NCBI GenBank assembly: GCA_026708965.1
Contig: JAPOTY010000006.1
Coordinates: forward strand, 62,001-126,000
DNA: 64,000 bases
Direction of reading: 5' to 3'
Source: Gammaproteobacteria bacterium
GTDB taxonomy: Bacteria > Pseudomonadota > Gammaproteobacteria > Steroidobacterales > Foliamicaceae
The translations under genes were made by a program, and so were the position numbers. The notes below the pieces were generated by a model. It was not told where the DNA came from, made no database searches, and saw only the letters and a list, made by a program, of their open reading frames with translations. Below are positions 1 to 64,000 of the stretch, one piece after another; the first letter of the stretch is position 1; the number at the start of each line of letters is the position of its first letter.

Positions 1-1446
1 GAAATCACAAATATCGCCACCGATGGCGTTGAGTACCTCGACTACTACTTCAGCGTTTATTTCGTGCAGATATGGGTGGCGATCGCGATACCGTTCATGT
101 TGTGCGCGGCGATTTTCTGGATCGACTGGGTGGTGGGCCTGTGGATGCTGGCCGGCGTTCCGCTCACGCCGCTGTTCGTGGGATCGTCGGCGCGCGGCTT
201 TAGGCGCATCAGCGCCCGGAACGAGGAGGTGAAGAACCGCAACAGCTCGCAGTATCTGGACTCGATCCAGGGCATGGCCACGCTCAAGATGTTCAATCAG
301 GACGGAGTGCGCGGCGAGGCGATGGAAGCCGGCAACGAGGCGCAGCGCCGCGCCACCATGAAGCTGCTGGCGGTTGCCCAGTCGCAGTTTATTTTTCTGG
401 AGCTGGGGTTTGCGCTGTTCTCCACGGCGGTGGCCATGGCGGTGGCTTTGTACCGTTATTCCGGCGGCCATATCACGCCCGGCGAAGCGGTTGCGGTGGT
501 GCTCATCAGCTTGGAGTTCAGCCGCACTCTGCTGCTGATCGGCGAGTTCTTCTTTGCCGGGGCGCTGGGCCGGGAGGTGGCGCGCAAGGTGCGGGAATTT
601 CTGGACGAGGTTCCGCTGGCGCGCAACCCGGGCAAGCAGGCGCCGAGGCGCTTGTCAGGCAAGGCGCCGCGCGTGATTCTTAAGGACGTTGCCTTTACCT
701 ATCCCGGCGCGGACCGGCCAGCGGTGCGCGATTTCACCATGGAACTGAATCCGGGAGAGACGGTGGCCCTGGTGGGCCGCAGCGGTTCCGGGAAAACCAC
801 CGTCACGAACCTGTTGCTGCGAACCTTGGATCCGCAGTCCGGCGAAATCCTTTATGACGGCATCCCGCAGCGGAATCTGCCGGTGGATGACATCCGCAAG
901 CAAATCGCGCTGGTGCCGCAGGATCCCTTCCTGTTCTTCGGCAGCATCGCGGAGAATCTTCGCGTTGCTAGGGAAAACGCGACCGACGAGGAACTTGCCC
1001 GGGCGCTCAAGGGCGCCGAACTTTACGACTTCGTGCGGTCCACGCCGAAGCGGCTGGAAACGCGCGTGGGCGATCAAGGCATGGCGCTCAGCGCCGGTCA
1101 GGCGCAGCGCCTGGCCATTGCCCGCGCTTTGCTCAAGGATGCCCCCATTGTGATTCTCGACGAACCCACCTCGCAGATCGACGTGGAAACGGAAACCGCG
1201 CTGAATCAGGCCTTAAGGCGCCTGACCGCCGGCAAGGCGGTCCTGCTGATCGCCCACCGCCTCAGCACCATCGAGCAGGCCGACCGCATCGTGGTGATGG
1301 AGGGCGGCGCGGTGGCCGAAAGCGGTGCCCGCGAGGAACTGCTCGCCCGCGGCGGCATCTACGCCGGCATGATCCGCGCCAAACGCGAACTGGAAGGCCG
1401 GACGGGTTTTGCGCCCGCATCCGCAATGCCGGGGGCGCCCGCATGA
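1..1446 (+). CDS. ABC exporter subunit, CydD-like (5' end outside window)
   Basis: Half of a heterodimeric type IV ABC exporter, with a membrane domain followed by an ATPase. The frame is open from base 1, so the true start lies upstream. The first codons give a phrase (DGVEYLDYYFSVYFVQ) that resembles the CydD signature around 'GVEALEPYFARYLPQ'. The ATPase has Walker A GRSGSGKTT near 775-801, signature LSAGQAQRLAIARALL near 1087-1134, Walker B VILDEPTSQID near 1150-1182 and the switch His in LIAHRLSTI. The stop overlaps the next gene (ATGA at 1443-1446), so the two are translationally coupled and probably dimerise. CydDC exports cysteine/glutathione for cytochrome bd assembly. Substrate assignment here is by resemblance only, and no cydAB is in view. 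Confidence 0.75.
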   Translation, partial: EITNIATDGVEYLDYYFSVYFVQIWVAIAIPFMLCAAIFWIDWVVGLWMLAGVPLTPLFVGSSARGFRRISARNEEVKNRNSSQYLDSIQGMATLKMFNQDGVRGEAMEAGNEAQRRATMKLLAVAQSQFIFLELGFALFSTAVAMAVALYRYSGGHITPGEAVAVVLISLEFSRTLLLIGEFFFAGALGREVARKVREFLDEVPLARNPGKQAPRRLSGKAPRVILKDVAFTYPGADRPAVRDFTMELNPGETVALVGRSGSGKTTVTNLLLRTLDPQSGEILYDGIPQRNLPVDDIRKQIALVPQDPFLFFGSIAENLRVARENATDEELARALKGAELYDFVRSTPKRLETRVGDQGMALSAGQAQRLAIARALLKDAPIVILDEPTSQIDVETETALNQALRRLTAGKAVLLIAHRLSTIEQADRIVVMEGGAVAESGAREELLARGGIYAGMIRAKRELEGRTGFAPASAMPGAPA

Positions 1447-3251
1447 GCCGACCCAAGGAAAGCAACGTTCGGATTATTTGGCGGCTTTTGAGCCACATGA
1501 GGCCCTTCGCCTGGATCATGGGCATTTCGCTGGCGGCGCGTGTGGCCAGGATCGTTTCGCAGGCGGCCGTGCTCGGCATCGCCGCGGCCAGCGTGGGCAT
1601 CTATGTTGCCGCCCACCAGCCAGGCGCGGTGATATGGGAGGTGATCTTCAACCAGGTGAAATGGATCGCGATTGCCGGGGCAATCGTTGGCGTTGCGTCC
1701 TATGCCGAGCAGTACACGGGGCACTACGTTGCGTTCCGCATCCTCGCGGCGCTGCGCAACCGCTTCTATTACGGCATGTTGCCGCTGGCGCCCGCCCGCA
1801 CCTCGCAATTGCAATCGGGCGACGCGGTCAGCCGGGTGATGTCGGATTGCCAGCGGATCGAACCCTTCTACGCGCACACAATCGCTCCGGCGGTGGCGGC
1901 CATCGTGGTGCCCGGGGCGATTCTGGCCTGGTGCTACATGCTCGATGCTTCGCTGGCGGCGGTGCTGGCGCCGTTCTATCTGGCCACCACCTTCCTGCTG
2001 CCTTGGCTGGTGGCCAAGCTGGGCGGCGACGGCGTTTCCTATCGCGAGCAGCTGGGACAGGTCAACGCCTACGTGGCTGACAGCATCCAGGGCATTCGCG
2101 ATACTGTGGCCTTCGGTTACGAAAAGCGCCGCGGCCGCGAGCTGTGGCGCATCGGCGCCGCCATGCATGAAGGCCAGGACAAGCTGTACGGCGCCGATGC
2201 CACGCAACGGGCGCTCGGCGAGATATTCGTGACCGCAGGGATTTTGGCCGCCGCCTGGTGGGGCATCGAACTGGCCCTGGCCGGCAGGATTTCGGCTTTC
2301 GTTGAGTTGCCGGCTCTGATGGGCGTTTCGGTGATCGGTTTTTACACGTCCATAGGGCTGGCCAACAACTACACCGATTTTCGCGTGTCCATGATTTCCG
2401 CGCGCCGACTATTCTCGATCATGGATCAGCCCCCTGCCGCGCGCGAGGCGCCAAATACCCGCGCCGCCGCCGAGGCCGGTTCGCCTTCGCTGCATTTCCG
2501 CAACGTGACCTTCGAGTACGGCTCCGATGACTCGGAGTGGGGCCGTAAATCCGCGGTGCTCGAGAATTTCTCGCTCGATATCGAGGCCGGGCGCCATGTG
2601 GCCGTGGCGGGCCCCAGCGGCGCCGGAAAATCGACGCTCGTTAATCTGCTCTTGCGCCACTGGGACCCGCAGAAGGGGGAAATTGCGATCGGCGGGCAGT
2701 CGCTTGCCGGGCTGTCGCTGGCGGCGGTTCAGAAGCAATTCGCCGTGGTGTCTCAGCGCAGCTATATCTTCAACGAATCCATCCGCTACAACATCCTGTT
2801 TGGCCGCCCCGGCGCCAGCGACGAGGAAATGCAGGCCGCGGCGCGGGCGGCGGGTTTGGGAGAATGGATCGCGGCGCTGCCGGAAGGCTACGGGTCGCCG
2901 GCCGGCGAGCGCGGCAGCAAACTGTCCGGCGGCCAGCGCCAGCGCATCGCCATTGCCCGCGCCATCCTCAAGGACGCCCCCGTCGTGTTACTCGACGAGC
3001 CCACCTCCAGCCTCGACGTGGAAACCGAAAAAAGCGTCATCCACGCCTTGCGCCGGCTATGCCGAAGAAAAACCACCCTCACGATCGCCCACCGGCTTTC
3101 CACCATCGTCGATAGCGACGAAATCCTGGTCATGCGCGACGGCGGCATCGCCGAGCGCGGCAGCCACCCGCAACTTATGGCCCAGGGCGGTTGGTACGCC
3201 CAAATGTTCACCCTGCAACTCGACCAAGTCGATGCCGCCCTGGCGACGTAA
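1443..3251 (+). CDS. ABC exporter subunit, CydC-like
   Basis: Second half of the heterodimeric ABC exporter, 602 residues. The N-terminal half is a six-helix transmembrane domain. The stretch RFYYGMLPLAPARTSQLQSG followed by DAVSRVMSD resembles the CydC pattern 'PLAPAxLxxLRSGDLLSRLVxD'. The C-terminal ATPase has Walker A GPSGAGKSTLVNLLLR, signature LSGGQRQRIAIARAIL, Walker B VVLLDEPTSSLD and switch His IAHRLSTI, so this nucleotide site looks fully canonical. The ATG overlaps the upstream stop by 4 bp. A plain lipid or drug exporter (MsbA-like) is the alternative. The paired-gene layout and the CydC-like motif favour a thiol exporter. Confidence 0.75.
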   Translation: MSRPKESNVRIIWRLLSHMRPFAWIMGISLAARVARIVSQAAVLGIAAASVGIYVAAHQPGAVIWEVIFNQVKWIAIAGAIVGVASYAEQYTGHYVAFRILAALRNRFYYGMLPLAPARTSQLQSGDAVSRVMSDCQRIEPFYAHTIAPAVAAIVVPGAILAWCYMLDASLAAVLAPFYLATTFLLPWLVAKLGGDGVSYREQLGQVNAYVADSIQGIRDTVAFGYEKRRGRELWRIGAAMHEGQDKLYGADATQRALGEIFVTAGILAAAWWGIELALAGRISAFVELPALMGVSVIGFYTSIGLANNYTDFRVSMISARRLFSIMDQPPAAREAPNTRAAAEAGSPSLHFRNVTFEYGSDDSEWGRKSAVLENFSLDIEAGRHVAVAGPSGAGKSTLVNLLLRHWDPQKGEIAIGGQSLAGLSLAAVQKQFAVVSQRSYIFNESIRYNILFGRPGASDEEMQAAARAAGLGEWIAALPEGYGSPAGERGSKLSGGQRQRIAIARAILKDAPVVLLDEPTSSLDVETEKSVIHALRRLCRRKTTLTIAHRLSTIVDSDEILVMRDGGIAERGSHPQLMAQGGWYAQMFTLQLDQVDAALAT

Positions 3252-3260
3252 GCGCGCGCC

Positions 3261-3428
3261 GTGACCGCCGGCTTTTACTTCTATAACACTTCGCGCTACG
3301 ACTTCGGCAAGCTGCGGTTGGCGAATCGCGGCGTTCGATCGGTTATGTGTTCTCTGTCATTGAGCGGTCAAAAAAGTATCGGGTATTCGTTATACCCATC
3401 ACGGCGAGCAGGCTTTCCTCAACCTTGA
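3261..3428 (+). pseudogene. Short remnant frame containing a VapB-like tail
   Basis: A 55-codon frame starting with GTG just after the ABC operon. Codons 15-24 read FGKLRLANRG, identical in frame and almost in DNA to the C-terminal part of the VapB-like antitoxin at 4235-4456. The rest overlaps the 3' end of the MazF-type toxin on the opposite strand and is not recognisable. I read it as a remnant left by duplication of the 28-bp segment, not as a functional gene. Confidence 0.25.
3306..3333 (+). repeat. 28-bp direct repeat, copy 1
   Basis: Starts GGCAAGCTGCGGTT and ends CGAATCGCGGCG. It matches 4391-4418 at 27 of 28 positions. It lies 10 bp beyond the stop codon of the MazF-type toxin. Both copies encode GKLRLANRG in the plus frame. 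Confidence 0.8.
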
Positions 3429-3762
3429 GCATCTCGGCGGCGGTCAATTCCGCTAGGGGCTCCGGGCCGAGGCGCCTGCGGTCGAGGGTGCGGGGCTGGT
3501 CAACCATGACTTGCGAATCTTCGCGTAAAGCGTCGCGGGCCGGAAGCGTGATTCGAAGCGGCTCCCGCGCTTTGCGAATATCGCTGGTTAGAGGCAGAAC
3601 AACGACCGTGCGGTTTTGCGCGGCGCTCAGCCAATCGCCCTGAATAACGAGCACCGGCCGAACCTTGCCGACTTCCTGGCCGCGACGGGGGTTAAGGTTG
3701 CCTGTCCAAACTTGGCCGCGCCGGATATTGGCGATCGTGTGCGCGTGCTTTTCAATCGTCAT
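3343..3762 (-). CDS. Type II toxin, MazF/PemK-like endoribonuclease
   Basis: 139 residues. The N-terminal pattern RRGQVWTGNLNPRRGQEVGK, then RPVLVIQGD, is the MazF/PemK beta-barrel signature. VVVLPLTSD and a QVMVDQPRTLDRRRL stretch, which aligns with the MazF 'sxvlvdQirtldrsRl' segment, complete the fold. MazF proteins cleave mRNA at short motifs. The start overlaps the end of the upstream antitoxin gene by 11 bp (3752-3762), the usual toxin-antitoxin arrangement. ATG at 3762 is the natural start because the core RRGQVW begins about 13 residues later. No truncation is seen, so it should be functional if translated. Confidence 0.85.
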   Translation of the reverse strand: MTIEKHAHTIANIRRGQVWTGNLNPRRGQEVGKVRPVLVIQGDWLSAAQNRTVVVLPLTSDIRKAREPLRITLPARDALREDSQVMVDQPRTLDRRRLGPEPLAELTAAEMLKVEESLLAVMGITNTRYFFDRSMTENT

Positions 3763-4027
3763 GCTTAAGCGTTTCCCAGCTCTCCGTTAAGGTCAGAGCC
3801 TCGTTGTCCAAAGGCAGTGCTTCTTCCGCGATGGCAGCGGCGTGTTCGGAGTCTATAGCCTTCGCTGCCTTGGCCATGCGGGCTAGGAAGCGTTCACGGC
3901 ACTTTTCCTCCAAGAGCCGCTCCAAGGCCTTGCGGGCTATCAGCGATTTGGGCTGCTTCGACAGTCGGGCTTCTTCGCTCAAATGCGCTGCAAGGCGCTG
4001 CGTGAGCCGGATGCTGAGAATGGTCAT
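3752..4027 (-). CDS. Antitoxin, ribbon-helix-helix type, partner of MazF-like toxin
   Basis: 91 residues from the ATG at 4027, chosen because AAGGAAG lies 6 bp upstream. The longer frame to 4168 would add 47 unrelated residues. MTILSIRLTQRLAAHLSEEA followed by a helix-rich SLIARKALERLLEEK stretch fits a ribbon-helix-helix DNA-binding N-terminus. The acidic C-terminus (SEHAAAIAEEALPLDNEALT) is likely the toxin-binding tail. It would autoregulate the operon and neutralise the toxin encoded 11 bp into its own 3' end. The exact antitoxin family is not certain. Confidence 0.75.
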   Translation of the reverse strand: MTILSIRLTQRLAAHLSEEARLSKQPKSLIARKALERLLEEKCRERFLARMAKAAKAIDSEHAAAIAEEALPLDNEALTLTESWETLKHDD

Positions 4028-4178
4028 TCCATGCGCTTCCTTTTGTGATTCATTATGAATGACGAATTGTAATACACAAATGCTGCGGTCAAAAGCCGTA
4101 CAACGCTCGGCCAGTTCGATCAGTATCTCCGCAACCACCGGTTCTAGCGGCATGGTCCGATGCAGCATTGCGACTGAA

Positions 4179-4207
4179 ATACGTATTGCAGGTTATGATA
4201 TACGTAT
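4179..4207 (+). promoter_or_regulatory. Double ATACGTAT palindrome, probable toxin-antitoxin operator
   Basis: ATACGTAT occurs at 4179-4186 and again at 4200-4207, exactly 21 bp apart, or two helical turns. Each is a perfect 8-bp palindrome. They sit between two divergently transcribed antitoxin genes and end 3 bp before the first possible VapB start. Two in-phase palindromes are what a pair of ribbon-helix-helix dimers would bind. Which of the two modules uses them is inferred from proximity (VapBC). Confidence 0.6.
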
Positions 4208-4234
4208 CTTTTGCATTACGCGGGTGCCGCAGCG

Positions 4235-4456
4235 GTGAAGAGGAAACTGACTGTCACGGTGGATGCCGAGATGCTGCCCATGGCTAAGCGCTACGCGCGC
4301 TCCCGAGGCGTGTCGCTTTCGTCGCTGATTGAGCAGTCGCTAAGGGGGCTGGTCAATGAGGATAGGCCTTCTTTCGCGTCGCGCTGGCGCGGCAAGCTGC
4401 GGTTAGCGAATCGCGGCGGAACCCGTTACGATGCGCTGGAGAAAAAATACCTATGA
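4235..4456 (+). CDS. VapB-like antitoxin (DUF6364/ribbon-helix-helix type)
   Basis: 73 residues from GTG 4235, where the family-like start VKRKLTVTVDAEML begins. A TTG at 4211 would give 81 residues. VTVDAEMLPMAKRYARSRGV then SLSSLIEQSLRGLV fits a ribbon-helix-helix fold. The C-terminus GKLRLANRGGTRYDALEKKYL is the presumed toxin-wrapping tail, and part of it is encoded by the second copy of the 28-bp repeat. The stop overlaps the toxin start by 4 bp (ATGA at 4453-4456). It should repress through the ATACGTAT pair directly upstream. Confidence 0.75.
   Translation: MKRKLTVTVDAEMLPMAKRYARSRGVSLSSLIEQSLRGLVNEDRPSFASRWRGKLRLANRGGTRYDALEKKYL
4391..4418 (+). repeat. 28-bp direct repeat, copy 2, inside vapB
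   Basis: Matches 3306-3333 with one substitution. It encodes GKLRLANRG within the antitoxin. With copy 1 it encloses the whole MazF-type module and the first two-thirds of vapB. Confidence 0.8.
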
Positions 4457-4887
4457 TTCTGCTGGACACGGATGTCTTGATCGATATCGCGCTCGACCGA
4501 AGCCCTTATTCGGAATCCGCGGCGGATATTCTTGAGCGGCTCGAGAATGGCGAGCGGTCCGCCTTCATTGCGTGGCACACCATCTCCAACTTCTACTATC
4601 TCGTGGCTTCGAAGCGCGGCGGCGCGGATGCCCGCGATTTCATCGTTGAGCTGACGCGATTCGTGGCGGTCGCTGAATGCGGCGCGGACGCGATTTGGTA
4701 CGCCGCGTCGCTGCCGATGAATGATTTTGAGGATGCCATGCAGGTGGCCGCCGCGCGCGCCTGCGGCGCACAATACATCGTCACGAGGAACACCAAGGAT
4801 TTCAGCCGCTCGCCTATCCCCGCAATCAGCCCCGTGGAAGCGCTGGGCCGATTATTCCGGCTTGCTTGCCAAGGCACGAATTCCTGA
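4453..4887 (+). CDS. VapC-like toxin, PIN-domain ribonuclease
   Basis: 144 residues. The PIN-domain acidic residues are visible: D5, D7 and D11 in LLDTDVLID, D91/E93/D94 in NDFEDAMQ, and D116 in TRNTKDF. The HTISNFYYL and IVTRNTKDF motifs place it in the PIN_3-like branch. VapC toxins cleave tRNA or rRNA in a metal-dependent way. The ATG overlaps the antitoxin stop, giving coupled translation. The active site is intact, so the module looks functional. Confidence 0.85.
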   Translation: MILLDTDVLIDIALDRSPYSESAADILERLENGERSAFIAWHTISNFYYLVASKRGGADARDFIVELTRFVAVAECGADAIWYAASLPMNDFEDAMQVAAARACGAQYIVTRNTKDFSRSPIPAISPVEALGRLFRLACQGTNS

Positions 4888-4918
4888 TGATTTTCGTCTT
4901 TGCGAGTCCAACCGGTGG

Positions 4919-4946
4919 TTGATGGCGGCGGGGCAGGGGATAAAAT
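4919..4946 (+). promoter_or_regulatory. Promoter upstream of dienelactone hydrolase gene
   Basis: TTGATG (4919-4924), a 16-bp spacer and TAAAAT (4941-4946), followed by TCGCGCTCCG. The -10 box and following CGC resemble those before several other genes here. The start codon lies 37 bp downstream of the -10. Confidence 0.5.
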
Positions 4947-4982
4947 TCGCGCTCCGATTGGAGGCTTGCCGGAGAAAGGCGG

Positions 4983-5702
4983 ATGGCGATACGCATGCGG
5001 GACGTGGAATACAGCCACGGGGATCAGGTTTTCGAGGCGCGGATGTTTTGGGACGACGCGCGCGGGGCGACGGCGGCGCCGACGGTGGCGGTGGCGCACG
5101 CTTGGAGCGGGCGCGCCGAGCACGAATGCGAGGCGGCGGAGAAGCTGGCCGGGGAAGGCTACGTGGGTTTTGCGCTGGATGTTTACGGCAAGGGTGTGCG
5201 CGGGCGGAGCGCTGAGGAGAACATTGGCTTGATGCAGCCGCTGATGGAGGACCGGGCGCTGCTGCAGGCGCGCTTGAACGCCGGACTGGCCAGCGCGGCG
5301 GCGCAGCCCGAAGTCGATGGCAGCAATATGGCCGCGATCGGCTACTGCTTCGGCGGGCTATGCGTTCTCGACATGGCGCGCGTCGGCTCGCCGGTGAAGG
5401 GCGTGGCGAGCCTGCACGGCGTGTTTAATACGCCGGGCAATACCCACGGCAACAAGATCAGCGCCAAGGTGCTGGTTTTGCATGGCTGGGCCGATCCGAT
5501 GGTGCCGCCGGACACAGTGATCGATCTCGCCACCGAAATGACCGAAGCGGGCGCGGATTGGCAGATCCACGCCTACGGCCATGCGCTTCACGGGTTCACC
5601 CACGACGCGCCGGCGCTGGCCGACGGCATCGGCTACAGCGAATCGGCGGACCGCCGGTCGTGGCAGTCCGTGCTCAATTTCATGGCGGAGCTGTTCGGCT
5701 GA
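4983..5702 (+). CDS. Dienelactone hydrolase family alpha/beta hydrolase
   Basis: 239 residues, usual length for the family. The nucleophile elbow GYCFGG carries the catalytic Cys typical of dienelactone hydrolase. HGWADP supplies the Asp and ALHGFT the His, completing a Cys-Asp-His triad. No signal peptide is seen, so it is cytoplasmic. The family opens lactone or ester rings, classically in chloroaromatic degradation, but many genomic members have unknown substrates and no aromatic pathway genes lie nearby. The next gene, efp, starts 7 bp after the stop, so the two may be co-transcribed. Confidence 0.85.
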   Translation: MAIRMRDVEYSHGDQVFEARMFWDDARGATAAPTVAVAHAWSGRAEHECEAAEKLAGEGYVGFALDVYGKGVRGRSAEENIGLMQPLMEDRALLQARLNAGLASAAAQPEVDGSNMAAIGYCFGGLCVLDMARVGSPVKGVASLHGVFNTPGNTHGNKISAKVLVLHGWADPMVPPDTVIDLATEMTEAGADWQIHAYGHALHGFTHDAPALADGIGYSESADRRSWQSVLNFMAELFG

Positions 5703-5709
5703 GGCGTAA

Positions 5710-6273
5710 ATGGCATCGTATTCCACCAACGAGTTCAAATCCGGCCTGAAGGTGATGCTGGGCGACGAGCCTTGCTCCATCCTCGGCGCCGAATTCGTCA
5801 AGCCCGGCAAGGGCCAGGCTTTCACCCGGGCGAAACTTCGCTACCTCCGCACCGGGCGCGTCATCGAGCGCAATTTCCGCTCCGGCGAGTCGATTCCGGC
5901 GGCGGATGTGGTCGATCGGGAGATGGACTACCTCTACAGCACCGGCGAGGACTGGGTGTTCATGGATGTGGAAACCTATGAGCAATACGAGGCTTCAGCC
6001 ACCGCCATGGGCGGCTGCGAACAGTGGCTGGTGGAGCAAAGCCGCTGCCGCGTGACCCTGTTCAACGGCGCCCCGCTCATCGTGACGCCGCCCAATTTCG
6101 TTGAACTCAAAGTGGCTCAATCGGATCCGGGCATGAAGGGCGATACCGCCACCGGCGGCGTCAAGCCGGCCACGCTGGAGACCGGAGCGGTGGTTCGGGT
6201 GCCTCTGTTCGTGGAGGAAGGCGCGGTCATCAAGGTCGATACGCGAACCGGCGAGTACATGGGCCGGGCCTGA
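5710..6273 (+). CDS. efp: Translation elongation factor P
   Basis: 187 residues, the standard EF-P length. EF-P binds between the P and E sites and rescues ribosomes stalled on polyproline. The N-terminal KOW-like domain carries K34 in KPGKGQAF, the residue that is lysylated by EpmA in gammaproteobacteria. The following beta-barrel domains ([30 protein letters not shown]) are intact. Because the tip residue is Lys, an EpmA/EpmB-type modification is expected, though neither enzyme is in the window. Confidence 0.97.
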
Positions 6274-6286
6274 TCGCCGGCGGCGG

Positions 6287-7144
6287 TCAGGCCGGCGCGG
6301 ACAGCCGCCGCCCCAAGGCTTGGCCGCAGCGCACTTCCTCTCCCTCGCGGCGTTCCGGCAGCCAGTCCGCCAGTCCTTGCGTGGCTGTCAGCACCACTGT
6401 GGAGCCCAGCCTGAAATGCGCGAGGTCGTCGCCGCGGTTGCGTTTTTCGCCCGACGGCCCCGGAAATCGCCAGCGTGTCCGCACCTCCGGCACATTGGCA
6501 TCGGTGCGGATGCCGAAAGCGGTGCTGATGGAGCCCACGTTCAAGGCGCCCACCATCACCACGCAGAATTTCCCGCCGGCCGCGTCGAAATGCAACGCAA
6601 CCCGTTCGTTGGTCGCCAGCGTTGAAGGCATGGCCTTGATGACGGCGGGTTTTACCGGCAGGCGCTGTCCGGGGAGATAAACGATTTCCCGCAACTGCCC
6701 GCTCATGGGCATGTGTACGCGGTGATAGTCCGAAGGCCGGAGATAGATCACCGCAAATCGACCATGCTTGTAGGGCTGCGCGCAACGCGGGCCGCCCAGC
6801 AATTGCTCCATGGAGTAGCGAACGCCCTTGCCTTCCGGCAAAAGCGCGTCGCTGATGGATCCGAATTGCGTGAGCAAACCGTCGGCGGGGCAGGCCACCC
6901 GTTCCTCGCCGCCGTCGGGATGGCGCGCTCCCGGTTTCAGTTCGCGCGCGAAGAACTCGCCTAGGCTGGCGTAGCCTTGAGGCACGGGTTTGGCCGCTTC
7001 CGCCGTGTTGATCGAATAGATCCGGGCAAACGCCCGGATTAGCAGGCCGCCCGGCCCCCGGAAACGCGCCGCCCGCGCCGCCAGGCGGCTGAGCGTGAGC
7101 AGCGGCAGCAGGGAGTGAAGGCGAACCAGAAGTCGGGCAAGCAT
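6287..7144 (-). CDS. psd: Phosphatidylserine decarboxylase proenzyme
   Basis: 285 residues. Makes phosphatidylethanolamine from phosphatidylserine at the inner membrane. The self-cleavage motif LGST is present, with G247-S248. Cleavage turns Ser248 into the pyruvoyl group of the small alpha chain. HMPMSG and the HFRLGSTVV block are family-typical. Convergent with efp (13 bp between stops) and divergent from prmB across 247 bp. A minus-strand TAGAAT at 7171-7176 is a possible -10. Confidence 0.95.
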   Translation of the reverse strand: MLARLLVRLHSLLPLLTLSRLAARAARFRGPGGLLIRAFARIYSINTAEAAKPVPQGYASLGEFFARELKPGARHPDGGEERVACPADGLLTQFGSISDALLPEGKGVRYSMEQLLGGPRCAQPYKHGRFAVIYLRPSDYHRVHMPMSGQLREIVYLPGQRLPVKPAVIKAMPSTLATNERVALHFDAAGGKFCVVMVGALNVGSISTAFGIRTDANVPEVRTRWRFPGPSGEKRNRGDDLAHFRLGSTVVLTATQGLADWLPERREGEEVRCGQALGRRLSAPA

Positions 7145-7329
7145 AGGGAATGGCCTATCGCGGGAGCCTCGATTCTAATGCGCTGTTTGATGCGGGGCTT
7201 GCCATCCATCGTTGCCGCGCCTTGCCGGGCGACGAACAGACCCGACAGGGCGGCATCGCATGGCGCTAACAAGGCCCGGACGATTGAGCAATGCCGCAGC
7301 GTGTGCCAGCCGCCGAACGCCTGCCGCTG

Positions 7330-7357
7330 TTGCCAGCCTGGCGCGGCTGTTCATAAT
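7330..7357 (+). promoter_or_regulatory. Probable promoter of prmB
   Basis: TTGCCA (7330-7335), 16-bp spacer, CATAAT (7352-7357) in the divergent psd/prmB gap. The start codon at 7392 lies 34 bp downstream. Nothing else is recognisable between 7145 and 7391. Confidence 0.4.
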
Positions 7358-7391
7358 ATTTTGCGGTTTGCCGATCACCGGATAGCCTCGC

Positions 7392-8255
7392 GTGCGTTTT
7401 TCCCGTCTCGTTGATGAATTGACCGCCTGCCTAGCCCGCTCACGGGCTCACTTCGAGCACGGCATGCCCGGCCCGGGCGGCGAGGCGCTGGCGCTGGCCA
7501 GTTATGTTTGCGGCGCCGGGAACTGGCAGCGCAGCGGCTTGCTCCAGCGGCGCGTGTCCCGCGCCGAGCGGGCTCGGGCGCTTCGCATGGCGAGGCTGCG
7601 GGTATCGCGGCGGATTCCGCTGGCCTATTTGACGCGCCAAGTCTGGTTCGCCGGAATGCGCTTCGAGGTGGACAAGCGCGTATGCATTCCGCGCTCGCCG
7701 CTGGCGGAATTGATCGAGAGCGGTTTCGCCCCTTGGCTGGATGCTGGCCGGGTGCGGCGCGTCCTGGAGCTTTGCACCGGGTCGGGCTGCATTGCCGCGG
7801 CCTGCGCGTTCGCCTTTCCCGGCAGCGAGGTGGTGGCCACCGATATTTCCCCGGCTGCCTTGCACCTCGCCGAGCGCAATATCCGCCGCCTGGGGCTGGC
7901 GCGCCGAGTCAGCCTGCGACAGGGCGATCTATTCGCCGGCGCCGGAGGCCGTTTCGACTTGGTGGTCGCCAACCCGCCCTATGTGCCCACTGCTGCCTAC
8001 CGCGCCCTGCCGGCGGAATACCGCCACGAACCGCGGCTGGCCCTGGAAGCCGGCAGCGACGGGCTGTCGCTGGGGGAACGCATCCTGCGCGCCGCTCCCG
8101 CTTACCTCGCCGCCGAAGGATTGCTGGCGCTTGAACTGGGAGAAGTCGCCGAAGACTTCGCGGCGCGCCATCCCGAACTGCCGTTCTTCCAGCCCGACCT
8201 GCAACGCGGCGGCCACGGCATCCTCCTCCTAAACGCGCAAGACCTCTGCCCCTAG
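7392..8255 (+). CDS. prmB: Ribosomal protein uL3 N5-glutamine methyltransferase
   Basis: 287 residues from GTG 7392. Class I SAM methyltransferase that methylates a Gln of ribosomal protein L3. The SAM site is LELCTGSGCIAAA, and the catalytic NPPY motif appears as VVANPPYVP. CIPRSPLAELI upstream of the SAM loop matches the 'PRSPIAELI' phrase that separates PrmB from PrmC/HemK. The N-terminal helical substrate-binding domain is present. It is followed directly by the repeat-rich gap at 8256-8658. Confidence 0.92.
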   Translation: MRFSRLVDELTACLARSRAHFEHGMPGPGGEALALASYVCGAGNWQRSGLLQRRVSRAERARALRMARLRVSRRIPLAYLTRQVWFAGMRFEVDKRVCIPRSPLAELIESGFAPWLDAGRVRRVLELCTGSGCIAAACAFAFPGSEVVATDISPAALHLAERNIRRLGLARRVSLRQGDLFAGAGGRFDLVVANPPYVPTAAYRALPAEYRHEPRLALEAGSDGLSLGERILRAAPAYLAAEGLLALELGEVAEDFAARHPELPFFQPDLQRGGHGILLLNAQDLCP

Positions 8256-8335
8256 CCCTTACGCTTCGATCCCGCCCGTTTACGCGATCGCCCTTTTCGG
8301 GGCCGCAAGGAATCAGGGCGCTTCGATTCGCCCAC

Positions 8336-8430
8336 TGCTTGCTTCCTTCTTCCGGGAGACGCATGAATACATCCATGTAGCTTGCTCCGGCATCCCTGCC
8401 TCCGATACTCCCGGAAGAAGGAAGCAAGCA
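8336..8430 (+). repeat. Structured hairpin repeat family A, copy A1
   Basis: Outer arms 8336-8358 and 8408-8430 are perfectly complementary over 23 bp (TGCTTGCTTCC...CGGGAG). The 49-nt core (8359-8407) begins ACGCATGAA. It holds a small hairpin TAC-ATCCAT-GTA (8368-8379) and a second GGC-ATCCCT-GCC (8389-8400). The core is shared with copies A2 and A4, while the arm sequences are not, apart from the innermost GGGAG/CTCCC. It lies between convergent prmB and accD and could also serve as a terminator. Confidence 0.85.
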
Positions 8431-8476
8431 ATGGGCTTGCGGGGTGCATACCCTCTGAGGATTTGCGCCAGCCGGA

Positions 8477-8586
8477 GCCTCTTTGCGCGTTCTCCTCTCG
8501 CGGGAGTGTCGGCGGCAGGGATGCCGCCGCCAAGCCCCATGGATGGGTTCATGCGTCTCCCGCGAGAGGAGAACGCGCAAAGAGGC
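8477..8586 (-). repeat. Structured hairpin repeat family A, copy A2 (inverted)
   Basis: Outer arms 8477-8506 and 8557-8586 pair perfectly over 30 bp. Read on the minus strand, the 50-nt core begins ACGCATGAA. It holds CCC-ATCCAT-GGG (8536-8547) and a 7-bp hairpin CGGCGGC/GCCGCCG around ATCCCT (8510-8529). Relative to A1 the first stem has changed TAC/GTA to CCC/GGG while the loop stayed constant. Orientation is opposite to A1. Confidence 0.85.
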
Positions 8587-8606
8587 GAACCCGAGACGCC
8601 CTGAAG

Positions 8607-8636
8607 CTCCCGCGAGAGGAAGGCGCGCAAAGAGGC
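8607..8636 (+). repeat. Solitary arm of repeat family A (A3)
   Basis: Starts CTCCCGCGAGAGGA and ends GCGCAAAGAGGC. It matches the right arm of A2 (8557-8586) at 27 of 30 positions but has no partner arm or core. It is a remnant or half-element 21 bp from A2 and 22 bp before the accD stop codon. Confidence 0.75.
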
Positions 8637-8658
8637 AGGCTGGGAGCGTCCGGCGGGG

Positions 8659-9525
8659 TTATTCGGGGGCGGGTTGTTTTTGCAGTTTGGCGAGGAGGCG
8701 GGCGATTTCCGAGCGCATGGACCGCCGGTCCAGAATCATGTCCAGCGCCCCATGATCCAGCAGGAATTCGGCCCGCTGGAAGCCTTCCGGCAGATCCTCG
8801 CGCACCGTCTGCTTGATGACCCTCGGTCCGGCGAACCCGATCAGCGCGCCCGGTTCGGCGATCACAATATCGCCCTGCATGGCCAGACTCGCGGAAACGC
8901 CCCCCATCGTGGGATGGGTGAGCACCGACACGTAGGGCAGCCCCGCCTGCGCCAGCGCGCTCAGCGCCGCAGTGGCCTTGGCCATCTGCATCAGGGAAAA
9001 AACCGCCTCCTGCATGCGCGCCCCTCCCGATGCGGCGAAGTTGACCAGCGGCATCCTGTGTTCGCGGCAGTAATTGGCCGCGCGCGCGAACTTTTCTCCC
9101 ACCACCGACCCCATCGATCCGCCCATGAAGCCGAACTCGAACGCGCTGGCCACGATCGGCTGCCCATGCAGCTGGCCGGTCATGGCCACCAGGGCTTCCA
9201 GTTCGCCGCTGTCGTCCCGCGCCCTGCTGATGCGGTCGGCGTAACGCTTGGTGTCCTTGAATTTGAGCGGGTCCTTGGGCAGCAGGCGGGGCGATAGCTC
9301 CTTTGCCGTGCCCTGGTCAAGGAATAGCTCCAGCCGCCGCCGGGCGCCGAGGCGCATATGGTGTCCGCATTGCGGGCACACGTGCTGGATTCGTTCCACT
9401 TCGGTTCGATACAGCTGCGCGCCGCAGGCATCGCACTTGACCCAAACGCCCTCGGGCACGGATTTCCGCGTCCGCCGCGTTGTGATTCGCGACGGCATTA
9501 ATTTCCGTAACCAGGAAATCGCCAT
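8659..9525 (-). CDS. accD: Acetyl-CoA carboxylase carboxyltransferase subunit beta
   Basis: 288 residues, normal length. With AccA it transfers the carboxyl group from biotin to acetyl-CoA in fatty acid synthesis. The N-terminal zinc ribbon is intact: C31-x2-C34 and C50-x2-C53 ([19 protein letters not shown]). The crotonase-like core has the family blocks [23 protein letters not shown] and [12 protein letters not shown]. It follows truA after a 33-bp gap filled by a strong hairpin (9542-9580). The usual gammaproteobacterial neighbours trpF and folC are absent. Confidence 0.96.
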
Positions 9526-9541
9526 AACGCTTTGATTTTAG

Positions 9542-9580
9542 GCTAGGACCTGTTGGCCCTATGCGCCAACAGGTCCTAGC
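9542..9580. repeat. 16-bp perfect hairpin between truA and accD
   Basis: Arms 9542-9557 and 9565-9580 (GCTAGGACCTGTTGGC and its complement) pair perfectly around a 7-nt loop. It overlaps the last codons and stop of truA. No T-run follows in the direction of transcription, so it is not a classical intrinsic terminator. It may instead set the truA/accD expression ratio or stabilise the transcript. Confidence 0.7.
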
Positions 9581-10353
9581 ATCGTTTCCCGCCGCTCGGG
9601 AAGCATTGTTTGAGGGTACGAAATTCGGCGCAGGTAGAGGCCTTGCGCCGGCGCGGCCGGCCCCGCCGCATCGCGTCTTCGGGCCGCCAGGATTTCCGCC
9701 AACCCTTCCCGGGACAGGCGGCTGCAGCCCACCAGCGCCAGCGAGCCGGCAATATTCCGCACCATGCGCTGAAGAAAACCGTTGGCGCGGCAGGTGATCC
9801 ATACCCGCTCGTGGCTCCGCCGCACCTCAATGCTCTCGATCCTGCGCACCGGCGACTTGGCCTGGCAGTTGGCGGCGCGAAACGAGCTGAAATCCTGTTC
9901 TCCCAGCAGCGCTTGCGCCGCCCGATGCATGGCCTCGGCATCCAGCGGCTGGCGGATCAGCCAGGCCCGATGCCGCTCCAGCGCCGAGCGCACGGCGCGA
10001 TTGAGAACCAGGTAGGCGTAGGTGCGCGCCGTGGCTGAATAGCGCGCATGAAAGCCGGCCTCGACCTGCCGCACCCATAGCAGGTTGATATCGTCCGGCA
10101 GATAGGTGTTTGCTCCCAGCAGCCAGTCGCGCGGCCGCCGTTTGGCGCGGGTATCGAAGTGCGCCACCTGCTCGATCGCGTGGACGCCGGCATCGGTGCG
10201 ACCGCTCCCGATGCAGCGCACCTCGTGGTTCGCCACCCGACCGAGCGCCCGGCTCACCGCCTCCTGCACGCTGGGACTGCCGGGCTGCTCCTGCCATCCG
10301 CGATAGCGGCCGCCGTCATATTCCAGGCCGATAGCCAGCCGCGCGCCGGTCAT
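9559..10353 (-). CDS. truA: tRNA pseudouridine(38-40) synthase
   Basis: 264 residues from ATG 10353. A start at 10380 is possible, but 10353 gives the typical MTGARLAIGLEYDG opening and overlaps the upstream stop by 4 bp (ATGA). Isomerises U38-U40 in the anticodon arm of many tRNAs. The catalytic Asp is D54 in GRTDAGVHA. HFDTRAKR and the SFRAANCQAKSPVR block are family-typical. It is translationally coupled to the FimV-like gene. The 3' end is part of a perfect hairpin. Confidence 0.95.
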   Translation of the reverse strand: MTGARLAIGLEYDGGRYRGWQEQPGSPSVQEAVSRALGRVANHEVRCIGSGRTDAGVHAIEQVAHFDTRAKRRPRDWLLGANTYLPDDINLLWVRQVEAGFHARYSATARTYAYLVLNRAVRSALERHRAWLIRQPLDAEAMHRAAQALLGEQDFSSFRAANCQAKSPVRRIESIEVRRSHERVWITCRANGFLQRMVRNIAGSLALVGCSRLSREGLAEILAARRRDAAGPAAPAQGLYLRRISYPQTMLPERRETMLGPVGA

Positions 10354-10835
10354 GGGTTGGCAGACGGCTCCGGGCGCCACTGGCGCCGCATGCGGCGCAA
10401 GGCCCGGGCCATGTCCTCCCGGTAATCGCCCTCCTTGAGCTCGGCCACCCGCGCCAGCACCTCCAGCGCGTCGCCGTGGCGGCCCATTTCCTGAAGCGCC
10501 CTCGCCAGGTCCATCAGGTTCTCCGGCTCCAGCTCGTCCAGCGCCATATCCGGCTCCGGCTTTTCCGCAGCGCCGTCATCGCCGGCGGGTTCCTGTCGGG
10601 CGCTGGCGGCTTTTTCGCGGCTCCCCCGAGTTTGGCGCGAAGGCTTGCCGCCGCCCAGCGTCCACGCCAGGCTGAGCCCGCCCGCCAGAGCGGCGAAAAC
10701 GCCTGCGGCGGAAAGCAGGGGAAAGCCCCACGACGCCCACGGCGAGACCAGCCCCTCCTGCACGATGGCCGGCGTGGCGAGCAGCGCGATGAACAGCGGG
10801 ACGGTTAGAGTCGCATTCCGCCTGTGTCGTCGCAT
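10350..10835 (-). CDS. Short membrane protein with FimV-like C-terminal helices
   Basis: 161 residues. A first hydrophobic segment near residues 10-25 and a second near 36-60 suggest membrane insertion. A charged linker follows, then DELEPENLMDLARALQEM and GDALEVLARVAELKEGD form a TPR-like helical pair. The C-terminal helices resemble the FimV C-terminal domain ('DLARAYxEMGDxEGARxxLxEV'). The position between asd and truA is where fimV sits in Pseudomonas-type genomes. FimV proper is several times longer, with a LysM domain, so this would be a much reduced form. Homology is inferred from position plus motif. Confidence 0.55.
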   Translation of the reverse strand: MRRHRRNATLTVPLFIALLATPAIVQEGLVSPWASWGFPLLSAAGVFAALAGGLSLAWTLGGGKPSRQTRGSREKAASARQEPAGDDGAAEKPEPDMALDELEPENLMDLARALQEMGRHGDALEVLARVAELKEGDYREDMARALRRMRRQWRPEPSANP

Positions 10836-10852
10836 CAGCGTGTCACGCGCCG

Positions 10853-11923
10853 CTATAAATGGTCGCGAATCAGCAACTCGGCAATCTGCACGGCGTTGAG
10901 CGCGGCGCCTTTTCGCACATTGTCGGCCACCACCCAGAAGTTCAGGCCCTGCTCATGCGAAATATCCTCGCGCACCCGGCCCACGAAAACACCGTCCGAG
11001 CGCGCCGCCTCGATGCCTGCGGTGGGGTAGCCGCCTGCTTGGCTCTGGCTCATCACGATCACTCCGCGCGCGGCGCGGAATAATTCCAGCGCCTCCGGCA
11101 CCGCCACCTTCCGTTTGAGCTCCACGTTCACTGCCTCGGAGTGGCCAAAGAAGACCGGCACGCGAACCGCGGTGGCGTGGATGCGAAGCGCCGGTTCCAT
11201 CAGGATCTTGCGGGTTTCCCAAACGATCTTCATTTCCTCTTTGGTGTAGCCGTTGTCCTGGAAGGCATCGATATGGGGAACCACATTGAAGGCCACGCTC
11301 GGGGCCGCCGCGCTGGGGGCTTGCCCGCCATTCGTTGCGTTGCCGCCGCCGAAATCCGCCGCCTCTTCGGGACGGCCCTGGCCCGCCATCATTTCGGCCG
11401 TGTCGCGCACCAGTGCTTCCATGGCCTGGCGTCCCGCTCCCGATATGGCCTGGTAGGTCGCCACGCTCAACCTCTCGATGCCGGCGGCATCGTAAAGCGG
11501 CTTCAGCGCAACCACAAGCTGGATCGTCGAGCAGTTGGGATTGGCCACAATGCCGCGCGGGCGGCAATCGGCCAGTGATTCGGCATTCACTTCCGGCACC
11601 ACCAGCGGCACATCGTCGTCGTAGCGGAACGCCGAGGAATTATCGATCACGACTGCGCCTTGTTCCGCCGCCCGGGGCGCATGCTCCTTAGCGGCATCCG
11701 CGCCTGCGGAAAAAAGGGCGATCTCAACGCCGGAGAAATCGAAATCATTGAGCGCCTTCACTGTGATCTGCCGGCCCTTGAACTCCACCGGCTTGCCGCG
11801 CGATTTTTCGCTGGCGAGCGCATGCAATTCAGCGACCGGAAACTCGCGCTCGGCCAGGATCTGGATCATGGTTTCGCCCACCAAGCCGGTGGCCCCCACT
11901 ACCGCTACGCTGTAGCCGCTCAT
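10853..11923 (-). CDS. asd: Aspartate-semialdehyde dehydrogenase
   Basis: 356 residues from ATG 11923. The longer frame to 11977 adds a proline-rich leader that overlaps aroC and is not family-like. Reduces aspartyl phosphate to the semialdehyde on the way to Lys, Met, Thr and diaminopimelate. NADP-binding VAVVGATGLVGETM and the catalytic C131 in ANPNCSTIQ are present. There is an Ala/Gly-rich insertion after MAGQGRPEEAADFGGG, before FNVVPHIDAF. The aroC stop lies 1 bp upstream of this start, so the two form an operon. Confidence 0.95.
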   Translation of the reverse strand: MSGYSVAVVGATGLVGETMIQILAEREFPVAELHALASEKSRGKPVEFKGRQITVKALNDFDFSGVEIALFSAGADAAKEHAPRAAEQGAVVIDNSSAFRYDDDVPLVVPEVNAESLADCRPRGIVANPNCSTIQLVVALKPLYDAAGIERLSVATYQAISGAGRQAMEALVRDTAEMMAGQGRPEEAADFGGGNATNGGQAPSAAAPSVAFNVVPHIDAFQDNGYTKEEMKIVWETRKILMEPALRIHATAVRVPVFFGHSEAVNVELKRKVAVPEALELFRAARGVIVMSQSQAGGYPTAGIEAARSDGVFVGRVREDISHEQGLNFWVVADNVRKGAALNAVQIAELLIRDHL

Positions 11924-11924
11924 G

Positions 11925-13034
11925 TCAGCCGGCCGCCTCGCGGGTCCGGGCGGCGGGCGCGGCGCGGCGGTCCACATCGCCGCATTGCGCGCGGTCGCGC
12001 AGGAAGTGGTCGAGCAGCGTGATCGCCAGCATGGCTTCGGCGATGGGCGTGGCCCGCAGCCCCACGCAGGGGTCGTGGCGGCCGCCGGTGCTGATCTCGG
12101 TGGCCTCGCCCCCGCGCGTCACGGTGGCGCCTTTCTTGCGGATGCTGGAAGTGGGTTTGAGCGCGATGCTCGCCATCAGGTCTTGCCCCGAAGCGATTCC
12201 GCCGAGCGTTCCCCCCGCGTCGTTCTTGGCGAAGCCGCCCGGGCGGATTTCGTCGCGGTGCTCCGAACCGCGCTGCTCCACGGCCGCGAACCCGGCGCCG
12301 AACTCCACTCCCTTCACCGCATTGATGCTCATCAGCGCGTGGGCGATGGCGGCTTCGAGCTTGTCGAACACCGGTTCGCCGAGGCCCGGCGGCACGCCTT
12401 GGGCAACCACGTTGATGCGCGCTCCGATGGAATCGCCGGCCAGCCGCAGCTCGTCCATGAAGGCTTCGAGTTCCCCGAGCCGGCCCGGGTCGCCGCAGAA
12501 GAACGGGTTGTCGTTGATGATATCGGGACGCGGGCAGCCGAGCCGGATGGGGCCCAGCTGGGCCACGTAGCCGAATATCGCGATGCCGGCGCGCTCCTTT
12601 AAGCATTTGCGCGCGATCGCGCCGCCAGCCACGCGCATGGCGGTCTCGCGGGCCGAAGCCCGCCCGCCGCCGCGGTAATCGCGGATTCCGTATTTCCGCT
12701 GGTAGCTGTAGTCGGCATGCCCGGGGCGGAACTTGTCCTTGATCGCGGAGTAATCGCGCGGCCGCTGGTCGGTGTTCTCGATGATGAGGCCGATCGGGGT
12801 GCCGGTGGTCACGCCCTCGAATACGCCCGACAGGATCCGCACGAGATCGGCCTCCTGGCGCTGCGAGGTATGCCTTGAGCGGCCCGGCCGGCGCCGGTCC
12901 AAATCCGCCTGTATGTCCGCCTCGCAAAGCGCCATGCCGGGCGGGCAGCCGTCCACGATGGCCCCGAGGGCCATGCCGTGGCTTTCGCCGTAGGTGGTGA
13001 CGCTGAACAGGCGCCCGATGGTGTTGCCGGACAT
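11925..13034 (-). CDS. aroC: Chorismate synthase
   Basis: 369 residues. Converts EPSP to chorismate using reduced FMN, the last common step of aromatic biosynthesis. The N-terminal signature [20 protein letters not shown] is exact for the family, and [19 protein letters not shown] and [10 protein letters not shown] are FMN-site blocks. It is the first gene of the run aroC-asd-fimV-like-truA-accD. A minus-strand TAAAAT (13068-13073) about 33 bp upstream is a candidate -10. No strong ribosome-binding site is visible. Confidence 0.97.
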
Positions 13035-13154
13035 GATGCAATGCCAAGTAAAGGGGGAAAGGGCGCTATTTTATGCCCCTGCCGCCCGCTGCTTTGGGCT
13101 GACAGCGGGCTATGCCTATGCAGCCTGGCACGAATCGCCAGTTTGATCGATGGC

Positions 13155-13170
13155 TTCCGCTGTAGCGGAA
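13155..13170. other. Small hairpin in the aroC/TonB-receptor gap
   Basis: TTCCGCT-GT-AGCGGAA forms a 7-bp stem in the 294-bp divergent gap 13035-13328. Apart from this, a candidate aroC -10 and the GGGGAGG ribosome-binding site before 13329, I see nothing identifiable there. Confidence 0.35.
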
Positions 13171-13328
13171 AATCCGAGCGCGTAAGTTTTTTGCAAGGTA
13201 TTCTCATGGTGGCCGTGGTAGAAAGGGCCATCTTGGATCGGCGGCGCTTCGTTCGCTGCCTGCGGCGAAGGGAAGAGTTGGAGGGAAGGCGCGGAAGGGT
13301 CCCGCTTTATCCCGGGGAGGCAAAGACA

Positions 13329-16265
13329 ATGAATGATTTAGTCCTGAGGCTTAATTTCAAGGCCCTTGTTCTTGTATTCCTCGCGCCTGCGTTCGGGCTG
13401 GCGCAGGAGCAGGCAACAGATGAGGGGGGGCTCCTAGTGGAAGAGGAAGCCATTGAGCTTGGGCCGCAGGTTGTGACGGGAACCCAGCTGATCGGCGGAG
13501 ATCCGTCGGCCAAAGTGTTTTCGATTTCCGCTGAGGAAATGTCCCGCCGCGGCGTTTCAAGCTTGGAGGACCTGTTCCGCACACTCCCCTACGCATTCGC
13601 CTCGATCACCTCGCAAACAGACATGCTGTTCGGAGGCGGCGCCGCCGACACGGACCAAAACCTCGGAGCTTTGGGACTTGGAACTTCCACGGTGAATCTT
13701 CGCGCTCTGGGGTCGGCCAACACACTGGTTCTTCTGGACGGGCGGCGGATTGCCGGGCGGGCCGGCAATCAGAGCAACTTCGCCAATATTCTGCATGTTC
13801 CGATCAGCGCGGTTGAGCGGGTCGATATTCAATTGGACGGCGCCTCGGCGGTCTATGGCGGCGATGCCATCGGCGGCGTGGTCAACTTCATTTTGAAGAA
13901 GGATTTCCGCGGGCTTACCGCCACGGCGCGCAATGAGTGGAGCGGCACCGATTCCGATAAGCGGAAATTCGATATCGTGGGCGGCTTTTCGTGGCGCAGC
14001 GGCAACTTCAGCGGAAGCGCGTCGCAGTCGCAATCCGATCCTGTCAACAACTACAGGATCTGGCGAAGCAACGACTTCCGGGGCGACTTTGGTCCGGAGT
14101 TCGACAAGCGGCACACCACCGCCTGGAACCAGCCAGGCATCGTATGCGAACACAACGGCAGCCTCACTTTCCCTGGCTGCAGGAGGTCGTTCGACCCGGC
14201 AACCCGCACTTTTGCGACGAACTGGCTGCAGCTTCCCCAGGGGCAAAGCGGCGTGGGCGCCTCGCCGGATGATTTCAGCGGCGATATCACGCCTTTCGAT
14301 TTCGTTCCCCCCGAGAACGGCGCCGACCGGACCACGATGTCGATTCGCTTCAATGCGGAGCAATACATCAACGAAGATTTGCGCATCTACGCCAGCGGGC
14401 TGCGGTCGGAAATCGAATCGCGCCAGCTATTCCAAAGCGGCATGTCCAGCTACGTTGTTCCTGCCAGCAACGCCTACAACCCATTCGGAAGGAATGTCGT
14501 TGTGAGCTACTATCCGCTGCGGGAATTGCAGGACGGGCGCATTCCCCATTCATTCACGGAAACGGAGGAGAAGAAAACCACCTACTCGGCAGGCCTGTAT
14601 TGGGAAATCGCTAGCAAGCACCAGCTTCAGCTCGATTTCTCGCGCTCGGAATCGGAGAATTTCGGCTGGCAGATCCGCACCGACTGGCGGCGCTCGCGCT
14701 GGGACCCGAGCGCCGAGGCTTTCTACCGCGCGCTTGAGAGCTCCGATCCCAACGTAGCGCTCAATCTGTTTGGCGACGGCACGGTGCAGGGCTCGGCATT
14801 CGAGGAATTATTCACCAATGCCTTGGGGCCAAGCTTGGGCTTTACCGAGATCACGACAACCAGACCGCTGATGCGGGGGGAGCTTTTTGAAATATTCGGC
14901 GGTCCTTTGCGTTATGTGCTTGGAGGAGAACGCAAAAAAGAGGCCATTTACAGCCACAGCACGATATGGGGCGCAGAGGGGCAAACGCGCGCCTACGGCA
15001 GGGAGACTTACGAGGGAGTTGAAAGGCCCACCGCGATAAACACCGCGTACTATGCGGAGTTGGCGTTCCCCTTGGTCACGCCCGCGAACGCCCTCCCCGG
15101 AATCCATGATCTGCAGGTCAGCCTGCAAGTTCGCCGGGACAGCCAGGAGTACGAAGGCGCGCAAGGCGGCGTAACATTGGCCAACGCTCCGGGCACGCGG
15201 TCGGTCTGGACTCCCGGCGTGGGGTGGACAGAAATTCCTTCTTTTTCCCGCGTGGATCGGGGCGAGGCCAATCTGGTCACTGAAACCAAATCGGACACCA
15301 CCTACAGAGCGGGCATCTACTACCAGCCTGTCCAGGAATTAACGGCAAGGCTCTCCTATCAGAAAGCGTTCAAGCCGCCCGTTTATAACGATTTGTTCAA
15401 CCGCAGCAATCCAAGGACATTTCCAGGATACTTTATCGATCCTTATCACCCCGATGGCGAAACGGGCCGTATCCGCCCTCCAAATTACTTCGCATCGTTC
15501 AATCCGGACATCGAATCGGAAACCTCGAATAATTACCGGATCGCTCTGGACTGGACCCCCTCGTCTGTGCCGGGGCTTACGCTATCCGCGGATTGGTCGA
15601 TGGTGGACCACGAGAACAGGATTTATTACTCGGGCAGCCTCTTGATCGAACATCCCGAAGTGGGCTTCGCTCTGGGCTCGATCGTGGAGCGCGATGCCGA
15701 CGGCTACATAACCCAAGTGTATTCCTACGATATCAACCTGGCCGAAAAAATAGACGAGCGTTTGATCCTGAATGCCGATTACGCGTTCCAGACACCCGTT
15801 GGCTCCCTTAATCCGCGACTTACTTACACGCGGGTTTTGGAAAACGATTTCACTGCTGTTGAAGGCAGTCCGGCCGTGCAGCGCGTAGGCACTGTCAAAG
15901 GCCCCGACAAATACAGGATCCAAGGCGCCCTCACTTGGCTGTATGGCGAGTTCGCGGCGGATCTCTTCATTGATTACCGGCCAGGTTACGAGAACGACCG
16001 GGCGGGTTTTTGTTTCCATGTGGTCGGACGCTGCGAGCGGTTATTCCAAAGGCTGCCGACTATTGAGACCGATTCACTCACGACCGTGGATCTCACACTG
16101 ACCTACCAGTTCGCCAACGGTCTGAGGTTGCGCGGCGGCGGCCGGAATATCTTCGACGAGGATCACTACACGGTGTTCGAAACACTGCCTTACGATCCCA
16201 CGCGCTGGGATGCGCGAGGACGTGTGTTTTTTCTTGAACTCCAGTACGAACTGGGGAGGGAATAG
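13329..16265 (+). CDS. TonB-dependent outer-membrane receptor
   Basis: 978 residues from ATG 13329, preceded by GGGGAGG 9 bp upstream. The frame extends to 12978 but that part overlaps aroC. A signal peptide (MNDLVLRLNFKALVLVFLAP to GLAQ) leads into a plug domain with LGLGTSTVNLRALGSANTLV, LLDGRRI, VERVDIQLDGASAVYGGDAI and GGVVNFILKK, typical of the large receptors of Xanthomonas/Caulobacter-type carbohydrate uptake. A 22-strand barrel is expected for the remainder, ending in an aromatic-rich strand (FFLELQYELGRE). The substrate is unknown. A two-component system starts 43 bp downstream and may regulate or be regulated with it. Confidence 0.9.
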   Translation: MNDLVLRLNFKALVLVFLAPAFGLAQEQATDEGGLLVEEEAIELGPQVVTGTQLIGGDPSAKVFSISAEEMSRRGVSSLEDLFRTLPYAFASITSQTDMLFGGGAADTDQNLGALGLGTSTVNLRALGSANTLVLLDGRRIAGRAGNQSNFANILHVPISAVERVDIQLDGASAVYGGDAIGGVVNFILKKDFRGLTATARNEWSGTDSDKRKFDIVGGFSWRSGNFSGSASQSQSDPVNNYRIWRSNDFRGDFGPEFDKRHTTAWNQPGIVCEHNGSLTFPGCRRSFDPATRTFATNWLQLPQGQSGVGASPDDFSGDITPFDFVPPENGADRTTMSIRFNAEQYINEDLRIYASGLRSEIESRQLFQSGMSSYVVPASNAYNPFGRNVVVSYYPLRELQDGRIPHSFTETEEKKTTYSAGLYWEIASKHQLQLDFSRSESENFGWQIRTDWRRSRWDPSAEAFYRALESSDPNVALNLFGDGTVQGSAFEELFTNALGPSLGFTEITTTRPLMRGELFEIFGGPLRYVLGGERKKEAIYSHSTIWGAEGQTRAYGRETYEGVERPTAINTAYYAELAFPLVTPANALPGIHDLQVSLQVRRDSQEYEGAQGGVTLANAPGTRSVWTPGVGWTEIPSFSRVDRGEANLVTETKSDTTYRAGIYYQPVQELTARLSYQKAFKPPVYNDLFNRSNPRTFPGYFIDPYHPDGETGRIRPPNYFASFNPDIESETSNNYRIALDWTPSSVPGLTLSADWSMVDHENRIYYSGSLLIEHPEVGFALGSIVERDADGYITQVYSYDINLAEKIDERLILNADYAFQTPVGSLNPRLTYTRVLENDFTAVEGSPAVQRVGTVKGPDKYRIQGALTWLYGEFAADLFIDYRPGYENDRAGFCFHVVGRCERLFQRLPTIETDSLTTVDLTLTYQFANGLRLRGGGRNIFDEDHYTVFETLPYDPTRWDARGRVFFLELQYELGRE

Positions 16266-16308
16266 AAATACAGCCGCCAGCCATGCGTTGGCTCGTGCGC
16301 TCTTGCCG

Positions 16309-16989
16309 ATGAAGGTACTTCTGGTTGAGGACGATCACGATCTAGCCGCTGTTACCCGGCGCCTGTTGCACCGGCACAACTACGTGGTCGATCTGGCCGG
16401 GAGCTTGAGCAGCGCCCGCGCCGCGCTGCAGGGCAGCCAGTACGAAGTCGTGCTGCTGGACCGCCGCCTTCCGGACGGCGACGGCGTGGACCTGATTCAT
16501 TTCGCCCAAGAGAAAAAATTATCGTGCAAGTTCCTTGTCCTTTCTGCTCTCGGAGAGCTCCAGGAGCGCGTCGAAGGGCTGGATCTTGGCGCCGATGACT
16601 ACATGGTCAAGCCGTTTGAGCCGGAGGAGCTGCTGGCCAGGATTCGAGCGGCGGAGCGGCGGCACGCCCCTGATGTCGGGCGCACAATCACAGTGGGCCG
16701 CTTGACCCTGGATTGCGATACCCGCAACCTCGATCTTGACGGCGAACCCTTCGTTCTGCCGCGGCGTGAAATGTTGATGATGGAACAGCTGATGCACGGC
16801 GTGAACCGGGTGATGGCACGTCCGGCGCTGGAAAGGGCGATGTACGGCTACGATGACCAGTTCGAGTCGAACACGCTGGAATCGCATATGTCGAGATTGA
16901 GGAAAACGCTCGCCAAGCACGCCTGCGGCGTGAAGATACATACTGTGAGAGGCATGGGATACATGCTGCGGGAAAACGGAGCCGGATGA
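16309..16989 (+). CDS. Response regulator, OmpR/PhoB family
   Basis: 226 residues from ATG 16309. The receiver domain has the acidic pair in VEDDHD, phosphoacceptor D51 in LLDRRLPDGDG, and the switch Lys in DYMVKPF. The C-terminal winged-helix DNA-binding domain (about 125-222) ends in IHTVRGMGYMLRENG, the OmpR-type wing. The stop overlaps the histidine kinase start by 4 bp. No clear ribosome-binding site precedes it. The QseB/PmrA-like size and order (regulator first, kinase second) suggest envelope or metal sensing, but the signal cannot be read from sequence. Confidence 0.92.
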   Translation: MKVLLVEDDHDLAAVTRRLLHRHNYVVDLAGSLSSARAALQGSQYEVVLLDRRLPDGDGVDLIHFAQEKKLSCKFLVLSALGELQERVEGLDLGADDYMVKPFEPEELLARIRAAERRHAPDVGRTITVGRLTLDCDTRNLDLDGEPFVLPRREMLMMEQLMHGVNRVMARPALERAMYGYDDQFESNTLESHMSRLRKTLAKHACGVKIHTVRGMGYMLRENGAG

Positions 16990-18371
16990 TCGGAATAGGC
17001 GGTCTGCCCCCCATTCATCGTTCCCTGATAGGCCAGACCACGCTGCTGTCCTTGGCGCTGCTGGTGCTTGGCGTGACGCTGCTGGTTTTTTTGCCAGTGC
17101 TTACGATGGAACGGCCCGACCCCCTTCAACGGACTCTGTACCTTGCCGTGGGCGCTGCGGCGCAGGCCCAGATGAAGGCCGACACGCCCTTGCGCACGCT
17201 CTTGGAGACCAAGGAAATACGCGCAGTGATGGCGGCGAACGATCGGTTCCGGCTGTACGTGCAGCGCGGAGCGGAGGATTTCCAGATTGGAATGTCGCCG
17301 CGCTGGACGCATGCATTCAGCTTGCCGGATTTGCTCTTCGCCGCTGAAAGCCCCGATCGCAATCGCGTCAGCTCTTTCGCCAGCTTCGAGTTCAATGAGG
17401 ACGGCGCCGTTGGACGGTCGGGCTACCGGCGGTCCGGAGGGCAGTACTACTACTACGAGGTGGGCGGCATCGAGGTTGCGGTGAAGCAGGCAACAGGCTT
17501 GCTGGCAGGTCTCAGCCCGGCGCTTTTCTGGGCTTGGTTCAAGGATTACCTGGCGGTTGGCAGCGCCATTCTGGCCGGGGTGCTGCTTGTGCTCTTCCTG
17601 CTGGTGCGATCGTTTCGGCGCTTGGCGAATATAGCGCAATCACTGGGCCCGCAGGCCCCCGGACGCCTGCTGCCTGAGAAAGGCCTGCCGATAGAAATTG
17701 TGCCGATGGTGCGGGCGATCAACCGGTTGATCCGGCGCGTTGAGCGGACCAACGAGGAGCAGGCTTTCTTCATCTCGGCGGCTGCGCACGAGTTGCGCAC
17801 TCCGCTGGCTGTGCTGAGAACCCGTCTAGAAAACCTGCCTGACGGGGCGGACAAGGACGATCTCAGGAATGATCTCCGCCGCATGGCGCGCTTGGTCGAT
17901 CAACTGCTCCGCCTGATGAGCGTGCGCAACAAGTCCGCGCCTTCCAGCGCCGTGAATCTGGTGGAGGTTGCCAGAAACGTGGTGGCGGAAAGAGCGCCGA
18001 TCGTGATCGGCCAGGGCGTTGAAATCGATCTGGACGCGGCCAGCGAAACGGTGCAGGTTGATGGCGATAAGTGCTTGCTCGAGGTGGCGCTGGCCAATCT
18101 CGTTGACAATGCGCTGTCATTCAGCAAATCCGGCCAGACGTTGCAGGTGAAGGTGGGCCCGAAGAGATGCGTAACGGTCAAAGACCAGGGTCCGGGGGTT
18201 CCCGCAGCGGAACTGGAGAATATTTTTCGGCCCTTCGCCAAAAGCCCGCCCAACCGCCAAGGCCACGGCCTGGGCCTGGCCATCACCCGCTCCATCATGG
18301 CGCTGCATGGCGGCAGCGTCAGAGCCGCCAACCGCAAACGCGGCGGGGCCAGTTTCGCGCTGCGGTTCTGA
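16986..18371 (+). CDS. Sensor histidine kinase
   Basis: 461 residues. Two membrane helices (about 15-37 and 185-207) flank a periplasmic sensor region. A HAMP-like linker is followed by the phosphoacceptor H268 in AAAHELRTPL. N box EVALANLVDNALSFSK, G1 KDQGPGVPAAE, F box and G2 GHGLGLAITRSI are intact, so it should be active. It is coupled by ATGA overlap to the response regulator. Cognate signal unknown. The next 192 bp (18372-18563) hold only a ribosome-binding site for the next gene. Confidence 0.92.
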   Translation: MIGIGGLPPIHRSLIGQTTLLSLALLVLGVTLLVFLPVLTMERPDPLQRTLYLAVGAAAQAQMKADTPLRTLLETKEIRAVMAANDRFRLYVQRGAEDFQIGMSPRWTHAFSLPDLLFAAESPDRNRVSSFASFEFNEDGAVGRSGYRRSGGQYYYYEVGGIEVAVKQATGLLAGLSPALFWAWFKDYLAVGSAILAGVLLVLFLLVRSFRRLANIAQSLGPQAPGRLLPEKGLPIEIVPMVRAINRLIRRVERTNEEQAFFISAAAHELRTPLAVLRTRLENLPDGADKDDLRNDLRRMARLVDQLLRLMSVRNKSAPSSAVNLVEVARNVVAERAPIVIGQGVEIDLDAASETVQVDGDKCLLEVALANLVDNALSFSKSGQTLQVKVGPKRCVTVKDQGPGVPAAELENIFRPFAKSPPNRQGHGLGLAITRSIMALHGGSVRAANRKRGGASFALRF

Positions 18372-18563
18372 CTGCGCCCTCAACGCAGGCTGGCCGGTCT
18401 ATTGGACGGGTGCCGCGAACGCTGGGCCGGTAAGGTTCAGGCAAGATGGGCGTGATGTAATCAACCGCCATGCCGGTGTGCTGGGCCGCGACCTTTATCC
18501 GTCCTTGCCGCATCCATATTGGCAATCATCGGCGGGAGAAAGAATGAAACGGGAGGTTTACTG

Positions 18564-20096
18564 ATGAGGCCCATATTTTCACGGTCGGCGGGGGCCGCGC
18601 TGATCGCATCCCTGATCTTGCTGGCGCAACCGGCGGTCGCGCAGGAAAGCGGGTCTCCGGGCGGTGCTGCGGAAGCCAGGCTGGTGGGCGATCACGTGCT
18701 GGTGCGCGTGGTGCTGAGCACCGAGAAGTTTCACAAGGAAACCCACCTGGTGCTTGACTACACCGATGAGCAGCCGCTGAGGATCTACAACTGCATTCTC
18801 GGCTATGTGGAATACGGCGAGGGCGAGGAAACCATCAAGATCTTGGCCGACGGCCTGCGCATCGAGGTGCCGAAGGAGGATGTCGAGGCCTCCTCCGAAT
18901 GCACGCTGTTCCTGAAGAATCTGAGCGGGCAGTATTCGGTCGAGTTGAAGGATATCGACGTGTCTGCCATCCTAGGCGGCCCGGTGCTGCGCCAGTACGC
19001 GCTCGGCATGAACCTGGCCGCCGGCGAAGTCAGCTTCACGCCCGCGGACGTAGCCAAGGTGGAAGACGCGATGCTGTGGGCGGAGTCGATCGTCACCGGT
19101 TTGCGCACCACCGAGGAAGGCCGGGTGCTGGCGCCGCTGAGCATCGGCGAAAAAGACCGCTCCCTGATGGCATTCAATACCGCGGGCTATCACAGCTACA
19201 TCAATGCGGCGCTGGCCGGCGGGCTGGGCTACCCGTTCGGCGACGTGCCGAACATCCATTTCGGCGTTGGCGATCAGCGCGTTCCGCTGTCCGGCATGGC
19301 GGCGCTGTTTCCGGCCGATTTCTCGCAGGATCCGGAACTTTCACGGGACTGGCTCGTGGTTCCCGGTTTGAGCCTCTGGACCGCTTTCAGGCTGGAAATC
19401 AACCCGCTGCAGGGCTATCTGGCGCTAGCGCCGGTGGTGAACACCAATTACTCCGAGGCCGATTTCGAGTTCTACACGGCGGCGGCGAACAAGGACCGAG
19501 AGGCGCTGCGGTCGTATCATCAGGGCAACCCGGACGACCGCAACGTGGCGGAGGCGGCCGAGTTGATGTTTGCCTTGGGACTGGAGCAGAACGCCCCGGT
19601 CGAAGAGCAGATGGAGGCGGTGAATTACCGTCTTTCGGCCACGCTGGAGCGCATGAAGTCGGGCTGGCTCAAGGAAACGCTGGAGCCGCTGTTTCTCGCG
19701 GATGACCGCGATGCCCGCTCCGAGTTGATCATGGCGCTGGGCGAGGAAGCGCTGGAATACGTTTCCCGCTCCGATAATCCGGGGCTGCGGCAGGATCTGC
19801 AATTGATCCTAGGCGACCGCTATCTTGAGGCGGGCGATGCCGAGCAGGCATGGAAGTACTTCCTGGCCGCCGGTTTCAGCGGCGATCCCGAAAAGGAGAG
19901 CCTGGTGCGTCATGAACTCGGACGCGCATACGAGGCTTTGGGGCGCCACCGGCGCGCCTACTCGAATTACCAGCGCGCCGCATCGCCGCTGCTCGCAGGT
20001 TCGCAGGCGCTGAAAGACAGCGCCCGAAACGGAATGGAGCGCCTCAAGCCCTTGCTGGCAGCGGACGATCCTTTGCTCATGGAGGTTGGCGGATAG
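18564..20096 (+). CDS. Exported protein with two degenerate aspartic-protease-like repeats and helical tail
   Basis: 510 residues from ATG 18564, with GGGAGG 7 bp upstream. The signal peptide ends at AQPAVAQ (about 27). Two segments look like retropepsin folds without a catalytic Asp-Thr-Gly. Residues 61-160 have HLVLDYTDEQ where DTG would be, and ILGGPVLRQY...GEVSFTP where the second strand would be. Residues 200-290 have AFNTAGYHSYINAAL and VPGLSLWTAFRLEI then GYLAL. The tail (about 400-505) is TPR-like (YLEAGDAEQAWKYF, GRAYEALGRHRRAYSNYQ). It is the first gene of the MoxR cluster. No enzymatic role can be claimed, and the protease relation is inference. Confidence 0.6.
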   Translation: MRPIFSRSAGAALIASLILLAQPAVAQESGSPGGAAEARLVGDHVLVRVVLSTEKFHKETHLVLDYTDEQPLRIYNCILGYVEYGEGEETIKILADGLRIEVPKEDVEASSECTLFLKNLSGQYSVELKDIDVSAILGGPVLRQYALGMNLAAGEVSFTPADVAKVEDAMLWAESIVTGLRTTEEGRVLAPLSIGEKDRSLMAFNTAGYHSYINAALAGGLGYPFGDVPNIHFGVGDQRVPLSGMAALFPADFSQDPELSRDWLVVPGLSLWTAFRLEINPLQGYLALAPVVNTNYSEADFEFYTAAANKDREALRSYHQGNPDDRNVAEAAELMFALGLEQNAPVEEQMEAVNYRLSATLERMKSGWLKETLEPLFLADDRDARSELIMALGEEALEYVSRSDNPGLRQDLQLILGDRYLEAGDAEQAWKYFLAAGFSGDPEKESLVRHELGRAYEALGRHRRAYSNYQRAASPLLAGSQALKDSARNGMERLKPLLAADDPLLMEVGG

Positions 20097-20128
20097 GCCC
20101 TGTATCGGCGTAGGCGACGAGACCTGCC

Positions 20129-21646
20129 ATGTTGCCCGACCCTGCGCCCGATCGTCTTCAGGGACAGCTGAACCGCCTTGCCGCCCAAGGCGCCAGCCGC
20201 CTCAGGCGCTGGCTGCTGCTGCGCGCCTGCGACCGCTATCTGCGATTGCTCTTCCCCGCCGCGCTGTGCGTGAGCGGGGCCGTCCTGCTGGCCGAATTGC
20301 TGGGCATGGCGGCGGGCACGAATCTTTGGCCCTTCGGCCTGATCCTGACGGTCCTGATTGCGCTGGCGCTGCCCGTGCTGACAGTTGCGGGCTGCGTGCT
20401 GTTCGATTTCGCGCGGCATCGCATCGACCGGCGCATGTGTCTGGCGTTGTACGACCGGGACCTAGGTCTCAACGACCGCCTGCAGGCGGCCGACCAGTAC
20501 CTGGCCAAGTCCGACCGCAGCGATTTCGAGCAGGCGGCGGTGGAGGACGCGCGGGGTTATGCGCAAACCGCCTTGGAGCGCAAGCTGCCGCCGCCCGCCA
20601 TCCGTCCGCCGGACTGGATTCCCCCGCGCCGCAGGCTGGGCGCGCTGGCTGCGGCGTTGCTCGCCGCCGCCCTTTGGATAGGGCAGCACTCCGCTTCGCA
20701 GGCATCCGCGGGCGAGACGCTGGTCGCGGATGCGATTCCCGGCGACCTTCGCCAGGAATCCGACCTCGCGCAGGTCCTGCCCGATCCGCTGCAGCCGCGC
20801 CCGTCTTCCCTCGCGGCCAGGCGCAATACCGAAGTCGAGGTGCCCGAGTCCGAGGCGGAAAGCCGTCCGGGCGAGATGGAGGCTCGCGAGTTTTCCGCCC
20901 AGCGGCAGTCCGAGAATCGCAGCGCCGCCGGGTCGGACGCCCGGCGCAGCAACCGGGCGCGGCAGGCGCAGTCCGGCGCTTCCGGCCAGCGCGCGGAAAA
21001 GCAGGAGCAGGACGAGAGCGAATCCCGGAAAAACCAGCCACGGAAGCAGAAGCCCAGGGACCCGCCCAAAGAAGAGGAAGATCAGCCCAAGGAATCCGCG
21101 GGACTGAAGGGCGGCAAGGGCGAAATGTCCGGCGGCCGCATGGCGGCTTCCGATCACGCCGCCGCGCAGGACAAGACCCGGCAGCCGGAACCGGAGGGCA
21201 ATTCCGATTTCGGCGACGAGGAAGAGGACGAGGAGCAGAAAGCCGGTTCCGCGAGCAAGCCGCTGCTCAGCCAGCGCAAGGCGCCGGTCAACCGGTCGCT
21301 GACGCCATCGGCCGACAGCGATCAGGAACGCGACGACCTGAACGGTCGCGGCGGCCCGTCCGGCCTGAAGAAGACCCGCGGCGTGGCCGCGATGCTGCTG
21401 GGCGTTCCGCTGCCCGATTACCTGCAGGGCAAGGTCAACCCGGGGCGCATGAAGATCCAGAGCGAGCAGGGGCGCGCCGAGGAGCACCAGGCGGAACCGG
21501 CGCTGGCCCGGGAACGGCCGGCGCGCGATGCTGCGGTCGGCCACACCCTGCGTCGCGAAATCCCGCCGTTGGGCCGGGACGTGGTGCGGAATTATTTTCT
21601 TGCTCAACGAATGAATGGCGAAGAAGCGCCGGAGGAAATCGAATGA
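20129..21646 (+). CDS. Membrane protein of MoxR cluster with long charged linker
   Basis: 505 residues. Hydrophobic helices near 35-58 and 65-95, then another near 170-187, precede a very long low-complexity region (about 215-400) of Glu, Gln, Lys, Arg and Ser. The C-terminus contains AMLLGVPLPDYLQGKVN and REIPPLGRDVVRNYFLAQR. The latter resembles the 'P..yr..VrrYF' end found in large membrane proteins (DUF4175 type) next to moxR genes. The stop overlaps moxR by 4 bp. Function unknown; probably an inner-membrane partner of the ATPase. Confidence 0.6.
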   Translation: MLPDPAPDRLQGQLNRLAAQGASRLRRWLLLRACDRYLRLLFPAALCVSGAVLLAELLGMAAGTNLWPFGLILTVLIALALPVLTVAGCVLFDFARHRIDRRMCLALYDRDLGLNDRLQAADQYLAKSDRSDFEQAAVEDARGYAQTALERKLPPPAIRPPDWIPPRRRLGALAAALLAAALWIGQHSASQASAGETLVADAIPGDLRQESDLAQVLPDPLQPRPSSLAARRNTEVEVPESEAESRPGEMEAREFSAQRQSENRSAAGSDARRSNRARQAQSGASGQRAEKQEQDESESRKNQPRKQKPRDPPKEEEDQPKESAGLKGGKGEMSGGRMAASDHAAAQDKTRQPEPEGNSDFGDEEEDEEQKAGSASKPLLSQRKAPVNRSLTPSADSDQERDDLNGRGGPSGLKKTRGVAAMLLGVPLPDYLQGKVNPGRMKIQSEQGRAEEHQAEPALARERPARDAAVGHTLRREIPPLGRDVVRNYFLAQRMNGEEAPEEIE

Positions 21647-22662
21647 CGGACAGTAATGCGGCCGCCGAGCGCGCCCGGGCCGGCGCCGGCGAATTCACCG
21701 AGGTATTCAACCGGGTCAAAGCCCAGGTCGGGCGGCTGATCGTGGGCCAGGAAGAGGTTATAGACGGCGTGCTCACCGCGCTGATGTGCGGCGGGCATGT
21801 GCTGCTGGAAGGCGTGCCCGGCCTCGGCAAGACCATGCTGGTCAAGTCGCTGGGCGAGGCGCTGAACCTGAACTTCTCGCGGATTCAGTTCACTCCCGAC
21901 ATGATGCCCGCGGACATCCAGGGCACGATGGTGCTGACCGAGACCGAGGGCGGCGGCCACGAACTGACGTTCCAGCAGGGCCCGCTGATCGCCAACTTGG
22001 TGCTGGCCGACGAGATCAACCGGGCGACGCCCAAGACCCAGTCGGCGCTGCTCGAAGCGATGCAGGAGCGCCAAGTGACCGTGGGCCGCCGCACGATCCG
22101 GCTGGACGAGCCCTACAGCGTGATGGCGACCCAGAACCCGGTGGAGCAGGAAGGCACCTATCCGCTGCCGGAGGCACAGCTGGACCGTTTCCTGTTCAAA
22201 CAGATCGTGTCCTATCCCGGCGAAGAGGAATACGCGCCCATCCTCGAGCGCACGACCGGCGAGCAGGACGTGGTGATCGAACCGGTGGCCGATGCCGAGA
22301 CCATAGTGCGCCTGCGCGCGGTGGCCCGCGCCGTGGCCGTTCCGGAGGTGGCCCAGCGCTACGCTGTCCAGCTCGTCATGGGCACTCAGCCTAACAGCGA
22401 TTACGCGCCAGACAGCATCGGCGCCTACGTGGCGCTGGGGTCCAGCCCGCGCGGCGCGCAGGGGCTGATTCTGGGCGGCAAGGTCCGCGCGCTGCTGGCC
22501 GGGCGTTTCTCGGTCAGCACCGACGACATCCGTTCGGTGGCGCTGCCCGTGCTGAGGCACCGCATCCTGGTGAACTTCCACGCGCAGGCCAACCGCGTCA
22601 CGCCGGACCTGCTGGTGGACGACGTGCTGCAGTCGGTAGAGCCGCCGCACACGGCGAGCTGA
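21643..22662 (+). CDS. MoxR family AAA+ ATPase (cluster 1)
   Basis: 339 residues from ATG 21643, overlapping the previous stop (ATGA). A longer frame upstream is a shadow of the preceding gene. Walker A GVPGLGKTMLVK, Walker B VLADEINRA, sensor 1 MATQNPVEQEG and the sensor-2 region are complete. MoxR ATPases act as chaperones that load or activate VWA-domain partners, and two such partners follow. Cytoplasmic. Contains the usual PEAQLDRF block. A paralogue lies at 62381. Confidence 0.95.
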   Translation: MTDSNAAAERARAGAGEFTEVFNRVKAQVGRLIVGQEEVIDGVLTALMCGGHVLLEGVPGLGKTMLVKSLGEALNLNFSRIQFTPDMMPADIQGTMVLTETEGGGHELTFQQGPLIANLVLADEINRATPKTQSALLEAMQERQVTVGRRTIRLDEPYSVMATQNPVEQEGTYPLPEAQLDRFLFKQIVSYPGEEEYAPILERTTGEQDVVIEPVADAETIVRLRAVARAVAVPEVAQRYAVQLVMGTQPNSDYAPDSIGAYVALGSSPRGAQGLILGGKVRALLAGRFSVSTDDIRSVALPVLRHRILVNFHAQANRVTPDLLVDDVLQSVEPPHTAS

Positions 22663-22670
22663 GCGTTTAG

Positions 22671-22742
22671 CCTGGGAGCGAGGGCATGACCCTCGCGGCG
22701 TCCCGCCCTCGCCGAAGTCGAGACGCCTTCCAGCCCGGGGTT
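22671..22742 (+). repeat. REP-like repeat family B, copy B1
   Basis: Hairpin GCGAGGG-CATGA-CCCTCGC (22678-22696) is followed by a second unit GGCGTC...GACGCC (22697-22727) and CCCGGGG. The 46-bp segment 22697-22742 matches 27945-27990 at 39 positions and is also related to the complement of 35752-35797. It fills the gap between moxR and the DUF58 gene. Confidence 0.75.
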
Positions 22743-22762
22743 GAGGAGATCGAACCATAGGC

Positions 22763-23668
22763 ATGGCCGCCCCCAAAGTTGACGAATTCTTCGATACCGA
22801 GTTCCTGACCGCGCTGCAGGGCTTCAGCCTGTGGGCGCGTCGCATCATCAGCGGCGGCCGGCATGCCGAGCAGCTCTCGAAGGACAAGGGCGCCGGCCTG
22901 GAGTTCGCCGACTACAAGGCCTACGTGCCGGGCGACGATACCCGCACGATCGACTGGAACATCTACAGGCGCCTCGGCCGCGTGGTCGTGAAGGTGTTCG
23001 AGGAGCGCCAGGAACTGCCCGTTTACCTGCTGGTGGACCGCTCGAGCAGCATGTATTTTGAGGCCGCGCCCAAGATCGGCGTGGCGCTGAAGGTGGCGCT
23101 GGCGCTGGCTTCCATCAGCCTGTCCCAGCATGACAGCGTGGGGCTGTTTTCCTTTTCGGACAACTTGGAAATGAAGCTCAAGAACGGTTCCGGACACGGC
23201 CGCCTGATGCGGGTCGCGGAACGACTGGCGGAACTCGAGGAGCAGGGCAACACCGAACTGGTCCAGGCGATCGAAGGCGTGGAACGGCTGCGCCTGCGCC
23301 GGGGGCTGCTGGCCGTCATTTCCGACTTCTACGACCCGGTCGGACTGGATGCCGTGCTGGGCTCGCTGCGCCAGACCCGGCATCGCCTGCTGCTGGTGCA
23401 GCTGATCGGCAACCACGACCTGGACCCGGCCGGCCGCCGCGACATGCGCGGCGATGTGCGCCTTCGCGACTGCGAGTCCGGCGAGGCCGTGGACGTGTCG
23501 CTTACGCCCGCTATTCTCGCCAACTACCGCGCGATCGTGAACGATTTCAACGAGCGCCTGACCGGCTTCGCCACCGGGCAGGGCGCGGCCTTCCTGCGAC
23601 TCAATACCGACGAGGAAGTGCTGCCGCAACTGGCGGCGGCATTCGAGGCGGGGCGCATCGAGATATGA
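22763..23668 (+). CDS. DUF58 protein, MoxR partner (cluster 1)
   Basis: 301 residues. The DUF58 signature is clear: KAYVPGDDTRTIDWNIYRR, then VKVFEERQELPVYLLVDRSSSM, a VWA-like strand with a D-x-S-x-S metal site. It is soluble and probably cytoplasmic or peripheral. DUF58 proteins are almost always encoded after moxR and are thought to be adaptors or substrates of the ATPase. The stop overlaps the next start (ATGA 23665-23668). The preceding 100 bp contain repeat B1, so translation here is not coupled to moxR. Confidence 0.9.
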   Translation: MAAPKVDEFFDTEFLTALQGFSLWARRIISGGRHAEQLSKDKGAGLEFADYKAYVPGDDTRTIDWNIYRRLGRVVVKVFEERQELPVYLLVDRSSSMYFEAAPKIGVALKVALALASISLSQHDSVGLFSFSDNLEMKLKNGSGHGRLMRVAERLAELEEQGNTELVQAIEGVERLRLRRGLLAVISDFYDPVGLDAVLGSLRQTRHRLLLVQLIGNHDLDPAGRRDMRGDVRLRDCESGEAVDVSLTPAILANYRAIVNDFNERLTGFATGQGAAFLRLNTDEEVLPQLAAAFEAGRIEI

Positions 23669-25386
23669 ACTTCGCCAACCTGTCCTGGCCGTGGTTGCTG
23701 GCGGGCGCCGCCGGTCTGGCCGGACTCCTGTACGTGCTTCAGCAGTTGCGCATCCGCTATACCGAAGTGGCGGTGCCGACCGCGATGTTCTGGCGCGAAG
23801 CGGCCCGTGACGCCCCGGTGCGGGTGTTCCGCCGGCGCTTTCGCCACTGGCTGGCCTACCTGCTGAGCCTGCTGATCTGCTGGCTGCTGTGGCTGGGCCT
23901 GGCCGAGCCGCGGGTGGACGATCCGGAGAGCGGCCAGTACTATGTGCTGTTCTTGGACGGATCGGCGCACATGTCCGCGCCGGGCGCCCTTGAGCGCGCC
24001 ATCGAAAGCGTTCGCGACGATTTGCGGAGCCTGCCGGACGACCAGCGCGAAGTCATCTGGGGCGGCGCCCGGAACCTGAAGCTTCTGAATGCCGACGAGG
24101 AAAGCCTGCTGTTCGATCGCCGGGTGGACGGACTCATGCCCGAAGGGGCGCCTTCGGCGGTGGAGGAACAACTCGACCTGCTTGCGCTGCCCGGCGCCTA
24201 CCCCGAATCGGTGCGCCTGATCATTTACGGGCGCGCCCCGGTCAGCGCTGAAGTGCTGGATGGACTACCGGAGGGCGTTCAGGTCCAGCGCGCCCAGGGT
24301 CTGGAAGAACCGGGACCGAACCGCGGCATCGTGGCCATGGGTCTGGGCACGGCCGCTTCCGGGCGCTGGGACGCCGTTGACGTGCTGGTGCGCCTGGAGG
24401 CCACCGGAAACCTCAGCACACTTCCGGGCGACGTGGAGCTGAGTCTTGACGGTGCGCCGCTGAGCGGAGCGGTCATCCGGGATGCGCCTCCCGACGGCTT
24501 TGTCCTCCGCGATATACCCACCGCGGGCGGATTGCTGGAGGTCCGCCTATCCGAACCGGACGCCTTGCCCGCAGACAACGTGGCGCAGTTGCGCCTGCCC
24601 GAACGCCGGCAATTCAAGGTCGCCGTGTCCGCCACGCTGGGTTCCGTTCTCGTGGACGCAGTGCAGGCCGATCCCGGCCTCATGCTGGCCGGGGACGATC
24701 CGGAAGTGGTATTCCGGCGGGCCGGCGAGGCGTTCGGCGGCGATCTGTCGGCGGTCGAATTCGCGCCCATGAACGAACAGGAGGCCGCCTTCGAGATTCA
24801 GTACACGGGAAATCCGGACGCGGAATCGGCTTTGCGCGACAGCCTGCAGGGATTGGGTCTGAACCTGATCGACGGTGCGGGACTAGCCGCCGAGACCGGC
24901 CGGCCCGTGAGCGTGCAAACGTCGGGTGGCGAGTCGAAGAGTATTTCCGTTTGGCTGGAACTGCTTGATGAGCGTTTCAACTTCACGGTGTCGCGGGCGT
25001 TCCCGCTGTTCGTTTCCCGCGCCGCCCGCTGGCTGATCGAGGAAGATGCGGTTTACTCGTATCTGGCCGCGGGCAGGCTCGCGCCCGACGAATCATCGGA
25101 ATTCGCGCTGACCGGCCCCGGGGACAGCGCGACCCGCCTGCTGGGCGCTGACCTGCCGCCGGCGCGCTCGGGAACGCTCGAAGCGCCCGACGGAGGGCTT
25201 TCGTATCCGGTTTCGCTGTTGAGCACGGCGGTAACGACGGCGCAGACCGGCGTGGAACTGCCCGCATTCGCCCCCGCGGGCGCGGGATTGGCCGGGCCTT
25301 CTCTGCTCGCGCTGCTCCTGATACTGGCCGCGCTGGCGCTGCTCGCGTTGGAGTGGTACGCCTACCAGCGCGGGATGATGCCGTAG
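23665..25386 (+). CDS. BatA-type membrane protein with degenerate VWA domain
   Basis: 573 residues. The N-terminus matches the BatA/aerotolerance-type module: helix WPWLLAGAAGLAGLLYVLQQ, then a second helix near 55-80. VLFLDGSAHM (about residue 93) sits where a VWA MIDAS motif D-x-S-x-S would be, but it reads D-G-S-A-H, so metal binding is doubtful. A C-terminal helix (LLALLLILAALALLALEWYA) closes a large periplasmic segment. Coupled to the DUF58 gene by overlap. Likely forms a membrane complex with the VWA protein that follows. Confidence 0.75.
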   Translation: MNFANLSWPWLLAGAAGLAGLLYVLQQLRIRYTEVAVPTAMFWREAARDAPVRVFRRRFRHWLAYLLSLLICWLLWLGLAEPRVDDPESGQYYVLFLDGSAHMSAPGALERAIESVRDDLRSLPDDQREVIWGGARNLKLLNADEESLLFDRRVDGLMPEGAPSAVEEQLDLLALPGAYPESVRLIIYGRAPVSAEVLDGLPEGVQVQRAQGLEEPGPNRGIVAMGLGTAASGRWDAVDVLVRLEATGNLSTLPGDVELSLDGAPLSGAVIRDAPPDGFVLRDIPTAGGLLEVRLSEPDALPADNVAQLRLPERRQFKVAVSATLGSVLVDAVQADPGLMLAGDDPEVVFRRAGEAFGGDLSAVEFAPMNEQEAAFEIQYTGNPDAESALRDSLQGLGLNLIDGAGLAAETGRPVSVQTSGGESKSISVWLELLDERFNFTVSRAFPLFVSRAARWLIEEDAVYSYLAAGRLAPDESSEFALTGPGDSATRLLGADLPPARSGTLEAPDGGLSYPVSLLSTAVTTAQTGVELPAFAPAGAGLAGPSLLALLLILAALALLALEWYAYQRGMMP

Positions 25387-25398
25387 GGACCGGGTGCG

Positions 25399-27894
25399 AT
25401 GAGCATATCCTTTACCTGGCCCCTGGCCGCGCTGCTGTTGCTAGCCGTGCCGGCGTTGTGGTTCTGGCCCGCGCGCCCGCGCACGACCTGGCATGGGGTT
25501 ATTCGATCGTTGCTGTTCGTACTGTTGATTGCGGCGCTGATGCAGCCGGTGACGGTGCTGGATGTGGAGCAGGAACGGCATGTCGTGGTGCTGGACGAAA
25601 CCGCCAGCATGTCGGCGGCGGCGCGCAGCCGCGGCGCGCAGGCGGCTTCCGCGCTGCTTGTCGAACTGGCCGGTCGCGGTAACGCAACCATTATTCGCTT
25701 GGGCGCGGAAGGCGAGGACAGTTCCGCGAACGAGAACGGCGCGAGGCGGATCGTGCCGGGCGAACGCGATGCGTCGCCCCTGGCCGAGGCGCTGGAGATT
25801 GCGGGTCAGTCGATTCCGCGCGAGCAGCGGGGGTCCGTGGTCTTGATTTCCGATGGCCTGGCCACCAACCGCGATTGGGCGCCATCCGCGGCGCAGCTTG
25901 CCGAGCGCAACATTCCGGTGCATGTGTTCGATCCCGGGGCGGCTTCCAACGATGCGTTCCCGGCGCGGCTGAAACTGAGCACGGGCCGTCCCGGGGAATC
26001 GCTGAGGGCGACGGCTGAAGTCAACGGTGCGAATGCCGAGATGCAACTCGTGCTGAGCTCGGACGGGGAAGAGCTGGCTCGCTCCGAGCCCTTCCGGGGC
26101 GAAGGGCGCCATTATGTTGAAGTCGATTTCGAAGCCGGTGAACCGGGCTTTCTTGACGTAACGGCGGAACTGCTGGTCGAGCCCGGCGCCGGGGACGATC
26201 CCGGCAACAATCGCCTGCAGGCCGCGGCGGCGATCCAGGCGCCGCTGCGCATTCTCTACCTGGGTTCGCGCCAGGAGGGCGCGGCGCAGCATCTTGCCGA
26301 AATCCTGGGGCCAGGACACGAAATCGACACGGCGGATCCGGCCGCGCCGGACGAGAATACGGACCTTGAGCCGTATCAGCTTGTGATCATCGATGACGTT
26401 CCGGCCCGCCTGCTTTCCGAGGCCTTCCAGGCGCGCCTTGAAGGCGCGATCGTGGATCGGGGCCTGGGTCTGATCATGAGCGGCGGTCAGGCGTCATTTG
26501 CCGACGGCGGCTACTTCGAGACGCCGGTGGCGGAGTTGCTGCCGGTGGAGATTACCGGCGAAGACGACATCAGCGATCCCAGCGTGGCGCTTGCCCTGAT
26601 ACTGGACACCTCCGGCTCCATGGGCGGAACGCGCATCGAGCTGGCCAAGCAGATCGCCCGGATCGCGGTGCGCCGCCTGCAACCGCACGACCGGGTCGGG
26701 ATCGTCGAGTTCTATGGCGCCAAGCACTGGGCGGTGCCGCTGCAGCCGGCTTCCAACAAGATCGAGATCGACCGCGCTATCGGCCGCATGAAGGCCATCG
26801 GGGGTACGGTTCTGTACCCCGCGATCCAGGAAGCCTACTATGGGTTGCAGAACGTCAGTGCGCGCTTCAAGCACATCATTCTCGTGACGGATGCGGGCGT
26901 CGAGGATGCCAATTACGAGGCGATGGCGCGCAGCATCTCGCGCGACAACATCAACGTTTCGACCATCCTCGTTGGACAGGGCGGACATAACCTAGTCATG
27001 TCCGATATCGCGAACTGGGGCCAGGGCCGTTTCTACGGCGTGGGCAACCAGTTCAGCCTAGTGGAACTGATTCTGAAGCGGCCCGCGATACGCAAGGCGG
27101 TTCGCTACAAGCGCGGCAGCTTTGCGTTGGACGGCCTGAGCGGACCTGGATGGTGGGGGCCGGTGGATCCCTCTGCCCTGCCGCCGCTGAACGGCTATGC
27201 CCAGGTGGAGCCGCGCGACGGAGCGGAAATGCTGATCCGGGTCGCGGACGCCCGCTATCCGGTACTTTCGACTTGGCGGTACGGGCTGGGCCGGGTGACG
27301 GCCCTGATGACCGAACCGGTCGGCCAGGGCACGGAAGACTGGCGCGAATGGCCGGATTATGCCGAGTTCCTGGGACGAATCGTGTCCCGCACGGCCTCCG
27401 ACCAGGAACCCTTCAAGCTGGGGTTGAAGCGCCGGGGCAACCGGGCCCACCTGAGCGTGCGGCGCTACGACAACGACCCGCTGCTTGCGCCCGACGCCCG
27501 GCTGGTGGATGCAAGCGGTCGCGAAATGGCGGAGCCTTTGGCTGCGCTGATCGAGACGGCGCCCGGATTGTTCGAGGCCGATTTTTCCGCTGCGCCGGAA
27601 GAGGCGATACGGGTCGTCGTGCGACCGAACCGCGGCCCGGGAGCGCAGCGCATCGCGATCGCGCCTTACTCCGACCGGTTCGAAGAAACCCAGGTCGATC
27701 CGGCCTCTGCGCTTGACCTGGACGAACTGGCGGCGCTGACTGGCGGCGCCGTGCTGGCCGACGGCGACGCCGCGCAGATTCGCGCCGGCGGCGGGCTGCG
27801 CGCGGGCGACGTGACGCGGCTTTGGCCGTGGCTGCTCCTGGCCGCCCTGCTTGCCTACCTCGCGGACATCGCCTACCGCCGCTGGCCGCGTTGA
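25399..27894 (+). CDS. Large membrane-anchored VWA-domain protein
   Basis: 831 residues. Two N-terminal helices (about 4-20 and 33-52) precede a first, degenerate VWA-like strand (VVVLDETASMS). A central region with YQLVIIDDVPARLL and GLGLIMSGGQ resembles a glutamine-amidotransferase-like fold. A true VWA domain follows with an intact MIDAS motif, LILDTSGSMGG with D403. WRYGLGRVTALMTEP is shared with amidotransferase/VWA fusions of Bat-type loci. A C-terminal helix (LWPWLLLAALLAYLADIAY) ends the protein. It begins 12 bp after the previous gene and is the likely metal-dependent partner of MoxR. Confidence 0.85.
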   Translation: MSISFTWPLAALLLLAVPALWFWPARPRTTWHGVIRSLLFVLLIAALMQPVTVLDVEQERHVVVLDETASMSAAARSRGAQAASALLVELAGRGNATIIRLGAEGEDSSANENGARRIVPGERDASPLAEALEIAGQSIPREQRGSVVLISDGLATNRDWAPSAAQLAERNIPVHVFDPGAASNDAFPARLKLSTGRPGESLRATAEVNGANAEMQLVLSSDGEELARSEPFRGEGRHYVEVDFEAGEPGFLDVTAELLVEPGAGDDPGNNRLQAAAAIQAPLRILYLGSRQEGAAQHLAEILGPGHEIDTADPAAPDENTDLEPYQLVIIDDVPARLLSEAFQARLEGAIVDRGLGLIMSGGQASFADGGYFETPVAELLPVEITGEDDISDPSVALALILDTSGSMGGTRIELAKQIARIAVRRLQPHDRVGIVEFYGAKHWAVPLQPASNKIEIDRAIGRMKAIGGTVLYPAIQEAYYGLQNVSARFKHIILVTDAGVEDANYEAMARSISRDNINVSTILVGQGGHNLVMSDIANWGQGRFYGVGNQFSLVELILKRPAIRKAVRYKRGSFALDGLSGPGWWGPVDPSALPPLNGYAQVEPRDGAEMLIRVADARYPVLSTWRYGLGRVTALMTEPVGQGTEDWREWPDYAEFLGRIVSRTASDQEPFKLGLKRRGNRAHLSVRRYDNDPLLAPDARLVDASGREMAEPLAALIETAPGLFEADFSAAPEEAIRVVVRPNRGPGAQRIAIAPYSDRFEETQVDPASALDLDELAALTGGAVLADGDAAQIRAGGGLRAGDVTRLWPWLLLAALLAYLADIAYRRWPR

Positions 27895-27896
27895 GG

Positions 27897-30800
27897 ATGG
27901 CAACGATGAAGAACAGGTCACGTCATTGGATCTCCGGGGGGCAGGGCGTCCCGCCCTCCCCGAAGGCGGGATGCCTTCGTCCCCGGGGTTTTGCTCTGGC
28001 ATTGGTGCTCGCTTTCCTTTGCATCCCGACCCCGGCGCAAGCCCAGTCTGCGCTGGCCGAGCTGATTGCCTCGCTTCAGGCTTCCGAGCGCTTCGAGCCC
28101 GAGAGAGTCGCCGCGGTTTATCGCGAAACGGTTCTGACCGGCGCCGGCATCGACCGCGCCGTGGCGCGCTTGCGGGCTTATGCGCGCGCCGGCACGCTCA
28201 GTCCCCAAGGCCAGGCCGCGTCCCATCTGTCGATCGCGCATCTGCAATGGCGCGACGGCGCGATCCAGGACGCGGTGCTGTCCTCGGAACTGGCGCTGGA
28301 GAGCTCGCCGACCCGCGAGGCGCTGCTGCTGAAGGCGCGATTGCTGGATGCCGGCGGCGATGAGGACGCGGCGCGCGAGTGGTATCAGCGGGCGGCCGAG
28401 GCCTATGACGAGGGCGACGAGCAGTGGCTGATACGGGTGCGTTTGGCGATGATGGATGTCAGTTCGCGCAACGTGGAGGTCCTGGAAGAACTGGCGTCGC
28501 AGCGCGACCAGTCCTTCCGCAACCAGGCCGCCGTGGTGCTGGCGCTGCTGGGCCGCCCGGAGCGGGCGATTGAGTTGTACCAGCCCCTGCCCGGGGCGGA
28601 CCGGCTCTACCGGCAGTATTTGCGCTTGTCGGAGTGGGCGCTGAGCGCCGGGTCGCATGAGTTGGCGCGCCAGCAGGCCTGGCTCGCCTATGCGGACGCG
28701 CCGGTTCGCGTGGATCGCCTTTACGCATTGAGCCTGCTGGCCGAGTCGTACCGCAGCGCCGATGAACTGGCGCTCCTGCTGGCCGACCTGGCCACGCACG
28801 ATCCCGAAGACCAGGACCTGCTGCGCCTGCGTGTGGAGACCCTGATCGAGTCCGAGGATTACCCGCAGGCGCTCGAACTGTATGGTCAACTGGAAAGTTC
28901 GGAAGCCGATATTGCCGAGCGCCGCCGACTGGTTTCGCTGTATGAGGCCGCCGGCGATACGGACGCGATGGTGAGCGAGTATCGCCGTATGATGGATGCC
29001 GAGCCTGCCCAGCCGCAGTGGTATGACGGCCTGGCGGCGCACTATCTCAACATCGCCGACAACGACGCGGCGTTGGCCGTGTGGGCGACCTTTCAGGATC
29101 GCAATGGCGAACGCGCGGGCGTATTGGTCGAAGGCGGTCGTTTGATGGTTGCGATGGGCTTTGTGGATCAAAGCGTGGCGATGATCGAGCGCCACCTTCA
29201 GGCGCACGGCCCGGATGTCGACGCGCTGTTGTTCCTGTTCGAGACCTGGCTGGACCGGGGCGACGACGAACCGGCGCTTGACGCGCTCGAACGCCTCGAA
29301 GAATTCCTGCCCCCCGACGCCGCCGAACTGGTGGAACTCGCCGATGCCTATGAACGTCTGAGCCGGCCCCATGAAGCGCTGCGGGTGTTCGAAGCCATCC
29401 GGGACGTTCGCGGCGAGCTCGGTTACGACGATCAGATGCGCCTAGCCTGGCTTTACACGATCGTGGACCGCAAGCCCGAGGCTTTGGATCTGTGGCGCGA
29501 CATCTGGGTGGGTGTCGAGAGCCCGGCGCGGCGCAGCTTCGCCGAGAGCCAGCTGCTGCTGCTGGCGGCCGAGCTGAGCGCCCTCGGCGACATGGCGGTG
29601 GAGCTGGAAGGAATGCTGATAAGGGGCGCCGCCAACCGCAACCACATGAACCTGCTCGTGCGCATATACGTGGAGTCCGGCGACAAGCTGTCGGCCATCG
29701 AGATCATCGACGAGTATGCCGAGTCGATGGGCGAGGACGTGATCGGCCATCAGCAACTGCTGGCGCACGTCTACATGCTGCTGGAGGACTATCCGGCGCA
29801 CGACCAGGCCTTGCGCCGCCTGTATGAGATCGACATCGACAACCGGCTCGATCACATCCAGAGCATCATCCTGAACCTGTTGACGTTCGATCTCGCCACC
29901 GGGACGAACGAGCGGCTGGGCGAGATTCAGCGCTGGATCGAGGAATTGCGCACGTATGACGAAGAAGCCGTAACCGGCGAGTTCGAGGCGAGTATTTTCT
30001 CCACGGCGGGCTTTGTCGACCAGGCGGTCGAGGCCTATCGCCGGGCGCTGGTGGAGCAGCCGGAGAACAGCGACAACCTGCTGCTGCTGGCCGACGTCAT
30101 GGACAACAACGGCCAGACCGAAGAGGCGGTGGCGATTCTGCAGTTCTTTGCCGAGAACGCGGTCGAGGACAACGACTTCGTGGTGGCGGTGGACGGCGTG
30201 TTGAACCTGATCGGCACCACGACCTTCTTCCAGCAACCGGACCCGGAGACGTTGGATACCCTGGCTTGGACCCGGCGGGTGATCCTGGAGCGCATTGCCT
30301 CCCGCGCAAACCGGTTTTACCTCTATGAACTACTGGCCGACATCGCCCGCGAGCAGGGCGATACCGAGGCTTCCTTCCTGGCCTTGGAGAACTCGCTGGC
30401 CGAGGCGGGCTTGAGGCGTCCCGCCGTGCTGCGCGAGCTGCTGACCATGGCCACGCCGAACGCGGGCTTTGGCGGATTCAGCACCGGCAGCGGCGATATC
30501 GACCGGCAGCTCAAGTATGGGCGCCGCCTGGTCGGTCTCCGCCAGCAGTTGCCGCCGGAGGTGTATATCGATGTCGGCAAGTCACTGCTGGCGCGGGAAG
30601 ATGTCTCCGGCGCCGAGCGGGCCTTCGAGATGATCGACGACATTACCGGGATGATCGATATCGACCGGACCAAGGCGGAGATGTTCGAGGAGGCCGGCTA
30701 CGACGAGCAGTCGCGGGTGTTCTACAACCGCGCGCTCAACGTCAACCGGGACAGCCTGGAACTCTTGCACAAGACCGGGTTCCTCTACGAGGTAATCGGC

Positions 30801-33800
30801 CGCGAGGATGTGGCGTTCCAGCGCTATATGCAGGCTATCGGCGACGTGCTGCGCCGCCAGTCCACGGTATTGGCCGCCGCCGCCCGTCCGGTTGCCCCCA
30901 ACTCGTGGCAAGCGATCATGAACCAGCGCACCGACACCACGGTGTCGCGTGAATACCGCGAGCACTATGCATCGCTGGAGCAGGGGCTGTTGCTGAGCTG
31001 GCCTGAGGGCGTGGAAGAGTCCGAGGCGGCGGCCGCGGAACTGAAGGCCCTCTTCGACACCGAGTTGCGCAATGTGCTCGACCGCACCGACGAGGAGTTG
31101 TTGCCGCTCGCCCGCTATGCCCGGCTGGACCGCACCGCCCGGCTGATCCGAACGGTCGGTTTCTTCCTTGATGACGGGGACCTCGCGCAGTATGCCGACC
31201 GTCGGCTGCTGGCGCACTTCGGCAACGGCGGGGACTTTGCCGAGCACCTGATCGCGGCTTACGGAGCAGCCGGCCGGACGCTGCCCGAAGGCGTGACGGT
31301 TGACGACGACAGCGCGCTGGCCGCGCAGTTGCCGTTGCGGAGGCAGCTGGCCTTGGCCGGGAAGCGGGAGGACTTCGAGACCCAACTGCAGCTGCTCAGG
31401 CTGGACGGCGCCTTCGACGAGATGGAAACGCTGCTGGGCGAGCGGATTCTGGACGGAGAATTCACGGAAGGGCTAGGCTACGCGATGGGACTGCTCGGCG
31501 AGCCCGAGTTCCGGCGCCTAGCGCTCGCCACATCGTCAAAGCTTCTGGAAGAACGCGACGCGTTCAAGGCGCTGGTGGGTTCGAACGCGGACTTGCTCCT
31601 TCGGGCGGAGGAAGTGGCCGGGCAGCCCCTGGCGCCGCCGGAGGAAGTCATTGCGCTGCTGCTGGATCCCGGCGCCGGCGCCGAGCCGGCTAGCCCGTTC
31701 GGTTCCAACGACAACAGCGGCTACTGGAAATACCTCGAGGAGCGGGGAAGCACACAGGACCGGATCCGCTTTCTTCAGGCCGAGGTGGAGGACGCCGGCT
31801 CCGATAGGGCTGCCGGCATCGTTTTCCTGGGCGCCGATGCCCTGAGCCGCGTTCGCCCGCTGCTCAAGGAAGAACTGACCGCAGCGCAGCGCAGCGAGGT
31901 GGCGGACACGGTCATCGAATTCCTTTCCGGCCTCGAGACCAATGACGACAGCGTGTTCCACACGGTCGCCCAGGCAATGATGATCGTGGATGGCCGCAGG
32001 GAAAATGTCGAAGTGCTGTACCGCGTATCCGACTACGTCGCGAACCGCTGGCCGAACATGCCCGACGCGAGACCGTTCCTCGATGCCATATATGCCGGCC
32101 GAAACGGCGAAGCATTCCGCTTGATCGTCGAGATGGAAGAGAATCTTCCGTCGCCGCAAGGCTTCCCCCAGCGTTTTTACGCACCCGGGCTGAATGACGC
32201 CCTGGAGGCTGCAAGCTCGGAATTGCTCGACCAGCTTGCCGTCGGCGAGGCAGTGCCGCTTGATCTGGCCCGCGCGGCCTACGAGCGGGAATTCTCTTCG
32301 CGCTTCTATTATCAATTGCCTTCGCTGGAGCGCTGGGAACGCCAGAACCTTATGCTGGACAGACTTGCCGCGCTGGATCCCGATCCTTCCCGATACCGGG
32401 CCGATCGGATCGTCGTGTGGCTCAACCTGGGCTATGCGGACCGCGCCGGTGACGCGATCGCCGAGGAGTACCGGGCGGCGCCGGACAATGCTGGATGGCG
32501 GTTGGCGCATTTCCTGTTTTTCCGTTCGCAGCAGCGATTCGGGGAAGCCGCCGAAGTCGCTTCGGACGGCGGTCCGGATTTCAGCGATCCCGCTGTCCTG
32601 CAGCAGGTAACGACCCGGCAGTCGCGCTCGCCCGGGTCGGTGGCCGCAATCATCCGCAAGCTGCAGGCCATGCAAACTTTCGAGGAGGATTCCGGATCCG
32701 TATCGGCAGGTTCTGCGCTGATGGCACTTGGCGCGCCACGGCAGCAGAGCCGACGGCAGGGACCCGTCGAGCGTCTGGGCGAGGCACTGAAAGCCGGTGA
32801 TCACGAGGAAGGTCGGCGGGCCCTTCGGGAGGCGTGGCGGAGTCTGCTGGCGCCCCGCAATTCTCCGTACGGGCCTCCTCCGGGAACTATGCCGCTGACG
32901 TTCCTCGCCGGCGTTCTGTTGAATACTCCGATGCCGGAGCCCGGCAAGAAGGCGCCTGCGGTGATGGCGGTGCGAGGAAACGGCGGTGCGATGGGCGAGA
33001 AGCCTCCCGAGCCACGCATGCTGTTCGATGCGGTGGCGGAGGCCCCCTACGGCGCGGCTGAACTGGATGCCTTTCTGCGGGCGGTCCCGGACCGAACGCG
33101 GACGGGATTCAGCCGGCTCTATGAATACTTGGCCGAGGCGTCCAACGACGGCCGGCGACTGGAGTACCTGTGGAAGCGCCTGAACCTACAGGAAATCACC
33201 GATCACGAATTCACCCTGTGGATGATGCTGCGCGACAAAGAGAGGGTTGAATTCGGCCCCGGTGGCCTGCAGGCGTTCGAAGCCCGTTTGGAGGCGGTTT
33301 CCGACCCCTCGCCGTACCAACTGCTTCTTGCCGCCCGCGTTCTTGCCACTGCCGGCGCGGTGGATCGGGCGGTGGATTACTACAAGCTGGTGGCGGCGCG
33401 CAGGATTCAGCACAACGAGTATGGGGATCAGGAGCGTTTCGTTTTCGGCTTTCCCAAGGAGCAACCGAACCCCGCCAACCTCCTGGAGCTGATCGGTGAA
33501 GTTGCGCAAAGACTGCCCTCGGAGGCGGCCCGTGAGGTCCTGGATTCAGTCCTGCTTCTCGCCCGGCCTGCGGAGGCGATTCCGGCCTACGACATGCTGT
33601 TCGATGCCTTTCTGCTTGCCTCCATGGAAAAGGTGTATTCGCCGGAGGAGATGTTCGCGCAGGCCCGCCGCCGGTCACCGGGTGTTCTGGACCTGCCGGA
33701 ACGCCTGTACGAATCGGGCGCGGTTAAGGCGGTCGAGCTGGCGCGCGCCTTTGCACGCTCGGGCGACCTGGCGCGCGCCACGGAGATTCTCGGCGCCATG

Positions 33801-34544
33801 CTGTTGGAAGCGGGTCCGGCTGCGCTTACGCCGGAAGAACAGCGGGATATGCAGCTAAGGAAGAGGTTCCAGGCATTGAGCGTCCTCAGCTTGCTCTACG
33901 GTCTTCCGGCAGTGACTCAGCGGCACCAATACGACGATCAGGGCTTTACCGCGGCGCAGGAGGTTCTCAGCAGGCAGCGGCGGCTGTTCCCGATGGGCGA
34001 CGGCGAATGGCCGGGCATGCCGGACTGGGTAGCGGCAACGACTGGCATGCTGCTGGACTTGCTGGCCGGCGGAAAGATGGAACAGTACGATGCACTCCAG
34101 TTGCTCGTTCCGCTCGGGATTCGGCAATTGCGCGCCGAAGCGAATGCGCCGGACGCCGGCCTGATGGCCCGCATCCTTCAGAGCGTCGAAGTCGGCGGCC
34201 GCCCCTTGAGCGCCGAAGGACTCGTGCTGCTGGCTTCCCTTGCGGAAGCGGGCGGAGGATCCCTGCGGTTCGACCTAGTGGCCGGAATACTGGAGGAAGG
34301 CCGGCTCCCATGGAAGCAGCGTTTGACGCTGCTGGGCCTGTACCAGGACTCCGGCGAGGGGGCGCAACTGCTGGAGCTCGTACGGGCCAACGGCCTCGAC
34401 CGTGGCCTGGGCGTATTGCGTGTGCTGCATACGATCGCCGAGCGGATGAAGGACAGTGCCTACGCCGGCGATTTGCAGGTGCGCATCAAGCGCGAAGAGG
34501 CGGCCGAGAAGGAACTGTCGCCGGACGAAGAGGAAGAGGCCTAG
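27897..34544 (+). CDS. Giant exported TPR-repeat protein, 2215 residues
   Basis: Start chosen at ATG 27897, with GAGG just upstream and the previous stop at 27892-27894. ATG 27906 is also possible. The hydrophobic signal core FALALVLAFL ends at PAQAQ near residue 50. The n-region is unusually long because residues 17-31 are encoded by repeat B2. The rest is almost wholly helical, with many TPR-like pairs (for example SIAHLQWRDGAIQDAVLSSE, AADTDAMVSEYRRMMDAEP, ADVMDNNGQTEEAVAILQFF, GDLARATEILGAMLLEAG) and no transmembrane helix beyond the signal. No enzymatic motif was seen. Size and position suggest a periplasmic scaffold of the MoxR/VWA complex. The gene alone is 6.6 kb. Confidence 0.85.
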   Translation: MATMKNRSRHWISGGQGVPPSPKAGCLRPRGFALALVLAFLCIPTPAQAQSALAELIASLQASERFEPERVAAVYRETVLTGAGIDRAVARLRAYARAGTLSPQGQAASHLSIAHLQWRDGAIQDAVLSSELALESSPTREALLLKARLLDAGGDEDAAREWYQRAAEAYDEGDEQWLIRVRLAMMDVSSRNVEVLEELASQRDQSFRNQAAVVLALLGRPERAIELYQPLPGADRLYRQYLRLSEWALSAGSHELARQQAWLAYADAPVRVDRLYALSLLAESYRSADELALLLADLATHDPEDQDLLRLRVETLIESEDYPQALELYGQLESSEADIAERRRLVSLYEAAGDTDAMVSEYRRMMDAEPAQPQWYDGLAAHYLNIADNDAALAVWATFQDRNGERAGVLVEGGRLMVAMGFVDQSVAMIERHLQAHGPDVDALLFLFETWLDRGDDEPALDALERLEEFLPPDAAELVELADAYERLSRPHEALRVFEAIRDVRGELGYDDQMRLAWLYTIVDRKPEALDLWRDIWVGVESPARRSFAESQLLLLAAELSALGDMAVELEGMLIRGAANRNHMNLLVRIYVESGDKLSAIEIIDEYAESMGEDVIGHQQLLAHVYMLLEDYPAHDQALRRLYEIDIDNRLDHIQSIILNLLTFDLATGTNERLGEIQRWIEELRTYDEEAVTGEFEASIFSTAGFVDQAVEAYRRALVEQPENSDNLLLLADVMDNNGQTEEAVAILQFFAENAVEDNDFVVAVDGVLNLIGTTTFFQQPDPETLDTLAWTRRVILERIASRANRFYLYELLADIAREQGDTEASFLALENSLAEAGLRRPAVLRELLTMATPNAGFGGFSTGSGDIDRQLKYGRRLVGLRQQLPPEVYIDVGKSLLAREDVSGAERAFEMIDDITGMIDIDRTKAEMFEEAGYDEQSRVFYNRALNVNRDSLELLHKTGFLYEVIGREDVAFQRYMQAIGDVLRRQSTVLAAAARPVAPNSWQAIMNQRTDTTVSREYREHYASLEQGLLLSWPEGVEESEAAAAELKALFDTELRNVLDRTDEELLPLARYARLDRTARLIRTVGFFLDDGDLAQYADRRLLAHFGNGGDFAEHLIAAYGAAGRTLPEGVTVDDDSALAAQLPLRRQLALAGKREDFETQLQLLRLDGAFDEMETLLGERILDGEFTEGLGYAMGLLGEPEFRRLALATSSKLLEERDAFKALVGSNADLLLRAEEVAGQPLAPPEEVIALLLDPGAGAEPASPFGSNDNSGYWKYLEERGSTQDRIRFLQAEVEDAGSDRAAGIVFLGADALSRVRPLLKEELTAAQRSEVADTVIEFLSGLETNDDSVFHTVAQAMMIVDGRRENVEVLYRVSDYVANRWPNMPDARPFLDAIYAGRNGEAFRLIVEMEENLPSPQGFPQRFYAPGLNDALEAASSELLDQLAVGEAVPLDLARAAYEREFSSRFYYQLPSLERWERQNLMLDRLAALDPDPSRYRADRIVVWLNLGYADRAGDAIAEEYRAAPDNAGWRLAHFLFFRSQQRFGEAAEVASDGGPDFSDPAVLQQVTTRQSRSPGSVAAIIRKLQAMQTFEEDSGSVSAGSALMALGAPRQQSRRQGPVERLGEALKAGDHEEGRRALREAWRSLLAPRNSPYGPPPGTMPLTFLAGVLLNTPMPEPGKKAPAVMAVRGNGGAMGEKPPEPRMLFDAVAEAPYGAAELDAFLRAVPDRTRTGFSRLYEYLAEASNDGRRLEYLWKRLNLQEITDHEFTLWMMLRDKERVEFGPGGLQAFEARLEAVSDPSPYQLLLAARVLATAGAVDRAVDYYKLVAARRIQHNEYGDQERFVFGFPKEQPNPANLLELIGEVAQRLPSEAAREVLDSVLLLARPAEAIPAYDMLFDAFLLASMEKVYSPEEMFAQARRRSPGVLDLPERLYESGAVKAVELARAFARSGDLARATEILGAMLLEAGPAALTPEEQRDMQLRKRFQALSVLSLLYGLPAVTQRHQYDDQGFTAAQEVLSRQRRLFPMGDGEWPGMPDWVAATTGMLLDLLAGGKMEQYDALQLLVPLGIRQLRAEANAPDAGLMARILQSVEVGGRPLSAEGLVLLASLAEAGGGSLRFDLVAGILEEGRLPWKQRLTLLGLYQDSGEGAQLLELVRANGLDRGLGVLRVLHTIAERMKDSAYAGDLQVRIKREEAAEKELSPDEEEEA
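27945..27990 (+). repeat. REP-like repeat family B, copy B2, inside a coding region
   Basis: Stem GGCGTCCCGCC (27945-27955) pairs with GGCGGGATGCC (27965-27975) with one G-T wobble around a 9-nt loop. It lies in frame within the signal-peptide n-region of the giant TPR gene and encodes GVPPSPKAGCLRPRG. Matches B1 at 39 of 46 positions. Confidence 0.75.
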
Positions 34545-34617
34545 GCCGTCGCAATGGCCATCCCCTGATCCTCCATCGAACGAAAAGCAAGATAAACTCC
34601 CACCAGGGACAACGACC

Positions 34618-35700
34618 ATGAAAAAACATCTGTTATTCGGTTTGTGCTTGGCCGCAAGCGCGGCGCTGGCGGCGGAAAGCGACATCACGGTGACGGCCAG
34701 CGGCTTGGACAAGTTCGAAGGCGAGCTGATTGAAATCGGCTACGCCGACCCGCGAACCGACGCGGGCTTCAAGGTGCTGGGCATCGCGATCATTCAGGAC
34801 GGCGAAGCCACGATGAAGATTCCGCTATCCGAGCCCCTGCTCATCGAACTGAACCTGCTGGCCGGCGCGAAGGCCGACGAGTTCCGGGTGCGCGGTATTG
34901 CGGAGCCCGGCGGTGAGCACGAGGTCCTGTGGGATTCCGCCACGGACGCTCTCACCTTCAGCGGCGGCGACTACAACGAGATGATTCGCGCCGCGCTGGA
35001 TGAACCCGGCGAAGCGGCAACCGAATCCCTGCGCGTCATCTATCTTGAGTATGAGGATCCGATTGCCCGACTGCTTGCGCTGCGGGCCGCCTGGCAGGAC
35101 GGTGAGGACGAGGAGCAGATGAAGGTCATGGAGGAACTGGAGTCCCTGCTGGGCGAGAACCTGACGGTGCAGTTGCTCAAGGTGTTCACGGCCAAACGCG
35201 TCGAGGAACTGGCCGCCGCGATCCGCGACTTCACGGCCAACGACCTGTCCGGCGAGGAAATCCGCCTCTTCGATGTCGTGGCCAGGAACAAGTTCACTCT
35301 GGTCGAGTTCTGGGCTTCCTGGTGCGGGCCGTGCATTGCCGAGATTCCTCACCTAAAGGCGGCATACGAGCGATTCAGGGAGCAGGGATTCGAGATCCTC
35401 GCCTTCAATCTAGACGACGAACGCGAGGCCTGGCGCCAGGCCTCGGAGGACGACTACAACATTGAGTGGCTCAACGTGTCGGACGAACTCGCATTCGATA
35501 GCCCCGTGGCCAAGATGTATCGCGTCAACGCCATCCCGGCCAGTTTCTTGGTCAGTTCCGACGGTGTCACGGTCGGTCGGAACCTGCGCGGCAACGATCT
35601 GCAACTCCGATTGGACGAGCTGTTCAGGGAAGAAGCCGCGAAGGCGGCCGCAGCCGAGCAAGAGTCCGCCGGAGCGAGCGGCGAGGAAGCCGTCGACTAG
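34618..35700 (+). CDS. Exported TlpA-like thioredoxin-fold protein
   Basis: 360 residues from ATG 34618, with AGGGA 9 bp upstream. A signal peptide ends at AALAAE (about 19). The first 110 residues are a beta-rich domain resembling the DUF4369-type N-terminus of TlpA relatives. The thioredoxin domain occupies the C-terminal third, with active-site C236-G-P-C239 in WASWCGPCIAEIPHLK and the cis-proline block NAIPASFLVSSDG. Probably a periplasmic thiol reductase. As the last gene of the 17-kb cluster it may reduce disulfides in the exported partners. A Glu/Ala-rich tail ends the protein. Confidence 0.85.
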   Translation: MKKHLLFGLCLAASAALAAESDITVTASGLDKFEGELIEIGYADPRTDAGFKVLGIAIIQDGEATMKIPLSEPLLIELNLLAGAKADEFRVRGIAEPGGEHEVLWDSATDALTFSGGDYNEMIRAALDEPGEAATESLRVIYLEYEDPIARLLALRAAWQDGEDEEQMKVMEELESLLGENLTVQLLKVFTAKRVEELAAAIRDFTANDLSGEEIRLFDVVARNKFTLVEFWASWCGPCIAEIPHLKAAYERFREQGFEILAFNLDDEREAWRQASEDDYNIEWLNVSDELAFDSPVAKMYRVNAIPASFLVSSDGVTVGRNLRGNDLQLRLDELFREEAAKAAAAEQESAGASGEEAVD

Positions 35701-35751
35701 CGCGTAGTGCTAACACGCCCTGATCCTGAGAGCGGGGTTGCGCCCCGCTCC

Positions 35752-35797
35752 GACCCTGGGAGCGAAGGCATCCCGAGTCAGGGGAGGGCGAGGCGCC
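35752..35797 (-). repeat. REP-like repeat family B, copy B3 (inverted)
   Basis: The complement of this segment shares GGCG, CTCGCCCTCCCC and CGGGATGCCTTCG with B2. An adjacent hairpin AGCGGGG-TTGCG-CCCCGCT (35731-35749) precedes it. The 35701-35926 gap otherwise contains only the dedD promoter. Confidence 0.65.
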
Positions 35798-35912
35798 CCC
35801 CATCGCTACGTGGAGGCGGGCTTGGCCCTCGGAGCCAACCGCAGCCGATTGGCCGGGGGCCGCCATCGGCGCGTGAAGTCAGTGCGCGGCGCTGTTGCGG
35901 GCGCTCGCGGCT

Positions 35913-35918
35913 TATAAT
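35913..35918 (+). promoter_or_regulatory. -10 box of dedD-cvpA-purF promoter
   Basis: A consensus TATAAT preceded by CT and followed by CGCAAGGG. The ATG at 35927 begins 8 bp after the box, so transcription would start at or within a base or two of the start codon. No good -35 hexamer is visible at 16-18 bp (GCTGTT at 35891-35896 is the best). Confidence 0.55.
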
Positions 35919-35926
35919 CGCAAGGG

Positions 35927-36496
35927 ATGCAATCGCCGGTGCTTGAGCGGCTGGTTGGCGGGGTGGTTCTGGTGGGCCTGCTCGTGATTCTGGCCTTGGT
36001 AATCGGCCCGCGGGACGGCGGCCGCATGCCGGACGAAGAGGATTTCCGAAATCCTGCGGCCCCCGTCGCGCTTCAGCCCGCCCAACCGGATATCGCGGGC
36101 GGGCCGGAAGAAGGCCGCCGTCCGCCCGGCCCGGGTGCCGCAGCCCAGCGGGTGCCTCCGGGGTCGGTGGCCCGCGCGCCGCAGCCTGCCAGGTCTTCCG
36201 CCACGCCGCCGCCGAGCCCCGGCGCAGTAGCGGAGCCGGCCGGGCCCGCTGCGGCTCAGTGGGGCGTGCAGTTGGGGAGCTTCGCTAATCGCGGCAATGC
36301 GGCGGCTTTATCCGACTGGTGCCGGGAGCAGGGCTATAACGTGAGGATTGCCGCCGCCACCAAGCAAGGCGGCACCCTCTACCGCGTTCGCGTGGGTCCG
36401 TTTGCCACCCGCGGCGACGCGCAGTCGGCCAAGGCGCAGCTCGCTTTGCAGGGCCATCCCTCCTTTATCACCGGCTGGGAAGCGCAGGCGCCGTGA
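35927..36496 (+). CDS. dedD: SPOR-domain cell-division protein, DedD-like
   Basis: 189 residues. One N-terminal membrane helix (VGGVVLVGLLVILALVIGP), a Pro/Ala-rich periplasmic linker, then a SPOR domain (about 105-187) starting WGVQLGSFANRGNAAAL and including YRVRVGPFATRGDAQ. SPOR domains bind denuded glycan strands at the septum. The order dedD-cvpA-purF is the standard gammaproteobacterial one. The stop overlaps the cvpA GTG start. The messenger may be leaderless. Confidence 0.85.
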   Translation: MQSPVLERLVGGVVLVGLLVILALVIGPRDGGRMPDEEDFRNPAAPVALQPAQPDIAGGPEEGRRPPGPGAAAQRVPPGSVARAPQPARSSATPPPSPGAVAEPAGPAAAQWGVQLGSFANRGNAAALSDWCREQGYNVRIAAATKQGGTLYRVRVGPFATRGDAQSAKAQLALQGHPSFITGWEAQAP

Positions 36497-37029
36497 GTCC
36501 TTTCGACTGGATTGCGCTGGTGATTCTGCTGTGGGCCGGCTACCGCGGAATGCAGCGCGGGTTTTTGGGCGCCGCGCTGAACCTGGCCGCTTGGGCGGCG
36601 GCGATTTTTCTGGCGTTCGCCTTTGGCGACCTAGTGGCGGCCATTGCCTTTCCCGGCCTGCCCGGCAAAATCGAGCTGTGGCTGTCCGGCAACCCGCTTG
36701 CCTCCGCGATCTTCCGCGGCCCGGAAGTCGCCAACTCGATTGCGCTATGGAGCGCGCGCCTGGGGCTGCTGATCGCGGTGCTGCTTGCCGGAACCACCCT
36801 CTCGGGACTGTTGTCCAGGGCCGTGGAAGACAGCGTGTTCGCTTCCGCGAATCGCGCTCTCGGCATATTATTGGGTGCCGCCAAAGGCTGGCTGATGGCA
36901 GGTGGTCTTCTGCTTTTGTGCATACATGTCGGACCGGACAGCTGGATACGCGACTCGCTGAGCCAGCGTTTTCTGCAGCCGGCCAGCGATGCCCTTGATC
37001 TGCTTCTCAGAGCGCTGGGAGGCCAGTGA
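36493..37029 (+). CDS. cvpA: CvpA family membrane protein
   Basis: 178 residues from GTG 36493, overlapping the dedD stop (GTGA). Four hydrophobic segments span the protein. The start SPFDWIALVILLWAGYRGMQRGF is typical of CvpA. Needed for colicin V production in E. coli; its wider role is envelope homeostasis. Coupled to purF (TGATG at 37027-37031). Confidence 0.9.
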   Translation: MSPFDWIALVILLWAGYRGMQRGFLGAALNLAAWAAAIFLAFAFGDLVAAIAFPGLPGKIELWLSGNPLASAIFRGPEVANSIALWSARLGLLIAVLLAGTTLSGLLSRAVEDSVFASANRALGILLGAAKGWLMAGGLLLLCIHVGPDSWIRDSLSQRFLQPASDALDLLLRALGGQ

Positions 37030-38582
37030 TGTGCGGGATCGTTGGGCTGATGAGCCAGGGCCTGGCGGCCCAGGAAATCTACGATGCCCTAATCATGCTC
37101 CAGCATCGCGGGCAGGACGCGGCCGGCATCGTGACCGACGACGAGGGCATTTGCCGCAAGCGCAGGGGCCGCGGGCTGGTGAGCGAAACCTTCCGCACCC
37201 GGCATATGCACAATCTGCGGGGGGCCGCCGGCCTGGGGCATGTGCGCTATCCCACCGCGGGTTCGGACAAGAACTCCGAGACGCAGCCGTTTTTCGTTAA
37301 CAGCCCTTACGGGATTGCGCTGGCCCACAACGGCAACCTCACTAACGCGCGCGATTTGGCGCAGGAAATGCGCATGCGCGACCGCCGCTATCTCAACACC
37401 CGTTCCGATAGCGAGCTGCTGCTCAACGTGTTTGCGCACGAGCTGCTGCGCACCTCGCGCCGTTCGATGGATGCCGAAGCGGTGTTCCGGGCCGTTCGCG
37501 GCGTGCATAAGCGCTGCAAGGGCGCCTACTCGGTGGTCTGCTTCATTCTGGGATATGGGCTGGTGGCCTTCCGCGATCCGTACGGGATCCGGCCCCTGGT
37601 GGTTGGGCGCCGGGAGGGCAAGGAGGGGCCTGAGTACCTGGCGGCTTCCGAGAGCGTCGCTTTGCAGCAGCTCGGCTTCGAGCTGGTGCGCGATGTGCTG
37701 CCGGGAGAGGCTTGGTTCTTCGGCTACGGCGAAGAGGCCGTGACCCGGCAGTGCGCGGCCCGCAAGCATTACACGCCCTGCATCTTCGAGTATGTGTATT
37801 TCTCCCGCCCGGACTCGCTGATGGACCGGATTTCAGTCCATAAGGCGCGGCTGAGAATGGGCGAGCGCCTGGCGGACAAGGCGCTGCGCGAAATCGATCC
37901 CGGCGATGTGGATGTGGTGATCCCGGTTCCATCGACCAGCCGCACCAGCGCCATGGAAGTGGCCACCCGGCTGAACGTCAAGTACCGCGAAGGCTTCATC
38001 AAGAACCGCTATATCGGCCGCACTTTCATCATGCCGGGCCAAGCCCAGCGCGACCGCTCGGTGCGCCAGAAGCTCAATCCCATCAGCCTGGAATTCAAGG
38101 GCAAGAACGTGCTGCTGGTGGACGACTCCATTGTGCGCGGCACCACCTCGCGGCAGATCGTGGAAATGGCCCGCGAGGCGGGCGCGAAGAAGGTGTATTT
38201 CGCATCGGCCGCCCCGCCGGTGCGCTACCAGAACGTTTACGGCATCGATATGCCGGCGCCCGGGGAGCTGATCGCTTCCGGGCGCAGCGAGGAGGAGGTG
38301 CGCGAGCGGATCGGCGCCGACCGGCTGATTTACCAGGATCTGGGCGATCTGATCTCCGCGGTGAATTTCCGCCATGCCGAAATCACGGGGTTCGACGTGT
38401 CGTGCTTCAACGGCCAGTACGTGACCGGCGGCGTGGACCGCAAGCTGCTCAAGCGGGTGGCGAAGGAACGATCCGACGGGGCGCGGGCGGATCGCCGCAA
38501 ACGCCGGCGCCCGCAGCCCAAGGCGGCGCCCGAAAACGCCGATGCCGAAGGCCGCGAGCAGATGGCGCCGCTTATTCGCTAA
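37029..38582 (+). CDS. purF: Amidophosphoribosyltransferase
   Basis: 517 residues. First committed step of purine synthesis: PRPP plus glutamine gives phosphoribosylamine. ATG 37029 is chosen over the in-frame GTG 37026, because removal of one Met then exposes the catalytic N-terminal Cys of MCGIVGLMS with no propeptide. The PRPP-binding loop VLLVDDSIVRGTTS is intact, as are the glutaminase blocks (GHVRYPTAGS; AHNGNLTN). The Arg/Lys-rich C-terminal tail is longer than usual. The last 11 bp overlap the convergent peptidase gene. Confidence 0.97.
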   Translation: MCGIVGLMSQGLAAQEIYDALIMLQHRGQDAAGIVTDDEGICRKRRGRGLVSETFRTRHMHNLRGAAGLGHVRYPTAGSDKNSETQPFFVNSPYGIALAHNGNLTNARDLAQEMRMRDRRYLNTRSDSELLLNVFAHELLRTSRRSMDAEAVFRAVRGVHKRCKGAYSVVCFILGYGLVAFRDPYGIRPLVVGRREGKEGPEYLAASESVALQQLGFELVRDVLPGEAWFFGYGEEAVTRQCAARKHYTPCIFEYVYFSRPDSLMDRISVHKARLRMGERLADKALREIDPGDVDVVIPVPSTSRTSAMEVATRLNVKYREGFIKNRYIGRTFIMPGQAQRDRSVRQKLNPISLEFKGKNVLLVDDSIVRGTTSRQIVEMAREAGAKKVYFASAAPPVRYQNVYGIDMPAPGELIASGRSEEEVRERIGADRLIYQDLGDLISAVNFRHAEITGFDVSCFNGQYVTGGVDRKLLKRVAKERSDGARADRRKRRRPQPKAAPENADAEGREQMAPLIR

Positions 38583-41067
38583 TTTCCGGGTCCGCTTCGA
38601 TGGTGATGTTGTGCATGATGTCGCGCTCCGCCAGATCCGGGCTTTCCGGCGCCTTATAGCTTTCGATCCGCGCCGGAATGATGCGCCGCGGATAATAGTT
38701 GTTCTCGATATCGGCATCGGCGGTTTCCAGCAGGGGATCGACCACGAAGGCGCGGATTTTCTCGTCTTTCACCAGCAGCTTCTTAAGATGGCGGGGTGAT
38801 CGCCGCCATATTTCCGCCGGCATGCGGATATTCTCCTTGGCGCCGCTTTCGTACTCCACCTGAAGGATGATCGGCATGGCCAGCCCGCCGGGATTGGAAA
38901 ACTCCAGGATGTAGTAGTTGAGGTTCTCGTCCACCGCCCTTTCCAGCGCGGCGCGCTCCGTGGCCTCCAATCCGTCGAGGAACTGCCGGTAGCGATTGCG
39001 CTCCACGTTGGTGACCGTGAATTCGTCGTTGCGGTCGTAGAAGTCGCGAATATCGGGGTTTTTCTCCACCCAGCTTCGCCTGCCCTCCTCGCGGTTGCGC
39101 TCCACGAACACCGAAGGCGGCTCGGCTTTCTCCATTTCGCGCAGGCGCGGGAAATCGATATCGGGATCTTCGCTGTCCAGGCGCATTTCGTACACGCGGT
39201 CCAGCGAAATATCCACATGCCGGGTGGTATAGAACCAGCCGCGCCAGAACCAGTCCAGATCCACGCCCGAGGCCTCCTCCATGGTGCGGAAGAAATCCGC
39301 CGGCGTGGGCCGCTTGAACTTCCAGCGGCGCGCGTATTCCCGGAACGCGAAGTCGAACAGCTCGCGGCCCATGATGGTTTCGCGCAGAATATTGAGCGCG
39401 GCGGTGGGTTTGCCGTAGGCGTTGGGGCCCGCCTGCAGCAGGCTGTCGGACTGGGTCATGATCGGAACCTGCTCTTCCGACAGCATGTAGCCCGTGATAT
39501 GGCGCGGCTCCACCGTCCACGAAATCTCCGGGTCCCATTCGCGCCCCGCCACCGCGTCGAGATAGCTGTTCAAGCCCTCGTCCATCCAGGTCCATTGGCG
39601 CTCGTCGGAATTCACGATCATGGGAAAGAAGAAGTGGCCGATTTCGTGGATGATCACGCGGATCAAAAACCGCTTTTCGGCCAGGGAATAGGTGCGCGAG
39701 CCGTCCTCCTGCAACGTGGTCCGGGGGCCGTTAAAGGAGATCATGGGATACTCCATGCCGCCCAGAAAGCCGACGCTGACCGACTGCGCCGTGGGGTAGG
39801 GGTAATCGAAGGTAAAGCGGCTGTACACCTCAAGCGCGTGGATCACGACCTCGGTGGAATAGTTCGACCACAGCGTTCCGCCCTCCTTGGGATAGAAGGA
39901 CATAGCCATAACCCGCTTCTGCTCCGCGCCGGGCTGTTCAAGCCCTTTGGCGTCCCAGATGAATTTGCGCGACGAGGCCCAGGCGAAATCGCGCACATTG
40001 CGCGCCGAGAAGCGCCAAGTGGCCGTTTCCGAGGCGCCCTCGCGTTCATTCTCGCGGGCTTCGTCGGGAGTGACGATGAATACGGGGCGCTCGGCCGTTG
40101 CCGCCCGGTCGAGCCGCGCCAGCTGCTCGGGGGTCAGCACTTCGGCGGCGTTGGCGAGTTCGCCCGTGGCGGCCACGATATGGTCGGCCGGCACGGTAAT
40201 GGCCACATCGTAATCGCCGAATTCGAGCGTGAATTCGCCGCCGCCCAGGAATTCCTTGTTGGTCCAGCCGTCATAGTCGGTATAGGCGGCCAGCCGCGGG
40301 AACCATTGCGCGACGGCGAAGATATGGTTGCCGCCGGTGCGGGCGTCGTCCGGGAAGCGCTCGAAGCCGCCGCGCACGCGCATATGCGTGCCGTCCACGA
40401 GGTTGTAGGCGTAATCCACCGAGAAAACGAACCGGCCGCCCGGCTCCAGTCCGGCGGGCAGGTCCACGCGCATCAGCGTGCCCACCACGGTGTGGTCGAG
40501 CGGCTCGCCTGCGCTGTCGGTGACGGAATGGATCTCGTAGCCGAGCGCGCTGTCCTCCATGTATTGCAGCCGCTGCAGGTCGCGCAGGCTGATGCGGGCC
40601 GCGGCGTCCCCGGCCTCATCGCCGGTCGCCGCGCCCTCGAAAGTGCGCGTCATTTCGGCGATCGAGTCGTTGCGGTAACGGTTCTGGTCGAGTTGCAGCC
40701 ACAGATAGTTGAGCGTGTCCGGCGAATGATTGTGGTAAGTGATGGTTTCCGATCCCGATATTCGCTGCCTGTCCTCGTCCAGGCGCACATCGATCGAGTA
40801 ATCGACCTTCTGCTGCCAGTAAGCATGGCCGGGCTCCCCGGTGGCGGTGCGATAGGCGTTGGCGGTGGGCAGTATTTCGTCAAGCTGGCGGAACCTGTCT
40901 TCAAACGGGGGCGTTTCGTGCGTGTCGTGCGTTTCGTGGGCCGCTGCCGGTCCCAGCGCGGCGCATGCCAGCATCAGCGCCATGCTCCGCCTGCAAAAAC
41001 GCTGCCCGAACCGGCGTCCGTCGCCATTGGCCGGTCGCTCATCAAGCCGTTGTGCTTTGCCTGTCAT
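38572..41067 (-). CDS. Exported M1-family zinc metallopeptidase
   Basis: 831 residues, with AAGGAGA 9 bp before ATG 41067. A long n-region leads into the signal core SMALMLACAALGPAAA (about 28-43). Zinc ligands are complete: HEIGH at 474-478 and E497 in WMDEGLNSY, the HExxH-x18-E spacing of M1 aminopeptidases. The GAMEN-like exopeptidase loop appears as GGMEYPMISF. It probably digests peptides in the periplasm or at the cell surface. Convergent with purF (11-bp overlap) and divergent from the TonB receptor at 41323. Confidence 0.9.
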   Translation of the reverse strand: MTGKAQRLDERPANGDGRRFGQRFCRRSMALMLACAALGPAAAHETHDTHETPPFEDRFRQLDEILPTANAYRTATGEPGHAYWQQKVDYSIDVRLDEDRQRISGSETITYHNHSPDTLNYLWLQLDQNRYRNDSIAEMTRTFEGAATGDEAGDAAARISLRDLQRLQYMEDSALGYEIHSVTDSAGEPLDHTVVGTLMRVDLPAGLEPGGRFVFSVDYAYNLVDGTHMRVRGGFERFPDDARTGGNHIFAVAQWFPRLAAYTDYDGWTNKEFLGGGEFTLEFGDYDVAITVPADHIVAATGELANAAEVLTPEQLARLDRAATAERPVFIVTPDEARENEREGASETATWRFSARNVRDFAWASSRKFIWDAKGLEQPGAEQKRVMAMSFYPKEGGTLWSNYSTEVVIHALEVYSRFTFDYPYPTAQSVSVGFLGGMEYPMISFNGPRTTLQEDGSRTYSLAEKRFLIRVIIHEIGHFFFPMIVNSDERQWTWMDEGLNSYLDAVAGREWDPEISWTVEPRHITGYMLSEEQVPIMTQSDSLLQAGPNAYGKPTAALNILRETIMGRELFDFAFREYARRWKFKRPTPADFFRTMEEASGVDLDWFWRGWFYTTRHVDISLDRVYEMRLDSEDPDIDFPRLREMEKAEPPSVFVERNREEGRRSWVEKNPDIRDFYDRNDEFTVTNVERNRYRQFLDGLEATERAALERAVDENLNYYILEFSNPGGLAMPIILQVEYESGAKENIRMPAEIWRRSPRHLKKLLVKDEKIRAFVVDPLLETADADIENNYYPRRIIPARIESYKAPESPDLAERDIMHNITIEADPEISE

Positions 41068-41214
41068 CGCGCTTGTTCTCCTTAAGGTGCTGCCTTTTCA
41101 ACCTCAGCCATCGGCGCCGCGCCTAGCCTTAGTGGATGTATTCCTGATAGGGAAGGGGGCGGGCCGCTTACTCTAACGCAAGCCGCCGCCCGCCAAACTC
41201 GCGCCGCTTTTCCG

Positions 41215-41243
41215 GTGTAACGAAATTGTAAAAAATCCGTAAC
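41215..41243 (+). promoter_or_regulatory. Candidate Pho box upstream of the receptor-phytase pair
   Basis: Three heptamers, GTGTAAC (41215), TTGTAAA (41226) and CCGTAAC (41237), are separated by AT-rich 4-nt spacers and recur every 11 bp, the geometry of PhoB sites. Each keeps the GTAA core. They sit 80 bp before the receptor start. CAAGAT (41265-41270) is a possible -10. PhoB control is inferred from the pattern and the downstream phytase. Confidence 0.5.
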
Positions 41244-41322
41244 GTTTGTTTTGCCATCAGCCCTCAAGATACCCCGCGTTCGCCATTCATTGCTGCGCCG
41301 CGCCGAATCTGGAGGTTGCGCC

Positions 41323-44202
41323 ATGCCATCAATATCCGCCCATGCACGCCATGCGGCCATTGCATTGCTGCTTTCGGCAGCGCTCCCGGGCCTGACGCTC
41401 GCCCAGGGCGCATTGGAAGGGCGCGTGAGCGACCAGTCCGCAGAGGCGTACTTTGAAGGAGCGATCGTGAGCCTGCCGCAACTGAACGTCGAGCGCGTGA
41501 CCGACGCGGCGGGCCGGTTCCGGTTTCAGAGCGTTCCCGCCGGCGACTACCGCATGGAAGTCAGTTACGTGGGCGCGCCGCCGGTTTCCATGGCGGTTTC
41601 CGTGCGCGACGGCCAAACCGGGCGGGCCGATGTGCGGATTGGCGCCGAAGTGGGCGCTATGGAGAATATCATCGTGGTGGGGCAGGCGGCCGGGGCCTAC
41701 GGCGCCATCAACAGGATGCGCTCGGCCGATAACCTGATTTCCGTAGTGACCAGTGATTCAATCGGCCAGTTTCCCGACGAGAACGTAAGCGAGGCCTTGC
41801 AGCGGATCAACGGCGTGTTCATTGAGCGCGACCAGGGCGAAGGGCGGTTCGTGGGGGTGCGCGGCATCGATCCGCAGCTCAACGTGGCCAGCATCAACGG
41901 GCTGAACGTGCCCGCGCCGGAAAGCGACCGGCGCAATGTGGCGCTGGACGTTATTCCTTCAGATCTGGTCGAAAGCCTGGAGGTCACCAAAACGCTCACG
42001 CCGGACCAGGACGGCGACGCCATCGGCGGCACCATCAATATCAAGAGCCTCAGCGCCTTCGACCGCAAGGAGATGAGCTACCGGATCAAGGGGCAGTCGT
42101 TCTACAACGATTTGCAAGGCAGCCGCGGCCGCAAATTCTCCGGCACCTTCACCAATGCCTTCGATTTGGCCGGCGGCGAACTGGGCTTGGCGATGAGCGT
42201 TTCCGCCAACGAGCGCGAGTTCGGCACCGACAACCTCGAGGCCGACGGCGGCTGGCAGGAAGACGGCGGGGTGCGCTACCACGAGGAAATGGAGAAACGC
42301 GACTACGAGATCACGCGCGAGCGCAACGGATTTGCGCTCAATCTGGATTTCCGCGCCAGCGATACTTCCAGCTACTACCTGCGCACGCTCTATAGCGACT
42401 TCTCCGACCAGGAGTTCCGCAACCGGATCGAATTCAAGCTCGACCGGGGCGATATTGAATACGACAACAACAGCTTGACGGCTAGGGACACCCGCTTGCA
42501 GCGCGAGCTGAAGGACCGCTACGAGGCGCAGGAAATCCTTTCCGTGCTGGCGGGCGGCGAGAACCTGATCGGCGACTGGACGCTGGAATACAGCGTCGGC
42601 TACTCCGAGGCCAGCGAGGAGGAGCCCGGGCGCATCGATTCCCAGTTCGAGATGAGAGGCGTGGAATATGCCCGCTACGAGAACCTTGGGCGGGTGCCCT
42701 CGCTTTCCTTCAGCGCCGACGGTGCCGTGGCGGAAAATTTCAAGCTGGACGAGATCGCCGTCGAGGATAACTTCACCAACGATGATGAAACCGCCTTCAA
42801 GTTGGATATCACCCGCGACATGACCTTCGGCGGGCACCCCGGCTATATCCGCTTCGGCGCCAAGCACCGGGCGCGCGACAAGAACCGGGACGCGGGGCTG
42901 CGGCTGTTCGAGAAATTCGACGACGCGTTCGACTCCGTGCCCACGCTGGATCAATTCGTGACCGGCGCCGCCGACTATATGCTGGGCGCCTACGGACCCT
43001 ACGTGAACCCTGGTCTGCAGCGCAATTTCGTTTGGAGCCATATCGGCGGATCCGCCGCCTGCCTGCTGGACAGCTACGACGAGGACGCCTGCCCGTTCAT
43101 CATGGACGAGGATGCCTCCCGGGTGGGCTCGGCGGCCGACTACGAGATCGAGGAGAACGTGTCCGCGCTCTATCTGATGCAGCGGATCGATATCAACGAT
43201 CTGCGGCTGGTGTACGGAGTGCGCTATGAGGGCACCGACTTCACCGCCAAGGGCGCATACGTTCGCGAAGTGGATGTGAAGCGCGAGGACGATGTGCAGA
43301 TTTCCGAGTCCAGCTACGAGAGCGACTACAGCAGCGTGCTGCCCAGCATCAATGTGCGCTATAAGGTTTCGAAGAACTTGATCCTGCGCGGAGCCTATAC
43401 CCATTCGGTCGCCCGACCGTCGTTCGGCGACCTGAACCCCACCCCCGACGCCATCGAAATCGAGCAGGACGGCGACGAGATCGAGATGGCCGTGGAGGCC
43501 GGCAATCCGGAGCTCAACCCCTACAAGTCGCGCAATCTGGACCTGGCCTTGGAGTACTACCCCGGCAACATGGGCGTGTTCAGCGCCGGCGCGTTCTACA
43601 AGCGCATCGACGATTTCGTGTTCGATGCCGATGTGAGTTCCGTGGCCGATGCCTCCGAGTACGCGGGGAATATCGCCGTGACCGAACTTGAGGTGTTCAA
43701 GCCGCTTAACGGCCAGTCGGCCAACCTCTACGGGCTGGAATTGGGATGGACACGCCAGTTCACCGAGTTGCCCGGGGCGCTGAGCGGGCTGATCCTGATG
43801 GCCAACGCCACGTTCACCGACAGCGATGCCGATTTGGGCCTAGGCGCGGATGCCGGACGCAGCAACGAGTCGAGGTTGCCGTCGCAGGCCAACCTGGTGG
43901 GCAACTTCGTGGTGGGTTACGAGAACTACGGCTGGAGCGTGAGGCTGTCATCGGCCTATATCGGCAATCGCATTGCCGAGATTAATTTGGAGAGCCAGGA
44001 TAACGATCTGTACGAGGACGGCCATCACCAGATCGACTTGACCGTCAAATACGACGTGAGCGAGCAGCTTCAGCTTTATTTCAACGCCATGAACCTGGGC
44101 GAGGAGCCCAGCTACCGCTACTATGGGCGTTCGCGCTACAACGGCCAGTACGACGAAATCGGACGCTCGTTCGTGTTCGGCGTTTCCTACCGCAGCTTCT
44201 AG
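41323..44202 (+). CDS. TonB-dependent receptor of phytase locus
   Basis: 959 residues from ATG 41323, with GGAGG 8 bp upstream. The signal peptide ends at GLTLAQ. A carboxypeptidase-regulatory-like beta domain follows (about 30-105, with VTDAAGRFRFQSVPAGDYRM). The plug holds RINGVFIERDQGEGRFVGVR and VTKTLTPDQDGDAIGGTINI, hallmark phrases of the Xanthomonas-Caulobacter receptor group. The barrel has TonB-receptor blocks such as LRGAYTHSVARPSFGDLNP and ends FVFGVSYRSF with a terminal Phe. The phytase gene starts 21 bp later, so phytate or a breakdown product is the likely ligand. Confidence 0.93.
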   Translation: MPSISAHARHAAIALLLSAALPGLTLAQGALEGRVSDQSAEAYFEGAIVSLPQLNVERVTDAAGRFRFQSVPAGDYRMEVSYVGAPPVSMAVSVRDGQTGRADVRIGAEVGAMENIIVVGQAAGAYGAINRMRSADNLISVVTSDSIGQFPDENVSEALQRINGVFIERDQGEGRFVGVRGIDPQLNVASINGLNVPAPESDRRNVALDVIPSDLVESLEVTKTLTPDQDGDAIGGTINIKSLSAFDRKEMSYRIKGQSFYNDLQGSRGRKFSGTFTNAFDLAGGELGLAMSVSANEREFGTDNLEADGGWQEDGGVRYHEEMEKRDYEITRERNGFALNLDFRASDTSSYYLRTLYSDFSDQEFRNRIEFKLDRGDIEYDNNSLTARDTRLQRELKDRYEAQEILSVLAGGENLIGDWTLEYSVGYSEASEEEPGRIDSQFEMRGVEYARYENLGRVPSLSFSADGAVAENFKLDEIAVEDNFTNDDETAFKLDITRDMTFGGHPGYIRFGAKHRARDKNRDAGLRLFEKFDDAFDSVPTLDQFVTGAADYMLGAYGPYVNPGLQRNFVWSHIGGSAACLLDSYDEDACPFIMDEDASRVGSAADYEIEENVSALYLMQRIDINDLRLVYGVRYEGTDFTAKGAYVREVDVKREDDVQISESSYESDYSSVLPSINVRYKVSKNLILRGAYTHSVARPSFGDLNPTPDAIEIEQDGDEIEMAVEAGNPELNPYKSRNLDLALEYYPGNMGVFSAGAFYKRIDDFVFDADVSSVADASEYAGNIAVTELEVFKPLNGQSANLYGLELGWTRQFTELPGALSGLILMANATFTDSDADLGLGADAGRSNESRLPSQANLVGNFVVGYENYGWSVRLSSAYIGNRIAEINLESQDNDLYEDGHHQIDLTVKYDVSEQLQLYFNAMNLGEEPSYRYYGRSRYNGQYDEIGRSFVFGVSYRSF

Positions 44203-44223
44203 CTGACACGCTCATATCGCCCG

Positions 44224-45303
44224 ATGCTTCATCCACTCTTTCTTAGCGCGTTGGCAGCGGGATTGGGCGCGCTGTTGGCGGGCGGGTGTTCGGAAGAGCC
44301 GGCGGCGGCGGCGCACGCCGACCTTGCTGCCGTTTATGCGGTGGCGGAGACGGAACCGGTGCGGGGCGGGGGCGATGCGGCCGACGATCCGGCTATCTGG
44401 ATACATCCCGAAGACGCTTCGATGAGCTTGATTTTGGGCACCGACAAGCGTCGCGGCCTTTCGGTCTATGACCTTGCCGGGCGCGAGGTGCAGTTCCTGC
44501 CGCGCGGGCGCGTGAACAATGTGGATTTGCGCCAGGGCGTGGCGATGGCCGGCGGCGCGGCGACGTTGGCGGTTGCCACCAACCGCACGGAACGAGCGAT
44601 GGATATATTCACCGTTTCCGCGGAAGGGAAGCTGGAACTGGCGTTGGAGCAGGCGCTTGAGATCGGGGATCCGTACGGCATCTGCATGCATCTGGATGCC
44701 GCCGGCATCGCCTACGCCTATGTGAACGGCAGCGACGGGGAATACGAGATCTGGCGGCTGAACGAAGGCGGCGCGCTCAAACCCGAGCGCATCGACCAGT
44801 TTTCGCTGCCCACCAAGCCTGAGGGCTGCGTGGTGGACGACCATACGGGCATCGCCTATATCGGCGAGGAGGAGCATGGCATCTGGAAAATGCCGGCCGG
44901 CGCCGGCGGGTTCGATGAGAAAACGCTGCTCGACTCGGTGGATTCAGACCGCCTTGCCGCGGACGTGGAGGGATTGGGCATCTATCGCACCGAGCAGGGG
45001 CGCGCGATTCTGGTCGCGTCCAGCCAGGGCGACTACACCTACGCCTTTTACGATCTCAATGACGGCGACCGCTATCTAGGCTCCGTGCGCGTGGCCGACG
45101 ATCCGGCCTCCGGCATCGACGGCGCCGAGGAAACCGACGGCCTAGCGGCCACCTCCGCCAACTTGGGCCCTGGATTCGAGCAGGGCCTGCTGGTGGTGCA
45201 GGACGGCTTCAACCGCCTCCCCGAAGAGCGCCAGAACTTCAAGCTCGTCCCTTGGCGCGCCGTCGCCGCCGCCCTCAACCTGCCCGCCCCCGAAAACAAA
45301 TAG
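44224..45303 (+). CDS. Beta-propeller phytase (3-phytase), exported
   Basis: 359 residues. The six-bladed beta-propeller phytase signature is clear: DDPAIWIHPEDASMSLILGT, DKRRGLSVYDL, RVNNVDLRQG and later DGAEETDGLAATSANLG. Hydrolyses phytate to lower inositol phosphates and phosphate in a Ca-dependent way. The N-terminus has a hydrophobic signal ending in LLAGGCS, a possible lipobox with Cys22, although the -3 position is not the usual Leu. The pairing with a TonB receptor is known in Caulobacter and Xanthomonas. It shares the presumed Pho-type promoter upstream of the receptor. Confidence 0.92.
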   Translation: MLHPLFLSALAAGLGALLAGGCSEEPAAAAHADLAAVYAVAETEPVRGGGDAADDPAIWIHPEDASMSLILGTDKRRGLSVYDLAGREVQFLPRGRVNNVDLRQGVAMAGGAATLAVATNRTERAMDIFTVSAEGKLELALEQALEIGDPYGICMHLDAAGIAYAYVNGSDGEYEIWRLNEGGALKPERIDQFSLPTKPEGCVVDDHTGIAYIGEEEHGIWKMPAGAGGFDEKTLLDSVDSDRLAADVEGLGIYRTEQGRAILVASSQGDYTYAFYDLNDGDRYLGSVRVADDPASGIDGAEETDGLAATSANLGPGFEQGLLVVQDGFNRLPEERQNFKLVPWRAVAAALNLPAPENK

Positions 45304-45325
45304 CCGGACGCAGATGCCTGTCGGC

Positions 45326-45354
45326 TTGGGGCGTCCGGCGGAGGCCCGTACAAT
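45326..45354 (+). promoter_or_regulatory. Probable tyrA promoter
   Basis: TTGGGG (45326-45331), 17-bp spacer, TACAAT (45349-45354), 28 bp before the tyrA start. TTGCGC follows the -10. Confidence 0.45.
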
Positions 45355-45382
45355 TTGCGCTCCGCTGCCGGAACGCGAACTC

Positions 45383-46474
45383 ATGCCGGACCTCGAAAGC
45401 CTCAGGAAACAGCTCGGCGCTATCGACCGGGACATTATCGGCTTGCTGGCGCGCCGCCAGGAGATTTCCGCGCAGGTGGGGCGCTACAAGCACGATGCCG
45501 GCCTGCCCACCCGCGATTTCGCCCAGGAAGTGCGGGTGATCGGCAGGGCGCGCGGGCAAGCCGAAAGCGCCGGCCTGCCAGGGGAACTTGCGGAGAATAT
45601 CGTGCGCCTGCTGATCAACGCGTCGCTGTCGCGGCAGGAGCGCGTGCGCCTGCGGGCCCGCGGCCGGGGCGAAGGCCACCGGGCGCTGGTGGTGGGAGGC
45701 GGCGGCAAGATGGGGCGCTGGTTCTGCGAGTTCCTCAGCTCGCAAGGCTATGCCGTGACGGTGGCGGATCCCGGCAAAGCGCCGAGCAAGTTGCCGCAGG
45801 TCGAATGCTGGCAGGACGCGCCGGACCAATTTGAACTGACCGTGGTCGCCGCTCCGGTTGCCGTGAGCGCGCGCATTCTCACTGAAATGCAGCAGGCGGG
45901 CCATGCCGGATTAATCTTCGATATCGCTTCCATTAAGGATCCGGTCAAGGATATTCTCGCCCGCATGGCTTCGGCCGGCATGCAAGTGGCTTCCATCCAC
46001 CCGATGTTCGGCCCGGACACCGACCTTCTGTCCGGCTGCCATGTGCTTCTGATGGATGTGGGCTCGGCGGAGGCGGCCAAGGCCGCCGCCGAGGTTTTCG
46101 CGGGAACCATGGTGGAGATTCTGCGCGTGCCGATGGATGAGCACGACCGGCTTATCGCCTGGGTGCTGGGCGTGTCCCACGCCATCAACCTGGCGTTTAT
46201 CAACGCGCTGGAGGAAAGCGGCGAGCAGGCGCCGGCGCTGGCCCGCATGTCGAGCACCACTTTCGATGCCCAACTCGCCGTGGCCCACGCTGTGGCGGAA
46301 GATAACCCGCATCTTTATTTCGAAATCCAGAAGCTGAATCCGCACGGCGCCGAGGTGCTGGGCGAGCTGGTTGGCACGGTCGAGAAACTCTCCCGGCTGG
46401 TGCGCAGCGGCAACGAGGCGGAGTTCGTGCGCATGATGGAAAGCGGCCGGCGCTATCTGGCGGCCCGCAAGTAG
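45383..46474 (+). CDS. tyrA: Bifunctional chorismate mutase/prephenate dehydrogenase
   Basis: 363 residues from ATG 45383. The frame to 45314 overlaps the promoter. The N-terminal AroQ-type chorismate mutase (about 1-90: LRKQLGAIDRDIIGLLARRQ, QVGRYKHDAG) is fused to a prephenate dehydrogenase with NAD motif VVGGGGKMGRWFCEF at about 98. This is the gammaproteobacterial E. coli-type TyrA leading to 4-hydroxyphenylpyruvate and tyrosine. GVSHAINLAFINAL and SIHPMFGPD are dehydrogenase-domain blocks. No separate ACT domain is seen. Confidence 0.94.
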   Translation: MPDLESLRKQLGAIDRDIIGLLARRQEISAQVGRYKHDAGLPTRDFAQEVRVIGRARGQAESAGLPGELAENIVRLLINASLSRQERVRLRARGRGEGHRALVVGGGGKMGRWFCEFLSSQGYAVTVADPGKAPSKLPQVECWQDAPDQFELTVVAAPVAVSARILTEMQQAGHAGLIFDIASIKDPVKDILARMASAGMQVASIHPMFGPDTDLLSGCHVLLMDVGSAEAAKAAAEVFAGTMVEILRVPMDEHDRLIAWVLGVSHAINLAFINALEESGEQAPALARMSSTTFDAQLAVAHAVAEDNPHLYFEIQKLNPHGAEVLGELVGTVEKLSRLVRSGNEAEFVRMMESGRRYLAARK

Positions 46475-46480
46475 CGCCCC

Positions 46481-47455
46481 GTGCCGTTGAGGCCGAGGGT
46501 TGTATTAAGCCGGCGCTGGCCGGGGCGCGCGGAGTCGCTGCTGGCGGAGGACTACGAAGTCATATCCAATGCGCCGGACCAGCCGATGAGCGCGTCCGAC
46601 ATGCGCGAGGCCCTGCGGACGGCCGACGCTTTTTGCCCCACGGTCACCGATCAGGTGGATGCGGGCGTTGTGGGAGCGCCCGCCCGCCGCGCCCGCATAC
46701 TCGCCAACTTCGGCGCCGGGTTCGAGCATATCGACTTGGATGCGGCGCGCCGTTTGGGCATTGTGGTGACCAACACGCCGGATGTACTGACTGATTGCAC
46801 GGCGGACTTGACCCTGGCCCTGATACTGGCCACGGCGCGGGGCGTGGTGAGCGGCGACCGCATGCTGCGGGCCGGCGATTGGGCCGGTTGGCGGCCGACG
46901 CATATTCCGGGTGTGCGGGTTGGCGGCAAGACGCTGGGGCTGGTGGGCTTCGGCCGGATCGGCAGAGCCGTGGCCAGGCGGGCAAGGGCGGGTTTCGGGA
47001 TGCGCGTTCGCGTTTTCGGTCCGCGCCCTTTGGCGGACGAGGAAGCGCGCGAGCTGGGCGTTGAGGTTTGCGCCGATCTGGACGACCTGCTTGAGACCAG
47101 CGACTTCGTGTCGCTGCACTGCCCCGTGACGCCGGTGACGCAAAGAATGATCGGCGAGCCGCAATTGAAACGAATGCGGCGCGGCTCGATACTCATCAAT
47201 ACCGCCCGGGGCGCATTGGTTGACGAGCAGGCGCTGGCGGAGGCGCTGCGCTCGGGACGGCTGGCCGCGGCGGGGCTGGATGTCTATGCGCGCGAACCGG
47301 AGGTATCGGCGGAACTCAAGGGAATCGACCGGGTCGTGCTGCTTCCGCATCTCGGCAGCGCGACGCGGGAGACCCGCGAGGCGATGGGGATGCGGGTAAA
47401 GGAGAACTTGGACTATTTTTTCGCCGGCAAGGAGCCGCCCGACCGCGTTGCCTGA
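46481..47455 (+). CDS. D-isomer specific 2-hydroxyacid dehydrogenase (glyoxylate reductase-like)
   Basis: 324 residues from GTG 46481, 6 bp after tyrA, so probably the same transcript. The Rossmann motif is [17 protein letters not shown]. The catalytic Arg lies in [10 protein letters not shown], the Glu in REPEV and the His in [28 protein letters not shown] is typical of the glyoxylate/hydroxypyruvate reductase branch. It likely reduces glyoxylate or hydroxypyruvate with NAD(P)H. Next to tyrA, a hydroxyphenylpyruvate reductase role is a second possibility. Confidence 0.85.
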
Positions 47456-47571
47456 TCCCGGCAAGGCCCCGGCAAGAATCACGGCGCGTTGGCTTTGGCT
47501 CCCCTTAAAATTCGCGCAATGAAAAGCTTCAACTGGACAGGGCGCGCTGGTGATCGCGCCGGCGACGGGTG

Positions 47572-48255
47572 ATGCCGGCGCCATTGGCCGATCTCAGCGG
47601 CGCGCCGCCGGACGATCCGCTGCCCATCCTCAGGCAATGGCTGGCGCTGGCGGCGGAATTGACAGACCGCCCCAATCCGCATTCCATGGTGCTCTCCACC
47701 ACTGGCATTGAAGGCCGCCCGGATGCGCGGGTGGTGCTTCTCAAGCGCTTCGACCACCGCAAGGGTTATTTGGTTTTCTATACCAACTACGGGTCGGCCA
47801 AGGGCCGCCAACTCGCGGCGCGCGCCGAAGCCTGCGCTGTGTTCCATTGGGATCGCCTAGGCCGGCAGGCGCGCATTCGCGGCCCGGTGGTGGCGTCGCC
47901 GGATGAGGAAAGCGATGCGTATTTCGCCACCCGCAGCTGGCAGAGCCAGCTTGCCGCCTGGTCCAGCGAGCAGAGCCGGTCGGTTTCCTCCCGCGCGGCG
48001 CTCAACGCCCGGATGAACGAAACGGCGGCGCGCTTCGGCGGCGACGGGGAAAACTGGACTGCCGAGCCGCCCCCTGGGGCCGTGTCCCGCCCGCCGTTCT
48101 GGGGAGGCTATCGCCTGTTCGCTCGCGCCGTGGAGCTATGGGCGCAAGGCGATGCGCGCCTTCACGACCGCATCCTCTGGTCCCGCGATCTTGAATCCGC
48201 CGACGGATCGGAGTGCCGCGCCGGCCCTTGGAACGCCAGCCGCCTTCAGCCCTGA
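47572..48255 (+). CDS. pdxH: Pyridoxamine/pyridoxine 5'-phosphate oxidase
   Basis: 227 residues from ATG 47572 (a GTG at 47569 adds one codon). Makes pyridoxal phosphate using FMN. Family blocks RPNPHSMVLSTTGIEGRPDA, RVVLLKRFDHRKGYLVFYTN and YGSAKGRQLAARAEACAVFH (FMN phosphate site), RQARIRGPV and PPFWGGYRL are all present, with the usual length. TAAAAT at 47506-47511 is a candidate -10. Convergent with ampE 10 bp away. Confidence 0.95.
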   Translation: MPAPLADLSGAPPDDPLPILRQWLALAAELTDRPNPHSMVLSTTGIEGRPDARVVLLKRFDHRKGYLVFYTNYGSAKGRQLAARAEACAVFHWDRLGRQARIRGPVVASPDEESDAYFATRSWQSQLAAWSSEQSRSVSSRAALNARMNETAARFGGDGENWTAEPPPGAVSRPPFWGGYRLFARAVELWAQGDARLHDRILWSRDLESADGSECRAGPWNASRLQP

Positions 48256-48265
48256 TGCCGCCTTG

Positions 48266-49132
48266 CTAATAGACCCAGCCCAGAATCACGGCCACCGCCA
48301 CGATCGGCCCCCAAACGAAGAACAGGCTGCGCTCCACCAGCGCCACGGCGCCGCGCACACGGTCTTGCCGGGCGCCCAGCGCCTGTGCGCCCACCGCGCC
48401 CAGCACCGCGTTGGAGCCGCCGGAAAGATTGCTTTGATTGTTGGCCCTGGTGTCCCGCCAGGCATTGATGGCGTCGTCGAAGTTGCCGGCCAGCGCGAAG
48501 CTGGCGGAAGTGATGCGGGCGGGGACCCAAGCCGCCAGCCCATGCAGCATCACTGCGGCGCGATGCAGCGCCTCGCCTCCTTCGAGGGTGGCCGTGTATC
48601 GGCGCAGGCTGTTGAGCGCGCGGAAGCCGAAGGCGAACGCGGGGCCCAAGGAACCGGCCACAAGGAACCAGAAGACCACGCCGAAGATGCGGTTATTGGC
48701 CTCCTGATAGGTCGCCCGCTCCACGGCGGCCGCTTGTTCGGCGGAGTCCTCCGGCGCGCTGCCGCCGAGCAGCAGTTCGGCTTGCGCTTTGGCCCCGTCG
48801 CTGTCGCCGGCTTCGGCTTTCTGGTGGTAATCGAGCGCCTCCGCCTTCAGATCCCGGGGGCCGAATGAGGCCAGCAGCACCGCAACCGCGAAAACGAACC
48901 ACAGAATTTCCAGCGAACTGTCGCTGAGAAGCCAGGCCACGATGCCCACCGGCACGGCGCAGGCCAGCGTCATCCCGGCGATGATGCAGGGTGCCGCCCG
49001 CGCATCCAGGCCCAGCGCTTTTTCCGCCAGACGGTTGGCCTGCTCCTCGAACGGCCGGAACTCGCGCAAATGCGACCAGCGCGCCAGGAAGCGCTCGGCG
49101 TAGATGCCGATCAGCAGGGCAATCAATTTCAT
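48266..49132 (-). CDS. ampE: AmpE-like inner-membrane protein
   Basis: 288 residues from ATG 49132, overlapping the ampD stop by 4 bp. Several hydrophobic helices are visible (CIIAGMTLACAVPVGIVAWL, LEILWFVFAVAVLLASFG, IFGVVFWFLVAGSLGPAFAF, and a C-terminal LFFVWGPIVAVAVILGWVY). MKLIALLIGIYAERFLARWS is a typical AmpE opening. AmpE lies beside AmpD in enterics and Pseudomonas and is linked to sensing cell-wall turnover for beta-lactamase induction; its mechanism is unresolved. Confidence 0.85.
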   Translation of the reverse strand: MKLIALLIGIYAERFLARWSHLREFRPFEEQANRLAEKALGLDARAAPCIIAGMTLACAVPVGIVAWLLSDSSLEILWFVFAVAVLLASFGPRDLKAEALDYHQKAEAGDSDGAKAQAELLLGGSAPEDSAEQAAAVERATYQEANNRIFGVVFWFLVAGSLGPAFAFGFRALNSLRRYTATLEGGEALHRAAVMLHGLAAWVPARITSASFALAGNFDDAINAWRDTRANNQSNLSGGSNAVLGAVGAQALGARQDRVRGAVALVERSLFFVWGPIVAVAVILGWVY

Positions 49133-49701
49133 GGGTTGTGCTCCGCGGCCCTTGCCAAATCCGCCGCCAGCCGGGCCCAGTCGAATGTTTGCCCCGGGTC
49201 CCATTTCCGGCTGGGCGCAATATCGCTGTGGCCCACGATCGGCGCGCTTCGCAGGGACGGCAGTCCGGCCCGCAGCGCAACGATGGCGGCGCAGGCCTGA
49301 TTGTATTGCCTATCGGTGAAAGCCGTGGACTCATTGCCTTCGATTTCGATGCCCACCGAGTAGTCGTTGCAGTGGGGCTGCCCTCGGAACTGCGACTCTC
49401 CCGCATGCCAGGCGCGCTGAAGGACGCTCACGAACTGAACGAGCTCGCCGTCGCGGCGCACCAGAAAATGCGCTGATACGCGCATGCCCGCCAAGCCGCT
49501 GAAAAAAGGATGCGCCGAACCGTCCAGCCTCCCGTGGAACAAATCCTCGATTTCGTTGCCGCCGAACTGGCCGGGCGGCAGGGAAATCGCATGCAGCACG
49601 ATCAGCCGGGCCTGGCTCTCCGGCGGCCGCTCGTCGCGGTGCGGACACAAGGAAAGCCGCGCGCCCTCCACAAGGCCGGTCCGGCGGTTCAGGATAAGCA
49701 C
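49129..49701 (-). CDS. ampD: 1,6-anhydro-N-acetylmuramyl-L-alanine amidase AmpD
   Basis: 190 residues. Cytoplasmic zinc amidase of peptidoglycan recycling, with no signal peptide. Zn-ligand His residues are seen in VLHAISL and GHSDIAPSRKWDPG. The AmpD block HCNDYSVGIEIEGNESTAFT is clear. It removes peptides from anhydro-muropeptides, which keeps AmpR-type regulators from inducing beta-lactamase. It forms an operon with ampE and is divergent from gshB across 81 bp. Confidence 0.95.
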   Translation of the reverse strand: MLILNRRTGLVEGARLSLCPHRDERPPESQARLIVLHAISLPPGQFGGNEIEDLFHGRLDGSAHPFFSGLAGMRVSAHFLVRRDGELVQFVSVLQRAWHAGESQFRGQPHCNDYSVGIEIEGNESTAFTDRQYNQACAAIVALRAGLPSLRSAPIVGHSDIAPSRKWDPGQTFDWARLAADLARAAEHNP

Positions 49702-49782
49702 GCTCGCCCCGCTTTGCGGCTGCCCCGGCCCGGGAGCGCCCTTAAAATACCGCAGGCTCGCTCCAACTCACTCTCTCCCACC

Positions 49783-50736
49783 ATGAAAACCGGCACTCTG
49801 GGCGTGGTAATGGACCCCATTGGCACCATTGCCCCGCAAAAGGATAGCACCCTGGCGCTGCTCCGCGAGGCGCAGCGGCGCGGCATCAGGCTGTTTCACT
49901 TCACGCTCAACGATATCGATATTCGCGACGGGCGCGCTTTCGGAGCCGCGGCCCCGCTTGCCGTCACCGGCAACGATGCCGACTGGTTCCGCCTCGAACC
50001 GCCGCAGGACCTGGCTCTCGGCCAGCTCGACCTGATTTTCATGCGCAAGGATCCGCCATTCAATGCGGAATACATCTTCGCCACCTACGTTTTACAGCGC
50101 GCCCAGGCTGAGGGCGCAACGATCGTCAACGATCCGCAGGCTTTGCGCGACGTGAACGAAAAGGCCTTCGTCGCTTGGTTTCCCGACCTCACGCCGCCCT
50201 CCGTCATCACCCGCTCGGCGGAACGGATGCGCGATTTTCTGGACCAGCACGGGCATATTGTGGTCAAGCCGCTGGATATGATGGGCGGCCATTCCATCTT
50301 CGCCTTGGACCGGGCGGACAAGAATCTTGCGGTGATTCTCGAAACCATCACCGCTGGCGGGACCCGCTTTGCAATGGCCCAGCGGTATCTGCCGGAAATC
50401 GCCGCCGGCGACCGCCGCATCCTGCTGATCGACGGGCGGGCGGTGAGCCCGGCGCTGAACCGCGTGCCGCGCGGCGACGACAACCGCGGCAACCTCATGG
50501 CCGGCGCGCGCGCCGAGGCATGCGAACTCACGCCGCGGGATATTCAGATATGCGAGCGGGTGGGCGCCGAGCTGGCGGTGCGCGGCGTGGCGTTTGCCGG
50601 ACTGGACATCATCGGCGATTACCTCACGGAAGTGAATATCACCAGCCCCACGGGAATCCGGGAGATTCAGGAACTGGCGGGGGTGGATGCCGCGGCTCTG
50701 CTGTTCGACAGCCTGCTGGAGCGCCTGAAAGGCTAG
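49783..50736 (+). CDS. gshB: Glutathione synthetase
   Basis: 317 residues from ATG 49783. The frame upstream to 49510 is antisense to ampD. An ATP-grasp ligase that joins gamma-glutamylcysteine and glycine. Family blocks GVVMDPIGTIAPQKDST, FMRKDPPFN, VKPLDMMGGHSIF, and TEVNITSPTGIREI are intact. TAAAAT at 49743-49748 is a possible -10. The order gshB-yqgE-ruvX is conserved among gammaproteobacteria. Confidence 0.96.
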   Translation: MKTGTLGVVMDPIGTIAPQKDSTLALLREAQRRGIRLFHFTLNDIDIRDGRAFGAAAPLAVTGNDADWFRLEPPQDLALGQLDLIFMRKDPPFNAEYIFATYVLQRAQAEGATIVNDPQALRDVNEKAFVAWFPDLTPPSVITRSAERMRDFLDQHGHIVVKPLDMMGGHSIFALDRADKNLAVILETITAGGTRFAMAQRYLPEIAAGDRRILLIDGRAVSPALNRVPRGDDNRGNLMAGARAEACELTPRDIQICERVGAELAVRGVAFAGLDIIGDYLTEVNITSPTGIREIQELAGVDAAALLFDSLLERLKG

Positions 50737-50753
50737 CAGCCCGCCCGCGCCGC

Positions 50754-50759
50754 TATAAT
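50754..50759 (+). promoter_or_regulatory. -10 box before yqgE
   Basis: TATAAT followed by CGCGCC, 28 bp before the yqgE start, in the 51-bp gap after gshB. No good -35 is seen, so an internal promoter is tentative. Confidence 0.4.
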
Positions 50760-50787
50760 CGCGCCAGGCATCCTGCTTCGATTGGTC

Positions 50788-51351
50788 ATGGAAGAAATTA
50801 ACTCCCTTTCCGGCAAACTTCTTATCGCCATGCCGGGAATGCCTGACTCGCGATTCCGCCAAACCGTGACTTATCTGTGCGGCCATAATGCCGATGGCGC
50901 GCTGGGGATCATCATCAACCGGCCCTCAAGCATGAATCTCGGCGAAGTCTTCGAACAACTTTCGCTGGACAGCCAGGATGACGATCTCGCCAACCAGAAA
51001 ATCCTCAAGGGCGGACCCGTGAATCGCGAACGAGGCTTTGTGCTGCATGAAACCGGAGGAAGCTGGGATTCCACGATTTCGATGTGCGGAAATATCGAAG
51101 TCACCACATCGAGGGATGTGCTGTCGGCCATTGCCGGCGGCCAGGGCCCGCGCCGCGCCCTGCTGGCTCTGGGGTGCGCGGGCTGGGGCGAAGGCCAGCT
51201 GGAGCGCGAACTGCGTTCGAATTCCTGGATGGTGGCGGACGCGGCCGAGGAAATACTCTTCGATACGCCGTATGAGCGGCGCTGGGCGGCTTCCGCGGCG
51301 CTGCTGGGCGTGGACGTGTCGCGGCTGGGGCTGCAGGCTGGCAACGCCTGA
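50788..51351 (+). CDS. yqgE: YqgE/AlgH family protein
   Basis: 187 residues from ATG 50788. The family opening SGKLLIAMPGMPDSRFRQTV and GALGIIINRPSSMNLGEVF are unmistakable, as are KGGPVNRERGFVLH and GCAGWGEGQLERELRSNSW. Cytoplasmic; the biochemical function is not established. It stands between gshB and ruvX as usual. Confidence 0.93.
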   Translation: MEEINSLSGKLLIAMPGMPDSRFRQTVTYLCGHNADGALGIIINRPSSMNLGEVFEQLSLDSQDDDLANQKILKGGPVNRERGFVLHETGGSWDSTISMCGNIEVTTSRDVLSAIAGGQGPRRALLALGCAGWGEGQLERELRSNSWMVADAAEEILFDTPYERRWAASAALLGVDVSRLGLQAGNA

Positions 51352-51394
51352 TTCGCGAATCTTCGCAGCCCCCGGCGCCAACAAGCCGTTCCCC

Positions 51395-51814
51395 ATGCGC
51401 ACCGAGCCTGCAATTGCCCTCGACTTCGGTCTGAAGCGCGTGGGCGTGGCCACGGCCACCGGCGGCGTGATCACGGCCCGCAAACACCTCCCGGCGCGTG
51501 GCGGTTTGCCCCAATGGAGCGAGCTGGACCGGCTCGTTCGCGAGTACCATCCCCAAGTCCTGGTGCTGGGATGCCCCCCTAGGCCCGCCGCCGAGCTGGA
51601 AGTTGCGCTCGCACGTTTTCGCGGGCATCTGGAACGCCGCTACGGGCTTTCGGTGGAGACGATCGATGAACACCTCACCACCCGGGAGGCCGGCGCCTGG
51701 CTGCGGGAACGGCGTTCCAGCGGCGAACAGGGCCGGCGGGCCCGCAAGGGGCAGCTTGATAGCCTCGCGGCCTGCGTGATTGCCAGGAGCTGGCAGGAGA
51801 AGCAAGCAGGGTGA
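51395..51814 (+). CDS. ruvX: Putative pre-16S rRNA nuclease YqgF/RuvX
   Basis: 139 residues from ATG 51395. RNase H-like fold: D10 in ALDFGLKRVGVA, Glu in IDEHLTT, and Asp in RKGQLDSLAACVI form the acidic site. LGCPPRPAAELE stands where LPxxxDG is typical, so this loop is somewhat diverged. Involved in 16S 5'-end maturation or Holliday-junction processing. 43 bp after yqgE and 12 bp before the PyrK-like gene. Confidence 0.88.
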   Translation: MRTEPAIALDFGLKRVGVATATGGVITARKHLPARGGLPQWSELDRLVREYHPQVLVLGCPPRPAAELEVALARFRGHLERRYGLSVETIDEHLTTREAGAWLRERRSSGEQGRRARKGQLDSLAACVIARSWQEKQAG

Positions 51815-51826
51815 TTCGGCTACGCC

Positions 51827-52675
51827 ATGCCTGCTGATCGCATCTTCGTGGAGGAAGGCGAGGTGCTGTCGCAGCGGTCGTTTCCGGGCGGCCAGCACCG
51901 TCTGCGAATGCGCGCGCCACGTTGCGCCGCGGCGGCCCGTCCCGGCAGCTTCGTTCATTTGCGCTGCGGTTCGGGACTGCCACAGCGCCGGCCGCTGTCG
52001 ATCATGCTGGCCGATGCCGAGCGCGGTTGGATCGAACTGCTCTACAAGACCGGCGGCCAGGGGCTCACGCTGCTTTCGACCGCCGAACCGGGGGACACGC
52101 TGCAATCAATGGGGCCGATCGGGCGCGGTTTTTCAATCTCCGAGACGCGCCCGATTGTGCTATTGCTGGGCGGCGGGGTCGGCATTCCGCCGGTGCTGTT
52201 CCAAGCCCGGCGGCTGGCGGGCAAGGATCAATGGAAGCCCCGGCTGTTTCTGGGCTCCGAGCTGCCTTTCCCCTTCGCCTTGGAAAAGCACGGCAAGAAC
52301 AGCCGTTTGCGCTGCGCCGAACAGTGGGGCGTGCCCTCGCAGCTGGCCAGCAACGCGGGGCTTAACGGCTGCTATCGCGGCCATGTAACGGACCTGGCGC
52401 GCCAATGGCTGAGTGAACTGCCGCGCGAGCGTTTGCCTCAAGTGGCTGTCCATGCCTGCGGTCCGGAGCCTATGCTTCGGGCATCCGCCCGGCTGGCAGC
52501 GGAATTTGGCGTGTATGCCGAGTTATGCCTGGAGGAATACATGGCCTGCGCGGTGGGCGGTTGCGCTGGCTGCACGGTTCAGGCGCATACGCCCGATGGG
52601 CTGGCCATGAAGCGGGTATGCGTGGACGGACCGGTATTCCCCGCCGAGTGGATCTATCCTCAAGCCGCAGCATGA
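51827..52675 (+). CDS. PyrK-like electron-transfer flavoprotein (FAD, [2Fe-2S])
   Basis: 282 residues. A ferredoxin-reductase-like fold: FAD-binding QRRPLSIMLAD, glycine-rich LLLGGGVGIPPVLFQ, nucleotide-site HACGPEPML. Cluster cysteines are CLEEYMACAVGGCAGCTV plus a later KRVCVDGPVF, the PyrK C-terminal [2Fe-2S] pattern. PyrK passes electrons from dihydroorotate dehydrogenase B to NAD. No pyrD-type gene is in the window, so its partner is unknown, and other oxidoreductases can use this subunit type. In Pseudomonas this slot after ruvX holds pyrR-pyrB-pyrC. Confidence 0.8.
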   Translation: MPADRIFVEEGEVLSQRSFPGGQHRLRMRAPRCAAAARPGSFVHLRCGSGLPQRRPLSIMLADAERGWIELLYKTGGQGLTLLSTAEPGDTLQSMGPIGRGFSISETRPIVLLLGGGVGIPPVLFQARRLAGKDQWKPRLFLGSELPFPFALEKHGKNSRLRCAEQWGVPSQLASNAGLNGCYRGHVTDLARQWLSELPRERLPQVAVHACGPEPMLRASARLAAEFGVYAELCLEEYMACAVGGCAGCTVQAHTPDGLAMKRVCVDGPVFPAEWIYPQAAA

Positions 52676-52861
52676 GAACGGCGGGCCACGCCACCGCGCC
52701 TTACTTCGCGGGGCTGTTCCTTTTCGCGTCGGCATTGCCCCCGTTCGACCCTCACAACTGACCTTGGCCCGCCAGAAGTTGCCTTCGGGAAGTTACGCCG
52801 GAGTAGAATTTCCAGCCAATAGATCATTCGGCGCAACTGCGCCCTGTTCTTGGATTTACCG

Positions 52862-54850
52862 ATGCCCGGCATCCTTCCTATTAATCTGGATAACCTGCTC
52901 TACTGCCGCGGAATTGAATCCGAGCGGGTGGAGTTCAAGGCATCGTGGAATCCAAAAACAACCGGCCCTCAGATCCTCAAGACCATTTGCGCGTTTGCAA
53001 ACGACTTTCATAATCTCAACGGCGGCTATATCGTTTTGGGCGTTGAAGAAAAGGATGGTCGCGCCAAACTGCCACCGAAAGGATTGGAGGCAGGCGAGCT
53101 GGATGGCGCTCAGAAGTGGATTAGCGGAAACTGCAAACGGCTAGATCCAAGCTACCAGCCGACCCTTTCGCCGGAAATCGTGAATGAGCGCGCAGTCTTG
53201 GTTGTCTGGGCGCCTGCGAGCGATATCCGCCCGCACCGCGGTGCGGATGGCGATACTGGCGCCTCCAGGTACTGGGTTCGCCTAGGATCCGAAACCGTCA
53301 ATGCGGAGCAAAAAGGAGACATGCTCCGGCAGTTGATTCAACAGACGGCGAAAGTGCCCTGGGACGACCGTCCGGCCCGCGAAGCAAGGGTGGAGGACCT
53401 GCGGGAAACGCAGGTGCGCGAGTTTCTCAGGGACATCCAAAGCAGCCTCTTAGACGAGCCGGATGCCAACGTGGTGTACCGGAACATGCAAATCACAAGG
53501 CCTGTGAATCAGCATGAATCTCCACGCAATGTGGGCCTTTTGTTTTTTTCCAACGAGCCTGCGCAATGGTTTCGCGGGGCGAAAATCGAGGTGGTCCAGT
53601 TTGCTGCCGACCGCAGCGGCGATGTTCTCGAAGAGCGCACGTTTGCGGGTCCGCTTAAGGATCAGTTCCATGATTGCCTGAATCACCTGGAAAACCTGTC
53701 CGCCACTCATCTGGAAAAACAGCGGGATCGTAGCCAAGTTCGCGGTTGGGTGAGTTATCCCCTGCCGGCGTTGCGGGAAACACTAGCAAACGCTCTCTAT
53801 CACCGCAGCTACGATGTGGATCAGCCGGAACCGTCAAAGGTTTACCTATACCCGGATCGCATCGAAGTCACTAGCTACCCCGGACCGGTTCCCGGAATCG
53901 AGCCGGAGCATTTGACAAGGGACGGGCAACTCCGTCCAGTGCCTGCGCGCAACCGGCGCATAGGCGAATTCCTCAAGGAGCTGAAGTTCGCGGAAGGTCG
54001 CATGACGGGCTTGGCCAAGGTTTTCAGGGCAATGGATGAGAACGGCTCGCCCCCGCCCCGATTCGAATTTGATCAGGATCGAACATACTTTCTCGCAACT
54101 TTGCCTGCCCATCCCGAGTATGCCGCTCTATCAGCACTTCGCGACGCTGGCCATCTCCGGGCCTTGGGCGATGAGAATGAAGCGCACCGCCGCTTGATCT
54201 CCGCTTGGAAGGCGAGTCCCGAGTCCGCGGTGCTTGCTGCGGAAGTCATCCGCTCGCACGCAAAACGGCAGGAATTGATTGAGGCGGAAGAAGCTTGGGA
54301 AGCATTTAAGCGGCATGCCGCCCCGCATGTTCGACCTCATGTGGCCAACACCATGATAGAGGCATGGTTCGATGCCAACGAGAAAAGAAAAGCGGAAAAG
54401 CTGCTTGGCGAACTTCATTTGAGCGCGCAAAACCAAGATGCGATCGATGCCGCAATACTGTCCCGGCGGCTGCGCAAAGAAAGTCAGGCCCACCACTATT
54501 TCGAGAGGGCCGGTGTTGCAATCCAAGCGGATCCGCGAGCTCTGCACGAATTCGCACAAACCAAAATCAGATTGGCGGGGTATGCCCGTCGCAAGCGGCG
54601 CGGTCCATGGAAGGCAACCAACCGTAAATTCCTAGCGGAAGCCCGGGAACTGCTTGAGCGGGTCATTCAGCTTGATGCGCCGCCAACGAGGCATGCTTTT
54701 GCTTGGCGCGACTTGGCACGGGTTCGTGATTTCCTGCGTGAGCCCGCCACTGCGGTTGAAAATGCTTATGAAAGGGCGATGGCCTTGCTGCCGGAAGAGC
54801 GCCAATTCCAAAAAAACCTCGAAGATTTTCGAAATCGCCGCCAGCAGTGA
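52862..54850 (+). CDS. AlbA_2 (Schlafen-type) / HATPase / TPR-like protein
   Basis: 662 residues from ATG 52862. Domain order: AlbA_2 nucleic-acid-binding domain (about 15-125: ESERVEFKASWN, ICAFANDFHNLNGGYIVLGV), a linker, then a GHKL-type ATPase remnant (about 295-350: LPALRETLANALYHRSY, PDRIEVTSYPGP), and a helical TPR-like region (about 420-660). AlbA_2-HATPase proteins are usually annotated as transcriptional regulators and recur near defence genes. The gene is bounded by housekeeping genes, reads less GC-rich, and stands alone. A weak TAGAAT -10 is at 52804-52809. The 52676-52861 gap shows nothing else. Confidence 0.75.
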   Translation: MPGILPINLDNLLYCRGIESERVEFKASWNPKTTGPQILKTICAFANDFHNLNGGYIVLGVEEKDGRAKLPPKGLEAGELDGAQKWISGNCKRLDPSYQPTLSPEIVNERAVLVVWAPASDIRPHRGADGDTGASRYWVRLGSETVNAEQKGDMLRQLIQQTAKVPWDDRPAREARVEDLRETQVREFLRDIQSSLLDEPDANVVYRNMQITRPVNQHESPRNVGLLFFSNEPAQWFRGAKIEVVQFAADRSGDVLEERTFAGPLKDQFHDCLNHLENLSATHLEKQRDRSQVRGWVSYPLPALRETLANALYHRSYDVDQPEPSKVYLYPDRIEVTSYPGPVPGIEPEHLTRDGQLRPVPARNRRIGEFLKELKFAEGRMTGLAKVFRAMDENGSPPPRFEFDQDRTYFLATLPAHPEYAALSALRDAGHLRALGDENEAHRRLISAWKASPESAVLAAEVIRSHAKRQELIEAEEAWEAFKRHAAPHVRPHVANTMIEAWFDANEKRKAEKLLGELHLSAQNQDAIDAAILSRRLRKESQAHHYFERAGVAIQADPRALHEFAQTKIRLAGYARRKRRGPWKATNRKFLAEARELLERVIQLDAPPTRHAFAWRDLARVRDFLREPATAVENAYERAMALLPEERQFQKNLEDFRNRRQQ

Positions 54851-55022
54851 GGGGGAGGTGCCTGCCAATCAGCTTTCCCCCATTACGCGGTCCAACGCTG
54901 TGGGTATTTCCCGAACAAGATGCGGACGTTGAATCGTTGTCGGCAAAGCGGCCTAAGCGATGCGTATGGTTGCGCCTGTTTCGGTGCGATATGAGACAGG
55001 CTGCATTGCAGAATTTGTGACG

Positions 55023-55712
55023 ATGATGACAGAAGGCGAAATCGTTGGGCGGCTAGCGGCCGTTCGGGCGCGAATCGTTGCTGCGGCCAAGCGCGGGAGG
55101 CTTTCGCCCCAAGATGTCCGGATCCTGGCGGTCAGCAAGGCGCATGGCGCGGAGGTGGTGCGCGCGGCGTTGCGGGCGGGCTTGACAGACTTCGGGGAGA
55201 ATTACGTGGGCGAGGCGGTTGCAAAGATGGATGCGCCTAGGTCTTCCGGCGCAAGGTGGCATTTCATCGGTCGTTTGCAATCGAACAAGGCGCGGCTTGT
55301 GGCCGAGCGGTTCGACTGGATGCATACGGTGATCAGGGAGCGCGACGTTCTGCGGCTCAATGCCCGGCGTCCGGCGGATTCGCCGCCCTTGAACGTTTGC
55401 ATACAGGTGCGCATGCAAGACGGCGACGACCGTCCCGCATTGCCTGCGGACGAAGCGCCCGGGCTGGCGGCCTTGATCGGCGCGCAGAAGCGTTTGCGCC
55501 TTCGCGGCCTCATGGGCATGCCGATGCCCGGCGCGCCGGACGATGCCTATCGTCGCCTGCGCGCCCTTTTCGACGAGCTGAACGGTTCCGGCCTGGGCCT
55601 GGACACCCTGTCCATGGGCATGACCGCCGACCTCGAAACCGCAGTGGAGTGCGGCGCCACCCTGGTGCGCGTTGGCACCGCCCTGTTCGGCCCCCGCCCC
55701 CGTCCCCGATAG
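55023..55712 (+). CDS. yggS: YggS-family pyridoxal phosphate homeostasis protein
   Basis: 229 residues from ATG 55023 (55026 also possible). The PLP lysine is K39 in ILAVSKAH. DFGENYVGE, WHFIGRLQSNKA, LRGLMGMPMPG and LSMGMTADLETAVECGATLV then RVGTALFG are family blocks. It binds PLP without known catalysis and keeps vitamin B6 and amino-acid pools balanced. The 54851-55022 gap shows no clear promoter. Confidence 0.94.
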   Translation: MMTEGEIVGRLAAVRARIVAAAKRGRLSPQDVRILAVSKAHGAEVVRAALRAGLTDFGENYVGEAVAKMDAPRSSGARWHFIGRLQSNKARLVAERFDWMHTVIRERDVLRLNARRPADSPPLNVCIQVRMQDGDDRPALPADEAPGLAALIGAQKRLRLRGLMGMPMPGAPDDAYRRLRALFDELNGSGLGLDTLSMGMTADLETAVECGATLVRVGTALFGPRPRPR

Positions 55713-55842
55713 CGCGCCCCGCCTATTGTGCCCGCCGCCGGTCTTTGCGCTTGCCGAGCCGTCTTTAGCGCGGCCTGTGGTAAATTCCCGCACCTTGCGT
55801 CGCGGCGCGCGGGAAGGTTTCTTGGAGCGAGGGAGGTACGGC

Positions 55843-56424
55843 ATGGTCATAATCAAGCGAATGCTGACCGGCATCGTTGCGCTTTTAGTGCTGTTCCTCG
55901 TTGTGGGTTTCCTGCTTCCGCGCGAGGTGCGGGTGGAGCGGTCGGTGGAAATCGATGCCGCGCCGCGGGAGGTGTTCGCGATGGTCAACGATTTCCGGCA
56001 GTTCAACCGCTGGCAGCCTTGGCACCGGATTGATCCGGCCACGCGCTATGTATTCGAGGGGCCGGCCATCGGCGCCGGTTCGCGCATGCTCTGGTACAGC
56101 GACCATCCGCAGGTGGGCGACGGCATGCAGGAAATCGTGGAGAGCCTGCCCTATTCCAGGGTTCGCGCGCTGCTTGATTTCGGCACCGGCGGAATGGCCT
56201 ATGCGGACTACCTGATCGATGCCCGGGAGGGCGGTTCGGTGCTCACCTGGACTCTGGAGACGGACATGGGCGGCAACCCCATGGGACGCTATGCGGGGCT
56301 GATGATGGACGGCATGATCGGGCCGTCGTACGAGCAGGGACTGTCGAATCTCAAGGCGATACTCGAAAGCGCGCCCGCCCCGCCGCTGCGCGAGACGCTC
56401 GAACAGGCCCTGGAAACAGCCTAG
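55843..56424 (+). CDS. SRPBCC-fold membrane-anchored protein
   Basis: 193 residues from ATG 55843, with GGGAGG 6 bp upstream. One N-terminal helix (MLTGIVALLVLFLVVGFLLP) precedes an SRPBCC/polyketide-cyclase-like domain starting VERSVEIDAAPREVFAMV with NRWQPWHRIDP. Such domains bind hydrophobic ligands; none can be named here. TAAATT near 55779 is a possible -10 element. Confidence 0.75.
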   Translation: MVIIKRMLTGIVALLVLFLVVGFLLPREVRVERSVEIDAAPREVFAMVNDFRQFNRWQPWHRIDPATRYVFEGPAIGAGSRMLWYSDHPQVGDGMQEIVESLPYSRVRALLDFGTGGMAYADYLIDAREGGSVLTWTLETDMGGNPMGRYAGLMMDGMIGPSYEQGLSNLKAILESAPAPPLRETLEQALETA

Positions 56425-56472
56425 GCCACCTGATCCCGCCGATATGGAGAATAACGCCGAGGTTTGCCGAAT

Positions 56473-58506
56473 ATGACCCATCCATCCACCGCTTCCATCC
56501 GCAATATCGTTTTCCTCGGCCACTCCGGCGCCGGCAAGACGGTGCTGGCCGAGAAACTGCTGGCGGCTTCCGGCGCGATCAAAGCGCCCGGCAGCATCGA
56601 GCGCGGCACCACGGTGTGCGACTACCGGCCCGAAGAGAAGCGCCTGCAGTATTCCGCCGATGTTGCCCTCTGCCATCTTGAGCACGACGGCGCCCATATC
56701 AATCTGATCGACACGCCGGGTTCCGCGGATTTCGCCGGGCGGGCGCTAAGCGTGCTGCCCGCCGCGGAAACCGCCATGGTGGTCGTCAACGCCGCCGCCG
56801 GCATCGAGCTGATGACCCGCCGGGCGATGGCCGCGGCCGCGGAAATGAAGCGGGCCCGGTTCATTGTGGTGAGCCATATCGATAGCGAGACCGCCGACCT
56901 GCCCGGGCTGATGGAGCAGATCCGCGAATCCTTCGGGCGCGAGTGCATCCCGCTGAACCTGCCGGCGGACAAGGCCGCGCGGGTGGCCGACTGCTATTTC
57001 AAGCCCGAGGACGCGGACACCGATTTCGATTCCGTCGCCGAGGCGCACACAACCATCGTCGATCAGGTGGTGGAGCTGGACGACGAGCTGATGGAGCTGT
57101 ACCTGGAACAGGGCGAGGACATGAAACCGGAGCAGCTGCACGGCGCGTTCGAGCGCGCCCTGCGGCGCGGCCACTTGGTGCCGGTATGTTTCGTGTCCGC
57201 CGCCACCGGCTCCGGCATCAACCAGCTGCTCAACGCGATGAACCAGCTGGCGCCGTCGCCGCGCGAGGGCAATCCGCCGGCCTGCTCGCTGGACGGCGAG
57301 GCGGTGGCGCTGAAGGCGGACAAGGACGCGGACACGGTGGCGCTGCTGTTCAAGATCAACGTGGATCCGTACGTGGGCAAGATGGGCGTTTTCCGCGTTT
57401 TTCAGGGCCAGGTGAGCGTGGGCGATTCGCTTTATCTCGACGACCAGCGCAAGGCCGTCAAGGCGGCGCACCTCTACGCGCTCCAGGGCGCCGAGTCGCA
57501 TGAAGTGCCGTCGGTGGGCCCCGGCGGCATCGCCGCGCTGTCGAAGATCAACGAGCTCTCCTATGGGAGCGTGCTGCATGCGGACCATGCCCACGACCAG
57601 CTGAAATTCGCGCCGCCGCCAAAGCCCGCGCCGATGCACGGCGTGGTGCTGGAGCTAACCCAGCGCGGTGACGAGAAAAAGCTCTCCGACGCGCTGGCCA
57701 AGCTCACCGCCGAGGACCCCAGCCTGCTGCTCGAGTTCGATGCGCAAGCCAATGAAACCGTGCTGCGCGGGATGGGCGAGCTGCACCTGCGGGTGATTCT
57801 CGACCGCATGAGCGAGGAGTTCAATCTCGAGGTCGAAACGCGCCAGCCGCGCATCGCCTACCGCGAGACGGTCACGCGCAAGGCCGAGGGGCATCACCGC
57901 CACAAGAAGCAGACCGGCGGGGCCGGCCAGTTCGGCGAGGTGTTCCTCAATATCGAGCCGCTCCCGCGCGGCAGCGGCTTCGAATTCGTCGATAAGGTGG
58001 TGGGCGGCGTGATCCCTTCGCAGTTCATGCCGGCGGTGGAGAAAGGCGTGCGCCAAGTGCTCAATGAAGGCGCCGTGGCCGGCTATCCGTTGCAGGATAT
58101 CCGCGTGACCGTGTACGACGGCAAGCACCATCCGGTCGATTCCAAGGAGGTGGCCTTCGTGGCCGCCGGCAAGAAGGCCTTTATCGACGCCATCACCAAA
58201 GCCAAGCCCATCGTGCTTGAGCCCATCGCGAAGATCGAAGTCACGACCCCGGGCCAGCACATGGGCGATATTGCCGGCCATCTGTCCGGCGCGCGCGGGC
58301 GCATCAGCGGCAATCATTCCATCCCGGGCAACCTAGTGGTCATTTCCGCCGAGGCTCCGATCGGCGAACTCGGCGATTTCCAGACCCGGCTCAAGTCCAT
58401 GACCGGCGGCGAAGGCGCCTACACCATGGAATTCGATCATTACGCCACCGCCCCGCCGCCCCTCCAGAAAGCCCTCGAGGAAGCCTTCAAGCCCAGCGAC
58501 GACTAG
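56473..58506 (+). CDS. EF-G-like translational GTPase with altered G4 motif
   Basis: 677 residues from ATG 56473 (TTG at 56464 possible). G1 is GHSGAGKT (16-23), G3 is DTPG (80-83). G4, normally NKxD, reads SHID at 134-137, which should weaken guanine recognition. GTTVCDYRPEEK near 45 is the switch-I phrase of EF-G-like paralogues rather than canonical EF-G. Domains II-V are present, including the EF-G domain IV block KQTGGAGQFGEVFLNIEPL. Role unknown in this paralogue class; canonical fusA is not in the window. It follows the SRPBCC gene by 48 bp. Confidence 0.85.
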   Translation: MTHPSTASIRNIVFLGHSGAGKTVLAEKLLAASGAIKAPGSIERGTTVCDYRPEEKRLQYSADVALCHLEHDGAHINLIDTPGSADFAGRALSVLPAAETAMVVVNAAAGIELMTRRAMAAAAEMKRARFIVVSHIDSETADLPGLMEQIRESFGRECIPLNLPADKAARVADCYFKPEDADTDFDSVAEAHTTIVDQVVELDDELMELYLEQGEDMKPEQLHGAFERALRRGHLVPVCFVSAATGSGINQLLNAMNQLAPSPREGNPPACSLDGEAVALKADKDADTVALLFKINVDPYVGKMGVFRVFQGQVSVGDSLYLDDQRKAVKAAHLYALQGAESHEVPSVGPGGIAALSKINELSYGSVLHADHAHDQLKFAPPPKPAPMHGVVLELTQRGDEKKLSDALAKLTAEDPSLLLEFDAQANETVLRGMGELHLRVILDRMSEEFNLEVETRQPRIAYRETVTRKAEGHHRHKKQTGGAGQFGEVFLNIEPLPRGSGFEFVDKVVGGVIPSQFMPAVEKGVRQVLNEGAVAGYPLQDIRVTVYDGKHHPVDSKEVAFVAAGKKAFIDAITKAKPIVLEPIAKIEVTTPGQHMGDIAGHLSGARGRISGNHSIPGNLVVISAEAPIGELGDFQTRLKSMTGGEGAYTMEFDHYATAPPPLQKALEEAFKPSDD

Positions 58507-58510
58507 CCGG

Positions 58511-58735
58511 GACAGCGATACGAAGCAGCGAGCCGCGCAAGCGCTCCAGGCCATGGGATTGTCGGTCTCCGACGCAATTCGATTGCTCCTGATACGCGTA
58601 GCCAACGAGGAAAGGTTGCCTTTCGCCCTTAAGGTGCCCAATTCAGCTACGCGCAAGGCTATGGGCCAGTTGGAGCAGGGCGAGGGCAAGCGTTTCGGCA
58701 GCGCCGAAGAGTTATTCGAGGACCTCGGCATATGA
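58511..58735 (+). pseudogene. Remnant DinJ/RelB-type antitoxin lacking its start
   Basis: From 58511 the frame encodes DSDTKQRAAQALQAMGLSVS, DAIRLLLIRV, ANEERLPFALKVPN and finally ELFEDLGI, clearly DinJ. The usual N-terminal beta strand and start codon are missing. In this frame there is no ATG, GTG or TTG between the stop at 58400 and ATG 58553. Translation from 58553 would give 60 residues without the dimerising strand. The 5' end abuts the EF-G-like stop, which suggests a deletion junction. Confidence 0.75.
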
Positions 58736-58736
58736 A

Positions 58737-58835
58737 ATGCTGACACCGGTTCGGTCCAGCCAATTCAAACGCGACTTAAGAAAAACCGGAAAACGCGGCA
58801 AGGACCTGTCGAAGCTGCGCCGCCCTTCGGAATGA
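58737..58835 (+). pseudogene. Truncated YafQ-type toxin remnant, 32 codons
   Basis: The frame begins MLTPVRSSQFKRDLRKTGKR and continues GKDLSKLRRPSE before a stop. This matches the first third of YafQ ('QFKKDYKRVKRRGYDMSKL'); the catalytic C-terminal part is absent. It starts 1 bp after the DinJ-like stop, as in intact modules. The toxin cannot be active. Confidence 0.75.
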
Positions 58836-58855
58836 GGGCTAGCAACTCATTGGTG

Positions 58856-58888
58856 TTGCTTGGCTCAACTGTATATGTTATATATACA
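58856..58888 (+). promoter_or_regulatory. Promoter and overlapping operator of GntR-ABC operon
   Basis: TTGCTT (58856-58861), 17-bp spacer, TATATA (58879-58884). A perfect dyad TGTATAT-N5-ATATACA (58870-58888) covers the -10, as expected for repression by the YtrA-type regulator encoded next. The ATG at 58896 is 11 bp past the -10, so the leader is very short. Confidence 0.65.
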
Positions 58889-58895
58889 CACCAGA

Positions 58896-59309
58896 ATGAG
58901 TGAACGCACGGAAATCGCCGTCCAGATCGGTCCGATCTCACCGGCCGCGCCCGACGCGCTATATCAGCAGATCGTCAACGGTTTCAAGCGCGAGATTGGC
59001 GAGGGGCGTCTGACTGGCGATACGCCGCTGCCGTCCTTCCGGCTGCTGGCGGGGCAACTGTTGGTCAGCATCATCACCGTGCGCCGCGCATACGAGGAGC
59101 TCGAGAGAGAAGGAATCATCTACCGCCGTCAGGGACTCGGCACCTTTGTCGCCACCGATGGCCGCGAGCGCAGCCGTGCCGCCAAGCGCAGGCATGCGCA
59201 GGCGCTGATCCGTTCGGCAATCCGGGAAGCCAAGGAGGCCGGTCTGAGCGCCGCCGAGGCCAAGGCTTTCGTCAATCGGGTCGCCACAGAAACCCTTTCC
59301 GAGGAATAG
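58896..59309 (+). CDS. GntR-family regulator, YtrA subfamily
   Basis: 137 residues from ATG 58896 (a TTG at 58860 would place coding sequence over the promoter). A winged helix-turn-helix occupies about 20-90: YQQIVNGFKREIGEGRLTGD, LPSFRLLAGQL, ITVRRAYEELEREGIIYRRQ, GLGTFVA. The short helical tail without a ligand domain defines the YtrA type, which controls an adjacent ABC transporter. It most likely represses its own operon at the 58870-58888 dyad. Confidence 0.9.
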   Translation: MSERTEIAVQIGPISPAAPDALYQQIVNGFKREIGEGRLTGDTPLPSFRLLAGQLLVSIITVRRAYEELEREGIIYRRQGLGTFVATDGRERSRAAKRRHAQALIRSAIREAKEAGLSAAEAKAFVNRVATETLSEE

Positions 59310-59311
59310 TT

Positions 59312-60187
59312 ATGCAAAGCACCAATGCCATCGAAATCCGCGGGCTTAGAAAAACATATCCGCGCTTTCAACTGGGGCCCTTGGATCTCGCCGTGCCCGC
59401 CGGGGCCATCTACGGCCTGGTGGGTCCAAACGGCGCGGGCAAAACCACTACGCTGGACTTGATTTTCGGCTTGGGGCTGCCGGAGGCCGGAGAAATCCGG
59501 GTGCTCGGTTGCGATCATAGGCGGGACGAGGCGCATCTGAAACTCGCCGCCGCGTACGTCAGCCCGCACACCAGTTTTGTTTCCTGGAAATATGTGCGGC
59601 GCGCTATCCGCTTTATTCGCGCCTTCTATCCGGATTGGGATCAGGCTTACTGCGGCCACCTGCTCAGGCGCTTCCGGCTCGATCCCGATGAAAAGATCGC
59701 ATCGCTTTCGCTCGGCGGCGCCACAAAGCTTGGCCTGGTTTTGGCACTTGCGCGCCGACCCCGGGTCCTGATCATGGACGAGCCCGCCATCGGTCTCGAC
59801 GTGCCCTCGAAAAAGGATTTGTTCGCGGAATTGCTGGCCCTGATGGGCGACGAGGACCATACCGTTTTGATCTCGTCGCACAACCTGGCCGATCTGGAGC
59901 GGTTCACGGATTACATCGGCGTGATCAACGAAGGCAGGCTGCTGGCGCAGGGGCGCACCGACCAGCTGCTGGAGACCTATCGGCAAGTGAGCTTCGCGCT
60001 TGGCGGCGAGCCGCCGCCCGGGGGCCGGCTTTTTGAGCGCGACGGCGACCGGCAGCGCGTCCTTACGGATTCCGCCGACCGGTACAGCAAGGCCCTTGCT
60101 CAATGCGGCGCGACCGGAATATCCGTGCAACCGGTGACTCTCGAAGAACTCTTCGCGGGTCTGGTCGAGGGCCAGGAACGTGACTAG
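59312..60187 (+). CDS. ABC transporter ATP-binding protein (YtrB-like)
   Basis: 291 residues, starting 2 bp after the regulator. Walker A GPNGAGKTTT, Walker B VLIMDEPAIGLD, switch His VLISSHN. The signature reads LSLGGATKLGL instead of LSGGQ, a common variant in this subfamily. The C-terminal extension is typical of YtrB/antibiotic-sensing exporters. Co-transcribed with the membrane component, which overlaps by 8 bp. Confidence 0.92.
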   Translation: MQSTNAIEIRGLRKTYPRFQLGPLDLAVPAGAIYGLVGPNGAGKTTTLDLIFGLGLPEAGEIRVLGCDHRRDEAHLKLAAAYVSPHTSFVSWKYVRRAIRFIRAFYPDWDQAYCGHLLRRFRLDPDEKIASLSLGGATKLGLVLALARRPRVLIMDEPAIGLDVPSKKDLFAELLALMGDEDHTVLISSHNLADLERFTDYIGVINEGRLLAQGRTDQLLETYRQVSFALGGEPPPGGRLFERDGDRQRVLTDSADRYSKALAQCGATGISVQPVTLEELFAGLVEGQERD

Positions 60188-61574
60188 CCGCATTGTTCGC
60201 GATCTTCTGAAGCGCAGGTCCAGCTTCCTGATCCCGGGCGGCGCGCTCTACCTGGCCTTGGCGCTGCTGGCTTACAGCATGAACGGCCCTCACCGATTCG
60301 GCTCTTTTCTGGTTGTCTCCGGCATCGCTTTGCCGAGCATGCTCATATGCCTTCTTCTCTTCGAACACCAAAGCGGGCTCACACGAGTCCTGATGCACCT
60401 GCCGATCGATCGATACGCGCTTGCGAAGGCCTATTTCGCTTCGATGGTGGGCGTTTCCACCATTTGGGTTCTGGGACTGATATTGATTGCATGGCTGGCG
60501 GCATCTTGGGATGGCGGCGCGGGCTGGCTTGCTGTGCCAATGGCCGTTGCCTGGGCGTTCCTTCTGGCCGGCTTATGCTTTTGCATGGACGCGCTCGATA
60601 ATTCCGGGCGCAAGTATGGCGGGGAGTCCATGCCACGCTGGGCGAGAGTCGCGATATGGGTGCTATTTTTTACGGCATGGCTGACCGGGGAATACGCCTT
60701 CTTCGGTTCGTTTCTTGGTTCGTTCCATTTCATGCTTTCCCCGGATGCGTGGCAACCGAAACATCTGCTGGTTCTCCTAGCCTTGGGCGCCGCCGCATCG
60801 GCCCTTGGCTTCGCACGAATGCGGGCGTTGCTCACTACGCGCAGGTCGCGCTCCAAACCGCGATTGACGGTGCCTGAACCGGCAATTCGCAAGCGGCTGC
60901 CGCTGGCGCGAAAGCTGACGGGATTTTCCGCGATCACGGCAGGCTGCCTGTGGATGCCGATCACGATCGCGGCCGGGCTCGGCGGTTTCTTTGCCATCGA
61001 TATTCCGGTGAGGGGCTTGCCGGGGCTGAGTGATTTGCATCCGCGCATGGACCTGAGCGCCCCGTTCGTGCGCGGAGCGATATTTGCCTGCTTGGTCGCA
61101 ATTGGGTTCGTCGCGACGGTGCCGCGTTTCGCCAATTTCCGCGTGCTCAAGGGCTTGCCGCTCTCCGCCCGCAGGCTTGGCGCCAGCGTCACGCTGCTGC
61201 CGACGATCCTAGTGCTGATTCAGGTGGCGCTGGTCTTTCCGCTGCTCCATATTCTGAATCCTGCGGCTGCGGCCGATCTTTTCCTGCCTTTGACGGGCGC
61301 TGTCGGCATCGGCGCTCTGCTTTGTCCTGCTGTACTGGTTCGACCGCAGCAGGATATTGCGTTTTTCTCTGGGTACATAGGGATTATCGTTCTTCTATAT
61401 GTCTGGCTCATGGCATCGTTGCTGGTTCCCGGTTTGCAGGTATTCGCGCCGCTGGTCCTAGCGGGAGGCCTGTTCGCCTCCTGGGCCTTCTCAAGCCTTG
61501 TATTTCGGCGCGCGCTTGCAGCCGCCGACAAGCCCCTGCCCCTGCAAAGGCTTTCGCCGGGCGGCAACGCCTGA
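60180..61574 (+). CDS. ABC transporter membrane component
   Basis: 464 residues from GTG 60180. Around ten or more hydrophobic segments in two blocks (first about 15-220, second about 255-450) separated by a basic loop (LTTRRSRSKPRLTVPEPAIR). No recognised domain beyond a generic polytopic ABC permease. With the YtrA-like regulator and the ATPase it resembles cell-envelope-stress or peptide-antibiotic transporters. Substrate unknown. Confidence 0.8.
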   Translation: MTSRIVRDLLKRRSSFLIPGGALYLALALLAYSMNGPHRFGSFLVVSGIALPSMLICLLLFEHQSGLTRVLMHLPIDRYALAKAYFASMVGVSTIWVLGLILIAWLAASWDGGAGWLAVPMAVAWAFLLAGLCFCMDALDNSGRKYGGESMPRWARVAIWVLFFTAWLTGEYAFFGSFLGSFHFMLSPDAWQPKHLLVLLALGAAASALGFARMRALLTTRRSRSKPRLTVPEPAIRKRLPLARKLTGFSAITAGCLWMPITIAAGLGGFFAIDIPVRGLPGLSDLHPRMDLSAPFVRGAIFACLVAIGFVATVPRFANFRVLKGLPLSARRLGASVTLLPTILVLIQVALVFPLLHILNPAAAADLFLPLTGAVGIGALLCPAVLVRPQQDIAFFSGYIGIIVLLYVWLMASLLVPGLQVFAPLVLAGGLFASWAFSSLVFRRALAAADKPLPLQRLSPGGNA

Positions 61575-61599
61575 CCTGTTTGCGGGCATTGCCTTACGT

Positions 61600-62082
61600 T
61601 CAGGGCGCAAGGAGGCGGTCGCCGGGCTTGATGCCCCAGCGCGCCGCGGCGCCGGCTTTCAGTTCCAGCACGCGGTTGACGGGTTCGCCCGACGGGATGC
61701 TTTCCAGGCTCAGGGGCCGGGTGCCTGCGGCGATGCGGGCCACGCGGCCGTCGGCGCGGATGAATAGCATGTCCAGCGACACGTAGGTATTCTTCATCCA
61801 CATGCTGATCGGCTGCTCGCGGCGGTAAACGAATAGCATGCCTTGTGTTTCGGGCAGCTCGCGCATGTGCATGAGGCCGCGGCGCTGCTCGGCCGGGGTT
61901 TCCGCCAGCCAGAAGTCCAGCAGCACGCAGGCGCCGCCGGATGCCTCCAGCACGCCGCGGGCCTTTGCCAGCCCGTCAAGGTTTTGCGCGGCGGCAAGCG
62001 GCTGCCATAGCGCCAGCACGGCCAGCGCCAGCAAAGCGTTTTGCCTGTTTATCCGCCCGCGCGGTGCTCTTCCGCTTTCCAT
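61600..62082 (-). CDS. Exported DUF192 protein
   Basis: 160 residues from ATG 62082. The frame to 62118 is possible but a start nearer the signal peptide is more natural. The signal core ALLALAVLALWQPLAAAQ ends near 34. The DUF192 blocks LAETPAEQRRGLMHMRELPE and MWMKNTYVSLDMLFI then VNRVLELKAGAAARWGIKPGD are present. A small periplasmic beta-barrel of unknown function, convergent with the ABC permease. Confidence 0.9.
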   Translation of the reverse strand: MESGRAPRGRINRQNALLALAVLALWQPLAAAQNLDGLAKARGVLEASGGACVLLDFWLAETPAEQRRGLMHMRELPETQGMLFVYRREQPISMWMKNTYVSLDMLFIRADGRVARIAAGTRPLSLESIPSGEPVNRVLELKAGAAARWGIKPGDRLLAP

Positions 62083-62159
62083 GCGGCAAGTATGGACTGG
62101 CTTGCCCGCTTGTTGCATGGTTCATTGGCGCTGCGGTTCCGAAAGGCTCCGGCATGCCC

Positions 62160-62268
62160 GCCTGTTGCGCCTGCCCCTATTGCGTGGAGACGCATGAACC
62201 CATCCATGGGGCTCGGCTGGGGCATCCTGCCCCAGACGCTCCACGCAATAGGGGCAGGCGCAACAGGC
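62160..62268 (+). repeat. Structured hairpin repeat family A, copy A4
   Basis: Outer arms 62160-62189 and 62239-62268 pair perfectly over 30 bp (GCCTGTTGCGCC...GTGGAG) and differ from the arms of A1 and A2. The 49-nt core begins ACGCATGAA, with CCC-ATCCAT-GGG (62199-62210) and CTGGGGC-ATCCT-GCCCCAG (62217-62235). The first 24 core bases are identical to copy A2 read on its minus strand. It lies between the divergent DUF192 and moxR genes; the rest of 62083-62380 shows only a candidate -10. Confidence 0.85.
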
Positions 62269-62336
62269 TACCGCTGCGCTGCCGTGTCGGGTTGGCTGCG
62301 GGTGTCATGCGGCGCGGCGGAGCGCAATGCGGGGGC

Positions 62337-62342
62337 TACAAT
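62337..62342 (+). promoter_or_regulatory. -10 box of second moxR operon
   Basis: TACAAT followed by CGC, 38 bp before the moxR start. No convincing -35 is seen. Confidence 0.35.
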
Positions 62343-62380
62343 CGCTGGCCTATGACTGATCGCTGGCTTGCCTGAAACCT

Positions 62381-63373
62381 ATGTCCGCCGAAGCTGCGCT
62401 CCAACCGCCGCGGTCGCAGCCGCTGGCGGCGCTGCGGCGCCGCATGGAGGAGCAGGTGCTGGGCCAGGAGGAGTTCATCGAGCATATGCTGATCGCCCTT
62501 CTGGCCGGCGGCCATCTGCTGGTGGAAGGCGTGCCGGGGCTGGCCAAGACCCGGGCGGTGAAGGTTTTGGGGCGTTGTTTGAACGCCAGCTTCCACCGCG
62601 TCCAGTTCACGCCCGACCTCCTGCCCTCGGATATTACCGGCACCGATATCTTTCGCCCGCAGACGGGCGGGTTCGAGTTTCGCCCCGGGCCGCTGTTCCA
62701 TCACCTCGTTCTGGCCGACGAAATCAACCGCGCTTCGGCCAAGGTGCAGTCGGCCCTGCTGGAGGCGATGGAGGAGAAGCAGGTGACCGTGGCGGAGAAG
62801 AGTTGGCCGCTGCCGGAGCCTTTTTTGGTGATGGCCACGCAAAACCCGATTGAGCAGGAAGGCGCCTATCCGCTGCCGGAGGCCCAGCTCGACCGCTTCC
62901 TGATGAAAACCACGATCGGCTATCCCGGCGCCGAGGATGAGCAGCGGATCGTGGCGCTCACCCGGCTAGAGGCATCCGGGGAGCGTCGGCAGCCCGGGAA
63001 GCAGGTGCCGGGCTACGCGGTGGAGCAGGTGCTGAGCGACCGCGCCAAGGTTTTGCGGATTCATTTGGCCGAACGGCTGGAGCGCTATATCGTGGAACTG
63101 GTGCGCGCCACACGGGATCCTGGCGCGCGCGACGGCTCGCTTCACGGCTTGGTGAGCTACGGCGCCAGCCCGCGCGCATCGATCGCGCTGGACCGCTGCA
63201 GCCGGGCGCGCGCCTTCCTGCGCGGACGGGATTTCGTGACGCCGGGCGATATCCAGGCCCTATCGCCGGCGGTGCTCCGCCACCGCATCATCCTGACCTA
63301 CGAGGCGGAGGCCGAAGGCCGTAGTTCCGCGGAAGTGATCGACCGCCTGCTCGATTGCGTGGCGGTGCCCTGA
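62381..63373 (+). CDS. MoxR family AAA+ ATPase (cluster 2)
   Basis: 330 residues. Walker A GVPGLAKTRAVK (Ala before Lys, a common MoxR variant), Walker B VLADEINRAS, sensor 1 VMATQNPIEQEGAYPLPEAQ. Distinct from the MoxR at 21643, for example HRVQFTPDLLPSDITGTDIF and FEFRPGPLFHHLVLA. It is followed 8 bp later by a DUF58 gene, so a second, separate MoxR system begins here and continues beyond the window. Confidence 0.94.
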   Translation: MSAEAALQPPRSQPLAALRRRMEEQVLGQEEFIEHMLIALLAGGHLLVEGVPGLAKTRAVKVLGRCLNASFHRVQFTPDLLPSDITGTDIFRPQTGGFEFRPGPLFHHLVLADEINRASAKVQSALLEAMEEKQVTVAEKSWPLPEPFLVMATQNPIEQEGAYPLPEAQLDRFLMKTTIGYPGAEDEQRIVALTRLEASGERRQPGKQVPGYAVEQVLSDRAKVLRIHLAERLERYIVELVRATRDPGARDGSLHGLVSYGASPRASIALDRCSRARAFLRGRDFVTPGDIQALSPAVLRHRIILTYEAEAEGRSSAEVIDRLLDCVAVP

Positions 63374-63381
63374 GTCGAGCC

Positions 63382-64000
63382 ATGCTGAAGAGCCCGAAGG
63401 GAAGGGGGCGCACATGGATCGGTCTGCCGGAACTGCTGGCCATGCGCCATGCGCGCTTCGATTGGCCCTTGCCAACCGCCGGACACGCCCGCAGCGGGGC
63501 GGCGGCTGCGCCGTTGCGGGCCCGGGGCATGGAATTCGACCAGCTGCGCGCTTGGCAGCCGGGCGACGATTCCAGGCACATGCACTGGAAGGCCACGGCG
63601 CGAACCGGACGGCCCTATACCAAGCTCTATCAGGAGGAGAGCGAGCGGCCGTGCGTGCTGTGCGCCGATCTTTCGCCGCGCATGCATTTCGCCACGATGG
63701 GCGTGTTCAAGTCGGTTTTGGCGGCGCGGGTGGCAATGATGATCGCTTTCTCGGCCTGCGCGGCGCGCGAGCGGGTGTCGGCCCTGGTGATGAGTTCGGC
63801 AGGCTTTGCCCTGAGTCCGCCGCTATCGGGCCGGCGGGGCGTGCAGTCGCTGGCCGCCGCGCTGGCGGCGGCTTTCCGCGGGGGGCCGCCTGCGGCGGAT
63901 TCGTTTGCTCCGCGGCTGAGCGCGGCCGCGCCGCTGCTGCGCCGCCATGCCCCATGGGGCAGCCGGCTGGTATTGATCAGCGATTTCCTGGGCGCGGACG
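63382..64000 (+). CDS. DUF58 protein, 3' end outside window (cluster 2)
   Basis: At least 206 codons from ATG 63382, open to the window edge. The DUF58 signature is seen: DQLRAWQPGDDSRHMHWKAT, ARTGRPYTKLYQEESERPCV, then CADLSPRMHF where the VWA-like strand falls. The metal site D-x-S-x-R is weaker than in the cluster 1 protein. Partner of the adjacent MoxR ATPase. Confidence 0.88.
   Translation, partial: MLKSPKGRGRTWIGLPELLAMRHARFDWPLPTAGHARSGAAAAPLRARGMEFDQLRAWQPGDDSRHMHWKATARTGRPYTKLYQEESERPCVLCADLSPRMHFATMGVFKSVLAARVAMMIAFSACAARERVSALVMSSAGFALSPPLSGRRGVQSLAAALAAAFRGGPPAADSFAPRLSAAAPLLRRHAPWGSRLVLISDFLGAD

Follow-up and report, generated by a model that had tools for sequence, protein, structure and literature searches.

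TwoAYGGAY is a candidate RNA (RF01731; Weinberg et al. 2010, PMC2864571) with gamma-proteobacteria among its reported hosts, and sequestration of CsrA has been proposed as its role (PMC4333381). In Rfam, clan CL00106 contains both TwoAYGGAY and CsrB of E. coli. To our knowledge no function has been shown for TwoAYGGAY since 2010, and our literature search found neither a description of it as a dispersed repeat in high copy number nor anything relevant on CsrA with intergenic repeats. CsrA itself is a global regulator; its SELEX consensus is RUACARGGAUGU, with ANGGAN as the preferred loop, presented as a hexaloop (PMC7652899; PMC6028588), and one CsrA dimer is able to bridge sites located 10-63 nt apart, with an optimum above 18 nt (PMC7652899).

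The elements described here resemble TwoAYGGAY in having a pair of neighbouring hairpins whose loops are akin to AYGGAY and closed by C-G, an AG in the linker, a CGU-containing 3' segment and a long outer stem that is poorly conserved in sequence. Unlike TwoAYGGAY, they have a different core and 3' tail (UUCAUGCGUC or UUUACRGCGU) and a broader range of loops (ANGGAY, CAGGGAUG, CAGGAUG). They also carry in their hairpin loops the A(N)GGA motif by which CsrB, CsrC and RsmX/Y/Z titrate CsrA or RsmA; those, however, are dedicated sRNA genes, few in number and each with many sites, whereas the elements are many dispersed copies with two sites each, held by a long clamp stem and with no conserved promoter or terminator seen. 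Like the REP/BIME repeats that go with a RAYT, they are high-copy, intergenic, palindromic and sometimes arranged as inverted pairs, but they occur in a genus in which no Y1 transposase was found, their arms are not conserved in sequence and their core is a three-way junction. ERIC- and MITE-type repeats, for which read-through transcription occurs in known cases, are likewise hairpins of about 100-130 nt located between genes, but the elements have no fixed terminal inverted repeats, as their arms vary from copy to copy.

Results

The window (the whole 64-kb stretch of DNA analysed) contains three copies of the element. A sequence-only reading had placed them at 8336-8430, 8477-8586 and 62160-62268 and described them as sharing one design, and all three were confirmed by sequence inspection and arm complementarity. 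Their sequence forms a three-way junction: two hairpins, A and B, and a long outer stem, P1, which measures 27-30 bp in most cases. That reading was made on the less informative strand: its loops ATCCAT and ATCC(C)T are AUGGAU and AGGGAU on the opposite one, the GGA strand. The features are as follows.

8330-8358, minus strand: P1 arm of copy 1, 29 nt, the 3' arm on the GGA strand; 97% complementary to 8408-8436
8359-8407, minus strand: core of copy 1, with hairpin A GGCAGGGAUGCC and hairpin B UACAUGGAUGUA on the minus (GGA) strand and the conserved UUCAUGCGUC
8408-8436, minus strand: second P1 arm of copy 1, pairing with 8330-8358
8477-8506, plus strand: 5' P1 arm of copy 2, 30 nt; 100% complementary to 8557-8586
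8507-8556, plus strand: core of copy 2, with hairpin A GGCGGCAGGGAUGCCGCC and hairpin B CCCAUGGAUGGG on the plus (GGA) strand
8557-8586, plus strand: 3' P1 arm of copy 2, pairing with 8477-8506
8607-8636, no strand assigned: arm-like piece without a core of its own; it is 90% complementary to arm 8477-8506 of copy 2 and probably the remnant of an element
62160-62189, minus strand: P1 arm of copy 3, 30 nt; 100% complementary to 62239-62268
62190-62238, minus strand: core of copy 3, with hairpin A CUGGGGCAGGAUGCCCCAG and hairpin B CCCAUGGAUGGG on the minus strand
62239-62268, minus strand: second P1 arm of copy 3, pairing with 62160-62189

The arms had been given as 23, 30 and 30 bp and perfectly complementary. 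This is right for copies 2 and 3 (30 bp each, no mismatch) but not for copy 1, whose arms pair over 29 bp with one mismatch; the second hairpin of this copy is indeed weak, as had been noted. The arms had also been called unlike between copies, and in fact those of different copies in the genus differ at 44% of (inner) positions, against about 1.5% within a copy, but they are not wholly unlike, since an arm-type consensus, GCCyTT...GGGA, relates them. Each copy folds better than its dinucleotide shuffles by 10-15 SD, none of 200 equalling it, with both RNA and DNA parameters. R1, a covariance model that we built from the copies of the genus, scores copy 1 at 103.9 bits and copy 3 at 114.9 bits, both on the minus strand, and copy 2 at 123.2 bits on the plus strand versus 50.8 on the minus strand.

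Two further features of the window were observed. A CGCTTCGATTCC-type sequence, located at 8250-8340, is found in front of many arms and reappears in tandem-like pieces, which gives the impression of a longer or decayed unit. At the truA/accD junction (9542-9580) there is a perfect, terminator-like 16-bp inverted repeat with a 7-nt loop.

The pairing is strongly supported across copies. Among 143 elements of the genus, 98.7% of the P1 arm pairs are Watson-Crick. In 57 non-redundant copies the covariation score was 0.72, compared to 0.17 after shuffling (0 of 500 shuffles as high), and it fell to 0.12-0.13 when the pairing partner was slid; standard pairs occupied 94.6% of the paired cells, and double changes were found in 659 cells versus 160 in shuffled data. 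P1, which encloses both hairpins, is paired in 99.4% of cells, hairpin B covaries (CCC/GGG, TCC/GGA, TAC/GTA) and the base of hairpin A alternates between C-G and U-A.

Nearly every loop reads A(N)GGA on the GGA strand. Hairpin B presents A-N-GGA in 142 of the 143 genus copies, with N being T, G, C or A and, in all but one of these 142, a Y following the GGA, while GGA lies in the loop of hairpin A in 123 of the 124 short-core copies of the genus. In the genus most loops of hairpin B are AUGGAY, whereas those of hairpin A are mainly ARGGAU or AGGA; only some copies have a strict AYGGAY in each loop. The distance from GGA to GGA is 21-24 nt in nearly all short cores, which falls inside the 10-63 nt bridging range of a CsrA dimer. 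The core also holds the conserved unpaired UUCAUGCGUC, and P1 is closed on its inner side by GGAG, the palindromic arms themselves lacking conserved sequence; in REPs, GTAG or GGAG stands ahead of a short palindrome that is conserved. About 13% of the copies have long cores (66-73 nt) in which hairpin A is replaced, mostly without a GGA loop. In long-core variants at L072:12719-12845, L045, L039 and other loci a GC-rich hairpin, often GAGCGCCGATGTCCCGGCGCGAA, is inserted and replaces or enlarges hairpin A.

The mismatches left in the arms are informative about the strand. With repeated contexts removed, the genus copies, which were found by the core pattern, blind to the arms, show 27 G-U against 11 A-C mismatches on the GGA strand (p=0.014). 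Pattern-found copies of other genera, leaving out genome G343, give 9:2, and both sets pooled give 36:13 (p=0.0014). The top covariance-model matches class-wide give 35:5, a figure that selection by score may inflate; neither this count nor another of 49:4 serves as the main test, because of the score selection and of the many related copies from one genome. As G-U is favoured over A-C on the GGA strand, this is the strand that appears to be selected to fold. The suggestion that selection acts on a folded RNA or single-stranded DNA shape is thus upheld by the genome-wide covariation, the orthologous sites (see below) and this strand-specific G-U bias.

The 28-nt core pattern is present at 90 places in the 2.47-Mb genome, versus none in a reversed control, and in 9 of 9 genomes of the genus, those relatives that have a name being uncultured gammaproteobacterial MAGs; in 88 other genomes of the order it was not found with up to three mismatches. 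R1 finds the family more widely, in 65 of 369 Gammaproteobacteria genomes and 58 of 272 genera, with up to 94 matches per genome in one scan and at least 137 in G343 when more candidates were scored. Across many Gammaproteobacteria, single genomes thus hold from dozens to hundreds of dispersed copies. In G343 a short core pattern occurs at 364 places, with few arm types among the copies read, which looks like a recent amplification. Copies of other genera follow the same plan, with GGA in both core halves or hairpins in 80 of 81 unique copies; arm differences between copies amount to 58% in G333 and to only 15% in G178. The composite inverted pair of the window is repeated about four times in the genome. 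Phage, plasmid and viral collections contained no elements at the patterns tried.

No Rfam family matched the window at the gathering threshold. In a permissive search the minus strand of copy 1 aligned full-length to TwoAYGGAY with both loops in register, at 28.6 bits; the best score in the genus was 40 bits, the gathering score of RF01731 being 43. Among nine loci of other genera only one matched TwoAYGGAY, with 38.6 bits, even at a relaxed E value. These scores are no proof of membership, because unrelated microRNA models score about as high, from the arms alone. RF01731 itself was above its cut-off in 15 of the 369 genomes, versus 65 for R1. The sequence-only reading did not recognise the family; the minus strand, however, shows the design of TwoAYGGAY and the CsrB clan, so the elements are not wholly unknown.

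The SELEX core ACARGGAUGU is present in 38 of the 81 copies from other genera and the full 12-mer RUACARGGAUGU in 12 of them, and neither occurs on the opposite strand; the motif was not built into the search, because R1 derives from genus copies, which never carry the 12-mer. All nine genomes of the genus have one csrA gene, coding for a canonical protein (MLILTRR, VHREEVY). In other genera CsrA was found in 38 of 40 carriers and in 33 of 40 non-carriers, so that the association between carriage and CsrA is not significant (p=0.15), and no CsrA was found in G290, a well-assembled carrier.

Gene orientation, taken from a simple gene finder made for this analysis, places 64 of 150 copies between convergent genes, compared to 18% of gene pairs (p=2e-12), and 12 of 150 in divergent gaps, which are depleted. 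Of the 74 copies located between codirectional genes, only 31 have the GGA strand in the sense direction (p=0.20), which is a random orientation; a plain sense 3'-UTR role is therefore unsupported, and no sense-strand bias was found. The profile of the flanks outside the arms contains no conserved promoter-like sequence and no T run or U tract. A hint of replichore-dependent orientation among the matches listed was gone with the model-search list and sampled GC skew, and no replichore bias was seen in two near-complete genomes.

Orthologous sites were compared in 23 pairs within the genus whose flanks diverge by up to 13%. The arms had accumulated 60 double and 11 single changes, independence predicting 5.6 and 116.5; as the pairs share members, these counts are descriptive only. 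Matched indels on both arms were present in 8 of the 23 pairs, and arms can be very different where the flanks have diverged by about 6%. In 6 of the 23 pairs, representing four sites, the core was inverted in place between species; all four sites are flanked by convergent genes, so that read-through would transcribe the GGA strand whichever way the core lies. Some orthologous sites hold different elements or a replaced core, and others differ by presence and absence (L161 vs L082; L144 vs L155/L151; L164/L116 vs L119). In G001, G003 and G007 the prmB-accD gap of the window measures about 10 bp, whereas in G006 it contains an element and in G008 a related but less regular one. An origin of the arms from an inverted target duplication was rejected, because a consensus is common to the arms of the family and the gap sequence of empty sites does not include them. 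The same prmB-accD gap in G005 (L146) and G004 (L148) contains a different hairpin (GGGAAGGCGTCTC...), apparently from another repeat family.

Discussion

From their sequence, we consider that the elements probably form a new branch of the TwoAYGGAY kind, present in many copies, and that their RNA would bind one CsrA dimer and either titrate CsrA or load it locally. They would combine the TwoAYGGAY architecture with a twin-site, CsrA decoy-like working, and we class them as a new variant and not as members of RF01731 because their scores do not reach the Rfam threshold. The GGA strand would be transcribed by read-through from the neighbouring gene, and P1 would clamp the junction and present two CsrA sites 21-24 nt apart, both of which one dimer could bridge. 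Each copy would then serve CsrA as a decoy or a landing pad, and all copies together could have a buffering effect on the free protein. Changes that break P1 would be removed or mended, by compensatory selection or by arm-to-arm copying through template switching, and arms that are kept paired would be free to drift in sequence. Our confidence in the CsrA reading is moderate because of the random orientation to genes, the carrier G290, in which no CsrA was detected, and the non-significant association; furthermore, the Rfam match stays below the gathering score and the long cores mostly lack the GGA of hairpin A.

The elements could instead be mobile REP- or MITE-like DNA in which a single-strand fold is recognised by a transposase, the GGA loops and the unpaired UGCGU being enzyme contacts with no RNA role. 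The dispersed copies, the presence or absence at orthologous gaps, the unrelated elements at one orthologous site, the random orientation to genes and the repeated composite inverted pair would all fit such an origin. The mismatch bias would also be compatible with a folded single DNA strand, and G-T wobble is the best mismatch in DNA too. However, the check for a REP-type transposase that had been suggested was run, and a Y1/RAYT transposase was found in none of the nine genomes of the genus, control genomes giving a signal. The empty-site comparisons read gave no clean target duplication, the lack of replichore bias in two near-complete genomes argues against lagging-strand insertion in the IS200/IS605 style, and the elements are absent from phage and viral collections at the patterns tried. 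A transposase would also have no need for both loops to fit a CsrA consensus, and we regard purely mobile DNA as unlikely. Bidirectional 3'-end elements, functioning as terminators or as RNase barriers that stabilise upstream mRNAs (a role proposed for REPs), seem less plausible still: the very stable stems, the enrichment between convergent genes and the depletion between divergent ones speak for them, but neither arm is followed by the conserved U tract of an intrinsic terminator, a barrier needs neither invariant GGA loops nor the conserved unpaired UUCAUGCGUC, and a bidirectional function should be symmetric, whereas the G-U bias is one-sided.

Very improbable, in our opinion, is that quasipalindrome correction by template switching, acting on the DNA, is all that makes the arms identical, with no selection on pairing. 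Paired indels, inversion of the core between the arms and strongly different arms at little-diverged sites are compatible with it, but it leaves the G-U excess on one strand and the covariation of hairpins A and B unexplained, and the paired indels could also come from whole-element replacement.

Extending the CsrA reading to the class is more tentative: the elements may be dispersed, spreading units selected for the CsrA-binding RNA that they give rise to, present in tens to hundreds of copies per genome and coupling the level of free CsrA to read-through transcription throughout the genome. If this were true, it would be a repeat family, and not a handful of sRNA genes, that titrates CsrA. 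With its strong covariation, SELEX-grade motifs and near-perfect arms, this high-copy, class-wide branch offers a concrete test of the CsrA-sponge proposal and, should that proposal hold, intergenic repeats would join the Csr/Rsm network.

The elements also offer natural material for studying how the two arms of a long palindrome remain matched, with examples of paired indels and of inversion in place. Partial tandem duplications of the core plus one arm were seen at L031:13619-13800 and L049:4900-5100. L081 and L167, from two species, are identical in one 400-bp flank but not in the other flank or in the element, where a recombination breakpoint possibly lies.
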